Assembly (NCBI RefSeq): GCF_000383875.1
Contig: NZ_KB912882.1
Coordinates: 1 to 64,000 of the forward strand
From: Caldibacillus debilis DSM 16016
GTDB taxonomy: Bacteria > Bacillota > Bacilli > Bacillales > Caldibacillaceae
Reading direction: 5' to 3'
DNA length: 64,000 nucleotides
Shown here: positions 1-64,000 of the stretch, one piece after another
Numbering within the stretch: the first letter of the stretch is position 1
Layout of the letters: every line of letters begins with the position of its first letter
The notes under the pieces: generated by a model
Told to the model about the DNA's origin: nothing
The model's database searches: none
Seen by the model: the letters and a program-made list of their open reading frames with translations, nothing else
Made by a program: the position numbers and the translations under genes

Positions 1-4
1 AATC

Positions 5-1532
5 GTTTCTATCTTACCTTTAAGGGATTGAAACAAATCGAATAGCACGGTTTTAATTTCTTCGAGGGTAAGTTTCTATCTTACCTTTAAGGGATTGAAA
101 CATATCTTTCATGATGTCAGCTGTCAGCTCTGCAATCGTTTCTATCTTACCTTTAAGGGATTGAAACTGCGCTTGACGATCCAGCTTGGGCGTTGGATCG
201 TCTGGTTTCTATCTTACCTTTAAGGGATTGAAACTTTTGTTCGCACGATTTTTCATGCTAAAATCGTGCGCAGTTTCTATCTTACCTTTAAGGGATTGAA
301 ACGATTATTATCGCGCTTGTGGATTCGATAGCGAAAAGCGTTTCTATCTTACCTTTAAGGGATTGAAACTAATCGTCAACGGTCATGCGAATTTTCGGCA
401 TGCACAGTTTCTATCTTACCTTTAAGGGATTGAAACAACGAAATATCGATCTGTGTGTTTACCCTTGATGTGTTTCTATCTTACCTTTAAGGGATTGAAA
501 CTTCATGAATTCGACTTCTTCTTTCAATCGGCTTAGCTGTTTCTATCTTACCTTTAAGGGATTGAAACTTGATCACCAGAGTCCGCACGGGTTTCCCGTT
601 GAAAAGTTTCTATCTTACCTTTAAGGGATTGAAACGCAACTGTTGAAAAGACTGTTGCAGAGCTGCCAGCGGGTTTCTATCTTACCTTTAAGGGATTGAA
701 ACTTATACTCATCTTTGCTATGAAATGCAACATTTTTTGTTTCTATCTTACCTTTAAGGGATTGAAACGATATTTTTTTGTATCATCTTTCTCAAAGTGT
801 ATGTAGTTTGTCTTACCTTTAAGGGATTGAAACTTTGAAACCGATTCAAATCCTCATCACGGATCATTGGTTTGTATCTTACCTTTAAGGGATTGAAACA
901 ACTCACGGAAAAACTCCGTGAATTCAATCCGGCAGAAGTTTGTATCTTACCTTTAAGGGATTGAAACTCTCACTAAAGTGTCGCCCATGGCTAACCATGG
1001 GCCGTCGTTTGTATCTTACCTTTAAGGGATTGAAACTCGGAAACATCTACGAATACCCCCATTTGTTGGAGGCGAAGTTTGTATCTTACCTTTAAGGGAT
1101 TGAAACTTCAATCGGATCATCTTCAAAACGATAACCAAGTTTTCTGGTTTGTATCTTACCTTTAAGGGATTGAAACAACCACTTTGCCGCCGGTTTTCGG
1201 TTGGGTCGCGGCCGTTTGTATCTTACCTTTAAGGGATTGAAACCTTTCTGTGCCAATTCTTTCATCAAGAACGGCACGTTTGTATCTTACCTTTGAGGGA
1301 TTGAAACAACATATATAAAATTGATTATACAAATGACAAAATTCGTTTGTATCTTACCTTTAAGGGATTGAAACAGTCCCGCTTCGATATAGAGCTTGGC
1401 CGTAACCAGAGCGTTTGTATCTTACCTTTTAAGGGATTGAAACCAGAAGGAAAGGGTTCCGTGACCTGGACGCTTTCTGTGCCGTTGAGGTTTTGGTTTA
1501 AGTTTGTATCTTACTTTTGATAGATAGAAAAC
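5..1532 (+). CRISPR. CRISPR array, leader-distal part
   Basis: Twenty-two 28-31 nt repeats plus one degenerate terminal repeat (1502-1532). The consensus begins GTTTCTATCTTACC or GTTTGTATCTTACC and ends GGGATTGAAAC. Regular spacers are 34-40 nt; the last (1444-1501) is 58 nt. Repeats start at 5, 72, 138, 205, 273, 340, 407, 472, 539, 606, 673, 739, 806, 870, 938, 1007, 1077, 1147, 1214, 1278, 1345 and 1413. The ATTGAAAC end and the decayed last repeat put the leader to the left, outside the window, so the array probably continues upstream. Repeats 1-12 carry GTTTC and repeats 13-22 carry GTTTG. This repeat type is usual for subtype I-B or III systems of thermophilic Firmicutes; no cas gene is visible, so the subtype is not proven. 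Confidence 0.98.
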
Positions 1533-1856
1533 AAGATTTCATTATCTATCTGTTCCTCTAATTTCAATCTTTTACCTATTAAAGATGTCGAAATCGTTTA
1601 ACCGTTCGGCCGAAAATCTTTGATTGCGTTCGCCAGTCCTTTTCGGACATAAAACCGGCAATGAACGTTTATAAATAGAAACCTTTTTTAATTTTTGCTG
1701 GCAACAAATTGTTTTTTACTCCTTCATTTTTGTAAAATACACATGCTTTTTTATTTCCAATGATGGGAATCAGCAGATATGTATCTGACACCGTTTCCGC
1801 TTTTTCCATCCCAAACATAGCGAAAGAAAGCATTCCTTCATAACAAAGATTGGCAG
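1533..1856. other. Intergenic region after the CRISPR array
   Basis: 324 bp, fairly AT-rich, with no convincing gene. The only clear structure is a dyad at 1774-1787 (arms CAGATA and TATCTG around TG), about 70 bp before the nucleoside hydrolase start. It could be an operator, but nothing identifies its binder. Confidence 0.5.
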
Positions 1857-2822
1857 GTGCGGTATTTGGCGCGGAAAAAGAAAGTGATCGTGGATGTGGA
1901 TACGGGGATTGACGATGCGTTAAGCATCCTCTACTTGTTGAAACAGGATGTGGAGTTGCTGGGGATCACGGCGGTTTTCGGGAATGTTTCCGCGGAACGG
2001 GCGGCGGCAAACACGTTAAAAATCTTGGAGCTGGCCGGTGCGCCGGAGGATATTCCCGTTTTCCAAGGGGCGGAACAACCGCTGTTTCGCCCGTGGCAAG
2101 GCCCGGCCGTCCGATTCCATGGGGAAAACGGCCTTGCCAATGTGGAGCTTCCGGAATCCGCCCGATCCGTCCAGCCGGGCCACGCCGCGGATTTTATCGT
2201 CCAAAAGGCGGAGGAATATCCGGAGGAATTGACGCTCCTCTTCCTCGGCCCGCTGACCAATTTGGCGCTGGCGCTGGCCAAGGACGTCCGGCTTCCGGAA
2301 AAGGTAAAAGAAGTGGTCATCATGGGCGGCGCGATCCGCGTCCCCGGCAATGCGACCCCGGTTTCGGAAGGGAATATCGCCGGCGATCCGGAGGCCGCCC
2401 ATATGGTTTTTTCCGCCGGATTTCCGCTGACGATGGTCGGGCTGGATGTGACGATGAAGGCCATTTTTACGGAAAGGCATCTGAAACTTCTTGAAGAAAA
2501 ATACCGGAAAGATGCGGGCGGCCAAAAAATTGTCCGGGTCGTGAAAGAACTGCTCGAATTCCGTTTTGGCGCCTATGCAGGGTACTGGGAAGAACGGGGC
2601 TGCCCCCTCCACGATCCCTTGGCCGTTGCCGTCGCCTTGGATCCTTCCCTGGCGGAAAAAGTGCCGATGCAAGTCCAAATCGAAACGAAGGGAACCCTTT
2701 CCTTGGGAGCGACGGTCGCGGATTTCCGTATCGGGAGGGGCGCCGAACCGAATGTCCTCGTTTGCGTAAAAGCGGACTACGAAAGGTTTTTCAACCGTTT
2801 CATCGATGCCTTGGCAAAATAG
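1857..2822 (+). CDS. Inosine/uridine-preferring nucleoside hydrolase (paralogue 1)
   Basis: Hydrolyses the N-glycosidic bond of ribonucleosides to ribose plus base (nucleoside salvage). The 321-residue length fits the family. The calcium/ribose-binding N-terminal motif DVDTGIDDA (about residues 13-21), the HGENGL motif (about residue 90) and HDPLAVAVALDP near residue 250 are all present. The GTG start at 1857 has only a weak ribosome site; an internal GTG a few codons later, just before VDVDTG, is also possible. It lies 105 bp before a second paralogue in the same direction, and both lie upstream of a ribose repressor/kinase pair, which suggests ribose recovery. The precise nucleoside preference cannot be read from the sequence. 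Confidence 0.92.
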   Translation: MRYLARKKKVIVDVDTGIDDALSILYLLKQDVELLGITAVFGNVSAERAAANTLKILELAGAPEDIPVFQGAEQPLFRPWQGPAVRFHGENGLANVELPESARSVQPGHAADFIVQKAEEYPEELTLLFLGPLTNLALALAKDVRLPEKVKEVVIMGGAIRVPGNATPVSEGNIAGDPEAAHMVFSAGFPLTMVGLDVTMKAIFTERHLKLLEEKYRKDAGGQKIVRVVKELLEFRFGAYAGYWEERGCPLHDPLAVAVALDPSLAEKVPMQVQIETKGTLSLGATVADFRIGRGAEPNVLVCVKADYERFFNRFIDALAK

Positions 2823-2927
2823 GGAGGAAACGGAACGATCCCTGCGCAGAAAGTGTCATGCGGAGGGGACGTCCCGCTTCAATGGGACCCCTTTAAACCG
2901 GAACAAAAACATTTGCGGGTGAACCGA

Positions 2928-3866
2928 ATGAAAAAAGTCATCCTGGATGTGGATACCGGCATTGACGACGCCCTGGCGCTCGTCTATGCCCTGCGTTCGC
3001 CGGAGCTGGAAGTGCTCGGGATCACCACCTGCTTCGGCAATCATACCGTGGAACAGACGACGAAAAACACGTTGAAGGTGTTGGAGCTTTTGAACAGGAC
3101 GGATATCCCCGTCGCCAAGGGGGCGCGGGAGCCGGTTTTCCGGCGGAACGACAAAGATCCGTCCTCTTTCCATGGATCGGACGGCCTTGCCTGCGCACCC
3201 CTTCCCGAACCGAAGGCCGAACCGGCGGACGAACATGCGGCCGATTTCATCGTCCGGACGGTCCGCGCCTATCCCCATGAAGTGACCCTGATCCCCGTCG
3301 GCCCGTTGACGAATCTTGCCCTGGCCGTCATGAAAGATCCCTCCATCGCCCGCCTCGTGAAAAATGTCACGCTGATGGGCGGCGCCGTTTTCCATCCGGG
3401 GAATTACACGCCGGTCGCGGAAGCGAACATTTACGCAGATCCGGAGGCCGCCGAGCTGGTCTTTCGCTCCGGGATGCCGGTCACCATGGTCGGCCTCGAC
3501 GTGACGATGAAAACCCTTCTTCCGCGGAGCGTTTTGGAAGAATGGCGGAAAATCGGCACGCCATTGGGCAGATTTTTAACTCATATTACGGAATTTTACA
3601 TGGACGCTTATTTAAAGTTTTATCCGTCCATCGGCGGCTGCGCCCTCCACGACCCTTTGGCCGTCGGCGCGGTCATCGATCCGTCCTTTGTCAAAACGGA
3701 ACGGCTGTACGTGCAGGTGGACACGGAGGGGGAGATCTCGAAGGGAAGGACCGTCGCCGACTTGCGGCCGGGCCATCCGGAACCGAACGTGGATGTGTGC
3801 ACGGAAGTGGACGCCGAACGTTTCCTTCGGCATTTTCTCGACCGAATGAACCGTCCCGGATCATGA
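2928..3866 (+). CDS. Inosine/uridine-preferring nucleoside hydrolase (paralogue 2)
   Basis: Second IUNH-family hydrolase, 312 residues from the ATG at 2928 (MKKVILDVDTG). An open frame extends to 2853, but the family N-terminus and the charged, non-conserved extension favour 2928. DVDTGIDDA, HGSDGL and HDPLAVGAVIDP keep the metal- and ribose-binding residues. It is clearly paralogous to the preceding gene and probably co-transcribed with it. The TGA stop (3864-3866) lies in the loop of the following intrinsic terminator, so translation termination and transcription termination coincide. Confidence 0.92.
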   Translation: MKKVILDVDTGIDDALALVYALRSPELEVLGITTCFGNHTVEQTTKNTLKVLELLNRTDIPVAKGAREPVFRRNDKDPSSFHGSDGLACAPLPEPKAEPADEHAADFIVRTVRAYPHEVTLIPVGPLTNLALAVMKDPSIARLVKNVTLMGGAVFHPGNYTPVAEANIYADPEAAELVFRSGMPVTMVGLDVTMKTLLPRSVLEEWRKIGTPLGRFLTHITEFYMDAYLKFYPSIGGCALHDPLAVGAVIDPSFVKTERLYVQVDTEGEISKGRTVADLRPGHPEPNVDVCTEVDAERFLRHFLDRMNRPGS

Positions 3867-3881
3867 AGGGACGGTTTTTTC
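3849..3881 (+). terminator. Intrinsic terminator of the nucleoside hydrolase pair
   Basis: AACCGTCCC and GGGACGGTT arms followed by a T run; the loop carries the stop codon of the preceding gene. Confidence 0.9.
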
Positions 3882-4388
3882 TTCCCGTTTCCGAATAGGG
3901 GTTGCGTCCAAATCTTTGTAAAAATTTTGCCTCCCGCTTCGCGGGCACGGGTCTTGGCAATAGGACCCTTTCCCGTCCGCTTCTTTTTACACGGTTTCTT
4001 GGACTTCATCCAAATAGGGCGGCGGAAACCAATACCGTCCGGGTTAGCCCGTTTAATCCTTACAACCTGTTTCAGGCAAAATCCCAGCTAGTTTCTGTCG
4101 CCGCCGTCATATAAGCCGTCCTAAATACCGGTCACGTCCGCCCGTCCTTCCTTTGAATGCTCCGCATGGTCCGCAGCCGGCCGCAAGACGCCTCCCTTTG
4201 AAATTCCTCCGAAATACCGTTGCGGGCGTCAATGAGCGAATACGCCGCCGGTTTCTTCTCCATTAAATTCCGGATGAAATGCCGGAGCTTTTTCATGACG
4301 GATAGAAGGAAATGTTTTATCATATCCTGGGAGATGATTTTTTCCTTCTTGCCCGGATCTTTTCGCATCAGGAAGGCAGGTGGCTGGG
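3882..4388. other. Intergenic region before the PRD regulator
   Basis: About 500 bp without a supported gene. A stretch at 3976-4012 resembles one at 28364-28400 in nucleotide sequence; on the minus strand both read as a short EVQE-x-V ending followed by a stop. This may be a dispersed remnant. No clear promoter was identified. Confidence 0.4.
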
Positions 4389-6353
4389 ATGAACGAGCGG
4401 CAGAAGGAAATGTTAAAAATATTGTTGACCGGAAAAAAGGAAATTTTTCGCGTCGAAGAATTGGCGAAGCAGCTCGGCTGTTCGGAAAAAACCGTGAGGA
4501 ATGATCTGGACCAGATCGAAAATTTCCTCCGGAGGACCAGCGGGGCAAAACTCATCCGCAAACCCGGGGTTGGCATATCTTTGGCGATCGGGGAAGGGGA
4601 AAAGGCCGGGCTTTTCCGGGAGCTTTTTTCCACACGCTCGCTGAGCGGCGAAGAACGGCTGTTTGAGATCGCTTTCCAGCTGCTGACCAGCCGGGATCCG
4701 ATCCCGCTTTCCCGATTTGCGGACAAGTATTTTGTTTCGAAAAATATCATAAACAAAGATATGAAATCTCTCGCCGGCTGGCTGGAACGGTTCCGTTTGC
4801 GGCTCGTTTCCAAACCGAAACTGGGAAATAGGGTCGTAGGGTCGGAGCTGGACAAAAGGATGGCCCTGGCCCACTTGAATGAACTGTTCCCGGAAGCCGC
4901 CTGCCATAAAAGCTATGTCCTTGATCTGTTTTTGCCCCATGAAGTCACGACGGTAAAAAACGCCTTGGATGATATGCAGCGGAGATTCTCCGTTTCTTTT
5001 ACGGACGATGCCTTGGAAAGTTTGCAGATCCACGCCTTGATCATGGTCAAAAGAATCCGGCAACAGTCGCCTGTGGCCGTTCCCGAAAAGGAAAGGGAAA
5101 CCGCCGTCCGGCAAAGGGAATATCATTGTTCGGAATGGTTTTGCCGGCGGCTTGCGAACGATCTCCGGTTGGCTTTTCCGGAAGAGGAAAAGATCTATTT
5201 TACTTGGCTTCTTGTCGGCAGCCGGAAAAAATGGGACGAGGGGACCCGGGACAAATTCCGATGGGACGAGGAAACGGCCGGCATCGTCCGGCGGCTGATC
5301 GAAAAAATGACCCGGTTGACCTTCCTTCCTTTTGCCGATGACGAGGCTTTGTTTCATGGTCTCGCCGTCCATATGCACGCCGTCCGGTTCCGGATGAAAT
5401 ACGGGCTGCCGATTACCAATCCCCTCTTGGAAAATATCAAAAAGATGTATCCCTATATGTTCAGCATGGTCATTCTGGCCATGGAAGGCATCGACGAAAT
5501 CGCGAATATGCCGGAGGATGAGGCGGGGTACATCGTCTTGCATTTTCAAGCTTCCGCCGAGCGCCTGGAAAACAAAAGAGAGAAGGTAAAAGCATGCATC
5601 GTCTGCCACATGGGGATCGGGATGTCCCGGCTCTTGGAAACGAAAATCACCCGTCAGTTTCCGGATATCGAGATTTTGGGCTGCTTGGGAAAAGCGGAAC
5701 TTCCGGATTTCTTAAAGAACCACGCCATCGATTTGATCCTTTCCACCGTTCCCGTTGAAAAAACCGAGATTCCCTGCATCGTCATTTCGCCCCTGTTTGA
5801 AACGAGGGACGGGGAAAAGCTGAAACGGCTTCTGGCCGGGTGGGACAAGGGAAAATCCTTTGTCGCCGGGAAACCCGTGCTCGCCAATTTCATCCGTGAA
5901 GATACCGTCTTTTTCGGATGGCAAAAAGAACACCGCTATGAAGTGGTGGAAATGCTGTGCATGGAACTGTACAGAAAAGGCTATGTCGAAAAAGGGTTCA
6001 TCGCCAGCGCCATGCAAAGGGAGCGAAAATCGGCGACGGCCATAGGCGGAGGCCTCGCGATTCCCCACGGCGACCCTTCGATGGTTTTGCGTTCCGCGGT
6101 TGCTTTGGCGGTATTGTGGGAGCCAATGGAGTGGGGAAATGAGAAGGTATCCCTCGTCTTCCTGCTCGCCATCGGCAGCCGGGAAAAGGACGAAGCCCGC
6201 GGCGTCATGAAGGAAATCGCGTTGATCAGCGAAACCCCGGATGCCGTCAAATCCTTCATGGAGGCGAGGAATTATCAAGATCTTCTGCGCGTGCTGAAGG
6301 ACTTGGGGGAAGAAAAAGCCTTTGCAAGTCCTCTCGGTACGGTGCCGCAATAA
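4389..6353 (+). CDS. PRD-containing transcriptional regulator with EIIB- and EIIA-like domains (MtlR/ManR type)
   Basis: DNA-binding activator controlled by PTS phosphorylation, 654 residues. Order: DeoR/Mga-type helix-turn-helix (about 1-60), second HTH (85-180), two PTS regulation domains (about 190-400; histidines in LQIHALIMVK, GLAVHMHAV and YIVLHFQAS), an EIIB-like domain with CIVCHMGIGMS (Cys406) and a fructose/mannitol-type EIIA domain with GGGLAIPHGDP (His560). The ATG at 4389 is preceded by AGGTGG; a GTG at 4380 is the alternative. The next gene is a fructose-type PTS transporter, so this is very probably its activator, reading transporter flux through the EIIA and EIIB modules. Confidence 0.9.
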   Translation: MNERQKEMLKILLTGKKEIFRVEELAKQLGCSEKTVRNDLDQIENFLRRTSGAKLIRKPGVGISLAIGEGEKAGLFRELFSTRSLSGEERLFEIAFQLLTSRDPIPLSRFADKYFVSKNIINKDMKSLAGWLERFRLRLVSKPKLGNRVVGSELDKRMALAHLNELFPEAACHKSYVLDLFLPHEVTTVKNALDDMQRRFSVSFTDDALESLQIHALIMVKRIRQQSPVAVPEKERETAVRQREYHCSEWFCRRLANDLRLAFPEEEKIYFTWLLVGSRKKWDEGTRDKFRWDEETAGIVRRLIEKMTRLTFLPFADDEALFHGLAVHMHAVRFRMKYGLPITNPLLENIKKMYPYMFSMVILAMEGIDEIANMPEDEAGYIVLHFQASAERLENKREKVKACIVCHMGIGMSRLLETKITRQFPDIEILGCLGKAELPDFLKNHAIDLILSTVPVEKTEIPCIVISPLFETRDGEKLKRLLAGWDKGKSFVAGKPVLANFIREDTVFFGWQKEHRYEVVEMLCMELYRKGYVEKGFIASAMQRERKSATAIGGGLAIPHGDPSMVLRSAVALAVLWEPMEWGNEKVSLVFLLAIGSREKDEARGVMKEIALISETPDAVKSFMEARNYQDLLRVLKDLGEEKAFASPLGTVPQ

Positions 6354-7066
6354 GGGGACGCTTTTTCTTCTATTGAAAGGAAAGTTCTTGCAAAGATTCG
6401 CTGGCTGCTGCGATTTCTGCCGGGTGCTTTTTCTTCTATTGAAAGGAAAGTGCTGAACATATCATCAATCATCCGGTAGTGCATTGGCGCTTTCCCTTCT
6501 GAAAGAAAAAGGCGTCAAAGCCATGGGATCCTGCGGCGATACCATGTTCGGACGTTCCCGGACGGGCGGGAACGCCCTTATTTTTTAGGCCGAACGCTTC
6601 CCCCGCACAAACCAAACGCAAGGATCCGCAAAGGGTAGCTTTTTCCTCCTCAGCCGGCGCGTAACGGCCTTTTCCCGGAAATCCGTACCGGGCCCGCCGC
6701 CCTTGCCGCCATCGTTTTTTTTGTGGGATGTCCGGACGGGCGGAGGCAACAGGACTTGTTTTTCCGCCAATAAACATTTCTTCCCGCAAATGTCCGAACG
6801 GGAGAAGGCAATACGGCTTGTTTTTTCCGCCGAACAACCTTTTTTCCCGCGGAACATCCGAACAGGGGGACGAAAATACGGACTTTTTTCCGTCAATAAA
6901 TGTTTCTCCGGGGGCGGCAACACGGTCTGTCCTTTCCGTAAATAAACGTTTCTTACCGCAAGTTCCGGTAAAAATTAAAAATATTTTTCGGACAAACCGG
7001 CATTATGATAAAGAGGAAAGAAAATCATGCATCAGAGAAAACGCTTCAGGGAGGAACAAGAAAACG
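6354..7066 (+). repeat. Repeat-rich leader between the PRD regulator and the PTS gene
   Basis: 713 bp with no convincing gene of its own. It has three layers. First, two near-identical 26-bp hairpin-forming copies at 6360-6385 and 6426-6451, with a looser third at 6487-6516. Second, a GC hairpin with T tract at 6564-6586 that overlaps an alternative stem. Third, four degenerate tandem units at 6728-6789, 6790-6853, 6854-6904 and 6905-6961, sharing TCCG-ACGGG, GGCAA-ACGG, a T-run followed by CCG, and AATAAA blocks; the part at about 6545-6609 looks like a further decayed unit. TATGAT at about 6999-7004 may be the -10 box of the PTS gene. Confidence 0.7.
6564..6587 (+). terminator. Putative terminator with a competing stem
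   Basis: GGGCG-GGAA-CGCCC followed by TTATTTTTT. The left arm can instead pair upstream (GTTCCCG with CGGGAAC), giving two mutually exclusive folds. It could limit read-through from the regulator gene into the PTS gene. Confidence 0.6.
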
Positions 7067-9016
7067 ATGGGAAAGGCAAAAATACTTGCGGTTACGGCGT
7101 GTCCGGTCGGCATCGCGCACACGTATATGGCGGCAGAAAACCTGCAAAAGGCCGGTGAAGCGCTGGGCGTAGACATCAAAGTCGAAACCCAAGGTTCCAT
7201 CGGTGTTGAAAACCCCTTGACGGAAAAGGATATCGCCGAAGCCGACGGAATCATCATCGCCGCGGACAAGGAAGTCCCGAAGGAACGTTTTGCCGGGAAA
7301 CGGGTGCTGATCACGGGCGTCCAGGACGGGATCAAACGCCCGGAAGAATTGATCAAACAGGTACTGGAAGGGGACGTCCCCATCTATCGGCCCCAAACCG
7401 CCGCGGCGGATGCGGACCAAAAAAGCGTCCGGAAAGAAAATCCGGTGTATCGGCATTTGATGAGCGGCGTTTCCTACATGGTTCCCTTCATTGTTGTCGG
7501 CGGGCTGCTGATCGCCCTGTCCTTGTCCCTCGGCGGGGAACAAACGCCGAAGGGGATCGTCATTCCGGATGATTCCTTCTGGAAACACATCGAAAGATTG
7601 GGTGCCGCTTCCTTTATGTTCATGGTCCCGATCTTGGCGGGCTTTATCGCCGTAAGCATCGCGGACCGGCCGGGTCTCGTTCCCGGCATGATCGGCGGCT
7701 ACATCGCGGCAAACGGCAGCTTCTACGGAAGCGAAGCCGGAGCCGGGTTCATCGGCGGGATCATCGCCGGATTTCTCGCCGGTTACGTGGCCCTTGCGAT
7801 CAAGCGGATCAAAGTGCCGAAGGCCGTCCAGCCTGTCATGCCGATTATCTTCATCCCGATCATTTCTTCGCTGATCGTCGGGCTCTTGCTGATTTTTGTC
7901 ATCGGCGCTCCGGTCGCGAAGCTGTTTGAATCCCTGACGGACTGGCTGGCAACGATGGAAGGCGGAAGCTCCATCGTCTTGGCCATGATCCTTGGCGCGA
8001 TGATCGCCTTTGATATGGGCGGTCCCCTCAATAAAGTCGCCTTCCTGTTCGGCGCGGCCATGATCGGGGAAGGAAACTACAGCATCATGGGTCCGATTGC
8101 CGTCGCCATCTGCATTCCGCCCATCGGCATGGGATTGGCTACCTTCATCAACAAACGAAAATACAGCCAGGAAGAAAGGGAAGCCGGAAAAGCGGCCTTC
8201 ACCATGGGATTGTTCGGCATTACGGAAGGCGCCATCCCCTTTGCAGCGCGGGATCCGCTGCGGGTCATTCCGGGCATCATCGTCGGCTCCATGGCCGGTT
8301 CGGTGATTGCCATGATCGGGAACGTGGGAGACCGGGTCGCCCACGGCGGTCCCATCGTGGCCGTCCTCGGCGCGGTGGACAATGTTTTCATGTTTTTTGT
8401 GGCGGCCATCATCGGTTCCTTCGTTACGGCATTCATGGTTAATCTTTTGAAAAAGGACGTGGAGGACGGGAACGGAAAGGCTGCAAAAAGGGAAAAAAAG
8501 GAGAAATCCGTCGCCGATGAAGCCCAAAAACCTTCGGATTCCGCTGAAACCCCGGAAAACTTTAAACTGGCCGATCTGACGAATATGAATTTGATCGAAC
8601 CGGATTTGAAGGGCTCAACCCGGGACGAGATCATCGACGAAATGATCGAAATGCTGGACAAGGAAGGAATTCTATCTTCCAAGGAAGAGTTTAAAAAGGC
8701 GATCTTCAACCGGGAAAAGGAAGGCTCCACGGGCTTGGGCATGTCCATCGCCATCCCCCACGGCAAATCGGCCGGGGTAAAACGCCCCGCGGTCGCCTTC
8801 GGGCTGAAACGGGATGGCGTGAATTGGAACAGCATCGACGGAAACGACGCAAAACTGATTTTTATGTTGGCCGTTCCCGAACGGGCCGCCGGAAACGCCC
8901 ACTTAAAAATTCTTCAAATGTTGTCGCGGAAATTAATGGATGAAACCTTCCGGTCCCGGTTGTTGAATGTCCAATCGAAAGAGGAAGCCTACCGGCTTTT
9001 GGGAGAAATCCAATAA
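7067..9016 (+). CDS. fruA: PTS fructose-type transporter subunit EIIBCA
   Basis: Membrane permease that imports and phosphorylates a ketose-type sugar using the PEP phosphorelay; 649 residues. Order B-C-A: EIIB at 1-100 with ACPVGIAHTYMAA (phosphocysteine Cys12), a multi-span EIIC at about 120-470, and EIIA at 500-649 with SIAIPHG (His565). The ATG at 7067 follows AGGGAGG about 11 nt upstream and begins the conserved MGKAKILAVTACP; the open frame upstream only runs through the non-coding repeat leader. No 1-phosphofructokinase is adjacent, so fructose versus a related sugar remains uncertain. The preceding PRD regulator is the probable activator. Confidence 0.92.
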   Translation: MGKAKILAVTACPVGIAHTYMAAENLQKAGEALGVDIKVETQGSIGVENPLTEKDIAEADGIIIAADKEVPKERFAGKRVLITGVQDGIKRPEELIKQVLEGDVPIYRPQTAAADADQKSVRKENPVYRHLMSGVSYMVPFIVVGGLLIALSLSLGGEQTPKGIVIPDDSFWKHIERLGAASFMFMVPILAGFIAVSIADRPGLVPGMIGGYIAANGSFYGSEAGAGFIGGIIAGFLAGYVALAIKRIKVPKAVQPVMPIIFIPIISSLIVGLLLIFVIGAPVAKLFESLTDWLATMEGGSSIVLAMILGAMIAFDMGGPLNKVAFLFGAAMIGEGNYSIMGPIAVAICIPPIGMGLATFINKRKYSQEEREAGKAAFTMGLFGITEGAIPFAARDPLRVIPGIIVGSMAGSVIAMIGNVGDRVAHGGPIVAVLGAVDNVFMFFVAAIIGSFVTAFMVNLLKKDVEDGNGKAAKREKKEKSVADEAQKPSDSAETPENFKLADLTNMNLIEPDLKGSTRDEIIDEMIEMLDKEGILSSKEEFKKAIFNREKEGSTGLGMSIAIPHGKSAGVKRPAVAFGLKRDGVNWNSIDGNDAKLIFMLAVPERAAGNAHLKILQMLSRKLMDETFRSRLLNVQSKEEAYRLLGEIQ

Positions 9017-9157
9017 ACAGTACGGGGCCGGTTTCATCCCGGCAATAAGGCCATAGAAGTTGCGGAAAAAGCGGATGCAAATAGGTGCTTATTCCGAGTC
9101 CGCAGCGCAGGAGAACGGTTTTGCCGGAAACCTGCGGGCTTGAACCGGCTGCGGGGG

Positions 9158-9184
9158 AAGGGGCATGATGCCCCCTCTTTTTTA
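9158..9184 (+). terminator. Intrinsic terminator after the PTS gene
   Basis: GGGGCA-TGA-TGCCCC stem followed by CCTCTTTTTTT. Confidence 0.75.
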
Positions 9185-9222
9185 TGGCCGGAAAAATTCC
9201 CTCCATTTTCCCGCAAATTCCG

Positions 9223-9251
9223 TTGACATGAAAGCACTTACATTTTATAAT
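9223..9251 (+). promoter_or_regulatory. Consensus sigma-A promoter of rbsR-rbsK with a cre-like site in the spacer
   Basis: TTGACA (9223-9228), a 17-bp spacer and TATAAT (9246-9251): a perfect consensus promoter. The spacer contains TGAAAGCACTTACA (9229-9242), which matches the cre consensus TGWNANCGNTNWCA at all fixed positions but one. Such a strong promoter implies control by repression. Confidence 0.9.
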
Positions 9252-9316
9252 GAAGGAAAAGATCGCGAATCTTTGAAACTTCTTTGTGGAAAAGAAGTTA
9301 TATATTTTTTGAAATG

Positions 9317-9330
9317 TGTAACCGGTTACC
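9317..9330 (+). promoter_or_regulatory. LacI-family operator / cre-like site upstream of rbsR
   Basis: Perfect dyad GTAACCGGTTAC (9318-9329) with the central CG typical of LacI/GalR operators. It lies about 65 bp downstream of the -10 box and 45 bp before the rbsR start, so it would act as a roadblock. It misses full cre consensus by the last base. Autoregulation by RbsR, CcpA control or both are possible. Confidence 0.8.
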
Positions 9331-9374
9331 TATCGGAAAAATCCCAAATCTTGATGAAACGGCTGGTAGGAAAG

Positions 9375-10343
9375 ATGGCAACGATCCGTGATGTGGCAAA
9401 GCTGGCGGGCGTATCGGTCGCCACCGTATCCCGGGTGCTGAACAACCGGGGATACGTGCACCAGGACACCCGGAAAAAAGTCGAAGAGGCCATTCTGAGC
9501 CTCGACTACAAACCGAACGCGGTGGCGCGGAGCCTGTTCAAAAAAACTTCAAAATCGGTCGGTTTTATCATTCCGGACATTACGAACCCCTTTTTTCCCC
9601 AACTGGTCCGCTCCGTGGAAATGGTCATGAAAAGGGCCGGGTATACGATCCTATTGTTCAACAGCGATGAAATCCTTGAAAACGAGCTGAAGAGCATCGA
9701 CTTGATGGTCTCCAAATACGTGGACGGGTTTTTGGTCGTATCGAACACTTTGAAAAAGGAGCACATCAGCGAGCTCCCGCTTCCGGTCGTTTGCCTGGAC
9801 CGGGTGATCGGCGAGGAAATACCTTCCGTCTCCGTCGACAACTACGCCGGCGCACGCAAGGCCGTCCGGCATTTGCTCGAACGGGGGTGCAGAAACATCG
9901 CCCATATCCAGGGCCCGGCGAAGGTCTGCACCGCGGAAGAGAGGTTGCGGGGATACAGGGACGAAATCCGGGCAAACGGTTTGAAACCGTATATCGTTCC
10001 CGGAAACTACGATCTGAACACGGCGATGGAGAATGCGCTGGAATTGTTCGAAAAACACCCGGAAATCGACGGGGTTTTCGCCGGAAACGACGTGATGGCG
10101 GTCGGCGCCATGAAGGCCGCTTCCAAATTGGGCATTCCGATCCCGGGCCGGCTGAAAATCATCGGGTTTGACGGCATCGAATGGGGAACGGCCGTGACCC
10201 CCGAATTGACGACCATGGAGCAGCCGATCAGCGAACTGGGGAAAAAGGCGGGGGAACTGCTACTCGAGCTGATCAACGGCGGAAAATTGCGGACCAGCCA
10301 TTACGTTTTTGAGGCGAAGCTGATCGTCAGGGAATCGACGTAA
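9375..10343 (+). CDS. rbsR: LacI-family repressor, ribose-operon type
   Basis: 322-residue regulator. N-terminal LacI helix-turn-helix MATIRDVAKLAGVSVATVSR followed by a hinge (about residues 45-60) and a periplasmic-binding-protein-like effector domain (about 60-322, including SVGFIIPDITNPFF, GVFAGNDVMAVGAM and IIGFDGIEWG). The ATG at 9375 is preceded by TAGGAAAG; the longer open frame from 9165 would run through the promoter and operator and is rejected. It is followed after 39 bp by ribokinase, the classical rbsR-rbsK order, although no rbsDACB transporter is visible here. Ribose or ribose-5-phosphate as effector is inferred from this context. Confidence 0.88.
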   Translation: MATIRDVAKLAGVSVATVSRVLNNRGYVHQDTRKKVEEAILSLDYKPNAVARSLFKKTSKSVGFIIPDITNPFFPQLVRSVEMVMKRAGYTILLFNSDEILENELKSIDLMVSKYVDGFLVVSNTLKKEHISELPLPVVCLDRVIGEEIPSVSVDNYAGARKAVRHLLERGCRNIAHIQGPAKVCTAEERLRGYRDEIRANGLKPYIVPGNYDLNTAMENALELFEKHPEIDGVFAGNDVMAVGAMKAASKLGIPIPGRLKIIGFDGIEWGTAVTPELTTMEQPISELGKKAGELLLELINGGKLRTSHYVFEAKLIVREST

Positions 10344-10382
10344 GCAAAAATTTCAAATTCGCGAGGAGAGCGGAGGTAGACC

Positions 10383-11255
10383 ATGATCACCGTTGTCGGA
10401 AGTTTGAATATCGATCTGATTTCCACCGTCGACCGTTTTCCGAAACCCGGAGAAACGCTCATCGGCAGCGAATTCCGAACCAGCTTCGGGGGAAAGGGGG
10501 CCAACCAGGCCGTCGCCGCCGCCAGGCTGGGCGGAACCGTGCAGATGATCGGCTGCGTCGGGGACGATCCTTTCGGGCATGAATATTTGACCTATTTGAA
10601 AAAGGAAGGCATTCTTGTCGACCATGTGAAACCGGTTACACACGTTTCCACCGGCACCGCCCTCATCGTTCTCGCCCAAGGGGAAAATTCCATCATCGTC
10701 GTTCCGGGGGCCAATTTCCAATTGGCTCCGGAAGATATCGACCGGATGAAAGACGCACTGGAAAAAAGCGACATCATCCTCATGCAGCTGGAGACCCGGC
10801 TTGACACCGTCGAACGGGTCCTCTTCTGGGCGGAACGGTTCGGGATCCGGACGATTTTAAATCCCGCTCCGTTCCAGCCGATCCCGGACGGCTGGTGGGA
10901 GATGATCACCTACCTTACCCCGAATGAACATGAGGCGGAAGCGCTGATGAAAAGCGCAACCTTCAAAGAAGAATTCCTGGAAAAGCTCATTATCACCCTC
11001 GGAAAAAAGGGAGCCGTCTATCATGAAAAGGGGAGGAAGATCGAAATCCCGGCTCCGCAAGTGGATGCGGCGGATACGACCGGCGCCGGGGATACGTTCA
11101 ACGGGGCGCTGGCCCATTTCCTGAGCGAAGGCCTTTCCTTGGGAGAAGCCTGCCGGTATGCGGTCCATGCCGCCAGCCTTTCCGTAACCAAGCCAGGCGC
11201 TCAAGGGGGAATGCCGACAAGGGCGCAGCTGGAAAGTTTTATGAACGGACGGTGA
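10383..11255 (+). CDS. rbsK: Ribokinase (PfkB family)
   Basis: ATP-dependent phosphorylation of D-ribose to ribose-5-phosphate; 290 residues. The N-terminal PfkB signature GGKGANQAVAAARLGG (about 38-53) and the C-terminal catalytic/anion-hole signature DTTGAGDTFNGALA (about 233-246, catalytic Asp in GAGD) are intact. The ATG at 10383 follows GGAGG. Co-directional with the repressor and downstream of two nucleoside hydrolases, it would feed nucleoside-derived ribose into the pentose phosphate pathway. A full-consensus cre site lies inside the gene at 10627-10640. Confidence 0.93.
   Translation: MITVVGSLNIDLISTVDRFPKPGETLIGSEFRTSFGGKGANQAVAAARLGGTVQMIGCVGDDPFGHEYLTYLKKEGILVDHVKPVTHVSTGTALIVLAQGENSIIVVPGANFQLAPEDIDRMKDALEKSDIILMQLETRLDTVERVLFWAERFGIRTILNPAPFQPIPDGWWEMITYLTPNEHEAEALMKSATFKEEFLEKLIITLGKKGAVYHEKGRKIEIPAPQVDAADTTGAGDTFNGALAHFLSEGLSLGEACRYAVHAASLSVTKPGAQGGMPTRAQLESFMNGR
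10627..10640 (+). promoter_or_regulatory. Intragenic cre-like site in rbsK
   Basis: TGAAACCGGTTACA matches every fixed position of the cre consensus TGWNANCGNTNWCA and shares the 10-bp core AACCGGTTAC with the operator at 9318-9329. An internal CcpA roadblock, or looping between the two sites, is possible. Confidence 0.65.
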
Positions 11256-11505
11256 CGTCCGCAAACCGGAAAATGAGGGCCGGCCAACCGGAGCCACAAA
11301 AGATGCGGGGAGGATAAGAGCATTGAAAAAATATCGAATTGGTGGGACCAGTTGGCGAGATCCGCATCCTTCCCCGACTCCGATGAACCGGCCCGGCCGT
11401 CGATTCCCGCGATCTTGGCCGCCTCGTCGGTGATGCTTCGCAGGGCGGCGGTTTCATCCAATCCGCGCTTTACGGTCATGCCATGAAAGGTTCCGCCAGT
11501 CCCGA
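11239..11505 (-). pseudogene. Remnant of an amidohydrolase-family gene (C-terminal part)
   Basis: Reading the minus strand from about 11505 gives GTFHGMTV, then DETAALRSITDEAAKIAGID, then GSSESGKDADLANW: the characteristic C-terminal stretch of metal-dependent amidohydrolases (usual form AL-AIT-NPAKILG followed by GSLEPGKDADLVVW). Nothing upstream encodes the metal-binding body, and the frame ends in unrelated residues after DIFSM. It overlaps the 3' end of rbsK on the opposite strand by a few codons. The substrate of the ancestral enzyme cannot be inferred. Confidence 0.6.
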
Positions 11506-11883
11506 AAAAAGGGTAATCGCGGAATTGCCAGACCGGCTTGTCCTTTCCCTTTATCCCTTTCCTGGGTCATCGCCGGCGGCCCGGTCAAAAAGTTCTTCAC
11601 AATTTGTTCATCTTTTTTTCACATCCTGTTCCTTTATCTGAACCCCGCATTCCGTCAAAATGGAATGGGAGATTTCGTTCTGTCGAACGTCAAAAATTCG
11701 ACATGTTTTTTACCGTTCGGCGAATGGCGGGGAGCCGGAAACGCCCCGCCATTCCGATTCATTTTCAATCCTGCATCCATCGGGGACGGGTTGTAAAACA
11801 ACGGGAAAGCGAAGGGAGGAACGACCGATTCGTTAACACCTTTTCACATGGACAGCACGGATGGAATGCTGGGAGGACAGAAG
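11506..11883. other. Intergenic region before the APC antiporter
   Basis: About 380 bp; open frames here lack family resemblance. Nothing recognised apart from the ribosome site GGGAGGA at the antiporter start. Confidence 0.4.
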
Positions 11884-13344
11884 ATGGAAAACAAAAAATG
11901 GGGACTTTCCGTTTTGACGGCCATCGTGGTCGGGAACATGATCGGCGGCGGCATTTTTATGCTGCCCGCTTCCTTATCCCATGTCGCCAGCCCGATGGGG
12001 ACCACCTTCGCTTGGATGCTGACGGGATTCGGGGTGTTCATGATCGCCCTCGTTTTCGGGAACCTGGCATTAAGGAAGCCGGAACTGAAAGCGGGGCCGC
12101 AAAGCTACGCCCAGGCCCTTTTTTCTTCCCCGAAGGCGGGAACCGTCGCCGGCTACAGCATGACCTGGGGATATTGGGCGGCGAACTGGAGCGCGAACGC
12201 ATCCATTATCATTTCCTTCGCCGGATACCTTTCCACATTTTTTCCCGTCTTGCAAAGCCGTGAGGTGCTGTTTGCGGTCGGGAATTTTCAGCTGGAGACC
12301 GGGCGGGCGCTGACCTTTGCCATCTGCACGGCGGTTTTATGGGCCATCCATTGGATCTTGTGCCGGGACTTCAGCAGCGGCGGAAAAATCAGCGTCCTGG
12401 CGACGACGGCAAAGGTGGCCGGCTTTCTATTATTTATTTTGCTGCTCGGGGGAAGTTTGGAACTGGCCTTCGCCAAGGATGATTTTTCTTTCGTCCGGCC
12501 CGGCGGAGAGACGGTGCCCCTGTTGAAACAGATGAACGCCGCGGCCGTATTGATGCTCTGGGGATTTATCGGCATCGAATCGGCGGTGATGCTTTCCAAT
12601 CGGGCCAGATCGCAGAAGGATGTGAAACGGGCGACCCTTCTCGGGCTGATGATAACCGTCTTCATCTATATTTTTATTACATTGCTGACGATGAAAGCTG
12701 TTCCCCTCGCCCAGCTGCAGGAATCGCAAAAACCTTTGGTCGACGCTTTGAACCGGGCGATCGGCGGCGGGGGTGGGATGATCTTGGCCCTCTTGGCCTT
12801 GATTTCGTTAACCGGCTCCATCATCGGCTGGATTGTCGTGAGCGCCGAAGTGCCTTATCAGGCGGCAAAAAACGGCTTGTTCCCGTCCTTTTTCGCAAGG
12901 ACGAACGCCAAGGGAAGCCCGGGCCGTTCGATGTTTTGGACCAATTTGTTGACGCAGGTCTTTCTGTTTTCCACGGTGTCGGGAACCGTCGGCCAAGCCT
13001 ATAATTTCGCCGCAATCGTCGCCACTCTTTCCTATTTGGTGCCATATTTCGTCACCGTCTTATACCAGCTGAAGCTGGTCGTGACCGGCGAAACCTATCA
13101 AAGCCGCTGGATAAGCCGGACGAAGGACGGGATCATCACCTTTTTCGCCCTCCTGTATTCGCTTTGGGTGATCAAGTCGGGAACGGACGACTGGCTGACG
13201 TTCGTTCTGGGGATCGGCCTGTTCGCTTCCGGGCTCATCCTGTATCCCATCCTGATGAAAAATCGGGGAGAAGAAGCGGATAAACCGGAAGGGGAAGGGA
13301 TGCTGCCGGCCAAAAACGCGTTGCCTTTTCAGCAAATCAAATAG
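11884..13344 (+). CDS. APC-superfamily basic amino acid antiporter (arginine/ornithine type)
   Basis: Integral membrane transporter of 486 residues with about 12-13 hydrophobic spans. The first helix has the glycine-rich substrate-binding motif GNMIGGGIFMLPASL typical of the basic amino acid/polyamine antiporter subgroup. The ATG at 11884 (MENKKWGLSVLTAIV) is preceded by GGGAGGA; an ATG 12 codons upstream has no comparable site. It stands alone between a decayed amidohydrolase and an LtaS-like gene, so no arginine deiminase genes support the substrate. Arginine:ornithine, lysine:cadaverine or agmatine:putrescine exchange are the realistic alternatives. Confidence 0.82.
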   Translation: MENKKWGLSVLTAIVVGNMIGGGIFMLPASLSHVASPMGTTFAWMLTGFGVFMIALVFGNLALRKPELKAGPQSYAQALFSSPKAGTVAGYSMTWGYWAANWSANASIIISFAGYLSTFFPVLQSREVLFAVGNFQLETGRALTFAICTAVLWAIHWILCRDFSSGGKISVLATTAKVAGFLLFILLLGGSLELAFAKDDFSFVRPGGETVPLLKQMNAAAVLMLWGFIGIESAVMLSNRARSQKDVKRATLLGLMITVFIYIFITLLTMKAVPLAQLQESQKPLVDALNRAIGGGGGMILALLALISLTGSIIGWIVVSAEVPYQAAKNGLFPSFFARTNAKGSPGRSMFWTNLLTQVFLFSTVSGTVGQAYNFAAIVATLSYLVPYFVTVLYQLKLVVTGETYQSRWISRTKDGIITFFALLYSLWVIKSGTDDWLTFVLGIGLFASGLILYPILMKNRGEEADKPEGEGMLPAKNALPFQQIK

Positions 13345-13352
13345 AAATCAAG

Positions 13353-13388
13353 AATCCGGGAAAGCGGAAATTCCCGGATTTTTTTTTG
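13353..13388 (+). terminator. Intrinsic terminator of the APC antiporter
   Basis: AATCCGGGAA and TTCCCGGATT arms followed by nine T residues. Confidence 0.95.
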
Positions 13389-13476
13389 CGCGAATGCGCG
13401 CCGGCATCCGGGATGACGGAAGGGAAAGGCCGGAAAAAGGAGTCCTTTTTCCCATTTTTTTGAAGAATTTTTTCCC

Positions 13477-13504
13477 TTGACAAAAATATAAAAAGTAGTA
13501 TAGT
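13477..13504 (+). promoter_or_regulatory. Sigma-A promoter of the LtaS-like gene
   Basis: TTGACA (13477-13482), 16-bp spacer, TATAGT (13499-13504); about 125 bp before the start codon. Confidence 0.8.
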
Positions 13505-13549
13505 AAAGTATCTGATCAGTTCTTTTCTTTTTCGGTCCATCGTTTCTTT

Positions 13550-13573
13550 GGAACGAAGGGTGTCCTTTGTTCC
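13550..13573 (+). promoter_or_regulatory. Inverted repeat in the LtaS-like 5' leader
   Basis: Arms GGAACGAAGG and CCTTTGTTCC (9 of 10 pairs) around GTGT, some 45 bp downstream of the -10 box. There is no T tract, so an operator or RNA structure is more likely than a terminator. Confidence 0.6.
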
Positions 13574-13630
13574 CGAAACCTTCGGCCGAAAAGCGCTGAC
13601 CCTTTCTAGATTGAAAGCGAGTGATCGTTG

Positions 13631-15574
13631 ATGATAGGAAAAGCAAAACGGAATCTTTCCACAGCGACAGGTTTTTTCCTTTTGGCCGTCGTTCTCCTTT
13701 GGTTAAAAACCTACGTGATCCAGCAGACCCAGTTTGAGCTGGGGACGGAAAAAGCCATCCAGAAATTTTTGCTGTTTTTGAATCCGCTGGGATCGTCCCT
13801 ATTGTTTTTGTCATTCGCTTTATTTTTGAGCGGACGGAAAAAGTACGCCGGGATCCTTTTCATCGACCTGGTCCTTTCCGTTCTTTTGTACGCCAACGTG
13901 GTTTACTACCGCTTCTTCAGCGATTTCATTACCTTTCCGACGATGTTCCAAACCCAGAATTTCGGGGACTTGGGCACCAGCGTTCTATCCTTGATGTATC
14001 CGTCGGACATTTTGTTCTTCAGCGACTTCATCCTGCTTGCTGCCGTTTTTGCTTCCCGCTATAAAAAACTGGACGCTTCCAGGATCGCCCGCAGGAAAGT
14101 CGCCGCATTGCTCATCTTTGCCCTGGGCGTCATCAGTTTCAATATCGGTCTCGCGGAAGCCGACCGGCCGCAGCTTTTGACGAGGGGCTTTGACCGGCAC
14201 TACATCGTCAAATATTTGGGGATGTACAATTACGTTCTCTATGACGCGGTGCAAAGCACCCGTTCCACGGCGGAAAAGGCCTTGGCCGATTCCAGCGACG
14301 TGACGGAAGTGCTCAACTTTACGCGATCCCATTACGCGAAGCCGAATCCGGAATATTTCGGCGTCGCCAAAGGGATGAACGTGATTTACTTCCATTTGGA
14401 ATCGATCCAGCAATTTTTGATCAATTACCGATTGAACGGGGAAGAAGTGACCCCGTTCCTGAACTCCCTGATCCGGGATAAAAATACGATCTACTTCGAT
14501 AATTTCTACCATCAAACCGCGCAAGGGAAAACCGCTGATGCGGAATTCATGATCGAAAATTCCCTGTTCGGCCTGCCGCAAGGGGCGGCCTTTACGACGA
14601 AAGGGTTGAATACCTACCATGCCGCCCCGGCGATATTGAGCCAGCTGGGAGGATATACGACGGCCGTGTTCCACGGCAATAACGGGACTTTCTGGAACCG
14701 CGACGAAATTTATAAATCCTTCGGCTACGAAAAGTTTTTCGACGCGGATTATTACCAAATGGATCCCGAAAACACCGCGGAATACGGGTTGATGGATAAA
14801 CCGTTTTTCGCCCAGTCGATCCCGTATCTCGAGTCGCTGCCGGAACCGTTTTATGTGAAGTTCATTACCGTTTCCAACCATTATCCTTACCTGATCGATG
14901 AAAAAGACGCGACGATCCCGCCGCACCATACGGGGGATAAATCCGTCGACCGTTATTTCCAAACGGCAAGATACGCGGACGAGGCCTTGAAGGAATTCTT
15001 CGACTATCTGAAGGAATCCGGCCTCTATGACCGTTCGGTGATCATCATGTACGGCGATCACTACGGCATTTCCGAAAACCATAAAGAGGCGATGGAAAAG
15101 GTTCTCGGGAAGGAGATCGACGCCCTCGAAAACGCCAAATTGCAAAGGGTGCCGCTGATCATCCGCATCCCCGGGGTCAAGGGAGGCGTCAACCATACGT
15201 ACGGCGGACAGATCGACTTGCTGCCGACCCTCCTGCACCTTCTCGGCATCGATTCGAAGGATTACATCCATTTTGGAACGGACCTGCTGTCGAAAGACCA
15301 TGATCAAGTCGTTCCGTTCCGGAACGGGGATTTTGTCAGCCCGACGATCAGCTACATCCACGGAAAATTTTACGATACCCAAACGGGACTGGAACTGCCC
15401 GAAGATCGGATGGACGAAGCGAAGGAATACCTGAAACTGGTGGAAAAGAAACTTTCCCTTTCCGACAAGGTGGTCAATGGCGACCTGCTCCGCTTCTACA
15501 CGCCGAAAAACTTCAAGCCCGTGGACCGGTCGAAATACGATTACAATCGCCATGAAGAAACCGTGAATCATTGA
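13631..15574 (+). CDS. LtaS-family lipoteichoic acid synthase-like phosphoglycerol transferase
   Basis: Polymerises or transfers glycerol-phosphate from phosphatidylglycerol at the outer membrane face. 647 residues from the ATG at 13631 (a TTG directly precedes it). Five N-terminal hydrophobic segments (about 15-175), then an extracellular sulfatase-fold domain: VIYFHLES (metal-binding Glu), QGKTADAEF with the nucleophilic Thr at about 301, VFHGNNGTFWNRD, and MYGDHYG (metal-binding Asp-His). All catalytic motifs seem intact. It has its own sigma-A promoter, a leader dyad and a terminator. Whether it is the main synthase or a primase/stress paralogue cannot be decided here. Confidence 0.92.
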   Translation: MIGKAKRNLSTATGFFLLAVVLLWLKTYVIQQTQFELGTEKAIQKFLLFLNPLGSSLLFLSFALFLSGRKKYAGILFIDLVLSVLLYANVVYYRFFSDFITFPTMFQTQNFGDLGTSVLSLMYPSDILFFSDFILLAAVFASRYKKLDASRIARRKVAALLIFALGVISFNIGLAEADRPQLLTRGFDRHYIVKYLGMYNYVLYDAVQSTRSTAEKALADSSDVTEVLNFTRSHYAKPNPEYFGVAKGMNVIYFHLESIQQFLINYRLNGEEVTPFLNSLIRDKNTIYFDNFYHQTAQGKTADAEFMIENSLFGLPQGAAFTTKGLNTYHAAPAILSQLGGYTTAVFHGNNGTFWNRDEIYKSFGYEKFFDADYYQMDPENTAEYGLMDKPFFAQSIPYLESLPEPFYVKFITVSNHYPYLIDEKDATIPPHHTGDKSVDRYFQTARYADEALKEFFDYLKESGLYDRSVIIMYGDHYGISENHKEAMEKVLGKEIDALENAKLQRVPLIIRIPGVKGGVNHTYGGQIDLLPTLLHLLGIDSKDYIHFGTDLLSKDHDQVVPFRNGDFVSPTISYIHGKFYDTQTGLELPEDRMDEAKEYLKLVEKKLSLSDKVVNGDLLRFYTPKNFKPVDRSKYDYNRHEETVNH

Positions 15575-15582
15575 GGACCTGA

Positions 15583-15609
15583 AAACCTGCCTTTCCGGCA
15601 GGTTTTTTT
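15583..15609 (+). terminator. Intrinsic terminator of the LtaS-like gene
   Basis: AACCTGCC-TTTCC-GGCAGGTT followed by a T run. Confidence 0.95.
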
Positions 15610-15847
15610 ATTTGCTGCGCCCGGCATGGGCACAAACGTTGAGCGCACCGGCCGCTGCGCGTTGTGAGCGCCCGGCGCGCCAAAAATAGGGGCGATACGC
15701 CGGCGCGAAAAATTCCGGACGGGGACCGGCGGGCGTCAGGCCCCCCTCAGGAGACGGAAAATTTATGCCTAAAGCAATGAATATGAAAGGATTTTCGTCA
15801 ATGGCCTAGAAATTTAAAAGAAAAATCTCCTTCGGAAGGTGACCCGG

Positions 15848-16666
15848 ATGGAAAAGAAAGCGATCATTATCAAGGCCATTGAATATATGAAAGACCATTT
15901 GGATGAAGAAATTACCACGGAAGAATTATCGAAATATGTGGGGTACAGCCCCTACCATTTTGTCCGGATTTTTAAGGAAGTCACCGGCGTGTCTCCCCGC
16001 CATTATTTGTCGGCGCTGCGGATTGAAGCGGGCAAAAAAATTTTGGCCGATTCATCCTCATCCATATTGAAGGCGTCGTTATCCGTCGGGTATCGGAGCA
16101 TGGGAACCTTCAGTTCCCTTTTCAAACAATATGTCGGTCTGCCGCCGAAACAATATCAAAACAGCATCCAAGATTTGTACGGGTTTTTGAATGCCTACGA
16201 TTTTCAAGAAACGGACCGGGCGTTTCAACCACCCCATCCTTCCGTCGTCTGCCATCTTGAACCGCCGGAAAAGTTTAAAGGGATCATTTTTGTAGGTTTA
16301 TTTCCGAGGCCGATTCCGGACGAGCGCCCCGTTGCCGGCACGGCGCTAAAGCCCGGTGAAACGACATGTGCCTTTTATCATGTGCCGGACGGCACGTATT
16401 ATGCTTTGGCCGCAGCGATCTCCTGGAGCCTGAATCCAAAAGACTATTTTTTGTTAAACCGTGCCCTTCGCGGGAAAGCCGAACGACCCGTGGCCGTGAA
16501 ACAGGGGTCCCAATCCGTCGTAAGGATCAAGCTGCGCGAGCCGCTGCCCTATGATCCCCCGATATTGATCAATCTGCCCAGATTGTTGTTTGAAAAAGTA
16601 AAGGGGGCAAACAAGAAGAAAAATGATTCCGATTTTTTTGATAAAGTAAAGGAAAACAATACGTAG
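15848..16666 (+). CDS. AraC-family transcriptional regulator
   Basis: 272 residues. Two AraC/XylS helix-turn-helix units fill the first 105 residues (ELSKYVGYSPYHFVRIFKEV and KASLSVGYRSMGTFSSLFKQ, then PPKQYQ); the C-terminal half (about 130-250) resembles a GyrI/effector-type ligand domain. The ATG at 15848 follows GGAAGGTGA. It precedes, after about 300 bp, a DUF899-glyoxalase fusion gene and a second VOC gene in the same direction; control of those genes is a reasonable but unproven inference. Confidence 0.85.
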   Translation: MEKKAIIIKAIEYMKDHLDEEITTEELSKYVGYSPYHFVRIFKEVTGVSPRHYLSALRIEAGKKILADSSSSILKASLSVGYRSMGTFSSLFKQYVGLPPKQYQNSIQDLYGFLNAYDFQETDRAFQPPHPSVVCHLEPPEKFKGIIFVGLFPRPIPDERPVAGTALKPGETTCAFYHVPDGTYYALAAAISWSLNPKDYFLLNRALRGKAERPVAVKQGSQSVVRIKLREPLPYDPPILINLPRLLFEKVKGANKKKNDSDFFDKVKENNT

Positions 16667-16973
16667 GAGGTGGGCAGCGGCACAGGTCTGAATTTGCCGG
16701 TTCGGAAAGTCTTCAGGCACCGCGGCCGATTGCTTGACGGGTGTTTTGCAAGAAAGACATTCCAAAATTTCTGCCATCCGATGATGTCCGGGAAAGAGGC
16801 GTGAATTCGTATCATCCTTCCAAGCCTGTCGTCCTGCCGGCCATTCCGTCATGTCAAAAAAGCGGGTTGGGATCGAGAAATACCCTGTCCTGCTTTTCCA
16901 TAGTTTTCATATTTTCTGTGAAACGGATCCAGCAGGATTTTCGAAGCGGACCAGCAGAAAGGAGGAACCGTCC
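16667..16973. other. Intergenic region between araC-type and DUF899-VOC genes
   Basis: 307 bp with no supported gene. The Shine-Dalgarno site AAAGGAGG at 16958-16965 belongs to the next gene. Confidence 0.4.
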
Positions 16974-17882
16974 GTGGATCGCGAGGCAATCCTCTCCGAA
17001 ATCCAACGTTTGGAAAAAGAAATTGCCGAAAAGAAAGAACGGCTGGCTGCATTAAGAAAATCTTTTCCGGCCAGAAAAGTAAAAAACTATCAATTTTTCA
17101 ATTCGGATCATCGGCGCGTTACCCTTTCGGATCTGTTTGGCAATCATCATGAACTCATTGTCGTGCACAATATGGGCAAATCTTGTTCCCATTGTACCAT
17201 GTGGGCGGACGGATTTAACGGCGTTTATCATCATATCATTGAGAAATGCGCCTTTGTGGTGGCAACGCCCGATCCCCCGGAGGTGCAAAATGCTTTTGCG
17301 GCTGAACGGAGATGGCAATTTCCCATGATCTCAACAAGGGGCACGACCTTCAAAGAAGATTTCGGTTTTGCAAAAGATGGAACCTATTATCCGGGTGTCT
17401 CCACCTTTCAAAAAGATGCGGATGGAAATATTTTTCATATCGCCGACGCCCCTTTCGGGCCCGGGGATGATTATTGTGTCGTATGGCACCTGTTTGACCT
17501 GCTTCCGTCCGGTTCGCAACATTTTCATCCAAAACGAAAAATCAATAAAACCTCTCACCTCGATCTGACGAATAATATTGCGATTCAAGTCAGAAATTAC
17601 GCAGAAGCCGTGCATTTTTATAAAAACACGATTGGCATGACCGTTATGGATGAAACGTCCGGAAGCGAAACGAAGTTTTCCTTCGGAGGCCAGAACTTCT
17701 ATGTCGAAAACAATGAAAAAGAGTATGGAAATGTCTGCTTCGAATTGGCGGTCGAAGATTTTCAAAGGGCAATAGAAGCGCTCTTAAAAAATGGCTGCCG
17801 GATCGCAAAGACGTTCGGCGAAAAAAGCGTCCTGATCGACGATCCTTACGGGATGAAATTCCATTTGTTTGAAAGCGTATGA
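16974..17882 (+). CDS. DUF899 thioredoxin-fold domain fused to a VOC (glyoxalase-like) domain
   Basis: 302 residues starting at GTG 16974, 8 nt after a perfect AAAGGAGG. A short coiled-coil start (about 1-30, EIQRLEKEIAEKKERLAALRK) leads into a DUF899/AhpC-TSA-like domain (about 35-185) with GKSCSHCTMWADGF, a CxxC-type pair. The C-terminal part (about 190-300) is a VOC domain (NNIAIQVRNYAEAVHFYKNT ... VLIDDPYGMKFHLFE). DUF899 proteins are normally stand-alone, so the fusion is unusual. A redox or detoxification role is only a guess; the metal ligands of the VOC half are not clearly conserved. Confidence 0.85.
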   Translation: MDREAILSEIQRLEKEIAEKKERLAALRKSFPARKVKNYQFFNSDHRRVTLSDLFGNHHELIVVHNMGKSCSHCTMWADGFNGVYHHIIEKCAFVVATPDPPEVQNAFAAERRWQFPMISTRGTTFKEDFGFAKDGTYYPGVSTFQKDADGNIFHIADAPFGPGDDYCVVWHLFDLLPSGSQHFHPKRKINKTSHLDLTNNIAIQVRNYAEAVHFYKNTIGMTVMDETSGSETKFSFGGQNFYVENNEKEYGNVCFELAVEDFQRAIEALLKNGCRIAKTFGEKSVLIDDPYGMKFHLFESV

Positions 17883-18090
17883 GAAATAACCGTTCAGGAA
17901 TCGAAGAATATTTTGGGAATTTATCGGAAACATCTGGGCGATATGCTTGAAAAATGAAATCCAATGAATTGCTGAAAGCCGTTTATTTCCGATTGAAGAT
18001 CTGAGCATTGGGGGCCAATCGATCGGAAGCGCGTACGGAAAACGAACAGGACGGTTTACCGGAAGGCGGTAAAGGAGGGGGAGACAAGAT
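17883..18090. other. Spacer between the DUF899-VOC and VOC genes
   Basis: 208 bp with no recognised gene; ends in AAAGGAGGGGG, the ribosome site of the next gene. Confidence 0.4.
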
Positions 18091-18534
18091 TTGATATTTG
18101 AATTGACCATTCAAGTGCGGGTGAAAGATATAAATGAAGGAATACGATGGTACCAGACTTTATTAAACAAGCCGCCGGACTTTATCCCCCATGCGGGGAT
18201 TGCCGAATGGGAGATTATCCCGGGCTGCTGGCTGCAAGTGGCGGAAGGGGACCCGGCAGAAGGAAGCGGACCTTTACGCCTTGGCGTACCCGATATCGCG
18301 TTTGAAAGAGAAAGGCTTGTCCGGGATTTGCACATCGAGAACTTCAAAATCTATTCGAGGGAAGAAGTTCCTGTAAAATGGGGAACTTTTGCTGACCCTT
18401 GGGGAAATCTCCTCGGTTTCTTCGAATATCTGGACAAGACCGAGGAAAAAGAGCGAATAAAAACATTATCGGGCAATCAGCCTCCATCCTATTCAAATGC
18501 GCGGACGCTCAAAGAAAAGGAGCCCAATTTTTGA
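18091..18534 (+). CDS. VOC-family protein
   Basis: 147 residues from a TTG start (18091) behind AAAGGAGGGGG. Single glyoxalase/bleomycin-resistance-type fold: ELTIQVRVKDINEGIRWYQT at the N-terminus and VKWGTFADPWGNLLGFFEYL near residue 115. The last 30 residues are charged and variable. It follows the DUF899-VOC fusion gene in the same direction. The substrate is unknown. Confidence 0.8.
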   Translation: MIFELTIQVRVKDINEGIRWYQTLLNKPPDFIPHAGIAEWEIIPGCWLQVAEGDPAEGSGPLRLGVPDIAFERERLVRDLHIENFKIYSREEVPVKWGTFADPWGNLLGFFEYLDKTEEKERIKTLSGNQPPSYSNARTLKEKEPNF

Positions 18535-18707
18535 AACCCTGTTGCCGGACTAATGAAAAGAAAAGGGAAGGGTTCTGGCGGTTTCCAAACACTTCCTTTT
18601 TCTTTTTGCGCATAAAATCCCCGTTAATCCTTTCGGTCCGGAAATCCTTGAGATCGCCGCCCTGTAGTATAATGGGAAGGGATTACCTTTAAGGAAGGAA
18701 CGGGACC

Positions 18708-19394
18708 ATGAAATATGAACGAACGATAAAGGGGACCTTCATCCGGCGGCTAAACCGGTTCATTGCGGAGGTGCAGGCCGGGGAAAAAACGGAGAGGGTC
18801 CATGTCAAAAACACCGGCAGGCTGAAGGAATTGCTGGTCGCAGGGGCGGAGGTGGGATTGGAAATTTCGTCGAACCCCGGCCGGAAAACGAAATATTCCC
18901 TCGTTTCCGTGAAGAAGGGAGACCGTTGGGTCAATATCGACTCCCAGGCGCCCAACGCGGTCGTTTACGATGCCCTAATGAGCGGCGGAATCGCCGAACT
19001 CGGCCCGATCCGCCTGCTGGCAAGGGAAAAGGCCTTCGGCAAGTCACGCTTTGACCTCTATTACGAAGGGGAGACGGAAAAAGGGTTTATGGAAGTCAAG
19101 GGCGTGACCTTGGAAAAGGACGGGGTGGCCTTATTCCCCGACGCGCCGACGGCAAGGGGAACGAAACATATCTTGGAATTGACGGAGGCGGCAAAGGAGG
19201 GCTACGGCGCCGTCCTGTTTTTCCTCGTGCAAATGGGGGGATGCCGGGCATTTTCGCCAAACCGGGAGATGGATCCGCCCTTTGCCGAAGCCCTTTCCAA
19301 GGCGGCGAAGGAAGGGGTCAAAATCCTCGCTTACGATGCCTTCGTAACGGAAGATGAAATGGTGATCGGCCAGCCGGTGCGGGTGATGATTTAA
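18708..19394 (+). CDS. sfsA: SfsA, sugar fermentation stimulation protein homologue
   Basis: 228 residues, the usual length. An N-terminal OB-fold-like part (RRLNRFIAEV, VHVKNTGRLKELL) is followed by the nuclease-like domain with SRFDLYYEG, FMEVKGVTL, FPDAPTARGTKHILEL and FFLVQM; the D-ExK arrangement fits a PD-(D/E)XK-type fold. The ATG at 18708 follows AAGGAAGG. A TATAAT at 18668-18673 is the likely -10 box. The cellular role of SfsA remains poorly defined; the family call is secure. Confidence 0.95.
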   Translation: MKYERTIKGTFIRRLNRFIAEVQAGEKTERVHVKNTGRLKELLVAGAEVGLEISSNPGRKTKYSLVSVKKGDRWVNIDSQAPNAVVYDALMSGGIAELGPIRLLAREKAFGKSRFDLYYEGETEKGFMEVKGVTLEKDGVALFPDAPTARGTKHILELTEAAKEGYGAVLFFLVQMGGCRAFSPNREMDPPFAEALSKAAKEGVKILAYDAFVTEDEMVIGQPVRVMI

Positions 19395-19466
19395 CCGGCG
19401 GACCGGCCGGATCGGGACCCGGAGAATGCCTCGCCTCACCGGATCGGGCGGCGTTTTGCGGTAAAG

Positions 19467-19495
19467 TTGACATCGCCACGGAAATATGATATGTA
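19467..19495 (+). promoter_or_regulatory. Promoter of htpG
   Basis: TTGACA (19467-19472) and TATGTA (19490-19495), 17-bp spacer. The predicted start of transcription falls just upstream of or in the CIRCE element. Confidence 0.7.
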
Positions 19496-19506
19496 AATAA
19501 TGTCGA

Positions 19507-19533
19507 TTAGCACTCGGGGGAAAAGAGTGCTAA
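19507..19533 (+). promoter_or_regulatory. CIRCE element (HrcA operator) upstream of htpG
   Basis: TTAGCACTC-N9-GAGTGCTAA, a perfect match to the CIRCE consensus, 49 bp before the htpG start and immediately downstream of the promoter. Confidence 0.97.
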
Positions 19534-19581
19534 CCGTTTCTTCACCATCGGTTCATCCTTTAGGAAAGGAGAATGCGGGCC

Positions 19582-21453
19582 ATGGCGAAAACCGAATTTA
19601 AAGCGGAATCGAAGCGGCTGTTGGAAATGATGATCCATTCCGTCTATTCCAAGAAGGAAGTGTTTTTGCGGGAACTCATATCCAACGCCAGCGACGCCAT
19701 CGACAAGATTTATTACAAAGCGTTGACCGACGACTCCCTGACCTTTAATAAGGACGATTATTACATAAAGATTATCCCGGATAAGCAGAAACGGACATTG
19801 ACGGTCCTCGATACGGGGATCGGGATGACCAGGGAAGAACTGGAATCGAACCTGGGGACCATCGCCAAAAGCGGTTCCCTGGCCTTCAAACAGGAACACG
19901 AAATCAAAGACGGGCATGACATTATCGGCCAATTCGGCGTCGGCTTTTATTCGGCCTTTATGGTGGCCGACCGGGTGACGGTCATCAGCAAGGCCCTGGG
20001 AAGCGAAGAAGCCTACAAATGGGAATCGGAAGGCGCCGACGGTTACACGATCGAACCGTGGGAGAAAAAAGAAGTCGGGACGGAAGTCATTTTGCATTTG
20101 AAAGAAAACAGCGAGGACGAAAATTACGACGAATTTTTGGAAGAGTGGCGCCTGCGGGAGATCATTAAAAAATATTCCGATTTCATCCGTTATCCGATCA
20201 AACTGGCGGTCACCCGGAAGAAAAAAGACGGCGACTCCGGCGAAACCGCCGATACGGTGGAAGAAGAAACGGTAAACAGCATGGTCCCCATCTGGCGGAA
20301 GAACAAAAACGAGCTGAAAGACGAAGATTACGAGAATTTTTACACGGAAAAACATTACGGTTTCGACAAGCCGCTCAAATATATGCACATCCGCGTCGAC
20401 GGCACGATCCGTTACCAGGCCATCCTCTATATTCCGGAAATGGTGCCCTTTGATTATTACACGACGGAATATGAAAAAGGGCTCGAGCTGTATTCCAACG
20501 GCGTCCTGATCATGAACAAATGCCCGGACCTCCTTCCAGACTACTTCAGTTTCGTCAAAGGCATGGTCGATTCGGAAGACGTGTCCCTGAACATTTCCCG
20601 CGAAATGCTACAGCATGACCGGAACTTGAAAGTGATCGCCAAAAACATCAAAAACAAAATCCGCAAGGAACTTTTAAACATGCTGAAAAACGAGCGGGAA
20701 AAATACGAGACCTTTTTCAAAAACTTCGGCAGGCAGCTGAAGTACGGCGTCTACAGCGACTTCGGGGAACACAAGGAAGAACTGCAGGATTTGCTCCTGT
20801 TCTATTCCTCGAAGGAGAAAAAGCCGGTTACCTTGGAGGAATACGTCTCCCGGATGCCCGAGGACCAAAAATATATTTATTACGCGACGGGGGATTCGGT
20901 GGAACGGATCGAGAAGCTGCCGCAAACGGAACTGGTCGCCGACAAAGGGTACGAAATTCTGTACCTGACGGATGACATCGATGAGTTCGCCATCAAGATG
21001 CTCGAAAAATACAAAGGCAAGGAATTCAAATCCGTCACGAGCGGCGACTTGGGAATCGATACGGACGACAAGCAAAAGAAAGAAGAAACGAAGGAAGATA
21101 AGGCGCTCTTTGACTTCATGAAGGACGTGCTCGGCGACAAAGTGAAAGCCGTCAAGGCTTCGACCCGGTTGAAAAGCCACCCCGTCTGCTTCTCCACGGA
21201 AGGCGAGATTACCATCGAAATGGAAAAAGTGCTCAGCGCCATGCCGAACGGGCAAAAGGTGAAGGCGCAAAAGGTGCTGGAAATCAACACGGACCACCAG
21301 GTTTATCAAACGCTGAAAAACGCCTTTGCCCAAGACAAGGAAAAACTGAAACTTTACACGAACCTCCTCTACAATCAGGCCCTGCTCATCGAAGGGCTTC
21401 CCGTCGAAGACCCGGTGGAATTTTCCAACGACATCTGCAAGATCATGACCTGA
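19582..21453 (+). CDS. htpG: Molecular chaperone HtpG (Hsp90)
   Basis: ATP-dependent cytoplasmic chaperone, 623 residues. The GHKL ATPase domain (about 1-225) carries [20 protein letters not shown] and [14 protein letters not shown]; the middle domain follows (about 225-500), then the C-terminal dimerisation domain. The ATG at 19582 ([17 protein letters not shown]) fits AAAGGAG spacing better than the ATG three codons earlier. The monocistronic unit has its own promoter with a perfect CIRCE element and a strong terminator. In B. subtilis htpG is not an HrcA target, so the control seems different here. Confidence 0.97.
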
Positions 21454-21460
21454 TGTTCGG

Positions 21461-21511
21461 AAAGGCGGTGCAAACCGGTTTGCCCAAGGTTTGCATCGCC
21501 TTTTCTTTTTT
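21461..21511 (+). terminator. Intrinsic terminator of htpG
   Basis: Long stem AAGGCGGTGCAAACC / GGTTTGCATCGCCTT (one mismatch) followed by TTCTTTTTT. Confidence 0.95.
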
Positions 21512-21837
21512 CAAACGGGGGGCGGGCGAAAATCGTGCCCCTCAGGGGAATTCACACCGGCAAAGGCGGACTGCAACGTCGGAAAATGGCGGTTCGAAAC
21601 TCCCGAATGGATGCCTCCCCTAACAACGGTCATATCAGATTTGAAGAATCGCAGATGCCAGCGGTTGCCGAAGAAAGCGGAAAAAACGAGGAATCCGTCC
21701 GTTATCTTTCCCGCGAGGGGGCTTTTGAAACAAGGGACGGACAAGGAACCGGCCTTTCCCCCGGATCATTTCCTGCCATTCCCACTGGGAATCTTTTTCC
21801 CCGGGGATTATACTGTTTAAATGGGGGAGAGATGCAA
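21512..21837. other. Intergenic region before the phosphodiesterase gene
   Basis: 326 bp. Long open frames run through it but show no family resemblance. TATACT at about 21810 and GGGGGAGAG just before 21838 suggest promoter and ribosome site of the next gene. Confidence 0.4.
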
Positions 21838-22638
21838 ATGTTTTTCGCCATTCTGATTAGCGCCATCGGAACCCTTTTGTTCCATTCCTATAAAAATACG
21901 AAAAAAGTCAGTGTGAATACGATACGGATTTCCAAGCCGGGCACGGCCTGGAAAAAATTGAGGATTCTCCATTTGTCGGATCTGCATCTGGAAAAGCTGT
22001 CCATCAGCCCGGAAGAGTTGTATCGGATCATTTCGAACAAAAAGGTGGATCTGATCGCCATTACCGGCGATTTCCTCGACCGGAAGCGGACCATCCGGAA
22101 GCTGCCCGAATACCTTCAGGTTTTGCAAAAAGTCAAGCCGGCATACGGCATTTACGCGGTCTTCGGAAATCACGATTACATGTTAAACGGGGAATCCTTC
22201 GAAACCTTGAAAAACACCCTGGAGGAGAACGGCTGCGTAACCTTGCAAAACGAACATGTTTCCGTCCCGATGGGGAATGCCATGTTGAACATTATCGGCA
22301 TCGATGATTTCAGCACGAACCGGAGCGACTTAAATAAAAGCTTTCACCGTCTTCCGAAAGGGTTCAACCTGGTGTTGACCCACGATCCGAATGTGGTGCT
22401 CCATATGAAAAAATTCCCTTACGATTACTTGTTGTCCGGGCATTTCCACGGGGGCCAGATCCACTGGCCGAAGCCTTTCCATCTCGTCAAAATGGGAAAA
22501 CTCGTCCGCATGAACATGATTAAGGGACTGCATGTGCTGAACGGGAGACCTTTTTACATCAGCGAAGGATTGGGGCAAACGGGGGTGAATATCCGGCTCG
22601 GAAGCCGCCCGGAAATCACGATCCACGAAATTGTCTGA
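21838..22638 (+). CDS. YkuE-like metallophosphoesterase
   Basis: 266 residues from ATG 21838 (spacing 7 nt from GGGGGAGAG). One N-terminal hydrophobic segment (FFAILISAIGTLLF) anchors or exports the protein; then the calcineurin-type motifs in order: LSDLHLEK (about 43), GDFLDR (about 72), GNHDY (about 109) and GHFHGGQ (about 202). These supply a binuclear metal centre. Similar Bacillus enzymes act on phosphodiesters at the cell surface; the substrate here is unknown. Confidence 0.88.
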   Translation: MFFAILISAIGTLLFHSYKNTKKVSVNTIRISKPGTAWKKLRILHLSDLHLEKLSISPEELYRIISNKKVDLIAITGDFLDRKRTIRKLPEYLQVLQKVKPAYGIYAVFGNHDYMLNGESFETLKNTLEENGCVTLQNEHVSVPMGNAMLNIIGIDDFSTNRSDLNKSFHRLPKGFNLVLTHDPNVVLHMKKFPYDYLLSGHFHGGQIHWPKPFHLVKMGKLVRMNMIKGLHVLNGRPFYISEGLGQTGVNIRLGSRPEITIHEIV

Positions 22639-23159
22639 AAACGAACCGGCAGCATGAACAGGTCGGGAAATCAGCGTCCGTCACCCGAAATCGGTCCGGC
22701 TCCCGAAGGCGGCGGAAAATCCCGGCCGCCTTTGTCCCGGGACGAGCCATGATCCGGGTATTTTCTTGTTTGTGCCCCTGTTGCTTTCCGTTCCTGTTCT
22801 TCTTCGCCGCCGATGCCGGGCTTGCCCCCGGCGTTTTTTCATTTCCTCCTTTTTGCATGCGCAGCCCTCCCGAAGGTTTTTACGGAAATTCGAGCCTATG
22901 CTCGATGAATACGCGAGAGCATGGAAATCGCAGGAAACCGTCTTACTCACGTGGGAGCCGGAACCTCGATGAGCAGGTGCAGGCAGGGAAATGCCTCCCG
23001 AAGGTTTTGCGAATTTCCCTCTCCCGATTTTGCGGCAAGGGAACTTGAAAACGCGGAAAATTCCGGCAGCCTTTCAGATCGGCCTTTGCGGACGAACGGA
23101 CGAAGCGGCCTATGGTATAATGGGGAGCGGGAAGAAAACGCGTTTAAAGGATGGGAAAC
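22639..23159. other. Intergenic region before the thioredoxin-like gene
   Basis: About 520 bp. It holds a 15-bp exact direct repeat, CCTCCCGAAGGTTTT, at 22866-22880 and 22994-23008, and an extended -10 promoter TGG-TATAAT at 23113-23121 for the next gene. No other gene is supported. Confidence 0.5.
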
Positions 23160-23462
23160 ATGGAAGAATGGACGAAAGAGACGTTTTTGGAAAAACTGGA
23201 AAGCGGAGAGAAGGGAGCCTTTTATTTATATACCCCCTTTTGCGGGACGTGCGCGCTGGCGGGCAAGATGCTCGCCGTCGTCTGCGAACTGCTGCCCGAA
23301 CTTTCCGTCGGGAAGGCCAATATCAACTATTTGCCGGATTTGGCCGAAGCCTTTGCGATTGAAAGCGTGCCCTGCCTGCTCATCTTCCGGGACAAAAAAA
23401 TCCTGGAAAAGATCTACGCCTTCCGTTCCGTCCCGTATTTGTACGAAAGACTGCGGATCTGA
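23160..23462 (+). CDS. Thioredoxin-like protein (YtpP/YusE type)
   Basis: 100 residues from the ATG at 23160; an ATG three codons upstream is also possible. Single thioredoxin fold with CGTC active site (YTPFCGTCALAGKML) near residue 28 and the cis-Pro loop ESVPCLLIF near residue 70. No signal peptide, so cytoplasmic. Preceded by an extended -10 promoter; monocistronic. Confidence 0.85.
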   Translation: MEEWTKETFLEKLESGEKGAFYLYTPFCGTCALAGKMLAVVCELLPELSVGKANINYLPDLAEAFAIESVPCLLIFRDKKILEKIYAFRSVPYLYERLRI

Positions 23463-23939
23463 TCCGTCCCCTTTTAACGGGCTTTTCCACCGAAGAGATT
23501 CCGGACATCTCCCCAAGGCGGCGGGACGGCCGCCCGCCCGCGGCGGTATTTGCGTCCTTGCCATCCCCGGATCCCCATTTTCCCTCCCATTGATGGCCGC
23601 CCCTTTCAAACAAAGTCCTCCATCCATTGCATAAATTGGATAAAGTTGCAGACAGTAAAGATAGATTCCTGTTGAACGCACGGCGAAGAACATTTCCCGA
23701 AAGGGAAGCGTTCCCCGAACGGTAGGAAAGCGGCCCGGCCCGGATCCCGTCCGAACCGGTTTGGAAGGGGCCGTTTGCCGAAAGATCCGGTCTGCGGGGA
23801 GGATTTCACGGCCGGGTGCCGGTTTCCGGTAAAAGGCTTCGGTAAAAGGCCTTAATCCGGCTCCAGGCATCTTCCGGCCCGCCGGACAGCCGGCTTCCAT
23901 CAACAGGGAAAAGAATCTTAGAGAATGGGAGGGGAAAGC
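23463..23939. other. Intergenic region before the SGNH hydrolase
   Basis: About 475 bp, G+C rich at the edges with a short AT-rich patch near 23625-23670. No supported gene or convincing promoter. Confidence 0.4.
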
Positions 23940-24740
23940 GTGAAAGGGGCCGCAGTCAAATGGGTGAGCCTTTTTTCCCTTTTGTCCACCTTGTTGTGGA
24001 TCACCGGATTTTTCATCGCTTTCCACGATCAGGCGGCGAAACATTCCCCGCCCCCGCCCGCGGAAGGCATACCGGCCATGTCGCCGAAGGGGGATGATGG
24101 CGCCTTCCGGATCGTGGCGCTGGGGGATTCGCTGACGAGGGGAACGGGGGATGAAACGGGAAAAGGCTATGTCGGTTATCTCGCGGATCATATAAAAAAA
24201 CGGACCGGCAAAAAGATCCTGCTGCGCAACTTGGCCGTCCGGGGAATGGTCTCGGAAAAATTGCTGGGCCAGCTTCGGCTTTCGGAAGTACAGCGGCAAA
24301 TCTCGGACGCAGATCTCATCTTGATGACGATCGGCGGAAACGACCTTTTTCAGAAGGGAAAGGCGCTGCAGATCAAATCCAAGAAAGACGTCGGTCCGGT
24401 CGAGAAGAAATTTTTGCGCCATTTGGACGCCATTTTCCGGGAGATCCGGAAACGTAATCCCAACGCCTACGTCTTTTTTATCGGCCTGTACAACCCTTTC
24501 TCCGACCTGGCGGAAGGGAAAACCTATTCGGAAATCATCCGCCGCTGGAATTTTGCCGCTTTCGAAACCGCCGAAAAATATCCGCGCGTCGTCGCCGTCC
24601 CGGTCTTCGATCTGTTCGAAATCGATGTCAATGGGTTTTTAAACGTGGACAAATTCCATCCGAATGCCGAGGGCTACCGGAGGATCGCCCAACGGCTCGC
24701 TCCCCTCGTGCCGCTGGCGGAAAGGAAAGAAAGCGGATGA
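23940..24740 (+). CDS. SGNH/GDSL-family lipase or esterase, membrane-anchored or secreted
   Basis: 266 residues from GTG 23940, placed after GGGAGGGG. An N-terminal hydrophobic segment (about 8-30) and proline-rich linker precede the SGNH domain: ALGDSLTRG (block I, nucleophilic Ser), GGNDLF (block III) and DKFHPN (block V, catalytic Asp-His). It overlaps the next ABC ATPase gene by 4 bp (ATGA), so the three genes here form one operon; a lipase linked to an ABC-2 exporter suggests envelope lipid or acylated-product handling. Confidence 0.88.
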   Translation: MKGAAVKWVSLFSLLSTLLWITGFFIAFHDQAAKHSPPPPAEGIPAMSPKGDDGAFRIVALGDSLTRGTGDETGKGYVGYLADHIKKRTGKKILLRNLAVRGMVSEKLLGQLRLSEVQRQISDADLILMTIGGNDLFQKGKALQIKSKKDVGPVEKKFLRHLDAIFREIRKRNPNAYVFFIGLYNPFSDLAEGKTYSEIIRRWNFAAFETAEKYPRVVAVPVFDLFEIDVNGFLNVDKFHPNAEGYRRIAQRLAPLVPLAERKESG

Positions 24741-25651
24741 ATCCCGGTCCGGTCATCCTGGAAGCCGTCCGATTGACAAAAAAGATCGGGAAAAGGGAAG
24801 TGGTGAAGGACGTTTCCTTTTCCGTCCGCGCGGGGGAAGTTTTCGGCTTTCTCGGCCCGAACGGCGCGGGAAAGACGACGACGATCCGCATGCTGACGGG
24901 GCTGGTCAGGCCGAGCGGGGGAAGGGTCACCGTTTGCGGGTTCGATATCCGGCGGGATTTTTTAAAGGCCGTCCGTCAGATCGGCTGCCTCATCGAATAT
25001 CCGGAAATGTATCCCTATTTGACCGGATGGGAAAACCTGGAACATTTTCAACGGATGACCCCGGGCATCCCGAAAAGCCGAGTGGGGGAAGTGGCGGAAA
25101 TGACGGGTTTGGCGGACCGCATCCACGACCGGGTGAGCACCTATTCGCTGGGCATGCGCCAACGGCTGGGCATCGCCCAATCGCTCCTCGGAAGGCCGAA
25201 AATATTGATCTTGGACGAACCGGCCAACGGCCTCGATCCTTTCGGCATGCAGGAGATGCGGACATTCATCCGCCGTTTGGCCGCGGAAGAGGGGATGGGT
25301 GTGCTGATCTTCTCCCATTTATTGAACGAAATCCAATTGGTGGCCGACCGGGTGGCGATCCTTTCGGACGGAAAAATCATCCATAGCGGCACGGTGGGGG
25401 AATTGCTTGCGCGGAAGGAAAAGGTCCGATGGCGGATCTCTCCGTTGGAAACGGGAAAAAGGATCTTGAAGGAAGAAGGGGTGGATCTTTATGAGGAAGA
25501 CGGGTTCCTGATCGCCTCCCATCGCCCGGAAAAAGCGCACCTTTTCAACGAAAAGCTGGTAAAAAACGGGGCCCAGGTCTTTCAAATCGAAACAAAACTG
25601 CCGACCCTTGAAGATTTGTTCATGGAGCTGACAGGAGGAACGAGCCGTTGA
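24737..25651 (+). CDS. ABC transporter ATP-binding protein (ABC-2 type)
   Basis: 304 residues. Walker A GPNGAGKTT (about 40), Q-loop region, signature YSLGMRQRLGIAQ (about 137), Walker B ILILDEPANGLDP (about 157) and the switch His in IFSHLL (about 195). The C-terminal 85 residues are the accessory region seen in ABC-2 exporters. Translationally coupled on both sides: ATGA overlap with the SGNH hydrolase and TTGA overlap with the permease. Confidence 0.93.
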   Translation: MNPGPVILEAVRLTKKIGKREVVKDVSFSVRAGEVFGFLGPNGAGKTTTIRMLTGLVRPSGGRVTVCGFDIRRDFLKAVRQIGCLIEYPEMYPYLTGWENLEHFQRMTPGIPKSRVGEVAEMTGLADRIHDRVSTYSLGMRQRLGIAQSLLGRPKILILDEPANGLDPFGMQEMRTFIRRLAAEEGMGVLIFSHLLNEIQLVADRVAILSDGKIIHSGTVGELLARKEKVRWRISPLETGKRILKEEGVDLYEEDGFLIASHRPEKAHLFNEKLVKNGAQVFQIETKLPTLEDLFMELTGGTSR

Positions 25652-26628
25652 TTCCACTCGTCCATAATGAAATGTTAAAAATGATCCGGAAAAGGCGTTT
25701 CACCGCCATCGCCTGGATCATCGCCGCCCTCACCCTCCTGTTTTCCTACGCGGAGAAAAAGGAATTGGATACCCTCTATGAACGGCTGGGTTCCGATGAC
25801 TGGCGGACGGCCTTGCAAACGAAGATCGTCGACGCCCAAAACCGGCTGAACTCCCCGTCGCTTCCGGCAAAAACGAAAAAAAATTTGCGGCTTTTGATCC
25901 GCCAGCAGCAATATTATCTGGAACGGGACATCAATCCGCACGCGCCGGGAGCGCCGGGATTCATGCGCCTTTTGCTCGATGATTCCATCCATTTGTTCAT
26001 TCCCCTCCTTGTCGTCGTTGTCGCATCGGATTTGGTCGCTTCCGAAGCCGGAAGCGGGACCCTAAAATTGCTGTTGACCCGGCCGGTGAAAAGGTGGAAA
26101 GTCTTGGCGGGAAAATATATCGCCCTCCTGCTTTCCGTTTCTTTCATCCTCTTGCTGATGGGGGTCTTGTCCTGCCTCCTTTCCGGCTTCTTTTTCGGTT
26201 TCGGCGGCTGGCAAAACCCGGTTTTGACCGGTTTTCGCCCGGCCGGGGAAGATCTGGACGTTTCCAATGTGCATTTGCTTCCCTTGTGGCGATATTTGCT
26301 GTTTCAATTCGGTTTCGCCTGGTTTGCCGGCACCGCCGTCGGCAGCATGACCTTGATGTTTTCGGTTCTGTTCAAAAGCACCCCCCTTGTCATCGGGATC
26401 ATGGTCGCTTTCCTGACCTCGGGGGCCACCTTGTCGAACATGGTTTCCTCCTGGCCGTCGGCCAAGTATTTGTTCATGATCAATCTGCAGCTGGCCAATT
26501 ATTTGAACGGCCGAATGCCTCCCGTCGAAGGGATGACCCTTTCATTTTCTTTGGCGGTCCTTGCCCTGTGGGCAGCCGCGGCCTTGGCGGTTTCGTTCAT
26601 GATCTTTACGAAGAAGGACATCTATTGA
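25648..26628 (+). CDS. ABC-2 family permease
   Basis: 326 residues from TTG 25648, overlapping the ATPase stop by 4 bp and preceded by AGGAGG. Six or so membrane spans: one near residues 15-32, a large extracytoplasmic loop to about 105, then spans up to the C-terminus (SLAVLALWAAAALAVSFMIF). It contains the typical LLLTRPVKRWKVLAGKY stretch of ABC-2 permeases. It partners the preceding ATPase. Confidence 0.9.
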   Translation: MIPLVHNEMLKMIRKRRFTAIAWIIAALTLLFSYAEKKELDTLYERLGSDDWRTALQTKIVDAQNRLNSPSLPAKTKKNLRLLIRQQQYYLERDINPHAPGAPGFMRLLLDDSIHLFIPLLVVVVASDLVASEAGSGTLKLLLTRPVKRWKVLAGKYIALLLSVSFILLLMGVLSCLLSGFFFGFGGWQNPVLTGFRPAGEDLDVSNVHLLPLWRYLLFQFGFAWFAGTAVGSMTLMFSVLFKSTPLVIGIMVAFLTSGATLSNMVSSWPSAKYLFMINLQLANYLNGRMPPVEGMTLSFSLAVLALWAAAALAVSFMIFTKKDIY

Positions 26629-26722
26629 GGGCAAGATGGAAAATCAAACGGGAAAATGCCTCGGGCAATGGCGGCCGCGGGAAGAAAGCGGTGCCAAACT
26701 TCGCGGGACGCCCCGCGTTCAC

Positions 26723-26752
26723 AAATCCGGAAGACTTTCCGGATTTTTTTTG
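26723..26752 (+). terminator. Intrinsic terminator of the SGNH-ABC operon
   Basis: AATCCGGAA-GAC-TTTCCGGATT followed by a T run. Confidence 0.92.
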
Positions 26753-26843
26753 CGGAAACGAAAGGCAGGCATTTTTGTTCCAAAAACGGATTTTTATTTT
26801 GCGGCAGAAATAAGAATGGAAATATACGAAGGAGGGGATCGTT

Positions 26844-28235
26844 TTGACGAAGCCGGAAAGGTGCAAGGCCGCGGTGGAAGACGCCATGCCGACTGTTTTG
26901 GCGCGGCTGAAAGACTATGTCTCCCGTCCTTCCGTTTCCGCCCAAAAGAAAGGGATCGGCGAGGCGGCCCGTTTTGCCGCCGCATTGATCGCAAAGGCGG
27001 GGGGAAGAGCGAAGATTTTGAAGGAGCCGGGCGCAAATCCGCTCGTCTACGGATTTTTCCCAGCGGGAACGAAGGGAAACCCTGCGAAAACCCTCTTGTT
27101 TTACAATCATTATGATGTCCAGCCTCCCGAACCGCTGGCGGAATGGGACACCTTCCCCTTTTCCGCGGAAGTGAGGGACGGAAGGCTGTTCGGGCGGGGA
27201 ACGGCGGATAACAAGGCGGATTTTGTCGCGCGGCTGCAGGCGGTTCAAATCGTGAAGGATTCGGAGGGCGGGCTGCCCTGCCATATCAAATTTTTGGTCG
27301 AGGGGGAGGAGGAGATCGGCAGCCCGAATTTGGAGCGGTATTTGAAGAAATATGCGGATCTCTTCCGGGCGGACGGCTGCATTTGGGAATTCGGGGGGAA
27401 AAATGAAAAAGGGCAATTGGAAATCGCTTGCGGCGTCAAAGGGATCGCCTATTTCGAGTTAACCTGCAGGACCGCGGACGCGGATATCCATTCTTCGGCG
27501 GGGGCCATCATCGACAATGCGGCGTGGCGTCTCGTCCGCGCCCTCGCGTCGATGAAAAATGCCGAGCATGAAATCCTGGTGGAAGGGTTTTCCGACGGAA
27601 TCCGGGAACCGGCGCCGGAAGAACGGGAGGCGGCCAAAAAGCTCCCCTTCGATGAAAAGGTGCTGCGGGACATCTACGGGTTGAAACGGCCGTTGATCAC
27701 CGGGGAAAAAGGGACCGACCCGCGGGAGGCGATGGTTTTTCATCCGACGATGACCATATGCGGAATCTGGAGCGGGTATACCGGAGAAGGGGCGAAGACG
27801 GTATTGCCCAAAGAAGCGAAGGCGAAAATCGACTGCCGGCTGGTTCCGGAACAGGATCCGGCGCACGTCTTCGCCTGCATCCGAAAACATCTCGCCGCAA
27901 AAGGCTTCGCCGATATTCAAGTGGAATGGCTGAACGGCCAACGGGCGCACCGGTCCGATCTGAAGGATCCGTTCATCCGGCATGTGATCCGGTCCGCCGC
28001 GGAAGCCTACGGACGGGAGGCCGCCGTTTGGCCGAATGCCGGCGGAACCGGCCCGATGCATCTTTTCGGCCGGTATTTGCACGTCCCGATTGCCAGCGTC
28101 GGTGTCGGCTGGTACGGTTCCCGGGCCCATGCCCCGAACGAAAACATCCGGCTTTCGGATTTGCAAGAGGGAATCCTTTTTCTCGTTCATCTGCTTTCCG
28201 GTCTGTCTCTCCTATGGCCGCCGGAAAATTCCTAA
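26844..28235 (+). CDS. M20-family dipeptidase/peptidase
   Basis: 463 residues from TTG 26844 behind GAAGGAGGGG. Zinc-dependent ArgE/DapE/ACY1-type peptidase: FYNHYDVQPPEPL (metal-binding His and catalytic Asp, about 95), FGRGTADNKADF (bridging Asp, about 120), LVEGEEEIGSPN (catalytic Glu and zinc Glu, about 153), a lid/dimerisation domain, and NAGGTGPMHLFG with a late His for zinc. It may hydrolyse short peptides or acylated amino acids; the exact substrate is not readable. Monocistronic. Confidence 0.9.
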   Translation: MTKPERCKAAVEDAMPTVLARLKDYVSRPSVSAQKKGIGEAARFAAALIAKAGGRAKILKEPGANPLVYGFFPAGTKGNPAKTLLFYNHYDVQPPEPLAEWDTFPFSAEVRDGRLFGRGTADNKADFVARLQAVQIVKDSEGGLPCHIKFLVEGEEEIGSPNLERYLKKYADLFRADGCIWEFGGKNEKGQLEIACGVKGIAYFELTCRTADADIHSSAGAIIDNAAWRLVRALASMKNAEHEILVEGFSDGIREPAPEEREAAKKLPFDEKVLRDIYGLKRPLITGEKGTDPREAMVFHPTMTICGIWSGYTGEGAKTVLPKEAKAKIDCRLVPEQDPAHVFACIRKHLAAKGFADIQVEWLNGQRAHRSDLKDPFIRHVIRSAAEAYGREAAVWPNAGGTGPMHLFGRYLHVPIASVGVGWYGSRAHAPNENIRLSDLQEGILFLVHLLSGLSLLWPPENS

Positions 28236-28648
28236 AACCCCGCCCGCGAAAAAGCGGACCCGGCGAAGGCCGCCATCCCGTTTTCGGACCAAGTCCTCCC
28301 ACTTGTGTAAAATCCCGCTTCCAGTCAAGGGAACATCACCATTCGGAACTGGAACGGCTTTAGCGCCCGCTTCTTTTCACACAAATTCCTGGACTTCCTT
28401 CCCTTTCCGACCGGGCCGGACTAAAGCCGTTTCCGTATGGAAAAAACGGTCCGGGCAAGGGCAAGTCTCGGGTTTTCGTTCAAACTTCTCCTTTCCTGCC
28501 AATCTTGCAGCTTGTATCCCGTGGGAATTTTTACAAACCGGCAAAAGATATGATACGATTGTAGTAGCCGCCCGCATGCGGGGAAAATGACCGCCTGCGA
28601 ACTGTACATAACGCCGTACGGCCGCGGCAGGAAAAGGGGGAGAAAGGT
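28236..28648. other. Intergenic region before degV
   Basis: 413 bp. It contains a long-range inverted repeat (CGGCTTTAG at 28355-28363 and CTAAAGCCG at 28421-28429, both with flanking GGAA/TTCC). Inside the loop is a segment related to 3976-4012. A 66-codon minus-strand frame (28377-28577) ends in EVQEFV inside this element; its reality is doubtful. Confidence 0.45.
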
Positions 28649-29494
28649 TTGAAGCGAATCAGTATTACGACCGACATCACTTCCGACTTATCCCAGGACT
28701 TGCTCGAAAAATACGGGATCCGGACCGTGCCGCTCTATATTACCCTCGACGGGAAATCCTACAAGGATACGTTGGAAATCAGCCCGGAAGAAATCTTCGC
28801 ATACGCGGAAAGGACGGGAAAACTTCCGAAAACCGCGGCCGCTCCGATCCAAGAGTTCATCGATTTCTTCCGGAAAGTCTCCGCGGAATCGGAAAGCGTC
28901 ATCCATATCAATTTGGGGAGCAAATTTTCCAGCACCCACCAAAACGCGGTCATCGCCGCCCGGGAATTTGAGAACGTCTATGTCGTCGATTCGGCCAACT
29001 TGTCCACCGGCTCCGGCCACGTCGTCCTGGAGGCCGCCAAACTGGCGGAAGAAGGGCTTTCCGCCCGGGAGATCGTGGAAAAACTGGAACGGCTTGTCCC
29101 GAAGGTCGAAGCCAGCTTCGTCATCGATACCCTGGACTATTTAAAAATGGGCGGAAGATGTTCGTCCCTTGTGGCGATGGGAGCCGCCCTGCTAAACATC
29201 AAGCCGTGCATCGAAGTGATTAACGGGGAGATGACCGTCGGAAAAAAATACCGGGGAAAGATCGAGAGGGCGATCGAGAAATATGTCACCGACCGGTTGA
29301 AGGACCGGGATGACATCGTCACCGACCGGATCTTTATCACCCATGCCGGTTGTCCGGAAGAAATCATCGAGCGGACGAAAGATTTGGTGAAAGAGCTGCA
29401 GCCCTTTGACGAAGTCATCGTCACGACGGCATCCTGCACGATCTCGTGCCATTGCGGGCCAAAAACGCTCGGGGTTCTGTTTAAAAGAAAATGA
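28649..29494 (+). CDS. DegV-family fatty-acid-binding protein
   Basis: 281 residues from TTG 28649. DegV fold: N-terminal ITTDITSDLS, KTAAAPIQEF (fatty-acid carboxylate-binding Thr/Ser region), HINLGSKFSSTHQNA, DSANLSTGSG, the LDYLKMGGRCS loop and C-terminal ITHAGCPEE. Members of this family (FakB in staphylococci) present fatty acids to the FakA kinase; fakA is not in this window. Preceded by GGAAAAGGGGGAG. Confidence 0.93.
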   Translation: MKRISITTDITSDLSQDLLEKYGIRTVPLYITLDGKSYKDTLEISPEEIFAYAERTGKLPKTAAAPIQEFIDFFRKVSAESESVIHINLGSKFSSTHQNAVIAAREFENVYVVDSANLSTGSGHVVLEAAKLAEEGLSAREIVEKLERLVPKVEASFVIDTLDYLKMGGRCSSLVAMGAALLNIKPCIEVINGEMTVGKKYRGKIERAIEKYVTDRLKDRDDIVTDRIFITHAGCPEEIIERTKDLVKELQPFDEVIVTTASCTISCHCGPKTLGVLFKRK

Positions 29495-29521
29495 GCGTCC
29501 GAAGGATTGGGACACGAATTT

Positions 29522-29556
29522 GTCCGAAAGCCGAAGCCCCTTCTTCGGACCTTTTC
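29522..29556 (+). terminator. Probable terminator of the degV gene
   Basis: GTCCGAA and TTCGGAC arms (29522-29528, 29544-29550) followed by CTTTTC; a long loop, so moderate. Confidence 0.55.
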
Positions 29557-30267
29557 GAAAAATCACGGAAATCCGTGCCGGGGGGCCGGGGGATGGGACC
29601 GACCGGCGATCCGGGACCTTTTTTGGAAAACGTGAACAAAAGAATCGAAAATGGAATGGCGAACATGAATCGGAACGGCATGTTTTGCCCCTTGCGGGAA
29701 AGGAAATATCGGCCGTCCATCTTCCCGCCCGCGCCCTTCGGCGCGGGTATTTTTTGCATAAAAGGCGCGGAGGCGACCGGACACGGATTAAAGGATCATC
29801 GGATCATGGCCTGCGACGGATAGCCCAAAGGTACCCTGAATAGCCCCTCTGTGCCAAATGAAAATCAACAAAAAATCGGCAAGTTAGTGAAGGAACGAAG
29901 AATGACGAAAAAAGGGCCGGAGAACCGGGGATGCTCGTGAATTTCAAAAATAAGAGCCAGGTTGGCGGCAAAATCTATATAAAAATTACAAACTATTATA
30001 ATTGTGGTAAAATTTAGCCGTAGATAAAGGGTTCAAGAGACAACACGAAAAGATGCGGGAAGAACTCACCGGACGAAACCTCAGGGAAGGGGCGGACCGG
30101 AAACCTGTGAAATCGGGTAGTTGATTGCGCCCATATTTTTGGGATATTGCGCAAATTCGGCAGGTTTTACATTTTTTTTGCCGTCGCCTTCATCTTGATG
30201 TCATGCTTTATTCCTCATACGCTCTGAAACATGAAAGAAACCAAGATATGGGCAGGAGGGATTCCTG
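29557..30267. other. Intergenic region with an orphan terminator
   Basis: About 710 bp with no supported gene. A very good terminator sits at 29728-29755 with no gene ending in front of it. A possible promoter follows (TTACAA 29986-29991, TAAAAT 30008-30013) within AT-rich DNA. A small RNA or a short peptide before 29728 is conceivable. Confidence 0.45.
29728..29755 (+). terminator. Orphan intrinsic terminator
   Basis: CCCGCGCC-CTTC-GGCGCGGG followed by TATTTTTTG; no annotated gene within 230 bp upstream on this strand. Confidence 0.8.
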
Positions 30268-30825
30268 ATGAATTACGGCCATGTGCTGATTTTTGGCGGG
30301 ACGGGGATGCTCGCCAAAGCGACCGGGTGGATTGCCGCCCGCTCGGAAAGAACGGTTGTTTTCGGAAGAAACCGGCACCGATTGGAAAGGATCGCAAAAC
30401 AATACGACGGTTATGGGCTGGAGGCGAAACAACTGGACTATACGGACAATGCGGCATTAATCCGGGAGATTCATGCTGCCCACACCCAACATGGTCCGAT
30501 CGGCATGGTGGTGGCCTGGATCCACGGCACGGCCCCGAAAGCCCTTCCGACCATAAAAGAGCAAATTTCCCGGCTTCAAAGCGATCCTTGGACGCTGGTC
30601 CATATCAAAGGCAGCAGCAGCCGTCTATCGGACATCACAAAACCGGATCCCGACGCACCGGAAAATTGCCAGGTAAAAGAAGTGAGGTTGGGTTTCGTTT
30701 ATGACGGCACATCTTCCAGATGGCTGACCCATGAAGAAATCTCGGACGGGATAATCGAAGCCATCAAAGGAAATCAACCGATAACGGTTGTGGGCACTTT
30801 GGAGCCTTTGGACAAAAGGCCATGA
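30268..30825 (+). CDS. Short-chain dehydrogenase-like protein
   Basis: 185 residues; ATG behind GGAGGG. Rossmann N-terminus LIFGGTGMLAKAT and FGRNRHRLERIAK dinucleotide region, then LDYTDNAALIREI. The catalytic YxxxK of full-length SDRs is missing, as in the short SDR-like proteins annotated in many Bacillaceae. It may bind NAD(P) without classical catalysis. Monocistronic. Confidence 0.75.
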   Translation: MNYGHVLIFGGTGMLAKATGWIAARSERTVVFGRNRHRLERIAKQYDGYGLEAKQLDYTDNAALIREIHAAHTQHGPIGMVVAWIHGTAPKALPTIKEQISRLQSDPWTLVHIKGSSSRLSDITKPDPDAPENCQVKEVRLGFVYDGTSSRWLTHEEISDGIIEAIKGNQPITVVGTLEPLDKRP

Positions 30826-31170
30826 ATCGGGAATAAATGGCTTCGGAAAAGAACTTTGCAATATCTGTAAAGGGGATATAAAGATTGTAAAAAAGCGGGC
30901 GCTTTCAGAGGGTTGTCAAGGGAAAATTCCATGCAGTTTTTGGACCGGTTTCCAGAAATGGAAGGGAAAAAACAGATTTGGCAAGGGCGGATGATTTTGA
31001 CAAAAGGCGATACGGCGCGGGTTCGGCACGCTTTTTCGGCGGCGGGGCGGGAGGCCTTCGGACAAGGGGCCGCCATCATCTCCGATTTCCAGAATCTTGC
31101 TGAAATATTACATCAACCCCATGTTATCATAGACTTGCAAGCAAGATTCATAGAATAGGAGGGAACAAGC
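30826..31170. other. Intergenic region before the CAP-domain gene
   Basis: 345 bp. An extended -10 box TGT-TATCAT at 31122-31130 is the likely promoter of the next gene. An open frame through the region has no family resemblance. Confidence 0.4.
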
Positions 31171-31974
31171 GTGAAAAAATCCGTAATCACCATCGCCGCT
31201 TCACTGGTTATCACGGGCTCTTTGCTCATCCCGAAAGCCGGCGCCCAAACCGCTGATATAAAAGTCGTAAAATTGAACAATTATGCCAATTGCGGGGCAA
31301 CCGCCGGGGAGATGAAGTCCTGGCTCCTGAAAAACATGCCGGATCTTTACAAACAGCTGATTCCTTCCGAATGGATGAAGCCGTCCTCCGGCCAGCAAAA
31401 AACGGTCGTAAAAACGCCGGCCTCCGGGCAGAAACAGGCCGATAGACAAACCGGCCAAAATCAAGGAAATAAGCAAACGGTGCAAACGCCGGCAAACAAT
31501 AAGCAAACGAACGCCCCGGCCGGCGGAAATAAAAACACTGCCGTTCAAAATCCGAACGGGCAAACCGGCGGAAATTCATCCGGTTCCACTTACAGCCTGA
31601 AAGCCTATGAACAACAAGTGGTGAATTTGACGAACCAGGAACGGGCGAAACACGGTTTGGCCCCGCTGCAAGTCGACCTGGCTTTGAGCAAAGTCGCCAG
31701 GGAAAAATCCCTCGACATGGCGAGGAACAATTATTTTTCCCACAACAGCCCGACCTACGGTTCACCCTTTGACATGATGAAAGCCTTCGGCATCCAATAC
31801 CGTACCGCCGGAGAAAACATCGCAAAAGGGCAGCGGACGCCGGAAGAAGTGGTGAATGCCTGGATGAACAGCGAAGGGCACCGGGCAAATATCTTAAACC
31901 CGAATTTCACCCATATCGGCGTCGGATTTAGCGAAAACGGAAATATTTGGACGCAACAATTCATCGGAAAATAA
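31171..31974 (+). CDS. Secreted CAP-domain (SCP-like) protein
   Basis: 267 residues from GTG 31171 behind AGGAGGGAAC. Signal peptide (about 1-25, cleavage after GAQ or AGA), a short mature N-terminal part, a Q/N/T/G-rich linker (about 70-135) and a C-terminal CAP domain (about 143-267) with NLTNQERAKHGL, YFSHNSPTYGSP (His), TAGENIAKGQ (Glu) and SEGHRANILNPNFTHIGVG (His). Related Bacillus proteins (YkwD type) are secreted and linked to spores or the wall. Its own promoter and terminator. Confidence 0.92.
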   Translation: MKKSVITIAASLVITGSLLIPKAGAQTADIKVVKLNNYANCGATAGEMKSWLLKNMPDLYKQLIPSEWMKPSSGQQKTVVKTPASGQKQADRQTGQNQGNKQTVQTPANNKQTNAPAGGNKNTAVQNPNGQTGGNSSGSTYSLKAYEQQVVNLTNQERAKHGLAPLQVDLALSKVAREKSLDMARNNYFSHNSPTYGSPFDMMKAFGIQYRTAGENIAKGQRTPEEVVNAWMNSEGHRANILNPNFTHIGVGFSENGNIWTQQFIGK

Positions 31975-31989
31975 CGGAATCTTTGAAGG

Positions 31990-32022
31990 GAATATCCGGT
32001 CCTGCACCGGATATTCTTTTTT
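31990..32022 (+). terminator. Intrinsic terminator of the CAP-domain gene
   Basis: GAATATCCGGT-CCTGC-ACCGGATATTC followed by TTTTTT. Confidence 0.95.
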
Positions 32023-32152
32023 CTGTCAGGAAGGCGTCGGTATAGGCCCCGGCCGCGGCCGGGGACACGGAAGAGCAAGGGACGCCGATCTCCCCGAAAC
32101 CGCTGGGGACACAGGGAAGCGGCTCCGTCCGTTGCAACCGGGGGAAAACACG

Positions 32153-33094
32153 TCAGGAACGCCTGCGATCATGGCCCTTTTCCATTCCCATTTTCCATTG
32201 GTAGGTGATTTTCAAGCCTTCCATCAGGGAGACTTTCGGCTGGAAACCCAAGATCCGTTTTGCCTTTTCATTGTCCAGGCAGCTCTCCTTAATGTCCCCG
32301 GGTTTTTCCGCCTGATAGTTCACTTTCAAGGCCGTGCCGTGGATCCTTTCCAGCGTGCGGATCAACGTGTTGAGGGATGTTTTCTTCCCGGTGGAGACAT
32401 GGATGATCTCCCCGTCTCCCTTGTCCGCTGCGGCAATGGTCGCTTCAACGACGTCCGAGACATAGATGAAATCCCGGGTCTGTTCGCCGTCGCCGTAAAC
32501 GGTGAAAGGTTCCTTGCGCGAAAGTTTTTCCAGGAAAACCGCGATGACCCCGGCTTCCCCCTCGCCCCTTTGCCTCGGGCCGTAAACGTTGCCGTATCTT
32601 AAAATCGTAAAGGGAAGATGGTGGATCCGGCTGAACAGCTCGATATATTTTTCGCCAGCCCATTTGGAAAGGCCGTAAAAGGAAACCGGATCCGGCGGGG
32701 AAGTTTCGCGGATTTTCCCGTCCTTTTTCTCGCCGTAGACCGCCGATGTGGAGCTGAAGATGATTTTTTTCACCCCCGCCGTTTTTGCCGCCTCCAAAAC
32801 GTTCAGCGTGCCGGCGAGATTGATATCGGCATCCTGGCGGGGGCTTTTTACCGACCGGCGGACATCGACTTGCGCGGCCAAATGGAATACCGTGTCGGGC
32901 CGAATCCCTTGAAAAATTTCTTTAACCTTTTCGCTTCGGATATCTTCCGCGTGGATTTCCGCCGACGGATGCACAAAGGCGGAATCCCCGGCGGCCCGGT
33001 TGTCGATGATATGGACTTCGGCCCCTCTTGCGATCAGCTCATCCGCAAGATGGGACCCGATGAATCCCGCCCCTCCGGTCACCACCGCCCTCAT
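32153..33094 (-). CDS. NAD-dependent nucleotide-sugar epimerase (GalE-like)
   Basis: 313 residues. Extended SDR: VTGGAGFIGSHLADEL (dinucleotide binding), FHLAAQVDVRRS, SSTSAVYG, catalytic YGLSKWAGEKY (Tyr and Lys) and LRYGNVYGPRQ. UDP-glucose/UDP-GlcNAc 4-epimerase activity is the closest match. It ends a minus-strand group with a hypothetical protein and a glycosyltransferase. Confidence 0.88.
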   Translation of the reverse strand: MRAVVTGGAGFIGSHLADELIARGAEVHIIDNRAAGDSAFVHPSAEIHAEDIRSEKVKEIFQGIRPDTVFHLAAQVDVRRSVKSPRQDADINLAGTLNVLEAAKTAGVKKIIFSSTSAVYGEKKDGKIRETSPPDPVSFYGLSKWAGEKYIELFSRIHHLPFTILRYGNVYGPRQRGEGEAGVIAVFLEKLSRKEPFTVYGDGEQTRDFIYVSDVVEATIAAADKGDGEIIHVSTGKKTSLNTLIRTLERIHGTALKVNYQAEKPGDIKESCLDNEKAKRILGFQPKVSLMEGLKITYQWKMGMEKGHDRRRS

Positions 33095-33143
33095 TTGGCT
33101 TCACCCGCCGATTTTTGAATTCGCATCAAAATTTCCACTCCAT

Positions 33144-33629
33144 TCAAACGTGTTCAACATTTTCCAACAGCTCCGCGGGATCGCCGACGGTACGGAGGGG
33201 AACGGAATAGCGCGGATGATTAAACACAAAAGAATTCAGCAGTTGATAGCCTTCCGGCAGATTCCGTTCCATCCTTTCCCAAACGGCCGGATCGACGGAT
33301 GCGTTTTTGAACTGCAAGCGCCAATAGTTTTCTTCGGCCTCCTTCAGCAGGGCCAATATCCTTTCGTTGGGAAGTTTATACCCTTCCGGCAGCGAGCGGA
33401 TGATTTGATCGAATACGGGCCGCGGCATGTAAATATTCGGTTGGGAAAAACCGGAAAGAAAGATGGATTGGTAAGCTTCCTGCGGGATCGTGTCGAACGC
33501 CTGGCTCTCTTCGGGGAAAGGGCCTTTTTCCTCAGGGCTCTTTCTTCGGAACAGCCGGCCGAAGAATTGGGCCGTCCGGATATAAGACAGGAAGAGATAA
33601 AACCGCACAAGGGAAAGAAAATTAGCCAC
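33144..33629 (-). CDS. Uncharacterised protein with an internal LPEGY duplication
   Basis: 161 residues from GTG 33629, preceded by AGGTGG; a GTG three codons upstream (33638) is equally open. It overlaps the 3' end of the glycosyltransferase gene by a few bases, so the two are translationally coupled. No family recognised. The N-terminus is hydrophobic/aromatic (FLSLVRFYLFLSYIRTAQFF), then a charged link. Two related segments, RSLPEGYKLPNERI and RNLPEGYQLLNSFV, lie about 47 residues apart. Context suggests a partner in the same surface-glycan pathway; no function is claimed. Confidence 0.7.
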   Translation of the reverse strand: MANFLSLVRFYLFLSYIRTAQFFGRLFRRKSPEEKGPFPEESQAFDTIPQEAYQSIFLSGFSQPNIYMPRPVFDQIIRSLPEGYKLPNERILALLKEAEENYWRLQFKNASVDPAVWERMERNLPEGYQLLNSFVFNHPRYSVPLRTVGDPAELLENVEHV

Positions 33630-34860
33630 GGCGTCCACCTGCCAATCGTTTCTGATCGATCGCCTGGTAATAGATCTTTAAAAGATTTCGGGTCGACTTT
33701 TCAATCGACCAATGGGGCAATCCCCATTTTCTTGCGTTGGATCCCAACTGTTTCCGGTATTTCTCGTTATCCAGCAGCAAGTTCAAGTTTTGCGTGAGCA
33801 TGTTGACATCCTTCGGCGGGGTCAATAATCCCGTTACGCCGTGTTCAATAATCTCGGGAATCCCGCCCGTATTGCTGGCGATGATCGCCTTTCCGGCGAT
33901 TTGCGCCTCAATGACAGATAGCGGTTGATTTTCAATAAGGGTGGGGAGGACGAAGATATCCGATTGGGTCAAAAGTCCGGGGACGTCGTCCCTTCTGCCG
34001 AGAAACTGCACATCCTGATCCAGTCCGAGGGCCATAGCTTGATTTTTCAAGGCGGCTTCCTGTTCGCCGGATCCCACAATCCAGCATACCCAGTCACTGC
34101 GGATGGCTTTCAAATTCTTCAGCGCCTCGAGCAGATAATTGAGCCCCTTCAATTCGGCCAATCTTCCGGTATAAAGGATGACCTTTTTATCGGCGGGCTT
34201 AACCAGCGCCGGTTTGATCCGCATCCGCCGGATAAAGTTTTCCGCGTCGTAGCCGTAATGTAAAATGGTCAGTTTTTCCGGCGGGACATCGAATTCGTCG
34301 AGAAAGATATTGCGCAGCCACTCGTTGCATACGATCGTGATATCTGCGGATGTGGCCCCTTTCTTTTCCACATCGTCGTAGTAATCCCGGGCCATGTAGG
34401 AAGTTTCGGATTTATGGATCGATTCCAACTGCATCCTGATTTCATGGGCGACGGAACCGTGGATCGTCGCCACGTGGGGGATATGTTTCGGCTTGATCCG
34501 GCTGACCGCCGTCGTCGAAAGCACATCTTGCGTGTGGATCAGGTCGTATTTATCCAAACCGAAATAGGCCGCGCTCAATTCAAAAACATAACGTTGAAAC
34601 TCGGTCCACCGGACAAGAAAGTTTCTGTAAATGAGCGGATAGTTTTGCTCGGTGAGATTGGCGTTAATGATGGGAATCACTTTTTCCCGCGGCAGTTTTC
34701 GCCCTTTGTTGTACAAGTGGACGGAAATATTGTCCTCGTCATAGCCGAGGAGATCCACTTCATGACCGTAGGATTCCAATTTTTCCTTCAATTGCGTCAT
34801 ATACGTCCATACGCCGCCGACATGAGGGATGGGCCAATAGGTTGCAAGCAATATTTTCAT
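33622..34860 (-). CDS. Glycosyltransferase family 4
   Basis: 412 residues from ATG 34860 (MKILLATYWPIPHVGG), preceded by AGAGGT. GT-B fold: N-terminal acceptor domain with HVGGVWTY, and C-terminal nucleotide-sugar domain with ILYTGRLAELKGLNYLLEAL, IVGSGEQE, FVLPTLIENQPLSVIEAQ (E-x7-E motif) and IASNTGGIPEII. Retaining enzyme; donor and acceptor unknown. Downstream of a DUF4183 gene on the same strand. Confidence 0.9.
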   Translation of the reverse strand: MKILLATYWPIPHVGGVWTYMTQLKEKLESYGHEVDLLGYDEDNISVHLYNKGRKLPREKVIPIINANLTEQNYPLIYRNFLVRWTEFQRYVFELSAAYFGLDKYDLIHTQDVLSTTAVSRIKPKHIPHVATIHGSVAHEIRMQLESIHKSETSYMARDYYDDVEKKGATSADITIVCNEWLRNIFLDEFDVPPEKLTILHYGYDAENFIRRMRIKPALVKPADKKVILYTGRLAELKGLNYLLEALKNLKAIRSDWVCWIVGSGEQEAALKNQAMALGLDQDVQFLGRRDDVPGLLTQSDIFVLPTLIENQPLSVIEAQIAGKAIIASNTGGIPEIIEHGVTGLLTPPKDVNMLTQNLNLLLDNEKYRKQLGSNARKWGLPHWSIEKSTRNLLKIYYQAIDQKRLAGGRRG

Positions 34861-35069
34861 TACCATACCTCTTTCTTTAGGAAAATAACTATTATGTAGA
34901 ATATGTATATTTTGTGGAGCTGCTATCGGCATAGACTTTTATTCCAAAATAAATAAAAATGGGCGTTCCCTTTTTTGACGAATGAAAAGGAACGGGGAAA
35001 GGGAGGGGAAAAGAAAAAGGGGAGGCAGGGGATTTTTCCGGTTCCCGATGGAAGCGCGAAAAAATACGG

Positions 35070-35432
35070 TCACAGGATGATCATTTGCAAGATGATCGGC
35101 GTTCCCCTCAACGGAACGTCATCGGTTTTTAAAAACAATTTTCCCGCTTTCACTTCATAATTGGCCTTGGGCTGCAAAATTCCATTTATATATAAACTGT
35201 ACAAGGATACATCGCCTGGAGGCAGTATTTTCTGCGAACCGTACCCGTTCATTCCATCCTCATCGGTATAGACCCGCTTTTTTCCGTCGGAGACGGCAAA
35301 ATACTCCGCGATCATGACCGGTGCCGGGACGGCAAAATGGCGCAAATCCCGTTCATCGCCATCCGGAATCATCAATACCGGCCGGGGCAGGGAGAAAGGC
35401 AGGTTATAAAAGTAGTGATAACCGCTCATCAT
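35070..35432 (-). CDS. DUF4183 protein
   Basis: 120 residues. The C-terminal half matches the DUF4183 pattern: LYINGILQPKANYEV, LFLKTDDVPLRGTPIILQMIIL. The ATG at 35432 (or the next codon) lies behind AAAGGGGGATC. DUF4183 proteins commonly occur in Bacillaceae next to collagen-like or spore-surface genes. It stands back to back with a second DUF4183 gene at 35607 and upstream of a glycosyltransferase. The role as spore-surface component is inferred. Confidence 0.85.
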   Translation of the reverse strand: MMSGYHYFYNLPFSLPRPVLMIPDGDERDLRHFAVPAPVMIAEYFAVSDGKKRVYTDEDGMNGYGSQKILPPGDVSLYSLYINGILQPKANYEVKAGKLFLKTDDVPLRGTPIILQMIIL

Positions 35433-35606
35433 GATCCCCCTTTAGGGAAAAATCCAAGGATTCCTATGGTTATATATATAAAAAACCCGCGGAATTGGTG
35501 ATCGATCATGGGTAAATTCATTATTTTTCCATTGTCCATTTCATCGGAATCTCCTTTTTGAACGGGGTGCATATGCTGTAGTGAACATGAAAGGAGCGGG
35601 GTGTGA

Positions 35607-35987
35607 ATGGGTTTAAAGATCATCAAGCCGTTGATGACCACGGATGTCCAAATCTCTGTCGTACCGGTCGTTCAACGATTTTTCACGGAAATGGAAAAAT
35701 CCATTCCCGAAAATACCACGTACCGAATTGACGCCGGCAAATTTCTGGACGACTCGGGCAACAAGGTGGAATATTTTCCGCCGTTAAACTTAAATAACAG
35801 TTATTTTAATGTGTATATTAACGGATTTCTGCAAATGGAAGAGAATTTTGCGTACACCGCCGGCGAAGAGGGAATCGGCAATTTGTTGATCACCGTCCCT
35901 GAAGGGTCGGAAATCCCTGCCGGAACGCCGATCATTTTGGAAGTGGTAAACTTCGAACCGGTTGTCAATAATTCGCGGAAAAATTGA
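35607..35987 (+). CDS. DUF4183 protein (divergent paralogue)
   Basis: 126 residues, ATG preceded by AAAGGAGCGGGGTG. It contains NVYINGFLQMEENFAY and IPAGTPIILEVVNFEP, the same core as the paralogue on the other strand, with a different N-terminus. The 174-bp divergent region contains ATATATATAA on one side and CATATGCT on the other, the latter loosely like a sporulation sigma -10 box. Followed by a good terminator. Confidence 0.82.
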   Translation: MGLKIIKPLMTTDVQISVVPVVQRFFTEMEKSIPENTTYRIDAGKFLDDSGNKVEYFPPLNLNNSYFNVYINGFLQMEENFAYTAGEEGIGNLLITVPEGSEIPAGTPIILEVVNFEPVVNNSRKN

Positions 35988-36014
35988 CCGTTTTCCCGCG
36001 CAAATCCAAATGGA

Positions 36015-36046
36015 GAGAAAGGCCGAAAAACCCGGCCTTTCTTTTT
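36015..36046 (+). terminator. Intrinsic terminator of the + strand DUF4183 gene
   Basis: AGAAAGGCCG / CGGCCTTTCT arms with TTTTT. Confidence 0.9.
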
Positions 36047-36923
36047 GGTTTGTCCGAAAATGGCAAGCATGGGGATGTTGAAAGCGGGAGCGGGACAGTC
36101 CAGAGCTGGGGCCGCAGGAAAACAAGGCCCGTTGGTATGGCGGAATGGTTGAGAAAAGGGGATGGACAGGCTTCGGCCGAAAGGGATGCGATCCGGGCAA
36201 GGATGCCGGACCTTGCGCGAGGATGCGGATGAAACGCCGTCCCCAAGGGACAGATTAGGCGGAAGCCGCAGAAATGCCGCCCTTGCTTTGGGAGCTTGAG
36301 CGTCTTCCTGTCCAATTTGGTCGACGATCCCGCGGAACGGCCGCTCTTGCTTCGGGGTACCGCCCGCATATACGCGATAGACCCCGAGGTGCCGTTGAAA
36401 CGGGCGGGAGCCGGTAAAGCCGCAGGATCCGGCACGGCCCGGGGAAGGGAAAGGCCATTTCCGAACGGTTTTCGGCCGGTTCGGTATCCGGGAATGAAAA
36501 TCTAAATCCTTTCGGATCGGGGACTCAGGCCGGCGACTCCTTTTCCCTCTCAGAGGCCAAAACGGGGAGGCCGCAGCTTTTCCCAAGGTTTTTAGGCATC
36601 ATACAAGGGAAAAAATATGCAACAGGACGGTGAGAACTTGAACATAATGATTCATCGTCAAATGGGGGGAAGACTCGCCGATCAGCCAGGCGAAAACCAG
36701 GCAATGCAAAAAATCATTTTCCACACTTATCCATCCTTCACAAACATGATCTTCCCGCCCCGCGCAGGTACGGGCACATCCCGCCGTTTCGATAGGGCAA
36801 TCCGCCCGGCGGAGTTTTTTTCCCCGGTTCTGCGAAAAAAGCCGGCGGATGGCGGACGAGTCAGCGATGGCGCCGGGCGGATTGCCTGTCTGAAGATCTT
36901 TCCGAAAATGCGAAAAGAGGCCA
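36047..36923. other. 877-bp region without a supported gene
   Basis: Several long overlapping open frames on both strands, typical of G+C-rich non-coding DNA, and no recognisable protein. A small orphan hairpin with T tract (TCCGC-CCG-GCGGA then GTTTTTTT) lies at 36801-36821 on the plus strand. Possibly a decayed gene of the glycan cluster; no family could be named. Confidence 0.4.
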
Positions 36924-37901
36924 TCATGTTTCCAAGAAAGCTTTATACCATTCGACCGTTTCCTTGAGCCCATCATCCAAAGACACTTGGGGGACGTAAT
37001 GGAGCAGCCGCTTCGCCTTTTCCAGCGAAGGGATTCTGACCGGAATGTCTTCAAACCCCGGTCCGTACGCTTCGGCGTAAGGGATGAATTCGACGGTCGA
37101 CCGGCTGCCGGTTAACGCTTTAATCCGCGCGGCCAATTCCAGGATCGTCACCTGATCCGAGGAGCCGAGATTGAAGGCGTGATGATCCGCTTCCTTCGCC
37201 ATGGCCAGTTCCAAACCGCGGACAATATCGGATACATAGGCGAAACAGCGGATTTGCGAACCGTCGCCGTGCACGGGAATCGGCTCATCATTCAGCGCTT
37301 TGCTGATGAAAACCGGGACGACCATGCCGTATTCGGAAAAAATCTGCCTCGGGCCATAGACGTTAAAAAGGCGGATGACCGTTACCGGCAGCCCTTTGTT
37401 CGCGTAGGCAAAACAGATATGTTCGTCCAAGGCTTTTGCCGTTGCGTAACACCACCGGTGAACCGACGGGTCCCCGAGGAGACGGTCGGAATGCTCATGG
37501 TAAGGAAGATTCGGATTTTTTCCGTACACTTCCGACGTGGAGGCGAAGATCACTTTCTTTTGCTGCCGGTGGGCGAGCTCCATAATGATTCGTGTTCCGT
37601 TGATGTTCCCTTCGATCACCTTTAACGGATCGCGGACGGTGTTTTTGACTCCGAGCACCGCCGCCAAATGATAGATGACATCATTTTTCTGGATCAATTC
37701 TTCCATCAGCTTTCCGTCCAGGACGCTTCCCCGGTAAAATTGAAAGCGGGGGTGGTCCCGGACTTCATTTAAGAAATCCGGCTTCCCGTTGGAAAGATCA
37801 TCGACCACGTCCACCGCATGTCCTTGTTTCAGCAAATGTTCCGTCAGGTGGGAGCCGATAAATCCCGCTCCCCCGGTTATCAGGATCTTTTTCGCCATCA
37901 T
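36924..37901 (-). CDS. NAD-dependent epimerase/dehydratase (UDP-glucuronate decarboxylase-like)
   Basis: 325 residues. Extended SDR: ILITGGAGFIGSHLTEHLL, YHLAAVLGVKNT, FASTSEVYGKN, catalytic CYATAKALDEH (Tyr and Lys) and RLFNVYGPRQ. The SEVYG-x-P pattern and ATAKALDE resemble UDP-xylose synthase/dehydratase types more than GalE. The ATG overlaps the stop of the dehydrogenase gene (4 bp, ATGA), so the two enzymes work in sequence. Confidence 0.87.
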   Translation of the reverse strand: MMAKKILITGGAGFIGSHLTEHLLKQGHAVDVVDDLSNGKPDFLNEVRDHPRFQFYRGSVLDGKLMEELIQKNDVIYHLAAVLGVKNTVRDPLKVIEGNINGTRIIMELAHRQQKKVIFASTSEVYGKNPNLPYHEHSDRLLGDPSVHRWCYATAKALDEHICFAYANKGLPVTVIRLFNVYGPRQIFSEYGMVVPVFISKALNDEPIPVHGDGSQIRCFAYVSDIVRGLELAMAKEADHHAFNLGSSDQVTILELAARIKALTGSRSTVEFIPYAEAYGPGFEDIPVRIPSLEKAKRLLHYVPQVSLDDGLKETVEWYKAFLET

Positions 37902-39172
37902 TCCTTCCCTCCCCGGCCATCGGTTTCCCTTGTCCAGGGAAGGAAATAGCTTTCCGGAAAGATCACTTGCTTTGCCGCGGCGGAAATTTTTTCCCGGTCC
38001 ATGACGGAATGCTCCGTAATGACGACCGCCAGGTCATATCCGGAAAGCGGATCGTCGGCCGAACGGAGGACCTTCCCGCCGACGGTCAGCTCCGGAACAA
38101 GGGGATCGAAATAATCGACGGCGGCGCCTTTTTCCATCAGCCGCCGGATGACCTCAATGCTGGCCGATTCCCGGACGTCATCGATGTCCTTTTTATAGGC
38201 GACGCCGGCAACGAGAATTTTTTTGCCTGCCAATCCCCCGGTTTCCGCCAGAAGCCGCAGCACCTTTTCGGCAATGTACGCGGGCATCTTTTTGTTGATC
38301 CGGTCGGCAAAATGAATGAAGGGGGTCTCGTGGTCGTATTGTTTCGCCTTCCAGGACAGATAGAGCGGATCGATCGGGATGCAGTGGCCCCCGATTCCGG
38401 CGCCGGGCAGATAGCGGGTGAAGCCGTACGGTTTTGTCGCGGCCGCATCGATGACTTCGTATACATCTATGCCCATTTTTTCACATAATAGGGCAAAATC
38501 GTTGATGAAGGAAATATTGATAAACCTTTGGGTATTTTCCAGTATCTTCGTCATTTCCGCCGCCCGCGTGGAAGAGACGGGGTGGACGGCCACAAAAATC
38601 CTTTCGTATAAATCTTTTGCTTTTTGCAGGCACGACGGGGTGATGCCGCCGACGACCTTCGGAATGTTTTCCAGCGGAATTTTGCTGCCCGGGTCGATCC
38701 GTTCCGGGGAATAGGCCAAATAGAGATTTTCTCCGGGGCGAAATCCCCGCTTTTCCAGTTTCGGGAGGATCAATTCCTCCGTTGTGCCCGGAAAGCTGGT
38801 GCTTTCCAAAACGATGAGCTGTCCTTCCCGAATGTGGGGAAGGATAAGATCGACGGCGCTGTTCACATAGGAAAGATCCGGTTCTCCCGTTCCGGTGAGG
38901 GGGGTCGGTACGCAAATGAGCACGGCTTCGGTTCCGGCCGCTCCTTCGCCGTCCTGAAAAAGGGAAAATTTTTGTTCCCGGATACAGGTTTGAAGAAACC
39001 CGCTGTCCACATCCGGGAACAGAGATTCACCCTTTTCGATGGATTCCAGTTTTTTTTGATTAATATCGATTCCGTGGACGATAAAACCATTTTGCAAAAA
39101 GAGCTGGCTGAGGGGCAGTCCGACGTATCCTAATCCGATGACGGCTACTGAATTTTTCTGGATGCTGGCCAT
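37898..39172 (-). CDS. Nucleotide-sugar 6-dehydrogenase (UDP-GlcNAc/UDP-Glc type)
   Basis: 424 residues. N-terminal NAD domain VAVIGLGYVGLPLSQLF, linker VPTPLTGTGEPDLSYV, ESTSFPGTTEE, catalytic Cys in GAGIGGHCIPIDPLYLSWKAK (about residue 263) and C-terminal domain GVAYKKDIDDVRESAS. The HCIPIDP-YLSWKA signature points to UDP-N-acetyl-sugar dehydrogenases of the WecC/WbpA/TviB group. It heads a two-gene minus-strand operon with the epimerase at 36924. Confidence 0.9.
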   Translation of the reverse strand: MASIQKNSVAVIGLGYVGLPLSQLFLQNGFIVHGIDINQKKLESIEKGESLFPDVDSGFLQTCIREQKFSLFQDGEGAAGTEAVLICVPTPLTGTGEPDLSYVNSAVDLILPHIREGQLIVLESTSFPGTTEELILPKLEKRGFRPGENLYLAYSPERIDPGSKIPLENIPKVVGGITPSCLQKAKDLYERIFVAVHPVSSTRAAEMTKILENTQRFINISFINDFALLCEKMGIDVYEVIDAAATKPYGFTRYLPGAGIGGHCIPIDPLYLSWKAKQYDHETPFIHFADRINKKMPAYIAEKVLRLLAETGGLAGKKILVAGVAYKKDIDDVRESASIEVIRRLMEKGAAVDYFDPLVPELTVGGKVLRSADDPLSGYDLAVVITEHSVMDREKISAAAKQVIFPESYFLPWTRETDGRGGKE

Positions 39173-39403
39173 TCATACTCCTCCCTTGATTGAGACTAAA
39201 ATATTGTATGAGGAACCGGTGCGGCGGTTATAGGCAGAACGGATAGCTTCCGTGAAATTGTGTGTTACCCTTAAAATTTTTGTGAATTTGGATTGCAGCC
39301 GAAGGGGAAAAGGGGAGATCGGATGAAAAAGTTCCCGTTTTCCGGGAACGGATGCCCTTGAGACGCAATCTTTCATATAAAACGGGACAGGAGGAGTAAA
39401 ACG

Positions 39404-39949
39404 ATGAAAAAACGGGCCGTATTTTTGGACAGGGACGGGGTCATCAATGAAGTCCTCAGCAAAAGGGTAAAATTCGTGAACAAGCCGGAAGAATTCTACT
39501 TTTTGCCCGGCGTTCCGGAAGCGATCAAAAAATTGAACCGGCATTTTGATTACGTCTTCGTCGTCACCAATCAGGGAGGGGTCGGTTTGGGCTATCTGAC
39601 GGAAAAGGACCTCCGCCGCATTCACGACCATATGAAGCGGGAATTAAAAAGAAAAGGCGCGGAAATCCACGATATTGCCTGCTGCATCCATCCGCCCCAT
39701 CTGGGCTGTGAATGCCGGAAACCGGGGAGCAAAATGATCGAGGATTTGGCGGAAAAATACGGGGTCGACTTGTCCCGTTCCTACATGGTCGGCGACCAGG
39801 AAACGGATATTGCCGCCGGGAAAAGGGCGGGGACGAAAACCGTTTATATCGGCGCTTATTCCCCGTCGGCCGATGCCTCTTTTCCCGACCTGGCCGCCGC
39901 CTCCGACTGGATGGCGGCGGAAGCCGGAAAAGGGAAGGGGGAGGGGTGA
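39404..39949 (+). CDS. HAD-IIIA phosphatase, GmhB-like
   Basis: 181 residues, ATG behind ACAGGAGGAGTAAAACG. HAD motifs: FLDRDGVIN (I), VVTNQGGVG (II), KPGSKMIED (III) and MVGDQETDIAAG (IV). The zinc loop CCIHPPHLGCECRKP is that of D-glycero-D-manno-heptose-1,7-bisphosphate 7-phosphatases. Divergent from the dehydrogenase gene. A heptose or other sugar-bisphosphate for the surface glycan is likely. Confidence 0.9.
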   Translation: MKKRAVFLDRDGVINEVLSKRVKFVNKPEEFYFLPGVPEAIKKLNRHFDYVFVVTNQGGVGLGYLTEKDLRRIHDHMKRELKRKGAEIHDIACCIHPPHLGCECRKPGSKMIEDLAEKYGVDLSRSYMVGDQETDIAAGKRAGTKTVYIGAYSPSADASFPDLAAASDWMAAEAGKGKGEG

Positions 39950-40194
39950 CCTCCTTGTCGGAGGAGCAAAGGGCCGGGATGTCCTGTTTTTCCTTCCGGA
40001 ATTCTTAAGCCGTTGCGGAAAGGGACGACATGAGGGTGAGGGTATTCCCCAGCGAAAGCGATTGATGGAAGGGCTGACGCTTATCTCCCGGCAGAATACA
40101 GGGGAGGGGTATTCCTGGCGAAAGCGGTTGGCCTCTCTCGTGACGTCCTCCGGAAATCGGCCGGCACGAGTTGCGCCTTGTCCTTCAGGATGGG
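39950..40194. other. Intergenic DNA before the repeat array
   Basis: No gene seen. Isolated GTCC boxes may be worn outer copies of the array that starts at 40195. Confidence 0.35.
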
Positions 40195-40607
40195 AATGTC
40201 CGACATTTGTTTTGTTTCTGGAATCGGATCGTCCAACATGGCGGCCGGATGGTTCGACATTTTTGTTAAATGACCAATAACCGGTCGCATTTGTCCAAGA
40301 TTTCGGAAAAATCGTCCAACATCTTTTTTGCCGGAGAAACCGGTATGTCCGACATCGGATTTTCAATGTTCATCATCGGGTCTGGAATGTCCAACACCGT
40401 ATGCCGATGTCCATCATCGAAAAATATTTGTTTAACATCTGAACTTTAATGTCCAACACGGAAAAAAGTTCGTCCAACATTGAAAAAAATTTGTCTATCA
40501 TCGCAAAAAATATGTCCATCATCGCAGAAAAAATGTCCATCATCCATCTGCGTGTCCAACACCGGCCGCGGAATGTTCAACATCTTCATCCTATGGTTCA
40601 ACATGGG
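40195..40607. repeat. 21-bp-period degenerate repeat array (19 copies)
   Basis: Nineteen copies of a degenerate ATGTCCAACATC / ATGTCCATCATC block. The G of the box is at 40198, 40231, 40252, 40272, 40293, 40314, 40347, 40368, 40389, 40409, 40430, 40451, 40472, 40493, 40514, 40535, 40554, 40575 and 40596. Steps are 21 bp in thirteen cases, 33 in two, 20 in two and 19 in one. Because 21 bp is seven codons, the minus strand reads as heptads such as MMDIFSA, MMDIFFA, MIDKFFS, MLDELFS, and the plus strand as MSNTEKS, SSNIEKN, LSIIAKN, MSIIAEK. The 20 and 19-bp steps break the frame. Either a decayed heptad-repeat gene or a helically phased DNA array. Confidence 0.9.
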
Positions 40608-41235
40608 ACGGACGGCCTCGTGGTCCATGCAATTAGCGATCCGAATGGGTTCCATATCGGTCGGTTTTGCATTGCGATTTTTTCCCATCCCGTTCATGAA
40701 AATGATCTGCGGCGTGGTCCACTCATCGGGCGTCCGACTTTGGCAATTACTGACACCCAACCGAAAAGTGCCGCCATGATCGTCCGGATTGGACATGGGG
40801 CCATCGGCTTTTTCCATCTGCCAAAATAAAAACGCCGGCCGTTACGGGTTCAATAACGGAAGGCGGAAAAGGGCCGTGGGAACTGGGCCGGATTCCCGGT
40901 GTTCCGGAGCTGTCCGGCCTCCGGTTCGGGAGAAAGGTCAAAAAGCGGCCGTTCAATATCAAAACGGGACGGCAGCGGTTGCCAAAGCGAGCAATGGACA
41001 CGGATCGTGCCGATGCAGAAATCGTTTCCATGGAAGGGGAAAAGACAGGAGGCCGCCCTTTAATTCCATTTATTCCTTATAAAAATCAAACCCCGGGTTT
41101 CCCGGCAAAGGGCCGAACGGCGGAGGAGATGCCGTCTCCCGAAGGATGCCGACAGATGCGGTAAAAATGAGAACTTAATGCATCTAGCCATGGACAATCG
41201 ATAAAATTGCCGGAAAGCGGGCGGCGAGCCCGCTT
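40608..41235. other. Intergenic DNA after the repeat array
   Basis: About 630 bp. A minus-strand frame starting at 40817 runs into the first array block but has no recognisable domain. No terminator or promoter is obvious. Confidence 0.35.
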
Positions 41236-41730
41236 TCATCTTTTCCTCGGGATGGTTAACGTCTGCCAATCCGTTCCGGTCAGCAGTTTGGCCGCATAGA
41301 CGATCTGCCCGATGTGATACGAATAATGATACATTTGCCGCACGATTGCCTGGAGGACGGTATGGGGTTCATTGCGGATGGTGACCGTCTTCAGCAAATC
41401 CTCTTCCTTGATTTCCTCCAACGCACGAAAAAAAACCGTCCATCCCTTTTCCCAGGAAGCCATGATTTCTTCCCTTGTTTTCCAGCGGTTGATAAATTCT
41501 TCGTCCCGGTTCCGGTCCGGTTTTTCCCCGTCCGTATGGAAAAAATCCGTCCATCGGGAAACCATGTTCCCGCTTAAATGCTTCACGATGATGGCGATGC
41601 TGTTGGATTCTTCGTTGAAACTGTGAAAAAGCCCTTCATCGGAACATTGTTCCATCGCCCTTTCCCCGATTCTTTTCATTTCCCGGAAACGATCCTTCAC
41701 GACTTTTAAGTATTCCTTCCCGATTTCCAT
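41236..41730 (-). CDS. DinB-like (DUF1572) metal-binding protein
   Basis: 164 residues from ATG 41730, which follows GGAGG; an upstream ATG at 41760 lacks one. Four-helix DinB fold with the histidine triad in IVKHLSGN and YHYSYHIGQIVYAAK. Members are often thiol transferases dependent on bacillithiol or proteins of unknown role. Monocistronic. Confidence 0.85.
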   Translation of the reverse strand: MEIGKEYLKVVKDRFREMKRIGERAMEQCSDEGLFHSFNEESNSIAIIVKHLSGNMVSRWTDFFHTDGEKPDRNRDEEFINRWKTREEIMASWEKGWTVFFRALEEIKEEDLLKTVTIRNEPHTVLQAIVRQMYHYSYHIGQIVYAAKLLTGTDWQTLTIPRKR

Positions 41731-41926
41731 GGGACAACCTCCGTTCATGGGATTTATCAACCATCATTTCGATTTTTATTAGAAAAAATCCTGCCTAGAT
41801 CCCTTCTCAAAGAAAAAACGAAAGGCTAAAAAAGGATTTTCCTGACATAAGAAGAATTTCATTGAAAAGGGCATTTTCCGACCCCGGAGAAACGGGAGCA
41901 AGTCAACCATGAAAGGAGCTGGAAAA

Positions 41927-42646
41927 ATGAGACAAATCATCGCCCTCGGCGGGGGAGGTTTCTCGATGGAACCGGACAATCCCCTAATGGACTTGTATAT
42001 TTTGAAACAATCGGGAAAGCCGTCCCCGAATATTTGTTTTCTTCCGACGGCAAGCGGCGACGCGGAAAACTACATCAATAAATTTTACCAATTTTTTCGC
42101 CGGTTTCCTTGCCGGCCGTCCCATCTGTCTTTGTTCCGCCCTCCGACCAGGGATTTGGAAGGATTTTTGCTGGAAAAGGACATCATCTACGTCGGCGGCG
42201 GCAATACGAGAAACCTGTTGATCTTATGGAAAGAGTGGGGGCTGGTGCCGGTTTTGAAAAAAGCCTGGGAAGAAGGCATCGTCCTTGCCGGGATCAGCGC
42301 GGGCGCCATCTGCTGGTTTGAGGAAGGGGTCACCGATTCCTTCGGCGAAGAACTGGAACCGATTGCCGGTCTGGGTTTCCTGAAAGGGAGCCACTGCCCC
42401 CATTATGACGGAGAACCGGAGTGGCGGCCGGCCTATCACAAACTGATCCGGACAGGGGCGATCCCCGGAGGCCTCGCCGCGGACGACGGGGCGGCCATCC
42501 ATTTCGTCGATCGGGAGGTCAAAGCGATCGTCAGCTCCCGCCCGAAGGCAAAGGCATACCGCGTGCACTGGGATCAAAAGAAAAAACAGGTGACCGAGGA
42601 AGAGCTGCCCACGAAGTTTTTGGGAGCGCAGCCGTCGTCCCCGTAA
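41927..42646 (+). CDS. Peptidase E-like serine peptidase (family S51)
   Basis: 239 residues from ATG 41927, 8 nt after GGAGC. ALGGGGF at the N-terminus, IYVGGGNTRNLL, nucleophile elbow AGISAGAICW (Ser about 126) and GLAADDGAAIHF (His of the catalytic site). Cytoplasmic aspartyl dipeptidase-like hydrolase. The terminator follows directly. Confidence 0.88.
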   Translation: MRQIIALGGGGFSMEPDNPLMDLYILKQSGKPSPNICFLPTASGDAENYINKFYQFFRRFPCRPSHLSLFRPPTRDLEGFLLEKDIIYVGGGNTRNLLILWKEWGLVPVLKKAWEEGIVLAGISAGAICWFEEGVTDSFGEELEPIAGLGFLKGSHCPHYDGEPEWRPAYHKLIRTGAIPGGLAADDGAAIHFVDREVKAIVSSRPKAKAYRVHWDQKKKQVTEEELPTKFLGAQPSSP

Positions 42647-42653
42647 CCCGGGG

Positions 42654-42684
42654 CTGTCTCAACATGTGAGACAGGCGCGTTTTT
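42654..42684 (+). terminator. Intrinsic terminator of the peptidase E-like gene
   Basis: CTGTCTCA and TGAGACAG arms followed by GCGCGTTTTT. Confidence 0.82.
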
Positions 42685-42703
42685 ATAAAGGAGTTGACCA
42701 TCA

Positions 42704-45220
42704 TTGACTTCTTTATATTGGCAGTATATCATCCGGCACAAACGGGCATTTTTCGTAACGGTGCTTTTGCTTGCCGTGATTTTCACGTTGCTCCCTGCCG
42801 CCGCACAAATCTGGCTGCGGGGACATGAAACCGTTCTTGCGGATATTACCGACTTTGCCCGAGGAAAATACGATATCCTCGTCCGTCCGAAAAATTCGCC
42901 GATCGAAGAAAAATTAGGGATTGTGGAAGAAAACTATTTAGGCGTGGGGGACGGGGGAATCACGCTGGATACGTGGCAGAAAATCGCCAGGGATCAACGG
43001 ATCGAATTTGCCGCCCCCGTGGCTTCGTTGGGTTTTTTTACGAAAATGAATCAATCGTATCAGCTTCCCAAGCCTGACGGCCCAACCCGTTACAGGGTGA
43101 AATACGAAACGACAGACGGGGTCCATCGCTATGTCATCCAAGAGCAAACCGCTTACCTTCTTTTCCCCCTGGCGGCGAATCTTTCCGATGCCTTTTATCC
43201 GAAAGAATTGATCAATGTGTTCGGATTGTGGGGGAGGGCGAATTTTCAACTGCCGCCTTCCTATCATCCTGTGATCGCCATTGATCCTGATGCGGAAGAA
43301 AAGTTGACGGGGATCGACTTTTCGGCCCTGAAGCAAGAGTTAAACGGAGCCGATTTTTGGCCTCCGGAAGCCCATTATATCCCTCTCCTGGACGTGAAAG
43401 ATTCGGCAACGCCCATTGACGCAATCATTACGGTCGAAAACTTGGATCTGTCCGAAGAAGATGTCCTTTCACTGAAACGAAAAGCGGGATTAAAAGAGGA
43501 GGATCCGCTTTTCTACGCCGTGAATCCCAATCACGAATCTTCCGACGCCTATCGCTTCATCGAAGAACAATTGGCCAATATCCCGCCGACATCGAAAAAA
43601 ACGTATCAAATTCATTTTTCCGAATTTCTGAGTCCTTTTGAACAAGAATGGTATATGCTGGACAAAGATTTCCATGTGGTGATGGAATCCGAATATGATT
43701 TTAACAAACATGGCGAAATCGGCCGGGTGAGCAGCTATGAATCCCAGAACACGTTCTTCCGGGCTTCGCCGCCTGCTTACCGTTTGAAAGACGGCGGGCT
43801 TTCAATCCGGCTGGTGGACACGGAAGGCCGTCTTCCCGTTTACCGAAAATTGGAAGAAATCCGACATCAACAATTTCAATCCTCCGGTTCCAATCAAGAT
43901 CTGCATTTTTTCGTACAGGTCGGCAGTGTTGCCGCGGGACAAGCCTATGAGCAACTGGCGGCCAGTCCGTTGGGAATCTACCAATTTCAATACGGTGTCC
44001 ATCAGGCGACGGGCAAAAAACTTCAGCCGACCCATCACCCCGGAAGTTTTCTGCCCTTGCCAGCCCACGGACTGGTTTCGATTCGGTGGGCGGAATACTT
44101 TAAGGGAGCTGCTCCCATCGATGCGATTCGGATAAAAGTTGCCGGGATCTCCGGTTATACCGAGGAAGCGGCGGAAAAAATCCGGGAAGTGGCAAGGGAT
44201 TTGGAAGAGATGGGCCTTTATGTGGATATCATTGCCGGAGCGTCCCGCCAGGACATGGTAGTGGACGTGGAAAAAATCGGAACGGTGATCATGCCCTGGA
44301 CAACGTTGGGTGCTGCGGAATCAATTCTCTCAAGTTGGAATGTGTTTTCCATGGTCATTGCCGCCGTTTTTGTCTTGAGCGCCCTTTTGACGCTGTTGTC
44401 CCGATTCGGCGTCGCGGAAGCGGAAACCAAGGAAGAACGAGGCCGTTTGGCGATGTTGGGGTGGAGCGATTCGACGATTCGGGCTATTTTCCGTTTCCAA
44501 TGGCGGATCCAACTGTTAACCGCGGCCATCATCAGCGGAGGAATATTGGCGGCAGCCGCCGGATTTGACTCGATTTCCTTCGCCGGTTTTGGAACGGCGA
44601 TCCTCATCACATCCGGATTAAAAGCGGTGACCGGAAAACTCCATCAACGGCCGTCCAAAAGGGATCACTCCTTCCGGCCCGGCCGATCCCTTTTGACAGC
44701 TAATCTGCGTTTTTATAAAAACCACATCCTCGCGGCAAGTCTCCAGCTCATATTAACCACCTCCTGCACGGCATTCATCTTTACCGTCAATCACGCCACG
44801 ACCGAACGCATCAAGAAGACCCGTTTGGGCGAATACATCCATTTTCATATCAATGAACAGCAAATGCTGCTTTTTTCGGGAATCATCCTGTTGACGGCTT
44901 TTACCCTGGCCGAGTCCTTCTACCGGCTATGGCAAGAAAGAAAAAAGCAGATCCAATTTTTAAAGATTGTGGGCTGGCAAAACCGGGAGATCCGCATGTT
45001 GCTGCTGAAAGAGTCCGTCGCATGGGCAGGAATTTCAACCGGGTTCGGAGCGATGATCAGTGTTTTTTTGGCAGGGTCCGTTTTGGGTTTCAACTCGGCG
45101 GCCGTTTTGCTGCAAATCGGTTGGGCCGGCGCCATCTTCCTCGGGACCCTTTTCATCTTTTCCATCGTCCTGTTCGGGACACTCAAATACGGTTTGAAAG
45201 GGGAACAGACATGGATGTAA
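42704..45220 (+). CDS. FtsX-like ABC permease
   Basis: 838 residues from TTG 42704 behind AAAGGAG. One N-terminal membrane span (about 15-37), a large extracellular part (about 40-525), then FtsX-type membrane segments at about 545-570, 600-640, 675-700, 725-745, 775-800 and 805-830. The two FtsX-like repeats contain GRLAMLGWSDSTIRAIFR and IQFLKIVGWQNREIRMLLL. The gene overlaps its ATPase by 10 bp. MacB/BceB-like mechanotransmission is likely; the substrate is unknown. Confidence 0.88.
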   Translation: MTSLYWQYIIRHKRAFFVTVLLLAVIFTLLPAAAQIWLRGHETVLADITDFARGKYDILVRPKNSPIEEKLGIVEENYLGVGDGGITLDTWQKIARDQRIEFAAPVASLGFFTKMNQSYQLPKPDGPTRYRVKYETTDGVHRYVIQEQTAYLLFPLAANLSDAFYPKELINVFGLWGRANFQLPPSYHPVIAIDPDAEEKLTGIDFSALKQELNGADFWPPEAHYIPLLDVKDSATPIDAIITVENLDLSEEDVLSLKRKAGLKEEDPLFYAVNPNHESSDAYRFIEEQLANIPPTSKKTYQIHFSEFLSPFEQEWYMLDKDFHVVMESEYDFNKHGEIGRVSSYESQNTFFRASPPAYRLKDGGLSIRLVDTEGRLPVYRKLEEIRHQQFQSSGSNQDLHFFVQVGSVAAGQAYEQLAASPLGIYQFQYGVHQATGKKLQPTHHPGSFLPLPAHGLVSIRWAEYFKGAAPIDAIRIKVAGISGYTEEAAEKIREVARDLEEMGLYVDIIAGASRQDMVVDVEKIGTVIMPWTTLGAAESILSSWNVFSMVIAAVFVLSALLTLLSRFGVAEAETKEERGRLAMLGWSDSTIRAIFRFQWRIQLLTAAIISGGILAAAAGFDSISFAGFGTAILITSGLKAVTGKLHQRPSKRDHSFRPGRSLLTANLRFYKNHILAASLQLILTTSCTAFIFTVNHATTERIKKTRLGEYIHFHINEQQMLLFSGIILLTAFTLAESFYRLWQERKKQIQFLKIVGWQNREIRMLLLKESVAWAGISTGFGAMISVFLAGSVLGFNSAAVLLQIGWAGAIFLGTLFIFSIVLFGTLKYGLKGEQTWM

Positions 45221-45900
45221 TCGTCCGCCATTTGTCCAAAACCTTTCGTTCCGGTTTCGAAGAAAAACTGATTTTGAAGGATGTCACGTTCGAAGTGAAA
45301 AGTGGAGAATGGGTCAATTTCATTGGACGTTCCGGCTCGGGGAAAACTACCCTGTTAAAATGTTTGGCGGGCCTCCTGCGGACGGAAGAGGGGGCTTCCA
45401 TCTTCATCGGCGGCAGCCCCATTCACCAAACGCCGGAAGAGAAATTGCGCGAATTTCGCCGGAAACACATCGGATTTATTTATCAAGATTTTCAATTGTT
45501 TCAAGCGTTTACGGCAAAGCAAAACGTGATGCTGCCGGAATGGCCGTATACGAATAGAAAAAAGCTGGAAAAACGGGCGGAAGAATTGTTGGAAAGACTC
45601 CAGTTGACCGACCGGATGGACGCTGTCCCTGCCCAACTTTCCGGCGGGGAGCAACAGCGGATCGCCATCGCACGGGCCCTGTTAAATGATCCGGAAGTTT
45701 TGCTTTGCGATGAACCCACCGGAAATCTTGACCGGAAAACGAGGGACGAAATTCTGGGAATTTTGCACAACTGCCGGGAAGAAGGGAAAACGATCCTGTT
45801 CGTAACCCATGATTATGAAGTGCTGAAATACGGCCAACGGATCTTTCAAATCGATGACGGCGTCATCACAGAAATTGATAAACCGGCTATCCCCGGCTAA
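45211..45900 (+). CDS. ABC transporter ATP-binding protein (MacB/LolD type)
   Basis: 229 residues from ATG 45211, inside the 3' end of the permease gene. Walker A GRSGSGKTTLLKC, Q-loop IYQDFQL, signature LSGGEQQRIAIARAL, Walker B VLLCDEPTGNLD and switch FVTHDYE. Partner of the FtsX-like permease. Confidence 0.93.
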   Translation: MDVIVRHLSKTFRSGFEEKLILKDVTFEVKSGEWVNFIGRSGSGKTTLLKCLAGLLRTEEGASIFIGGSPIHQTPEEKLREFRRKHIGFIYQDFQLFQAFTAKQNVMLPEWPYTNRKKLEKRAEELLERLQLTDRMDAVPAQLSGGEQQRIAIARALLNDPEVLLCDEPTGNLDRKTRDEILGILHNCREEGKTILFVTHDYEVLKYGQRIFQIDDGVITEIDKPAIPG

Positions 45901-46696
45901 AGAAATTCCATACGGGGGCATAGAAGCAGGCTTTTCGCGGGAGGCAGGAAGCTGTTTTCTTGGAAAATGATCCCATTCAGCCGGCCTCATCCGAATGCTC
46001 AGCCTATATTTTTGGGCTTTGATCGGGATTTTGTATGTCCCGGCTTCGGCCTTATCCCTATGCTCAGCCTATATTCGCGGAGCCGTCTGCCGGCCGAACA
46101 TGGCTGTCTTGGAATACCGTGTCCGCAAACTTTTTCGCGGCGAATTCCCATATTCCGAAAAACGGAGTTGTCATGTGGAGGGAAGAACCGTAAGGAGGCG
46201 GCGATTGGGGGAAAATTTCAAATCATGCGGATCGGGAAGCATTCGTCCAACCAGGCAGGCAATCCAACTTGCCATCCATCTTATCGATACGCCAGTGATG
46301 AATCTTTCGGCCGTTCCGCTCCGAACCGTTCAATACGATATTTTCTCTGTTATAAAATTGTTGTATTATTATAAATTAAAAGCTTAGTTATTTTCGTTTC
46401 CATCAATGATGGCAGGCAACTCCCGCATTTGCTTCTGCAGCGGCTCCCGCGGAACGCTCGCATGCCCTTGAAAGGCGAATGCCGCAACGGCCGATTCGGG
46501 ACGACTTTGGGCTTTTTTCGGAACACCCGCCGAAGAATTGGACGGTCCGGCCACCGGCGAGGCGGCCGGATGAATCCCGATCCGGCGATGAATTTGCCGG
46601 CGAAAAAGATTGGAACAGCTTGTCGGCAAAAGACCACGCATTCAAAACACCGAGTCCATTCCAAAATGGACGGACTCGACGAACAGGAGGCTTCCG
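45901..46696. other. Intergenic region with a 29-bp direct repeat and a hairpin
   Basis: Nearly 800 bp with no supported gene. It holds two 29-bp direct repeats (45982-46010 and 46047-46075, 26 identical positions, sharing ATGCTCAGCCTATATT), an AT-rich patch at 46335-46380, and a hairpin at 46651-46678 just before the next gene. Confidence 0.55.
46651..46678 (+). promoter_or_regulatory. Hairpin upstream of the GNAT gene
   Basis: GTCCATT-CCAA-AATGGAC (46654-46671) inside an alternative outer stem CGAGTCC / GGACTCG. It ends 6 nt before the AGGAGG ribosome site. It could affect translation. Confidence 0.5.
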
Positions 46697-47188
46697 ATGA
46701 ACATCCGCAGCTTTCGTAAAGAAGATTGGCCCCAGGTGAAAGAAATTTATGAGCAGGGGATCGCGACCGGAAATGCCACTTTTGATACGGAATCTCCCGC
46801 GTACGAGAAATGGGTGTCCTCCGTCGCCGACGGTTTGTGCCTGGTCGCCGAAGACGAAGAGGGCATCCACGGCTGGGTGAAGGTCAGCAAAGTTTCCAGC
46901 CGTTGCGCCTATGCGGGGGTGGGCGAGGTAAGCATCTATATCCGGGATCGGAGCAGGGGAAAGGGGGTTGGAAAGAAACTTCTGCAAGCCATCATCGAAG
47001 AATCGGAGAAAAAAGGCTATTGGACGCTGCAAGCCGGCATATTCCCGGAAAACAGCGCAAGCCTCTCCCTCCACGAAAAGGCCGGATTCCGGAAAATCGG
47101 CGTTCAGGAGCGGATCGGCAAACTGAACGGCGTCTGGCGGGATGTGGTGTTGCTGGAAAGGCGCAGCCGCAAGGCGGGCAACGATTGA
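46697..47188 (+). CDS. GNAT N-acetyltransferase, phosphinothricin/methionine-sulfoximine acetyltransferase type
   Basis: 163 residues; ATG behind AGGAGG. MNIRSFRKEDWPQVKEIYEQGIATGNATFDT is the N-terminal pattern of the Pat/MddA group; acetyl-CoA motif A is YIRDRSRGKGVGKKLL and ENSASLSLHEKAGFRKIG follows. It acetylates amino-acid-like compounds; substrate specificity is inferred from similarity only. Confidence 0.88.
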   Translation: MNIRSFRKEDWPQVKEIYEQGIATGNATFDTESPAYEKWVSSVADGLCLVAEDEEGIHGWVKVSKVSSRCAYAGVGEVSIYIRDRSRGKGVGKKLLQAIIEESEKKGYWTLQAGIFPENSASLSLHEKAGFRKIGVQERIGKLNGVWRDVVLLERRSRKAGND

Positions 47189-47203
47189 TCGATGCCAAAA
47201 GAA

Positions 47204-47262
47204 AAGACAGCATTCATTCGACGGCCATTTTTGGGGGTGAATGCTGTCTTTGTTTTTTTCGA
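47204..47262. terminator. Bidirectional terminator between GNAT and LysR genes
   Basis: AAAGACAGCATTCA and TGAATGCTGTCTTT arms with T tracts on both sides; it overlaps the 3' end of the convergent LysR gene. Confidence 0.85.
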
Positions 47263-48128
47263 AAAATCTCCTTTACGCATTGGATGGCCCTGGCGATGAG
47301 TTCATCTTGAACGGCGGTTTTCCGGTAAATGAGATGGATCGGCTGTTGCTCCATTTTATGCCGGGGCTCATAATCCAGCTTCTTGAAAAACATTTTCTCC
47401 CCGGACAGCTGAACGATTCGTTCGGGAATGAAGGCGAGACCTTTTCCGTTTCGGACAAACTCCAGCAGCGCCTGACTGTGGCCGACCTCGACGAAGGGAA
47501 CATACTCCTCGCCAAATTCCTGGCGAAACCAATGTTCGAAAGTTCTTCCCCAGTTCAAGTATATGAGGGGAAGGGCGTTCAGGTCCCCGGGACCCAGCTT
47601 CCGTTTGATTTGAAAATTTCTGGCACAATAAAGGAAAAAGGTATCTTCCCCGAAGGTTTCCTTTTTGATCTCCGCATCTTCCGGCCCGTGATAAACCAGC
47701 CCGATATCGATCCTGCCTCCCAAAACCTCATCCACAATGATGTGGGAATGATCGGCATGGAAAGAGAAACGGAGGTTTTCATCCGTTCCGGCCAATCGAT
47801 CCACCCAATCGGTAAAGCGGCTGTCCCACAACGAATAGGTGATGCCGAACCGGATCCGTTTCCTTTCCGATTGAAACCTGCGGGCGATTTTTTTGCTGTC
47901 TTCGATCAGCTTTAACTGTTGTTCGAACAGGGGCAAAATTTCTTTGCCGAAAGGGGACAAATCCACTTTTTTGTTCGTCCGCAAAAACAGATGCTGGCCG
48001 TAAAACCGTTCTAAATTTTTGATCCTTGACGTGACGGTCGATTGGGTGACATGCAGTTCATCCGCCGCCCAAGTGAAATTTTTCAATCTGGCCACGGCAA
48101 GAAAGGTTTTTATTTCTTCAAGATCCAC
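47214..48128 (-). CDS. LysR-family transcriptional regulator
   Basis: 304 residues from GTG 48128. N-terminal winged HTH (MDLEEIKTFLAVARLKNFTWAADELHVTQSTVTSRIKNLE) and effector domain with IDIGLVYHGPED and GHSQALLEFVRNGKGLAFIP. No divergent target gene is adjacent: 800 bp without a gene lies upstream. The target is unknown. Confidence 0.9.
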   Translation of the reverse strand: MDLEEIKTFLAVARLKNFTWAADELHVTQSTVTSRIKNLERFYGQHLFLRTNKKVDLSPFGKEILPLFEQQLKLIEDSKKIARRFQSERKRIRFGITYSLWDSRFTDWVDRLAGTDENLRFSFHADHSHIIVDEVLGGRIDIGLVYHGPEDAEIKKETFGEDTFFLYCARNFQIKRKLGPGDLNALPLIYLNWGRTFEHWFRQEFGEEYVPFVEVGHSQALLEFVRNGKGLAFIPERIVQLSGEKMFFKKLDYEPRHKMEQQPIHLIYRKTAVQDELIARAIQCVKEIFRKKQRQHSPPKMAVE

Positions 48129-48937
48129 GGGTGCTCACCAACCCTATTGGAAAGATTCCCAGATTCCTTTAAAGGATGCCGCCGCGAAAGGAGGGGACAA
48201 GCGTCCATGCCCGGAAAAATATATATTTCCTGTCCGGTTTTGTCTGCAAGGGTTTTTCTGCATGGAAGGGAGGAAAGACAGCCGTTCCCGGCGCGGGAAA
48301 AAACGAACGCCTGCTGGGATATAAAAACTTCCAGCCGGCGGAAATGCCTGGTTCGAAGCACTTCTTCGGTCCCGTCCGGACCGACGGTTCCGGCGGCGAA
48401 GTTTTTCGGGGAGTTGCAGATTCAAACCGATGAAAGCGATGATGAAAAAATGCTTACACCCGCATCAACGAATGGGCCGGCGGGTGTTGCGGCCGATAGA
48501 TCTTGTCCAATTCGTCCGAAAACATTCATCCCGCTAAAGGAGCAAATCCGGCAAGCCTCAGGCGCATGATCCCGATGTTTGGGTTTCCGCACGGAAAGAA
48601 TCGATTATAAACACTATAAATACGTTGCCTTTCATGGCCTTTCCCTGAATCATTACCTTTCGGAATCGGTTTCGAATTAAATTTTAACCCGGAAAAGAAT
48701 CCCTCGTCTAATTGATTTCATTGATAGAAATTATTGATATTTCCAATCATTCGCAAAAAATGTCCCTGTATGCGAAAATTGAATCGGATGAAAGGAAAGG
48801 AGCAGGGAAAAGGGGAAAGATGTCGAACTTTTGTTGTATGAAACGATCCGGACGCATCCGCCAAAGGATCTGCGGACAAAAGGAAACGGAAAACCGGCGT
48901 ATCCGAAGTTTTCCGAGAAAAAGGGGGCCATCGCATC
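48129..48937. other. Long intergenic region upstream of the LysR gene
   Basis: About 810 bp. Open frames on the plus strand lack similarity to any family. Nothing firm seen besides AT-rich DNA at 48600-48760 that may hold the promoter of the next (broken) gene. Confidence 0.35.
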
Positions 48938-49963
48938 TTGATCCAATATCCCGTTTTCAAAAGAGGAGCGGCCATCGGCGTTACGGCAACCTCAAGCGGG
49001 GTTAAACCCGAGCTTCATCCCCTGCTGCGCAAAGCGAAGGAACGGATGGAAAAAAGAGGCTACCGGATCGTTTTGGGGGAGACGGTATGGACGCAAGAAA
49101 AGGCAAAGTCGGCGAGCGCCGAAAAAAGGGCCGCGGAATGGATGAAAATGATGGAAAACGATGCGATCGACCTCATCTTTCCGCCCTGGGGCGGCGAACT
49201 GCTCATCGAAATTTTGGAACATATCGATTTTGATAAAATAAAAACGAAATGGGTGTTGGGCTATTCCGACACAAGCACTTTGCTTTTGGCCATGACCTTG
49301 AAGACCGGAATCGCCACCGCCCACGGGACAAATTTCATCGATTTGCGCGGGGAAGAAACCGATGAAACGACGGCCATGTGGGAAAAGGTTTTGTCGACGG
49401 AAACCGGCGGTTCCATCACCCAGCGCTCTTCCCAAAAATACCAGCGGTCCTGGCAGCGGAACGATTCTCCCCGCGTCTTTTCTCCCCGCGTCTTTCATTT
49501 GACGGAAGAGACCCGTTGGAAAACCGTTACCGGTCAGCCTGAAATTTTAGGGAAGATTGCTGGGCGGCTGGATCGACGTCATCCGGCATTTGATCGGCAC
49601 CCCTTACGGCGATGTCCGGGCGTTCAGGGAAAAGCATCTGCCCGGCGAACCGATCCTTTGGTACATGGAAAACTGTGAACTTTCCGCCGCCGATTTGCGC
49701 CGTTCCCTCGTGCAGATGAAGCTTGCCGGGTGGTTCGATCATTGCGCCGGAATATTGTTCGGGCAAGCAAGGCCAACGAACCGGTTGAAGGTTATACCGC
49801 CGAAGACGTTTATCGCGATCTGTCTTCCGAATTGGGAGTCCCGATTGTCTATGACATCGATTGCGGGCATCAGCCGCCGCAAATCACCTTCGTCAACGGT
49901 GCGTTTGCGGAGGTGGAAGCGGGAAACGGAAAAGGGGTTGTCGTGCAACATTTCAAGCCCTGA
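48938..49963 (+). pseudogene. LD-carboxypeptidase (family S66) with two frameshifts
   Basis: N-terminal part from TTG 48938 (AAIGVTATSSGVKPEL; nucleophilic Ser in VLGYSDTSTLLLA) reads to about 49545. The next stretch GRLLGGWIDVIRHLIGTPYG ... MENCELSAADLRRSL ... AGILFG is in another frame (about 49550-49765). The end, RASKANEPVEGYTAEDVYRD and YDIDCGHQPPQ with the catalytic His, returns to the first frame and stops at 49963. So two compensating indels separate Ser, Glu and His over three segments. A 15-bp tandem duplication (about 49466-49495, SPRVF twice) precedes the first. Muropeptide recycling or microcin-self-immunity type peptidase in origin; either a pseudogene or a sequence-error case. 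Confidence 0.85.
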
Positions 49964-50070
49964 CGTGAATGGCCGGAAGGCAATTTTTTGCGCGCAAAAC
50001 CCTTTCCCGCATAGCAAACCCTGATCCGTAACCTTTTTCCGTTGAATCGGACCGAAACGAGGTTGGAAGG

Positions 50071-50607
50071 ATGCTGAAGTATACGATCGGATTTTTAAAG
50101 CGAAAGGACGAAATTTTGCTCCTGAACCGGGAAAAACCTTCCTGGATGGGATGCTGGAACGGGGTCGGCGGGAAGATCGCCGAAAACGAGACCCCCGATC
50201 AATGCATCTTGCGGGAAATCGGCGAAGAAACGGGAATCATCCTTTCCGATATGGAATTCAAGGGGATCGTCACCTGGCGGGTCGACGGGGAGGAGGAAGG
50301 GGGCATGTATGCCTTTTTGGCCGAACTCCCCGCCGATTTCCCGTACCCCACCCCGGTCAAAACCGATGAAGGGATCCTCGATTGGAAAAAACTGAACTGG
50401 ATCCTCCATCCGGACAATGCGGGCATCGCCAATCTCCAATATTTTCTCCCGACCATGCTGAAGGGGGAAGGCCCCTACGAATATCACTTCGTTTATGAAA
50501 AAGGAAGGGTGGCGGGCTTTCAAACGAAACCTTTGGAAAAGGGGAGGGATGCCGATGTCCGGTTTCTGCCGGCCGATACAAGGAAGGCGGGGGGAAGGGA
50601 CGGCTGA
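50071..50607 (+). CDS. Nudix hydrolase, MutT/8-oxo-dGTP diphosphatase-like
   Basis: 178 residues, ATG behind GGTTGGAAGG. Nudix box GGKIAENETPDQCILREIGEETGI conforms to G-x5-E-x7-REUxEExGU; the N-terminal VGFLKRKDEILLLNREKPSWMGCWNGVGG is typical of 8-oxo-dGTP diphosphatases. The C-terminal 40 residues are poorly conserved. Sanitises oxidised nucleotides. Confidence 0.88.
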   Translation: MLKYTIGFLKRKDEILLLNREKPSWMGCWNGVGGKIAENETPDQCILREIGEETGIILSDMEFKGIVTWRVDGEEEGGMYAFLAELPADFPYPTPVKTDEGILDWKKLNWILHPDNAGIANLQYFLPTMLKGEGPYEYHFVYEKGRVAGFQTKPLEKGRDADVRFLPADTRKAGGRDG

Positions 50608-50923
50608 ATGGCGGGTTTGGCGTTCCCGCGGCGGCCCGGTCCTTTCCGGCGGACCCGGAAAAACGGCAGGATCGTCCGGGGTGTCCGACCTTTTCCGAAA
50701 GAAAGATGGCGGGCGCATACCCGGGGCGGCCATGTTTTCTTTGGCAGCCGCTTCGGAAGTTTTGCTTGAACGGGCAGGCGGGAACGGCCTCGGCGTTTTA
50801 TCCGCCATCCGTTGCAAATGCTCCGGATTTCCGCTATCCTTATATCATCGGGAAGAATGTTGATGTTTTTTCGACAACATGCGAAAGATTGATATAAAAA
50901 CATCAACTAAGAGGGAGAAGAGG
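50608..50923. other. Intergenic region before satD-type gene
   Basis: 316 bp; the last 65 bp carry the palindrome-framed promoter described separately. Otherwise nothing seen. Confidence 0.5.
50859..50907 (+). promoter_or_regulatory. Promoter framed by a 12-bp perfect inverted repeat
   Basis: GTTGATGTTTTT (50859-50870) and AAAAACATCAAC (50896-50907), 25 bp apart, enclose TCGACA (50871-50876) and TATAAA (50893-50898; 16-bp spacer). A nested ATGTTG / CAACAT pair (50857-50862 and 50874-50879) adds a third half-site. This is a strong candidate for an autoregulatory operator of the downstream HTH-containing SatD-family protein. Confidence 0.75.
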
Positions 50924-51622
50924 ATGCCTGTGCCTGCTGTCTGTTTTGCCGCCGACGTGAAACATTCGAAACAGATGGAAAAAGCCTATCTCATTCAAGT
51001 CCTGGAAGAATGCCGGGAAACCCTCAACCGGGAATTTTCCGGGGACCTGATCATTCCCTTTTCCGTCCGGAACGGGGATGAACTGGTCGGCGTCAGTGAA
51101 AATTTTTCTTCCGTCTATCCGGTCGTCAAACGATTGTTAACCCTGTCGGCACTCCGGAAATGCCCCTTTTACCTGGGGATCGGCATCGGCGGATTGGAAA
51201 CGGCCGGCCGCAGCGTACATACCATGAACGGCAGCGCGGTGATCCGGGCCTTTGAAGCCAGGGACAAACATTTGAAGGAAAAAAGCGAAGACGCGCGGAT
51301 CTGGAACGGTCCGGATTCGGAAACCAGCGTCTATTTTTCCTCCGAACACGTCCCGGAAGGACCGTTGAACGCCTTGTTCAACTTTATCACGACGATCCGC
51401 AGGGGATGGTCGGAAAAGCAAAGACAAGTGATCGAAACGATCGAAAAACATCCGGAATGGACCTATGAAAAAATCGGCGCGCACCTCGGGTACAAGTCGC
51501 CGAAGTCGACGGTCAGCCATCTGCTGAAACGGGCCGATTACCAAAAACTGAAGGCGGTGGAAGAGAGCTTCATCCGGCTGCTCATCCTGTATGAAAAGGA
51601 ATTGAACCAGAAGGAGCGATAA
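50924..51622 (+). CDS. SatD-family protein with C-terminal helix-turn-helix
   Basis: 232 residues from ATG 50924 behind GAGGGAGAAGAGG. N-terminal part VCFAADVKHSKQMEKAYLI and IPFSVRNGDELVGV resembles the SatD/cyclase-like fold; the C-terminal 60 residues contain RQVIETIEKHPEWTYEKIGAHLGYKSPKSTVSHLLKRADY, an HTH. The gene lies 2 bp before a DUF3307 membrane protein, a common pairing. DNA binding to the flanking palindrome is a natural inference. Confidence 0.82.
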   Translation: MPVPAVCFAADVKHSKQMEKAYLIQVLEECRETLNREFSGDLIIPFSVRNGDELVGVSENFSSVYPVVKRLLTLSALRKCPFYLGIGIGGLETAGRSVHTMNGSAVIRAFEARDKHLKEKSEDARIWNGPDSETSVYFSSEHVPEGPLNALFNFITTIRRGWSEKQRQVIETIEKHPEWTYEKIGAHLGYKSPKSTVSHLLKRADYQKLKAVEESFIRLLILYEKELNQKER

Positions 51623-51624
51623 CT

Positions 51625-52491
51625 TTGTGGATCTATTTCTATGCCGCCCATTTGCTGGGGGATTTTGCCGTTTTTCCGGACGCAGTTGCGGAGAAAAGCA
51701 TGGACCGGAAGGGAGGAGCGCTCCTCCGCCACGCTTTCGTCCATCTCCTGTTCATGTTTGCCGCCGGACTGTTTATCTTTTTTACCGACCCGCATTCTTC
51801 CCTCCGCTTGCTGGGGGCATTGGAAACGGCCGCCATCCTGATCGCCATCGCCCATTTTGCCGTGGACGCGGCAACGCTTCGGCTGGGCGGAAAATTGCAA
51901 AGGCCCGGATCCCGGGCCCTGCTGTTCCTGCTTGACCAGGCCGCCCATCTGTTCCTCATATTGTTCCTGCTTCGGCTCCTTACCGGCGGTGCGGCGGTCT
52001 CCGGCGGCCTCGAAGGGCTTTTTTCGGGCAATTTGTCCGTATCTGAAAAGGCGGCCGCCACCCTTTGCATTTTCATCTGGGCCACGTCCGGAGCCGGAAC
52101 TCTTCTCGCCATCCTCCTGAAGAATATCGCCCCCGTCGATCAGCTGGAGGAAGGCGTGTTCCGCATATCGGATGAAAGGACGGAAATCAAAACAAAATAT
52201 GCCATAAGCGGGAGAGAGGAGACGGAAATTACCACCGTCAAAACGGAGCATTATTTCCGCGATTCGCCGGAAAAGACCGGAAAAACGATCGGCATGCTGG
52301 AACGTTCGCTCATTGTGCTCCTGTTGATGATCCGTCTGCCCGAAGGGCTGGCGTTTTTGGCTGCGATAAAAACATTAACCCGATTTAAGCAGTTCGATCA
52401 GAAGCAATTTGCGGAATATTATTTGATCGGCACCCTGTCGAGCGCCATGATCGGGATCTTATTGGGGGTCGCCGCCGCAAGTCTTTGGTGA
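51625..52491 (+). CDS. DUF3307 membrane protein
   Basis: 288 residues from TTG 51625 with AAGGAGCG. FYAAHLLGDFAVFPDAVAEKSMDRKGGALLRHAFVHLL is the DUF3307 signature (HLLGDF, H-x3-H). About six to seven hydrophobic segments, with a cytoplasmic stretch at about 172-225. Co-transcribed with the SatD-family gene. The last eight codons are duplicated 61 bp further on. Confidence 0.85.
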   Translation: MWIYFYAAHLLGDFAVFPDAVAEKSMDRKGGALLRHAFVHLLFMFAAGLFIFFTDPHSSLRLLGALETAAILIAIAHFAVDAATLRLGGKLQRPGSRALLFLLDQAAHLFLILFLLRLLTGGAAVSGGLEGLFSGNLSVSEKAAATLCIFIWATSGAGTLLAILLKNIAPVDQLEEGVFRISDERTEIKTKYAISGREETEITTVKTEHYFRDSPEKTGKTIGMLERSLIVLLLMIRLPEGLAFLAAIKTLTRFKQFDQKQFAEYYLIGTLSSAMIGILLGVAAASLW

Positions 52492-52807
52492 AAAGCTCTT
52501 GGTTGACCAACGCAACCTTCACGCGGCATCCGCCGCCGCAAGTCTTTGGCGAAAAGGCCCCCGGGGCCGGCTCAAACCAGCTAACGGGGCCCGCTCCGTG
52601 ATGGAGGCTTCCATCTCAGTCGCAGCAAGATGAGCTTCTTTTTGCCGCCTTATCTTTAGAAAGAAGCCGGTTTTGGCGTTTTGCCGCCCCCGTTGACGAA
52701 AGGCGGGATCCCGGCCGAATCCGTCGTCCGCGCTTTTTTCGACGCGGCATTCGTAGCATTCGCTGAAAAAGCTTGCCGAAAGAATTCATTGGAAAGCAGG
52801 GAGAAAG
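52492..52807. other. Intergenic region with a duplicated gene end
   Basis: 316 bp. The copy at 52531-52556 repeats 52470-52495 (26 bp, 1 mismatch). No M-box or other riboswitch was recognised before the CorA gene. Confidence 0.55.
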
Positions 52808-53755
52808 GTGATCCGCACGACAGCCGTCCTGGAAGACAATACCATTGCAACCGGTCTGTCCCTGGAGGAACTGAAAGCAAAGGAGAATGAAATCCGCTGG
52901 TTTTGGACGGATTTTAACCTTCCGGACGAAAAGGAAATCGCCGAATTGGAACGATTCTTCGGCTTCCACCCGCTCGCCGTCGAAGACTGCGTGAACCGGC
53001 TGCAAAGGCCGAAAATCGATTATTACGAAGGCTACGCCTTTTTTGTCCTCCATTATCTGCACACGGAAAAAATACAAAAGAAGGAAATCAATATCTTTTT
53101 GGCCGACCGCTACATCGTCACTTTCCATTCCGAGAAATCGGATCAGGTGGAGCGGGCCTGGAAGGAAATCACGATGGGGACGGTGACGAAAAGATGGGGC
53201 CCCTTTTACGTCTTCTATCTGATTTTGGACAAGACCGTCGACGATTTTTTTCCGATTCTTTACGATTTGGAAGACCGCATCAACGTCCTCGACGAACAAA
53301 GAAATATGGAAACCTTGTTTGAACAGCTTTTTCAAATCCGAAGACAGCTTTTATATCTCCGGCATACCATCCACCCGATGCAGGAAATCGTCATGGAAAT
53401 CCTGGATTCGGAACATTTGATCCGGCACAAGACGGACAGGGCCTACATCAAAGATATCTACGACCATCTGTTGAAAATCTCGGAAATGATCGAATCCACC
53501 CGGGAAATCACGGCCGACATCCGGGAAAACCATCTTTCGATCAACACCCACCGGACAAACCGGATCATCCAGGTTTTGACCGTCATCACGACGATCTTCA
53601 TGCCGCTGACGCTGATCACGGGAATTTACGGGATGAATTTTTCCAACATGCCCGAGCTGAAATGGAAATACGGTTATTTTGCCGTGCTGATTTTCATGGC
53701 CCTTCTGGGGACGGGGTTGTATCAATGGTTCAAACGGAACGGATGGTTAAAATAA
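52808..53755 (+). CDS. corA: CorA-family magnesium/cobalt transporter
   Basis: 315 residues from GTG 52808 behind GGGAG. Large cytoplasmic domain (1-250) with long helices (RAWKEITMGTVTKRW to NRIIQVLTVIT), two C-terminal membrane helices and the selectivity motif GIYGMNF (about 277). C-terminal KRNGWLK. Pentameric Mg2+ channel; the partner and regulation are not visible. Confidence 0.93.
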   Translation: MIRTTAVLEDNTIATGLSLEELKAKENEIRWFWTDFNLPDEKEIAELERFFGFHPLAVEDCVNRLQRPKIDYYEGYAFFVLHYLHTEKIQKKEINIFLADRYIVTFHSEKSDQVERAWKEITMGTVTKRWGPFYVFYLILDKTVDDFFPILYDLEDRINVLDEQRNMETLFEQLFQIRRQLLYLRHTIHPMQEIVMEILDSEHLIRHKTDRAYIKDIYDHLLKISEMIESTREITADIRENHLSINTHRTNRIIQVLTVITTIFMPLTLITGIYGMNFSNMPELKWKYGYFAVLIFMALLGTGLYQWFKRNGWLK

Positions 53756-54010
53756 GGATCGTTTGCCGCGGACCATCCGATGAGAATTCCGCCGAATTTG
53801 AAGACCGAAGGGGGAGGGGAGATGGACTTTTCAATAAAAACCATCCCATTGGGATCTGCGGCAACCTTTCTTCTTCACCAACGGGACAGGAATGATTATC
53901 AGCACAAAAAACCATTCGGGGGAAATGGAATGGGGATTCAACGATAGAAATGCAGATCGGGAAGATAACCCTCTTTCTTAATATAACAGCAACAAAAAAG
54001 GGGGATACAA

Positions 54011-54890
54011 GTGAAAACGAGAACCGAACAAGAAATGTTGGATTTGATCATTACATTTGCTAAAAAAGATCATCGTATACGCGGAGTGCTAATGAACGGT
54101 TCTCGTGTAAATCCGAATATAAAGAAAGATATATTTCAAGATTATGATATTGTATATTTAGTTACGGATGTTGAACCATTTAAAGATGAAAACTTTATTT
54201 TGTCTCACTTTGGGGAAGTAATGCTTATGGAAAAACCCGAAGATAAAATTTTTCCGCCTCCCATTGGCGATGGCCGTTATACCTATTTAATACAATTTAT
54301 GGATGGGAACCGAATTGATATGCATTTTATTCCCATAAATAAAGCGGATGAACTGATTCAGGACAGTTTGACAAGGGTTTTACTAGATAAAGACCACAAT
54401 ATTCCAGATATCCCGCCTCCAAGTGAACAAAGTTATCTTACTTAAAAAACCAACGGAAAAATTATATAACGATTGTTGCAATAGTTTTATATGGGGATTA
54501 GGAGCCCATATTCCAAAAACCATTTGGAGACAAGAATTACCATTGTTAATGCGTTTAATCGATATTGTTTTGCGTGAGCCATTAATTCAAATGCTTGAAT
54601 GGTATGTGGGGATTAAAACAGATTATAAATACTCCATCGGGAAAGGAGGCAGGTATTTAAAAAAGTTCTTGGAGCCTGAAATTTGGAATGACTTTGAGAA
54701 GACGTATACAGATGCTAATTATGATAATATCTGGAATTCGTTATTCTTATTCCATGACTTATTCAAAAAAACAGCTGAACATGTTGGACAAGTATATGGT
54801 TTTCAATTTCCTGAGGAAGAATGTAAAAGAGCGCTGGCTTTTCTAAAACACGTAAAAGAATTGCCGCAAGATGCAAAATCAATTTTTTAG
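54011..54890 (+). pseudogene. Aminoglycoside 6-adenylyltransferase (ANT(6)/AadK-like), frameshifted
   Basis: First part 54011-54445 (MKTRTEQEMLDLIITFAKKD, GVLMNGSRVNPN, DIFQDYDIVYLVTD with the catalytic Asp pair) ends early; the second part continues in another frame to 54890 (KKPTEKLYNDCCNSFIWG, LPLLMRLIDIVLREPLI, GKGGRYLKKFLEPE). The join is at 54442-54443, one extra T before a run of six A. Together they would give about 290 residues, the normal length. AT-rich codon use sets it apart from neighbouring genes and suggests horizontal transfer. The enzyme would be inactive unless the shift is bypassed or an error. Confidence 0.88.
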
Positions 54891-55321
54891 GTTAGATGTA
54901 AAAATGAAATGCCACAAAAAAATAAATAAAAGCCATAGATAAACCGTGTTATGAATAGAGGTACCCAAACCACGATCTAATGGTCTGCGCCAAAACGCTG
55001 TACAACTACATCGAACGCGGTTTGATCATTGTAAAAACCAAAATTGAAACTATCAACAGTTTTCATTCTCGGATGAAGAAGGATTGACCGTTTTTTTTAA
55101 AGGTGTGGCTGCAAAATATCTTGATAATTACCTTGCTTGGTTCTCATTTGTGGATAGCCGCAGTAACGAAAATACCACGCCACATATCAAAGAGCTTCTG
55201 CTTACATCTGTATTTGAAATGACAGAAAATTTTGAAAGTATCTGTCTATCTAAGTTCAGTGCTTTAAAAGGTCATTTACGGGCAATCGGCTTATAAATAC
55301 CGGGAGAGGAGAACTCAATTT
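54891..55321 (+). mobile_element. Two transposase remnants (IS30-like and IS1595-like)
   Basis: At 54962-55042 the plus strand reads YPNHDLMVCAKTLYNYIERG, the helix region of IS30-family transposases. It then passes directly into TINSFHSRMKK and, after a frameshift at about 55084, FFKGVAAKYLDNYLAWFSFVD (to about 55155), the C-terminal pattern of IS1595/ISXO2-type transposases. No intact transposase or terminal inverted repeats. The AT-rich island that includes the resistance gene and the next acetyltransferase was evidently assembled by mobile elements. Confidence 0.7.
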
Positions 55322-55759
55322 ATGGAAATTAGAAAACCAAACGATTCGGAATATAAAAAGATTTTATCACTTTCACCACAAGCATTATTCGAAGGTACAT
55401 TAGGCGAAACAAAACCGTCAGATGAAAAAGTCAAACAACTTATTGAACCATTATTGCAGAAAGGAAGCTATTATTTGATAGCAACTGAAGGCGATAATCT
55501 AATGGGTTGGATTCTTATCGGAACAAGTAAAGACCAATTAACTGAAAAGATATATGGATTTATTTATGAATTGTTTGTGTTAGAGGAATTTAGGGGAAAT
55601 GGAATTGCAAAACAATTGATGGAAACTGGTATCGAACATCTTAAACAAGATGGATATTCAGAGGTTCGCTTAAGTGTATATGCAGGAAATCAAGCGATTA
55701 AACTGTACGAAAAATTAGGATTCAAAAATAGAACCATTACAATGAGTATGAACATATAA
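55322..55759 (+). CDS. GNAT N-acetyltransferase (AT-rich, probably acquired)
   Basis: 145 residues, ATG behind GAGAGGAG. Motif A region IYELFVLEEFRGNGIAKQLMETGIEHLK and the motif B region NQAIKLYEKLGFKNRTITMSM. Strong A+T codon bias like the ANT(6) remnant. The acceptor is unknown; it may have come with the resistance gene. Confidence 0.85.
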   Translation: MEIRKPNDSEYKKILSLSPQALFEGTLGETKPSDEKVKQLIEPLLQKGSYYLIATEGDNLMGWILIGTSKDQLTEKIYGFIYELFVLEEFRGNGIAKQLMETGIEHLKQDGYSEVRLSVYAGNQAIKLYEKLGFKNRTITMSMNI

Positions 55760-55994
55760 AACAAACATCTTTATTGAATATTGAAAAAATCACCATTAAA
55801 CATTAACAGAGGCTATGGAAAAAGCGAGATCGTTTTTCTGCCTTTTTTTTATTGGATCTTCTTTTTGCTTGTCCGGAATAAGAGGTTGACCGGGAAATCG
55901 CTTCGAACGGCTTCTTCATGGGGACGGCTCATCTCCCTTTGCTCTGAATCACGGGCAGATCGCGCCTGTGATTTTTTTCGAAAGGGAGAGGACG

Positions 55995-56216
55995 ATGACC
56001 AAAAAAATAACGAGCGCAGAACTTGTCCGAAAAATGGCGGACATATTCCGGTGCCCCATCTGCAAAGGTCCGATGAGGGTGATCGAAGTTCCATTCGCGC
56101 ATCAAAAACCCCCGGCCGGCCAGCGGTCTGATCGCAGGACCCGGCGGAAAAACGGGAACGGAAAGCGCATGTGGTTTAACCTGCTGCCCGCCAAAAAACG
56201 CCGGATAGTCGAGTGA
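55995..56216 (+). pseudogene. Truncated RlmA-like 23S rRNA methyltransferase (N-terminal zinc part only)
   Basis: 73 residues from ATG 55995 behind GGGAGAGGACG. ITSAELVRKMADIFRCPICKGPMRVIE matches the start of RlmA(II)-type rRNA (guanine-N1) methyltransferases, whose zinc knuckle begins with CPIC. The second Cys/His pair and the whole SAM domain are missing; only a residual NLLP near the end may echo the family. A deletion derivative. Confidence 0.65.
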
Positions 56217-56323
56217 CACAATCTTCCCCACATAAAATGCATTGTTTGGGTAGATTTTTGTCACTGTTTGTGACAAAATTATACCAACAAAGGCGGAAAT
56301 AGCAAATATCGAAGGAGGAAGAC

Positions 56324-56695
56324 ATGGACGTTTTTGCAAAATATTTGGCGGGTATCGATAACCCCGATCACCGGGCCCGAACAGAGGAAATTCTGAACTG
56401 GGTTTTAAATAAATTCCCAAATTTGGAACCGCAAATCAAGTGGAATACGCCAATGTTTACCGATCACGGCACATTTATCATCGGCTTTTCCACAGCGAAG
56501 CATCATTTGAGCGTTTCACCCGAAGAAGTATGCATTGCGCACTTTGCCGATGACATCGCCAAAGCCGGTTACAGCGCTACCAAAGGGTTGTTTCGAATTC
56601 CGTGGAATGAGCCGGTAAATTACGAATTGCTTGGGAAAATGATTGAATTTAATATTCGGGATAAAGCGGAATATACGAAATTTTGGCGGAAATAA
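56324..56695 (+). CDS. DUF1801 / iron-chaperone-like protein (YdhG type)
   Basis: 123 residues, ATG behind [51 protein letters not shown] and HLSVSPE match the YdhG/YdeI-like (Fra) fold. The length is typical. Monocistronic with its own terminator. The role is inferred from family data and not strongly established. Confidence 0.85.
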
Positions 56696-56713
56696 TACAT
56701 CACGCCTTAGCAA

Positions 56714-56750
56714 AAAATCGCATGACACGAAAAAATTGTCATGCGTTTTT
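56714..56750 (+). terminator. Intrinsic terminator of the DUF1801 gene
   Basis: CGCATGAC and GTCATGCG arms followed by TTTTT. Confidence 0.92.
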
Positions 56751-56869
56751 GCAACTCGATAAAGGCGCCAACGGCTCAATAGTAGCCGTGGGCGCTTTAA
56801 ATGTGGGGGAAATTGTGTCACTCTATAGTTAAGAAAAGAAAGGTACGAGATGGATTTTTTCGCTTTTCT

Positions 56870-56977
<108 letters not shown>

Positions 56978-56982
56978 ACAGA

Positions 56983-57013
56983 AAAAGGCATTAGGGATCG
57001 CCTAATGCCTTTC
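56983..57013. terminator. Terminator of the arsenic-type locus (bidirectional shape)
   Basis: AAGGCATTAGG and CCTAATGCCTT arms with a T tract after it on the minus strand. Confidence 0.85.
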
Positions 57014-57022
57014 CTTGCGGTT

Positions 57023-57178
57023 TCAGCAACACTCGCGATCGGATCCGGACGGACAGCATTCCCGTTCCTTTGCGGATATGGGGACCATTTTTTCGCTTTC
57101 TTTCATTTCCACAATTTGAATAGCGCAGCAGCCTTGTTTTTCGCTGGATTTGCCCGAGAGAACTTTCAAGATGTTCAT
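57023..57178 (-). CDS. 51-residue protein with three Cys-Cys pairs
   Basis: Start ATG 57178 with a perfect GGAGGAATTCAC ribosome site, 12 nt after the permease stop; stop TGA at 57023-57025; then the terminator. The sequence has Cys pairs at 17-18, 41-42 and 50-51 (GCCAIQIVE, ECCPSGSDRECC). No signal peptide or membrane segment. It is the last gene of the permease operon. Vicinal thiols suggest binding of As(III) or another soft metal; the function is not established. Confidence 0.82.
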   Translation of the reverse strand: MNILKVLSGKSSEKQGCCAIQIVEMKESEKMVPISAKERECCPSGSDRECC

Positions 57179-57190
57179 GTGAATTCCTCC

Positions 57191-58057
57191 TTAAATGATA
57201 TAGAACAAAAATCCGGACAATGCCGCCATTGTTATGACGGAGGCGACAAACGCCAAAACCAGCTTTTTTCTAAAGATACCGTGCAACAGTGCGATCTCCG
57301 GCAGGCTTGCTCCTGCTGAGCTAATCAACAGCGCCATGACCGGTCCCAATGCCATCCCTTTTGCAATCAGGATTTGCGAGATGGGAATCATCGCGGAAAG
57401 GCGGATATACAAAGGGATCCCGATGATGGCTGCAAGGGGAACAAGCCACCACTTATCACCTCCCATATGGGTTGATATCCATTCCGTCGGTACGGCGCCG
57501 CGGATAATGGCTCCGATGCCCGCACCGATAAGCAAATACGGAAAAACCGTTTTCATTAAACGCAGGGTTTCCAACAAGGCATCCTTTGCTTTTCGTTTCT
57601 TTCCGAAATCGGCTTTTCCTTTCACCATGACCTGCTTCACTTGATTTTCAAATCCCAGTTTTTCAAGCGCAAAACCGGTCAGTATGGATAAAAGAGCGGT
57701 GATCATGGCGTAAGCGGCCGCCGTTTTTATTCCGAGCACCGCGGCCATGAGCGTCAAGATGGTCGGATCGAGCACAGGAGAAGCAAAGAGAAAAATCATC
57801 ACGATGCCGAAACGGACCTTCTGATTGAAAAGCGTTACGACGACCGGGATCGTAGAACAGGAGCAAAAGGGCGTCACGAAGGCAAACGCGACAGCGATCA
57901 GTGCCCCGAACAACGGATGGCGCTTTGATAACAAGCTTTGCATCTTCTCATAAGGAATATATCCTTCCAAAAGGTAAATGACGAATGAAATGCCCAAAAA
58001 TAAAAGGGTGAGTTCGGACACGATCGCAAGAAAATCTTGAAGAATCCCTGGATCCAT
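57191..58057 (-). CDS. ArsP/DUF318-type permease
   Basis: 288 residues, about eight membrane spans. The conserved VTPFCSCSTIPVVV motif with its Cys pair is in the second or third span (about 60-75), GIPLYIRLSAMIPI is further on, and the C-terminal half mirrors the N-terminal half. This family (PF03773; ArsP) includes exporters of trivalent organoarsenicals and related compounds. The operator-like dyad at 58080-58096 precedes it. In the same operon as the 51-residue Cys-rich protein. Confidence 0.88.
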   Translation of the reverse strand: MDPGILQDFLAIVSELTLLFLGISFVIYLLEGYIPYEKMQSLLSKRHPLFGALIAVAFAFVTPFCSCSTIPVVVTLFNQKVRFGIVMIFLFASPVLDPTILTLMAAVLGIKTAAAYAMITALLSILTGFALEKLGFENQVKQVMVKGKADFGKKRKAKDALLETLRLMKTVFPYLLIGAGIGAIIRGAVPTEWISTHMGGDKWWLVPLAAIIGIPLYIRLSAMIPISQILIAKGMALGPVMALLISSAGASLPEIALLHGIFRKKLVLAFVASVITMAALSGFLFYII

Positions 58058-58079
58058 AGGGTCTCTCTCCTTATCATTT

Positions 58080-58096
58080 ATTTGTAAAGTGCAAGT
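58080..58096 (-). promoter_or_regulatory. Operator-like dyad upstream of the permease
   Basis: ATTTGTAAAGTGCAAGT matches the marR-proximal dyad at 58615-58631 in 14 of 17 positions and lies 23 bp before the permease start. Confidence 0.65.
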
Positions 58097-58133
58097 ATAT
58101 CCTCAAGGAACAGGCAAGCTTGGAAGGCTTGCC

Positions 58134-58580
58134 TCAAAATAACGGTTTGCAGCAGACGCTCGATTTTGCCATGCATTCATTCAACAACTTTATCGAACGG
58201 ATGACGGTTTCTTTCTCAAATTCCGACATATGGGAAAAAATCTCATCCAAATACCGGTTGATTTCTTGATCGATGGCTGCCGCGACTGATTTCCCTTCGG
58301 CGGTCAACGACAAGGTGTATACCCTGCGGTCTTCGGGAAGCGGCGTTTTTTTTACGAGTCCCCTTTTTACCAAATTTTGAATCTGCCTGCTGAACGTCGT
58401 AATATCCATCCCCAATGCATCGGCCACCTGTTGCATGGATGGGGACTTTCCCTTATCAATTTCGTAAAGAATATGGCTTTGAACGAGCGAAATATTTTCG
58501 GAATCAATCGAACAGCAATTTTTATTTAACAATCCGAAACGGCGTGTCAACACTTGAAACAGCTCTCTCGTATTTTCCAT
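58134..58580 (-). CDS. MarR-family regulator with two Cys-Cys pairs
   Basis: 148 residues. Winged-helix core with SMQQVADALGMDITTFSRQIQNLVKRGLV (recognition helix) and EDRRVYTLSLTAEGK (wing). Unusual Cys pairs close to both ends: Cys22-Cys23 (LLNKNCCSIDSE) and Cys143-Cys144 (SSVCCKPLF). In a MarR dimer, N- and C-terminal helices of the two subunits are intertwined, so the pairs could come together and form a sensor for thiophilic metals. It sits between arsC and the permease gene; no ArsR is present. Confidence 0.85.
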   Translation of the reverse strand: MENTRELFQVLTRRFGLLNKNCCSIDSENISLVQSHILYEIDKGKSPSMQQVADALGMDITTFSRQIQNLVKRGLVKKTPLPEDRRVYTLSLTAEGKSVAAAIDQEINRYLDEIFSHMSEFEKETVIRSIKLLNECMAKSSVCCKPLF

Positions 58581-58614
58581 TTTTTCACCCCTATATGTTT
58601 ATATATAGCATATT

Positions 58615-58631
58615 ATTTGCAAATTGCAAAT
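58615..58631 (-). promoter_or_regulatory. Operator dyad at the marR promoter
   Basis: ATTTGCAAATTGCAAAT, a perfect odd-centred palindrome, overlaps the -35 region (TTGCAA then 16 bp to TATATA on the minus strand). This position fits autorepression. Confidence 0.8.
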
Positions 58632-58651
58632 TTTATTTTAAAAAAATAGAA

Positions 58652-58682
58652 TAAAAACAGCCGAGAACTTCTTCTCGGCTCC
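58652..58682 (-). terminator. Intrinsic terminator of arsC
   Basis: On the minus strand AGCCGAGAA-GAAG-TTCTCGGCT followed by GTTTTTAT. It separates arsC from the marR unit. Confidence 0.9.
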
Positions 58683-58692
58683 ACAATCCATC

Positions 58693-59115
58693 TTATTCGC
58701 CCGTCTCGGCAAATTTCTTGATGCGTTCGCCGATTTCATCGCGAACACGGCGGAATACGGCCAATCTTTCCTCTTCCGTTCCTTCCGCCTTTGCCGGATC
58801 ATCAAATCCCCAATGGACGCGTTTCACATGCGGCGGGGTCACCGGACAATGGTCCGCCGCATGGCCGCATAATGTCACAACGAGATCTGCTTGATCCAAT
58901 ATTTTCGGATCGATGACATCCGATGTCTGGTTCGAAATATCGATCCCCACTTCTTTCATAACCTTCACGGCGGCCGGATTTAATCCGTGAGCCTCGATGC
59001 CGGCACTGTACACTTCCCATTCATCGCCGAGATATTTTTTCGCCCATCCTTCAGCCATCTGGCTGCGGCAAGAATTGCCCGTACATAAAAAGTAAATCGT
59101 CTTCTTGTTTTTCAT
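58693..59115 (-). CDS. arsC: Arsenate reductase, thioredoxin-coupled (ArsC/LMW-PTP fold)
   Basis: 140 residues, ATG behind GGCGGAG. P-loop [15 protein letters not shown] (Cys11), resolving cysteines in [12 protein letters not shown] (Cys83 and Cys90) and [11 protein letters not shown]. Reduces arsenate to arsenite using the three-cysteine relay and thioredoxin. It has its own terminator; coupling with the downstream efflux unit is functional rather than transcriptional. Confidence 0.95.
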
Positions 59116-59420
59116 GTTTCACTCCGCCTTTGTTAAAGTATGATAAGGTGCCGCCTGGACCAAGGCAAATTCCGCAAATTTTGCCGATGCCGGCGGCCTA
59201 GGCCAACCGAAACGGATTCCCAAAACCTTCTGGAATTTATACTAAAGCAATTTTACGCAAAACGCAAAATTTTGAGCCGTCGATTCCGCGTTTCGCCAAA
59301 ATCATTGACATTTCTATTATCGACAAAAAAGGTCTTCCTCCCTTTTTGTTTACATAATATTTTTATAATAAATTAACCTTTGCACTGCTCCCCCTCCGCT
59401 GAAAAATTCCGTCAACAAAG

Positions 59421-59449
59421 GAAAAACGAGGAAGCCTTCGCTCCCCCGT
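59421..59449 (-). terminator. Terminator after mhqD-like gene
   Basis: Minus-strand RNA stem ACGGGGGAGC-GAAG-GCUUCCUCGU (10 pairs, two G-U) followed by UUUU. Confidence 0.75.
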
Positions 59450-59455
59450 CTTCCG

Positions 59456-60061
59456 TTAAAAATGCTTTTGATACCATTGCCGCGCCTGTTCCACTTCCGA
59501 TTTTTTGATCGAATGCCCTCCTTTTTCCCAATGGACAGTCACGTCGCTTCCGGCGCCCCGCAACAGGTTTTCCAGCTCTTCCGCTTCCTCTTTCGGACAG
59601 ATCGGATCCGCTTCCCCGGCGGCAATCCACACCTTCGTCCCGCTTAAATCGGGAAGGGCGATTCCCCGCCGCGGGACCATCGGATGGAAAAGGAGGGCCC
59701 CTTTCAGGCTGCCCGGAATATGGAAAAGGAGGCTTGCCGCCATGTTCGCCCCGTTGGAATAACCGACGGCAATGACCCGCTTTCGGTCGAAGGCATATTG
59801 TTCCGCGGCGGAATCGAGAAAATCCGCCAATCGCCGGGTGCGGAAAACCAAATCCTCCACGTCGAAGACGCCTTCGCGGATCCTGCGGAAAAACCGGGCC
59901 ATCCCGTTTTCCGACACTTCGCCGCGGACGCCGAGCACGCCGGCTTCCGGATCCAGGATATTCGCCAGGGGAAGCAAATCGCACTCGTTTCCGCCCGTTC
60001 CGTGAAGCAGAAGCAAGACGGGGCTTCCGTCCCTTTTTCCCCTACGGTAAAAATGTTTCAT
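59456..60061 (-). CDS. mhqD: MhqD-like carboxylesterase (alpha/beta hydrolase)
   Basis: 201 residues. LLLLHGTGGNECDLLPLA (oxyanion region), GYSNGANMAASLL (nucleophile Ser about 101), IAAGEADPICP (Asp) and EKGGHSIKKSE (His). Closest to the MhqD/YodD hydrolases induced by quinones in Bacillus. It follows an MhqO-like dioxygenase on the same strand after 72 bp. Confidence 0.88.
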   Translation of the reverse strand: MKHFYRRGKRDGSPVLLLLHGTGGNECDLLPLANILDPEAGVLGVRGEVSENGMARFFRRIREGVFDVEDLVFRTRRLADFLDSAAEQYAFDRKRVIAVGYSNGANMAASLLFHIPGSLKGALLFHPMVPRRGIALPDLSGTKVWIAAGEADPICPKEEAEELENLLRGAGSDVTVHWEKGGHSIKKSEVEQARQWYQKHF

Positions 60062-60133
60062 CCTCCCGCCACCTTTGACTGAAGGTTTTTCCGTACATGA
60101 TCGGCATGGAATGCCGTCCCTCTTTCTCTCTGC

Positions 60134-61117
60134 TTATTCGTCTTCCTTCCAGACCGTATCCAACGGTTTTAATACGGATTCGATCCGTTCCCTCATCGGC
60201 TCCAGAAATGGAGGCAGGGAGAGGGATTCGCCGAGATGCTCGAATTCCTCGTCGTTGGCAAATCCCGGGCCGTCCGTGGCCAATTCGAACAAAATGCCGT
60301 TCGGTTCCCTGAAATAGAGGGAACGGAAGTAAAAACGGTCCACGAAGCCGGAATTGGGAATGTTCCGTTCGCGCAAAATTTTCACCCATTCATACAGCTC
60401 TTCCTCATTTTCCACGCGGAAGGCGACATGATGGACACCGCCCCGTCCCAAACGTTCCCTGGGAAGATCCTTTCTTTCCTCCACATGGACTTCCGCGCCG
60501 GTTCCCCCTTCCCCCGTTTCAAAAACTTGTATCCGGGACCCGCCGGGGCCATCGGAAGGGTACTCGCCCTTTTTCCGGAAGCCTAATAATTCCGTTAAAA
60601 CGGCGACGGTTTTTTCCCCATCGGCCACCGTAAGCTTCGCGGGGCCGAGCCCGAGGATGCCGTATTGCCGCGGAACAACCGAACGTCCCCACGGCCTTCC
60701 TCCCTGGACCCCGCGATTATTTTCATCGGAGACGAGGGTCATCCGGTGCCCCTCCCCGTCCCGAAAGGCCAGGGTCAGCCGGCCGGCCCGTTCCTTGATG
60801 TCCTCATGCTGAACGTTCAATCGTTCGAATCTTTCCTTCCAGTAGTGTAAAGCTTCATCATCCGGCACCCGGAAGGATACGGCGGAAATGCTGTTGACGC
60901 CTTCATGGTTCCGCCCGGCCATCGGGATTTCAAAAAAAGTCATCACGGTTCCCGGGTTTCCGATCTCGTCCCCGTAGTAAAGATGGTAGACGGAGATATC
61001 GTCCTGATTGACGGATTTTTTCACGAGACGGAGCCCTAAAACCTTCGTATAGAAATGATAGTTTTTTGCCGCGTCCGCCGTGATCGACGAGACGTGGTGG
61101 AGCCCTTTCAAGATCAT
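60134..61117 (-). CDS. mhqO: MhqO-like ring-cleaving dioxygenase (VOC superfamily)
   Basis: 327 residues from ATG 61117 (MILKGLHHVSSITADAAKN), behind GGGGAGGACG. Two VOC halves (about 1-125 and 150-290): HHVSSIT at the start, then GGVHHVAFRVENEEEL and LYFREPNGILFELATDGPGF with metal ligands His and Glu. Family: hydroquinone-specific extradiol dioxygenases. It overlaps the stop of the MarR-type gene by 4 bp (ATGA). An open frame upstream of the ATG belongs to the regulator gene. Confidence 0.9.
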   Translation of the reverse strand: MILKGLHHVSSITADAAKNYHFYTKVLGLRLVKKSVNQDDISVYHLYYGDEIGNPGTVMTFFEIPMAGRNHEGVNSISAVSFRVPDDEALHYWKERFERLNVQHEDIKERAGRLTLAFRDGEGHRMTLVSDENNRGVQGGRPWGRSVVPRQYGILGLGPAKLTVADGEKTVAVLTELLGFRKKGEYPSDGPGGSRIQVFETGEGGTGAEVHVEERKDLPRERLGRGGVHHVAFRVENEEELYEWVKILRERNIPNSGFVDRFYFRSLYFREPNGILFELATDGPGFANDEEFEHLGESLSLPPFLEPMRERIESVLKPLDTVWKEDE

Positions 61118-61572
61118 TTTCGTCCTCCCCATTGTTTTTGCAGCTTGCGCAAATAAGCGAGCATTCTTTTCTTCTCTTCCGCCGTCAAAGGGGAAAATTG
61201 GGCCGCCTGGAAGCGTTCCTGCTCGGGGAGCGCCGCTTCCAAGAGCTTTTTCCCCTTTTCGGTCAACAAAAGATAATTCGTCCGCCATTCCTTTTCCCTT
61301 TTGATCCAGCCCGCCTTCTCCATTTTGGCCAGGATTTGGGCGATATTTCCCTTCGTCACCAGCAGTTTTTCCGCCAGGTCCCGCTGGCAGATTTTTTCGT
61401 TGGTCCCGATATGGACCAGACAATCGAATTGAGCCAAGGTCAATCCCCATTTTTTCAAATGTTGATTGGACAGACGGACGCTTTGGTTGTAAAATCTCGA
61501 GAGCCGGTACCAAAGCAATATCCCCAGCCGTTCATCCCGCGTCGTTCCCGGAAATTTGCCGTTCATTTCCAA
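61114..61572 (-). CDS. mhqR: MarR-family regulator, MhqR-like
   Basis: 152 residues, ATG behind GCGGGAGG. HTH AQFDCLVHIGTNEKICQRDLAEKLLVTKGNIAQILAKMEKAGWI and wing REKEWRTNYLLLTEKG. One Cys in CQRDL (helix 3 region). The first gene of the mhqR-mhqO-mhqD operon. GTTTA-GTTA-TAAAC about 15 nt before the ribosome site may be its operator. Confidence 0.88.
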   Translation of the reverse strand: MEMNGKFPGTTRDERLGILLWYRLSRFYNQSVRLSNQHLKKWGLTLAQFDCLVHIGTNEKICQRDLAEKLLVTKGNIAQILAKMEKAGWIKREKEWRTNYLLLTEKGKKLLEAALPEQERFQAAQFSPLTAEEKKRMLAYLRKLQKQWGGRK

Positions 61573-61703
61573 TCCTCCCGCTTTCAGTTTATAACTAAAC
61601 CGACAAATTGGTCAAAGGATTCGCCCCGGATCTTCCCTTCTTTCCCCAGCATGGGCCCATCGGCTTCAAGCGGCCGCGGGGCCGGAGAGCCGGCTTCCGG
61701 CTA

Positions 61704-61742
61704 TAAAAAAATCCGCCAATCCCCTTCCGGAATTGGCAGATT
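61704..61742 (-). terminator. Terminator of the parC-DUF1992 unit
   Basis: Minus strand AATCTGCCAAT / ATTGGCGGATT arms followed by a T run. Confidence 0.88.
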
Positions 61743-61828
61743 CCCACTTTTCCCGACTTCCGTTCCCGATAGTTTACATAATATTTTTATATTAAATTTT
61801 CAGCGAAGCCGTTTGGCCCTGATCCGCA

Positions 61829-62209
61829 TCATAAAAAGCGTTTTTCCAGTTTTTCGGCGTAATTTTTGAAAACGGAGGAATTGGTCTTGATCCGCCGTTT
61901 GGAAAGAAATTGATTGTACCGCAGCAGTTTTTCCGTCAATTTTTTTTGCAGCCGGGCCCGTTCCGTTTCATCGCCGCACGCCTGGATCAGCTTTTCAATC
62001 GTCAGCATTTCCTGTTTCAGTTTATCCTCCTCGGCACTGATGGTAAAATTGGCGTTTTTTAGCAGCCGGTAGGCCAGCCGCAATTCTTCCGGTACGGAGG
62101 ACAAATCTTCCAGTTCCAACGGTTTTCCGAAGCCGGGGAGGTCGTCAAACTCCCCGTTTTGATACGCTTCGCGTATTTTTTCCTCGCTCACCCGCCAAAA
62201 ATCCGTCAT
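61829..62209 (-). CDS. DUF1992 (DnaJ-homologue subfamily C member 28-like) protein
   Basis: 126 residues from ATG 62209, overlapping the parC stop by 4 bp (ATGA). VSEEKIREAYQNGEFDDLPGFGKPLELED is the DUF1992 signature; the remainder is helical, charged and coiled-coil-like. Translationally coupled to parC. Function unknown. Confidence 0.9.
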   Translation of the reverse strand: MTDFWRVSEEKIREAYQNGEFDDLPGFGKPLELEDLSSVPEELRLAYRLLKNANFTISAEEDKLKQEMLTIEKLIQACGDETERARLQKKLTEKLLRYNQFLSKRRIKTNSSVFKNYAEKLEKRFL

Positions 62210-64000
62210 CGGCCTTCTCCTTCCCCTTGATTCTCCAAATCCGAGGCCCGCTGTCCGCCCCCTGCCTTGACCGGTCCGTTCCTTTCGATCCACAGTTGTT
62301 TCCCGTATCCCTTGTCTTCCGCGGCGAAGGCAAAGGAGCCGTTCGAATACCGGTCGCCCAGCCGGATCTCCTTGACCGGGACGGTCACCTTTTCATTCTT
62401 TTCCGTCCGGACGGCGATCGTATCCGTATCATAGACCGCAGCCGTTCCGATGTTCCGGTGCGGGTTTTTCTTCAATTCCCGGAGCATGATCAGCCCGCGT
62501 TTTGCCCGCGAAGAGGTCTCCATTTCCGAAAGGGGCATCCGTTTGACCGCTCCCCGTTGGGTGGCGAGGACGATCGTTTGCCGTTCATCCTCAATCGGAT
62601 GGCCGGAGACGACGAAGTCGCCGTTTTTCAAATTGATGCCCTTCACCCCGGCGCTCCGCACCCCGGTGGGGTTGATTTCGCTCTCGTGAAAACGCAATCC
62701 GTAGCCGAAATAGGTGGAAAGGAAGAGCTCTTTCGTTCCGTCCGTGACATGCACGGCGGCCAATTCGTCCCCTTCTTTCAGAAGGATCGCCGCCATCGGT
62801 TTGGAATATCTGTTCACCTGGTAATTTTTCAGCCCGGTCTTTTTCACCATTCCCTTTTTCGTGACAAACAGAAGATATACCGGCTGATTGAAATCCTTTA
62901 CCGGCACGGCGCCGATGATCGCTTCGTCCCTTTCCACGGGGATGAGATTGGCAATGTGCTGGCCCGGCTCCTTCCAGCGGATGTCCGGCAGGATGTGCAC
63001 GGGGCAATACAAATAGTTTCCTTTGTTCGTAAACAAAAGCAACACGTCCGTCGTATTCATTTCAAAGGCCGAAAGGAGATGATCCCCTTCCTTCATGCCG
63101 AAATCCTCGAGGTTGGAAGCGGCAAAGGAACGCAGCGAAGTCCTTTTCACGTACCCTTCCCGCGTGACGCTGGCGATCACGTCTTCATTTCCTACCAAAA
63201 CTTCCAGGTTGATTTTGATCTCTTCGATTTCCTCTTCGATGGCCGTCCGTCTTTCATCCCCGTATTTTTCCCGGATTTCTTTCAATTCCTTGATGATGAC
63301 CTTGGAAAGCTTCTTATCGCTGTCCAATATGGAAGACAGTTCCTTGATTTTTTTCGCCAGTTCTTCGTCTTCCTTGCGCAATTGGGTGATATCCGTATTG
63401 GTCAGCCGGTACAGCTGCAAGTTGACGATCGCTTCCGATTGGGGCTCGGTAAAAGAAAATTCCTCCATCAGCCGCATTTTTGCGTCCTTTTTATCCTTGG
63501 ACGACCGGATCGTGCGGATGACATCGTCCAAAATCGAGACGGCCTTCATCAACCCTTCCACGATATGCTTGCGGTCCCGGGCCTTTTTCAGTTCGTGCCG
63601 GGTGCGGTTTTCCACCACTTCTTTCCGGTGTTCGATGTAGGCATCCAGCAGATCCGTAAGGCCCATCAGCTTCGGGCGGCGGTTGTGGATGGCCACCATG
63701 TTAAAATTGTACGTGATCTGCAAATCGCTGTTTTTGTAGAGATAGTTCAAAACCCCTTCCGCGTCCGCGTCCCGTTTCAATTCCACGACGATGCGCAAGC
63801 CCGTCCGATCGGTTTCGTCGCGGACGTCGGCAATCCCGTCCACCCGCTTTTCGTAACGGAATTCGTCGATTTTTTTGACCAGTTGGGCTTTATTGACTTC
63901 GAAAGGGATCTCCGTAATGACGATTTGTTCCCTCCCGTTTCGCAAGCGCTCGATCTCCGCCTTGCCGCGGACGACGATTTTCCCCTTGCCCGTTTCGTAT
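62206..64000 (-). CDS. parC: DNA topoisomerase IV subunit A, C-terminal part (gene continues beyond the window)
   Basis: About 598 residues are present; the N-terminal part with the catalytic Tyr is beyond position 64000. It includes the end of the breakage-reunion domain (YETGKGKIVVRGKAEIE, ITEIPFEVNKAQLVKKIDEF), the coiled-coil arm with SFTEPQSEAIVNLQLYRLTNTD, and a six-blade C-terminal beta-pinwheel (EGYVKRTSLRSFAAS, TNKGNYLYCPVHILPD, TKKGMVKKTGLKNYQ, TYFGYGLRFHESEI, TQRGAVKRMPLSEM). No GyrA-box (QRRGGKG) is seen, favouring ParC/GrlA. Confidence 0.93.
   Translation of the reverse strand, partial: YETGKGKIVVRGKAEIERLRNGREQIVITEIPFEVNKAQLVKKIDEFRYEKRVDGIADVRDETDRTGLRIVVELKRDADAEGVLNYLYKNSDLQITYNFNMVAIHNRRPKLMGLTDLLDAYIEHRKEVVENRTRHELKKARDRKHIVEGLMKAVSILDDVIRTIRSSKDKKDAKMRLMEEFSFTEPQSEAIVNLQLYRLTNTDITQLRKEDEELAKKIKELSSILDSDKKLSKVIIKELKEIREKYGDERRTAIEEEIEEIKINLEVLVGNEDVIASVTREGYVKRTSLRSFAASNLEDFGMKEGDHLLSAFEMNTTDVLLLFTNKGNYLYCPVHILPDIRWKEPGQHIANLIPVERDEAIIGAVPVKDFNQPVYLLFVTKKGMVKKTGLKNYQVNRYSKPMAAILLKEGDELAAVHVTDGTKELFLSTYFGYGLRFHESEINPTGVRSAGVKGINLKNGDFVVSGHPIEDERQTIVLATQRGAVKRMPLSEMETSSRAKRGLIMLRELKKNPHRNIGTAAVYDTDTIAVRTEKNEKVTVPVKEIRLGDRYSNGSFAFAAEDKGYGKQLWIERNGPVKAGGGQRASDLENQGEGEGR

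Follow-up and report, generated by a model that had tools for sequence, protein, structure and literature searches.

A dicysteine MarR regulator linked to ArsP and a small CC-rich protein in Caldibacillus debilis: a candidate sensor of trivalent arsenicals

Cysteine-based sensing on the MarR fold is known from the thiol-switch regulators OhrR and MexR, whose cysteines are non-vicinal and whose signals are oxidants. Among arsenic proteins, ArsD is a small protein with a CC pair that passes As(III) on to part of a pump; as a rule, MAs(III) is matched by two thiols and As(III) by three. A regulator of arsP has been described in the ArsR family: according to the available portion of a paper that draws on earlier work, the MAs(III)-selective repressor ArsR4 has two conserved cysteines and induces arsP with MMAs(III) (PMC9213503). 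Expression of arsP confers MMAs(III) resistance on E. coli, as stated in the accessible part of a 2024 Paraclostridium study whose Fig. 6 legend marks arsP activation “mechanism unknown” (PMC11653729). A 2025 review, in its available excerpt, reports arsP, arsJ, and arsK as undetected in ars operons of Bacillus species (PMC12607644). MarR-family genes have also been noted upstream of hgcA in Dethiobacter alkaliphilus and Geobacter daltonii, and control of hgcAB is described as an open question, both in excerpted text of PMC10349881.

The window analyzed here is a whole stretch of 64,000 nt from Caldibacillus debilis DSM 16016 (contig NZ_KB912882.1, positions 1 to 64,000). It contains genes for ArsC, a dicysteine MarR regulator, an ArsP permease, and a 51-aa CC-rich protein (Table 1). 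The four genes, their common strand, and all cysteine positions are exactly as the initial annotation gave them; its statement that the locus lacks ArsR and ArsB was borne out, and no Acr3 gene was seen there either. Of the genes that it described as lying together, marR, arsP, and the peptide gene read as a single unit on the minus strand, served by a putative operator of their own, and arsC reads as a neighbor. Because arsC is parted from marR by a terminator-like hairpin and by this operator, it is not obviously cotranscribed with the other three; it is probably on a separate transcript, and the hairpin led us to doubt its place in a single arsC–marR–arsP–peptide operon. A consensus scan recovered both terminator-like hairpins, with four sites in total, close to the shuffle mean of 3.3, and the peptide gene is preceded by AAGGAGG. 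We think it likely that marR–arsP–ccp is a self-contained detoxification unit, in which a derepressing MarR sensor of trivalent arsenicals would control ArsP and a thiol-rich partner.

Table 1. Genes, cysteine pairs, and putative DNA signals of the locus (window coordinates)
Feature	Position	Strand	Basis
arsC, thioredoxin-type arsenate reductase, 140 aa	58693..59115	-	TIGR02691 (arsC_pI258), 242.7 bits (cut-off 174.3)
Terminator-like hairpin AGCCGAGAA-GAAG-TTCTCGGCT with trailing T-run, separating arsC and marR	58652..58680	-	9-pair stem at 58680-58659
Putative operator O1, TTGCAATTTGCAA, perfect palindrome upstream of marR	58617..58629	.	Exact match to TTGCAnnnTGCAA
Dicysteine MarR regulator, 148 aa	58134..58580	-	PF12802, 44 bits (cut-off 27); PF01047, 42 bits (cut-off 24.6)
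Cys22-Cys23 pair of MarR (NKNCC)	58512..58517	-	Sequence
Cys143-Cys144 pair of MarR (SSVCC)	58149..58154	-	Sequence
Hairpin GGCAAGC-CTTCCAA-GCTTGCC directly behind marR stop	58113..58133	-	Sequence; similar stems in several relatives
Operator-like O2, TTGCACTTTACAA, one mismatch, before arsP	58082..58094	.	Sequence
ArsP/DUF318 permease, 288 aa	57191..58057	-	PF03773, 155.8 bits (cut-off 32.3)
51-aa CC-rich protein; CC at 17-18, 41-42, 50-51	57023..57178	-	Alignment, dN/dS, recurrence behind ArsP
Terminator-like hairpin GGCATTAGG-CGATC-CCTAATGCC-TTTTT behind peptide gene	56982..57009	-	Sequence; consensus scan gives shorter register 57003-56986

An AlphaFold2 monomer model of the regulator (pLDDT 82.4) has the MarR fold, its best VIA-align match being MarR 3bpx (Z 15.1, rmsd 1.8, 127 aligned); all 50 rows of the fold comparison were MarR-type entries of low identity (13%–23%). 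The model falls below pLDDT 50 at residues 19–24, which include the Cys22–23 region, and at residues 145–148. Given this low confidence and a prediction confined to the monomer, we abandoned reading the geometry of the cysteine site from it. A PDB sequence search returned no solved structure of the dicysteine subfamily, the best matches being remote MarRs at E about 1e-11. Models of described metal regulators scored well below their cut-offs: the ArsR metalloregulator model NF033788 gave the window MarR 16.5 bits (cut-off 55), and the AdcR zinc MarR model NF038251 gave it 29.2 bits (cut-off 175). The same was true of ArsP with the SO_0444 Cu/Zn efflux model NF033936 (71.9 against 300 bits) and the SaoE model NF040736 (67.6 against 325 bits).

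A scan of contigs with two patterns, one of them containing the N-terminal CC, kept 80 loci, and all 80 had both cysteine pairs; this set is partly biased, and we therefore searched unbiased genome samples with the protein itself. A homolog at E 1e-15 or better was present in 86 of 398 genomes of a class sample, and a search of a phylum sample found homologs in 40 of 398 genomes. We assembled 117 homologs (96 class and 21 phylum), most with 3-kb flanks, leaving out two partial class matches (G336 and G259:C23, fragments of 63 and 64 aa). The 21 are mostly the best-scoring of 36 phylum matches outside the class; the other 15 were read separately. Both pairs were kept in 105 of the 117, with the N-terminal pair in 109 and a CC within the last 22 residues in 105; four homologs had the N-terminal pair alone, eight had neither, and none had the C-terminal pair alone. 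None of the eight proteins without an N-terminal pair retained the C-terminal one, and the Fisher P-value for this set of counts is 7e-10, with related genomes counted as independent. An alignment of 12 MarRs showed the N-terminal pair in 12 and the C-terminal pair in nine, and the C-terminal cysteines took the form CxxxxC in L271 (inside the 117) and in L294 and L295 (outside). Among the 15 phylum matches read separately, the N-terminal pair was found by motif in all 15 and the C-terminal pair in 14, and CC at either end occurred in none of 18 non-orthologous control MarRs. Judged by its sequence, the window regulator is a member of a large conserved subfamily.

The subfamily is accompanied by a conserved palindrome. 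TTGCAnnnTGCAA with at most one mismatch precedes 85 of the 105 both-pair homologs. Such a site lies within 120 bases upstream of marR in 73 of the 81 with at least 50% identity (53 exact), and the 24 more distant ones have it in 12 cases, or in 21 when up to two mismatches are allowed. The corresponding rates in mononucleotide shuffles were 0.4% and 4%–5%; among control MarRs the counts were one and four of 18, and among pair-lacking homologs three and five of 12. In relatives, O1 overlaps the −35 element of a promoter with a TATAA-type −10, and a consensus promoter scan of the window (threshold 9 of 12) returned no marR promoter in the register that the relatives suggest. The genome carries two exact TTGCAnnnTGCAA sites, O1 and one within predicted ORFs that we took as chance, so the regulator is probably local. 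We also located exact sites at 195 loci, pooled from the biased and unbiased sets with some genomes entering twice. They lay before marR alone (80), between marR and a divergent ArsN1 (27) or ArsR (10) gene, and before genes for a flavoprotein (37), ArsP (22), ArsN1 alone (five), ArsM (four), and ArsI (two); seven were inside these genes or marR and 21 elsewhere. A site with at most one mismatch was present in 31 of 43 marR–arsP gaps, some of which come from possibly misplaced ORF starts.

Arsenic genes recur beside these regulators. A strictly assigned ars gene lay within 3 kb of 80 of the 105 both-pair homologs against three of the 12 lacking a pair (p 7e-4, related genomes counted as independent), and within 1.3 kb of 79 of the 105 against none of the 18 control MarRs; the context counts tally related genomes rather than separate events. 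The neighbors were an ArsN1-type acetyltransferase (37), ArsP (28), ArsC (27), ArsM (23), ArsB (18), Acr3 (nine), ArsD (nine), ArsI (seven), and ArsA (six), where the “ArsN1” model, like the “Flavo” model, was built from clusters merging more than one kind of protein. Sampled neighbors exceeded NCBIfam cut-offs for ArsI, ArsM, ArsD, and, in two of three cases, ArsN1a (L032 fell just below), and RefSeq gene names concur with the assignments on four plasmids. Of the 25 both-pair homologs without a strict ars gene within 3 kb, many adjoin a flavoprotein gene and one (L284) adjoins hgcA; two sampled flavoproteins scored under every NCBIfam cut-off, with ArsO and YpdA as best models.

The initial annotation had proposed a search for MarRs with NCC near residue 22 and a C-terminal CC, expecting linkage to DUF318 genes and short CC proteins. 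We ran it and found that linkage, and it reaches further than DUF318, as many homologs adjoin other ars genes instead. The pattern named there as counterevidence, loss of the cysteine pairs with the gene context kept, does occur, in the three of 12 pair-lacking homologs already mentioned; one of them, L271, keeps a C-terminal CxxxxC. Pair-lacking homologs without ars neighbors form a group of five (L253, L257, L266–L268) and a group of two (L233, L236) in the tree. L255 and L256 lack a pair and keep ars neighbors; L270, L271, and L281 are placed apart. Fifteen of the 18 controls fall in one group, the other three elsewhere on very long branches.

These neighborhoods also bear on whether the protein could be a redox or electrophile sensor of the OhrR/MexR kind, its cysteines forming disulfides or mixed disulfides under oxidative or thiol stress and its tie to arsenic being only indirect. 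MexR is among the many other MarRs that match the fold of the model, and in OhrR, itself a MarR, a reactive cysteine at the N terminus has its partner close to the C terminus. However, the recurrent neighbors are arsenic genes (the neighbor models did not include peroxidase genes), and vicinal pairs at both ends would exceed the need of a one- or two-cysteine redox switch; we regard such a sensor as improbable.

Beyond the class, 27 of the 36 phylum matches adjoin an ArsM ORF (14 of 21 by loose matching, fragments included, and 13 of 15 strictly), three adjoin hgcA, one adjoins ArsP alone, and five have none of these. An earlier hgcA survey centered on genome G546 covered only 20 genomes; an HgcA search of the phylum sample (31 genomes) returned 30 loci, 29 of them with NVWCAAGK. 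In six of the 30 mercury-methylation loci a MarR with an N-terminal CC lies directly upstream of hgcA, five of the six also having a C-terminal CC, and an ArsR-type protein is found in eight. The palindrome was present within two mismatches at four of the six. Three of these MarRs are phylum-sample matches, 33%–36% identical to the window MarR; the remaining three diverge further, and it is their score against the L284 MarR, along with their cysteine pairs, that links them to the family. The tree holds three of the six, including two of the more distant three, weakly placed.

The distant members that precede hgcA in six of 30 loci would fit a sensor of soft metals in general (Hg(II), Cu(I), Cd(II), Sb(III)) whose place in arsenic islands is accidental, as would a heavy-metal P-type ATPase gene some 4 kb away on one Paenibacillus plasmid. 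Against it, the neighbors scored in Bacilli are largely arsenic genes, a one-sided count in that the models used left out metal ATPases, and we assign this explanation a low probability. For the preferred sensor of trivalent arsenicals, the presence of ArsN1, ArsP, ArsM, and ArsI as neighbors points to organic arsenicals.

The 51-aa protein is encoded by a real gene under purifying selection, with peptide dN/dS of 0.07–0.41 in eight pairs. Up to E 1, no Pfam or NCBIfam model matched it, that for ArsD among them, in a search where short proteins generally score poorly. Its family motif is CC-x-[VI]-x-I-x-E-[VI] (CCAIQIVEM in the window), and a small ORF with at least two CC pairs lies no more than 400 bases behind 40 of 54 distinct ArsP genes. 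In an alignment of 28 peptides, a start resembling M-x-x-x-K-x-LFGKK is shared, C17 and C18 are invariant, and most members have CC-x-[VI]-x-I-x-E-V and a late CC; some peptides carry two or three tandem CCxVxIEEV modules. An amphipathic N-terminal membrane anchor was considered and dropped, as for 12 peptides 46%–87% of shuffles equaled the hydrophobic moment of the real sequence.

When the class sample was searched with a peptide profile, 42 matches came from 38 of 398 genomes. Thirty loci were returned, with ArsP directly upstream in 27 (split over two ORFs in L300); the exceptions were an ArsP fragment (L307), an intervening peptidase-like gene (L319), and a locus without ArsP (L320). Since the search profile had been built in part from peptides of 13 of these loci, the profile-independent figure is 14 of 17 loci with the peptide directly behind ArsP. 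The regulator before ArsP was a MarR in 20 of the 30 and an ArsR in five (L316, L321, L322, L323, L327). The ArsR arrangement is also found on a Staphylococcus plasmid from poultry litter, where ArsR and the permease are followed by a 44-aa CC protein annotated “hypothetical protein”; no phage record with DNA like this permease gene was found. Because the ArsP–CC-peptide module is headed by ArsR elsewhere, the MarR occupies an ArsR slot. Four loci from records titled Bacillus sp. (L054, L064, L087, L098) have the MarR–ArsP–CC-peptide arrangement.

What the peptide does is the more evenly contested part. It may be a sink of the metallothionein type, or belong to ArsP as a structural subunit, instead of carrying substrate to it; its length, its number of CC pairs, and its tandem modules vary among relatives, as for a buffer, yet its tight linkage behind ArsP in the profile-independent loci suggests a more specific role than that of a general sink. 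We hold the sink or subunit to be a serious possibility, somewhat short of an even chance.

For the unit as a whole we infer the following scheme. In the absence of ligand, a MarR dimer would occupy TTGCAnnnTGCAA upstream of marR and the second site before arsP, repressing both genes. The ligand would most likely be methylarsenite or another organoarsenical, possibly also arsenite, or another thiophilic species; bound in trivalent form by the thiols of Cys22–Cys23 and Cys143–Cys144, it would cause release of the DNA. The site probably lies across the dimer, where the N- and C-terminal helices of MarR proteins interlock; this proximity of the two pairs is taken from general MarR architecture because the model is undefined at Cys22–23 and in the C-terminal tail. 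ArsP would then export the arsenical, with the small CC protein acting as a thiol buffer or carrier working with it.

In the C. debilis genome, 95.3% complete, ArsP is single copy and ArsR-type HTH_5 domains have 11 matches elsewhere, 10 of them above cut-off. Acr3 and ArsB had no match in it, so if ArsC does produce arsenite, none of the usual export pumps can be seen. The locus appears to have been acquired: among seven genomes of the same family, no close MarR homolog was present (best E 1e-7 to 6e-6), as against 11 of the 53 other relatives in the sample (E 2e-44 or better). The nearest named homologs, 82%–87% identical, are from Geobacillus, Tuberibacillus, Parageobacillus, Anoxybacillus, Aeribacillus, and one Bacillales MAG. 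Several of these nearest relatives have ArsR–Acr3 and ArsC, then MarR, then ArsP, ArsM, or ArsN1-type genes, and the window locus looks like a shortened version of theirs. MarR homologs are also carried by plasmids: 31 records reached E 1e-15 or better, and in 22 the identity exceeded 60%.

A more general proposition, which we consider evenly balanced, is that thiophilic metal(loid) sensors of Firmicutes include a second class, built on MarR and recognizable by N- and C-terminal vicinal cysteine pairs and the operator TTGCAnnnTGCAA. It would govern genes that make, break, or export methylated or organic metal(loid)s (arsM, arsP, arsN1, and arsI, with hgcAB in some genomes outside Bacilli) from the slot that ArsR holds elsewhere, and ArsP would have a dedicated small partner of CCxVxIEEV modules passing it arsenical thiolates. 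The dicysteine family supplies a candidate regulator for Bacillales arsP units and, outside Bacilli, for a number of arsM, arsP, and hgcA genes. Arsenical biosensors could profit from a scaffold of this different kind, and a widespread exporter would gain, in the small CC protein, a partner that annotation has passed over.

Titles and abstract openings of open-licence PMC papers (subscription papers lie outside this scope) yielded no description of a MarR arsenical sensor or of the CC protein, and neither is described in the available portions of PMC8060452, PMC11653729, PMC12607644, PMC6207618, PMC9137774, PMC7215868, PMC9213503, PMC10991351, PMC12563154, PMC10349881, and PMC7438021. On the evidence of sequence and context, the dicysteine MarR family is a strong candidate for a little-noticed class of toxic-metal-compound sensors.

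Compared with described systems, the window ArsP belongs to the same Pfam family (PF03773) as the known permease but is accompanied by a MarR regulator and a peptide rich in CC pairs. The 51-aa protein differs from ArsD in following ArsP rather than ArsA and in having no NCBIfam ArsD match. The regulator differs from OhrR and MexR in its arsenic-gene context; AdcR is likewise a metal-responsive MarR, but the window protein scores far below the cut-off of the AdcR model. ArsR4 is a member of the ArsR family, whereas the window regulator is a MarR that carries a vicinal pair close to each terminus, and we propose that the unit operates in the manner of arsP under ArsR, with MarR as the scaffold.

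Genes often seen beside dicysteine MarRs (regulators with an N-terminal and a C-terminal CC pair) include flavoproteins, some with an N-terminal CC; their cluster spans 40 loci and mixes more than one kind of flavoprotein. ArsO and YpdA are kin of these proteins, whose scores stay under the ArsO/YpdA cut-offs. The conserved palindromic operator found upstream of marR often precedes the flavoprotein genes too (37 exact sites). The neighbours are perhaps organoarsenical oxidoreductases. Two relatives, L204 and L211, each carry two closely spaced dicysteine MarR paralogues adjoining flavoprotein genes, with identities to the window MarR of about 70 and 42% (L204) and 67 and 41% (L211).

Coordinates of features in the window and in the loci of relatives
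Feature	Location	Strand	Remark
Hairpin	window 58113-58133		GGCAAGC/GCTTGCC, directly 3' of the marR stop
Second MarR-like protein	window 61572-61114	-	presumed
Whole second unit	window 61572-59456	-	
Flavoprotein	L082:5503-6921		
Flavoprotein	L100:5470-6918		
ArsI homologue	L078:5889-6371		Cys-rich tail with more CC pairs
MarR-hgcA region	L284:3098-4946		hgcA product with NVWCAAGK

CC-rich ends also occur in several ArsM proteins, as in the tabulated ArsI homologue. Two homologues of the window MarR (L233 and L236, 63-66% identity) have the pairs changed to SC and a single C-terminal Cys, and ars genes were not found near them; they are natural controls for Cys-dependent function.

Among distant dicysteine MarRs, the mercury-methylation gene hgcA (motif NVWCAAGK) lies directly downstream in L284, L333, L352, L356, L363, L364 and L368, accompanied by an HgcB-like ferredoxin, which in L284 has the tail NECCCE. 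These MarRs are candidate regulators of mercury methylation in some Firmicutes.

Within the window, the hairpin between marR and arsP, resembled by stems in several relatives, could be an attenuator. The second MarR-like gene is followed 3' by what we take to be a ring-cleaving dioxygenase-like gene and a hydrolase-like gene, a unit that looks like those of the MhqR-type quinone response.
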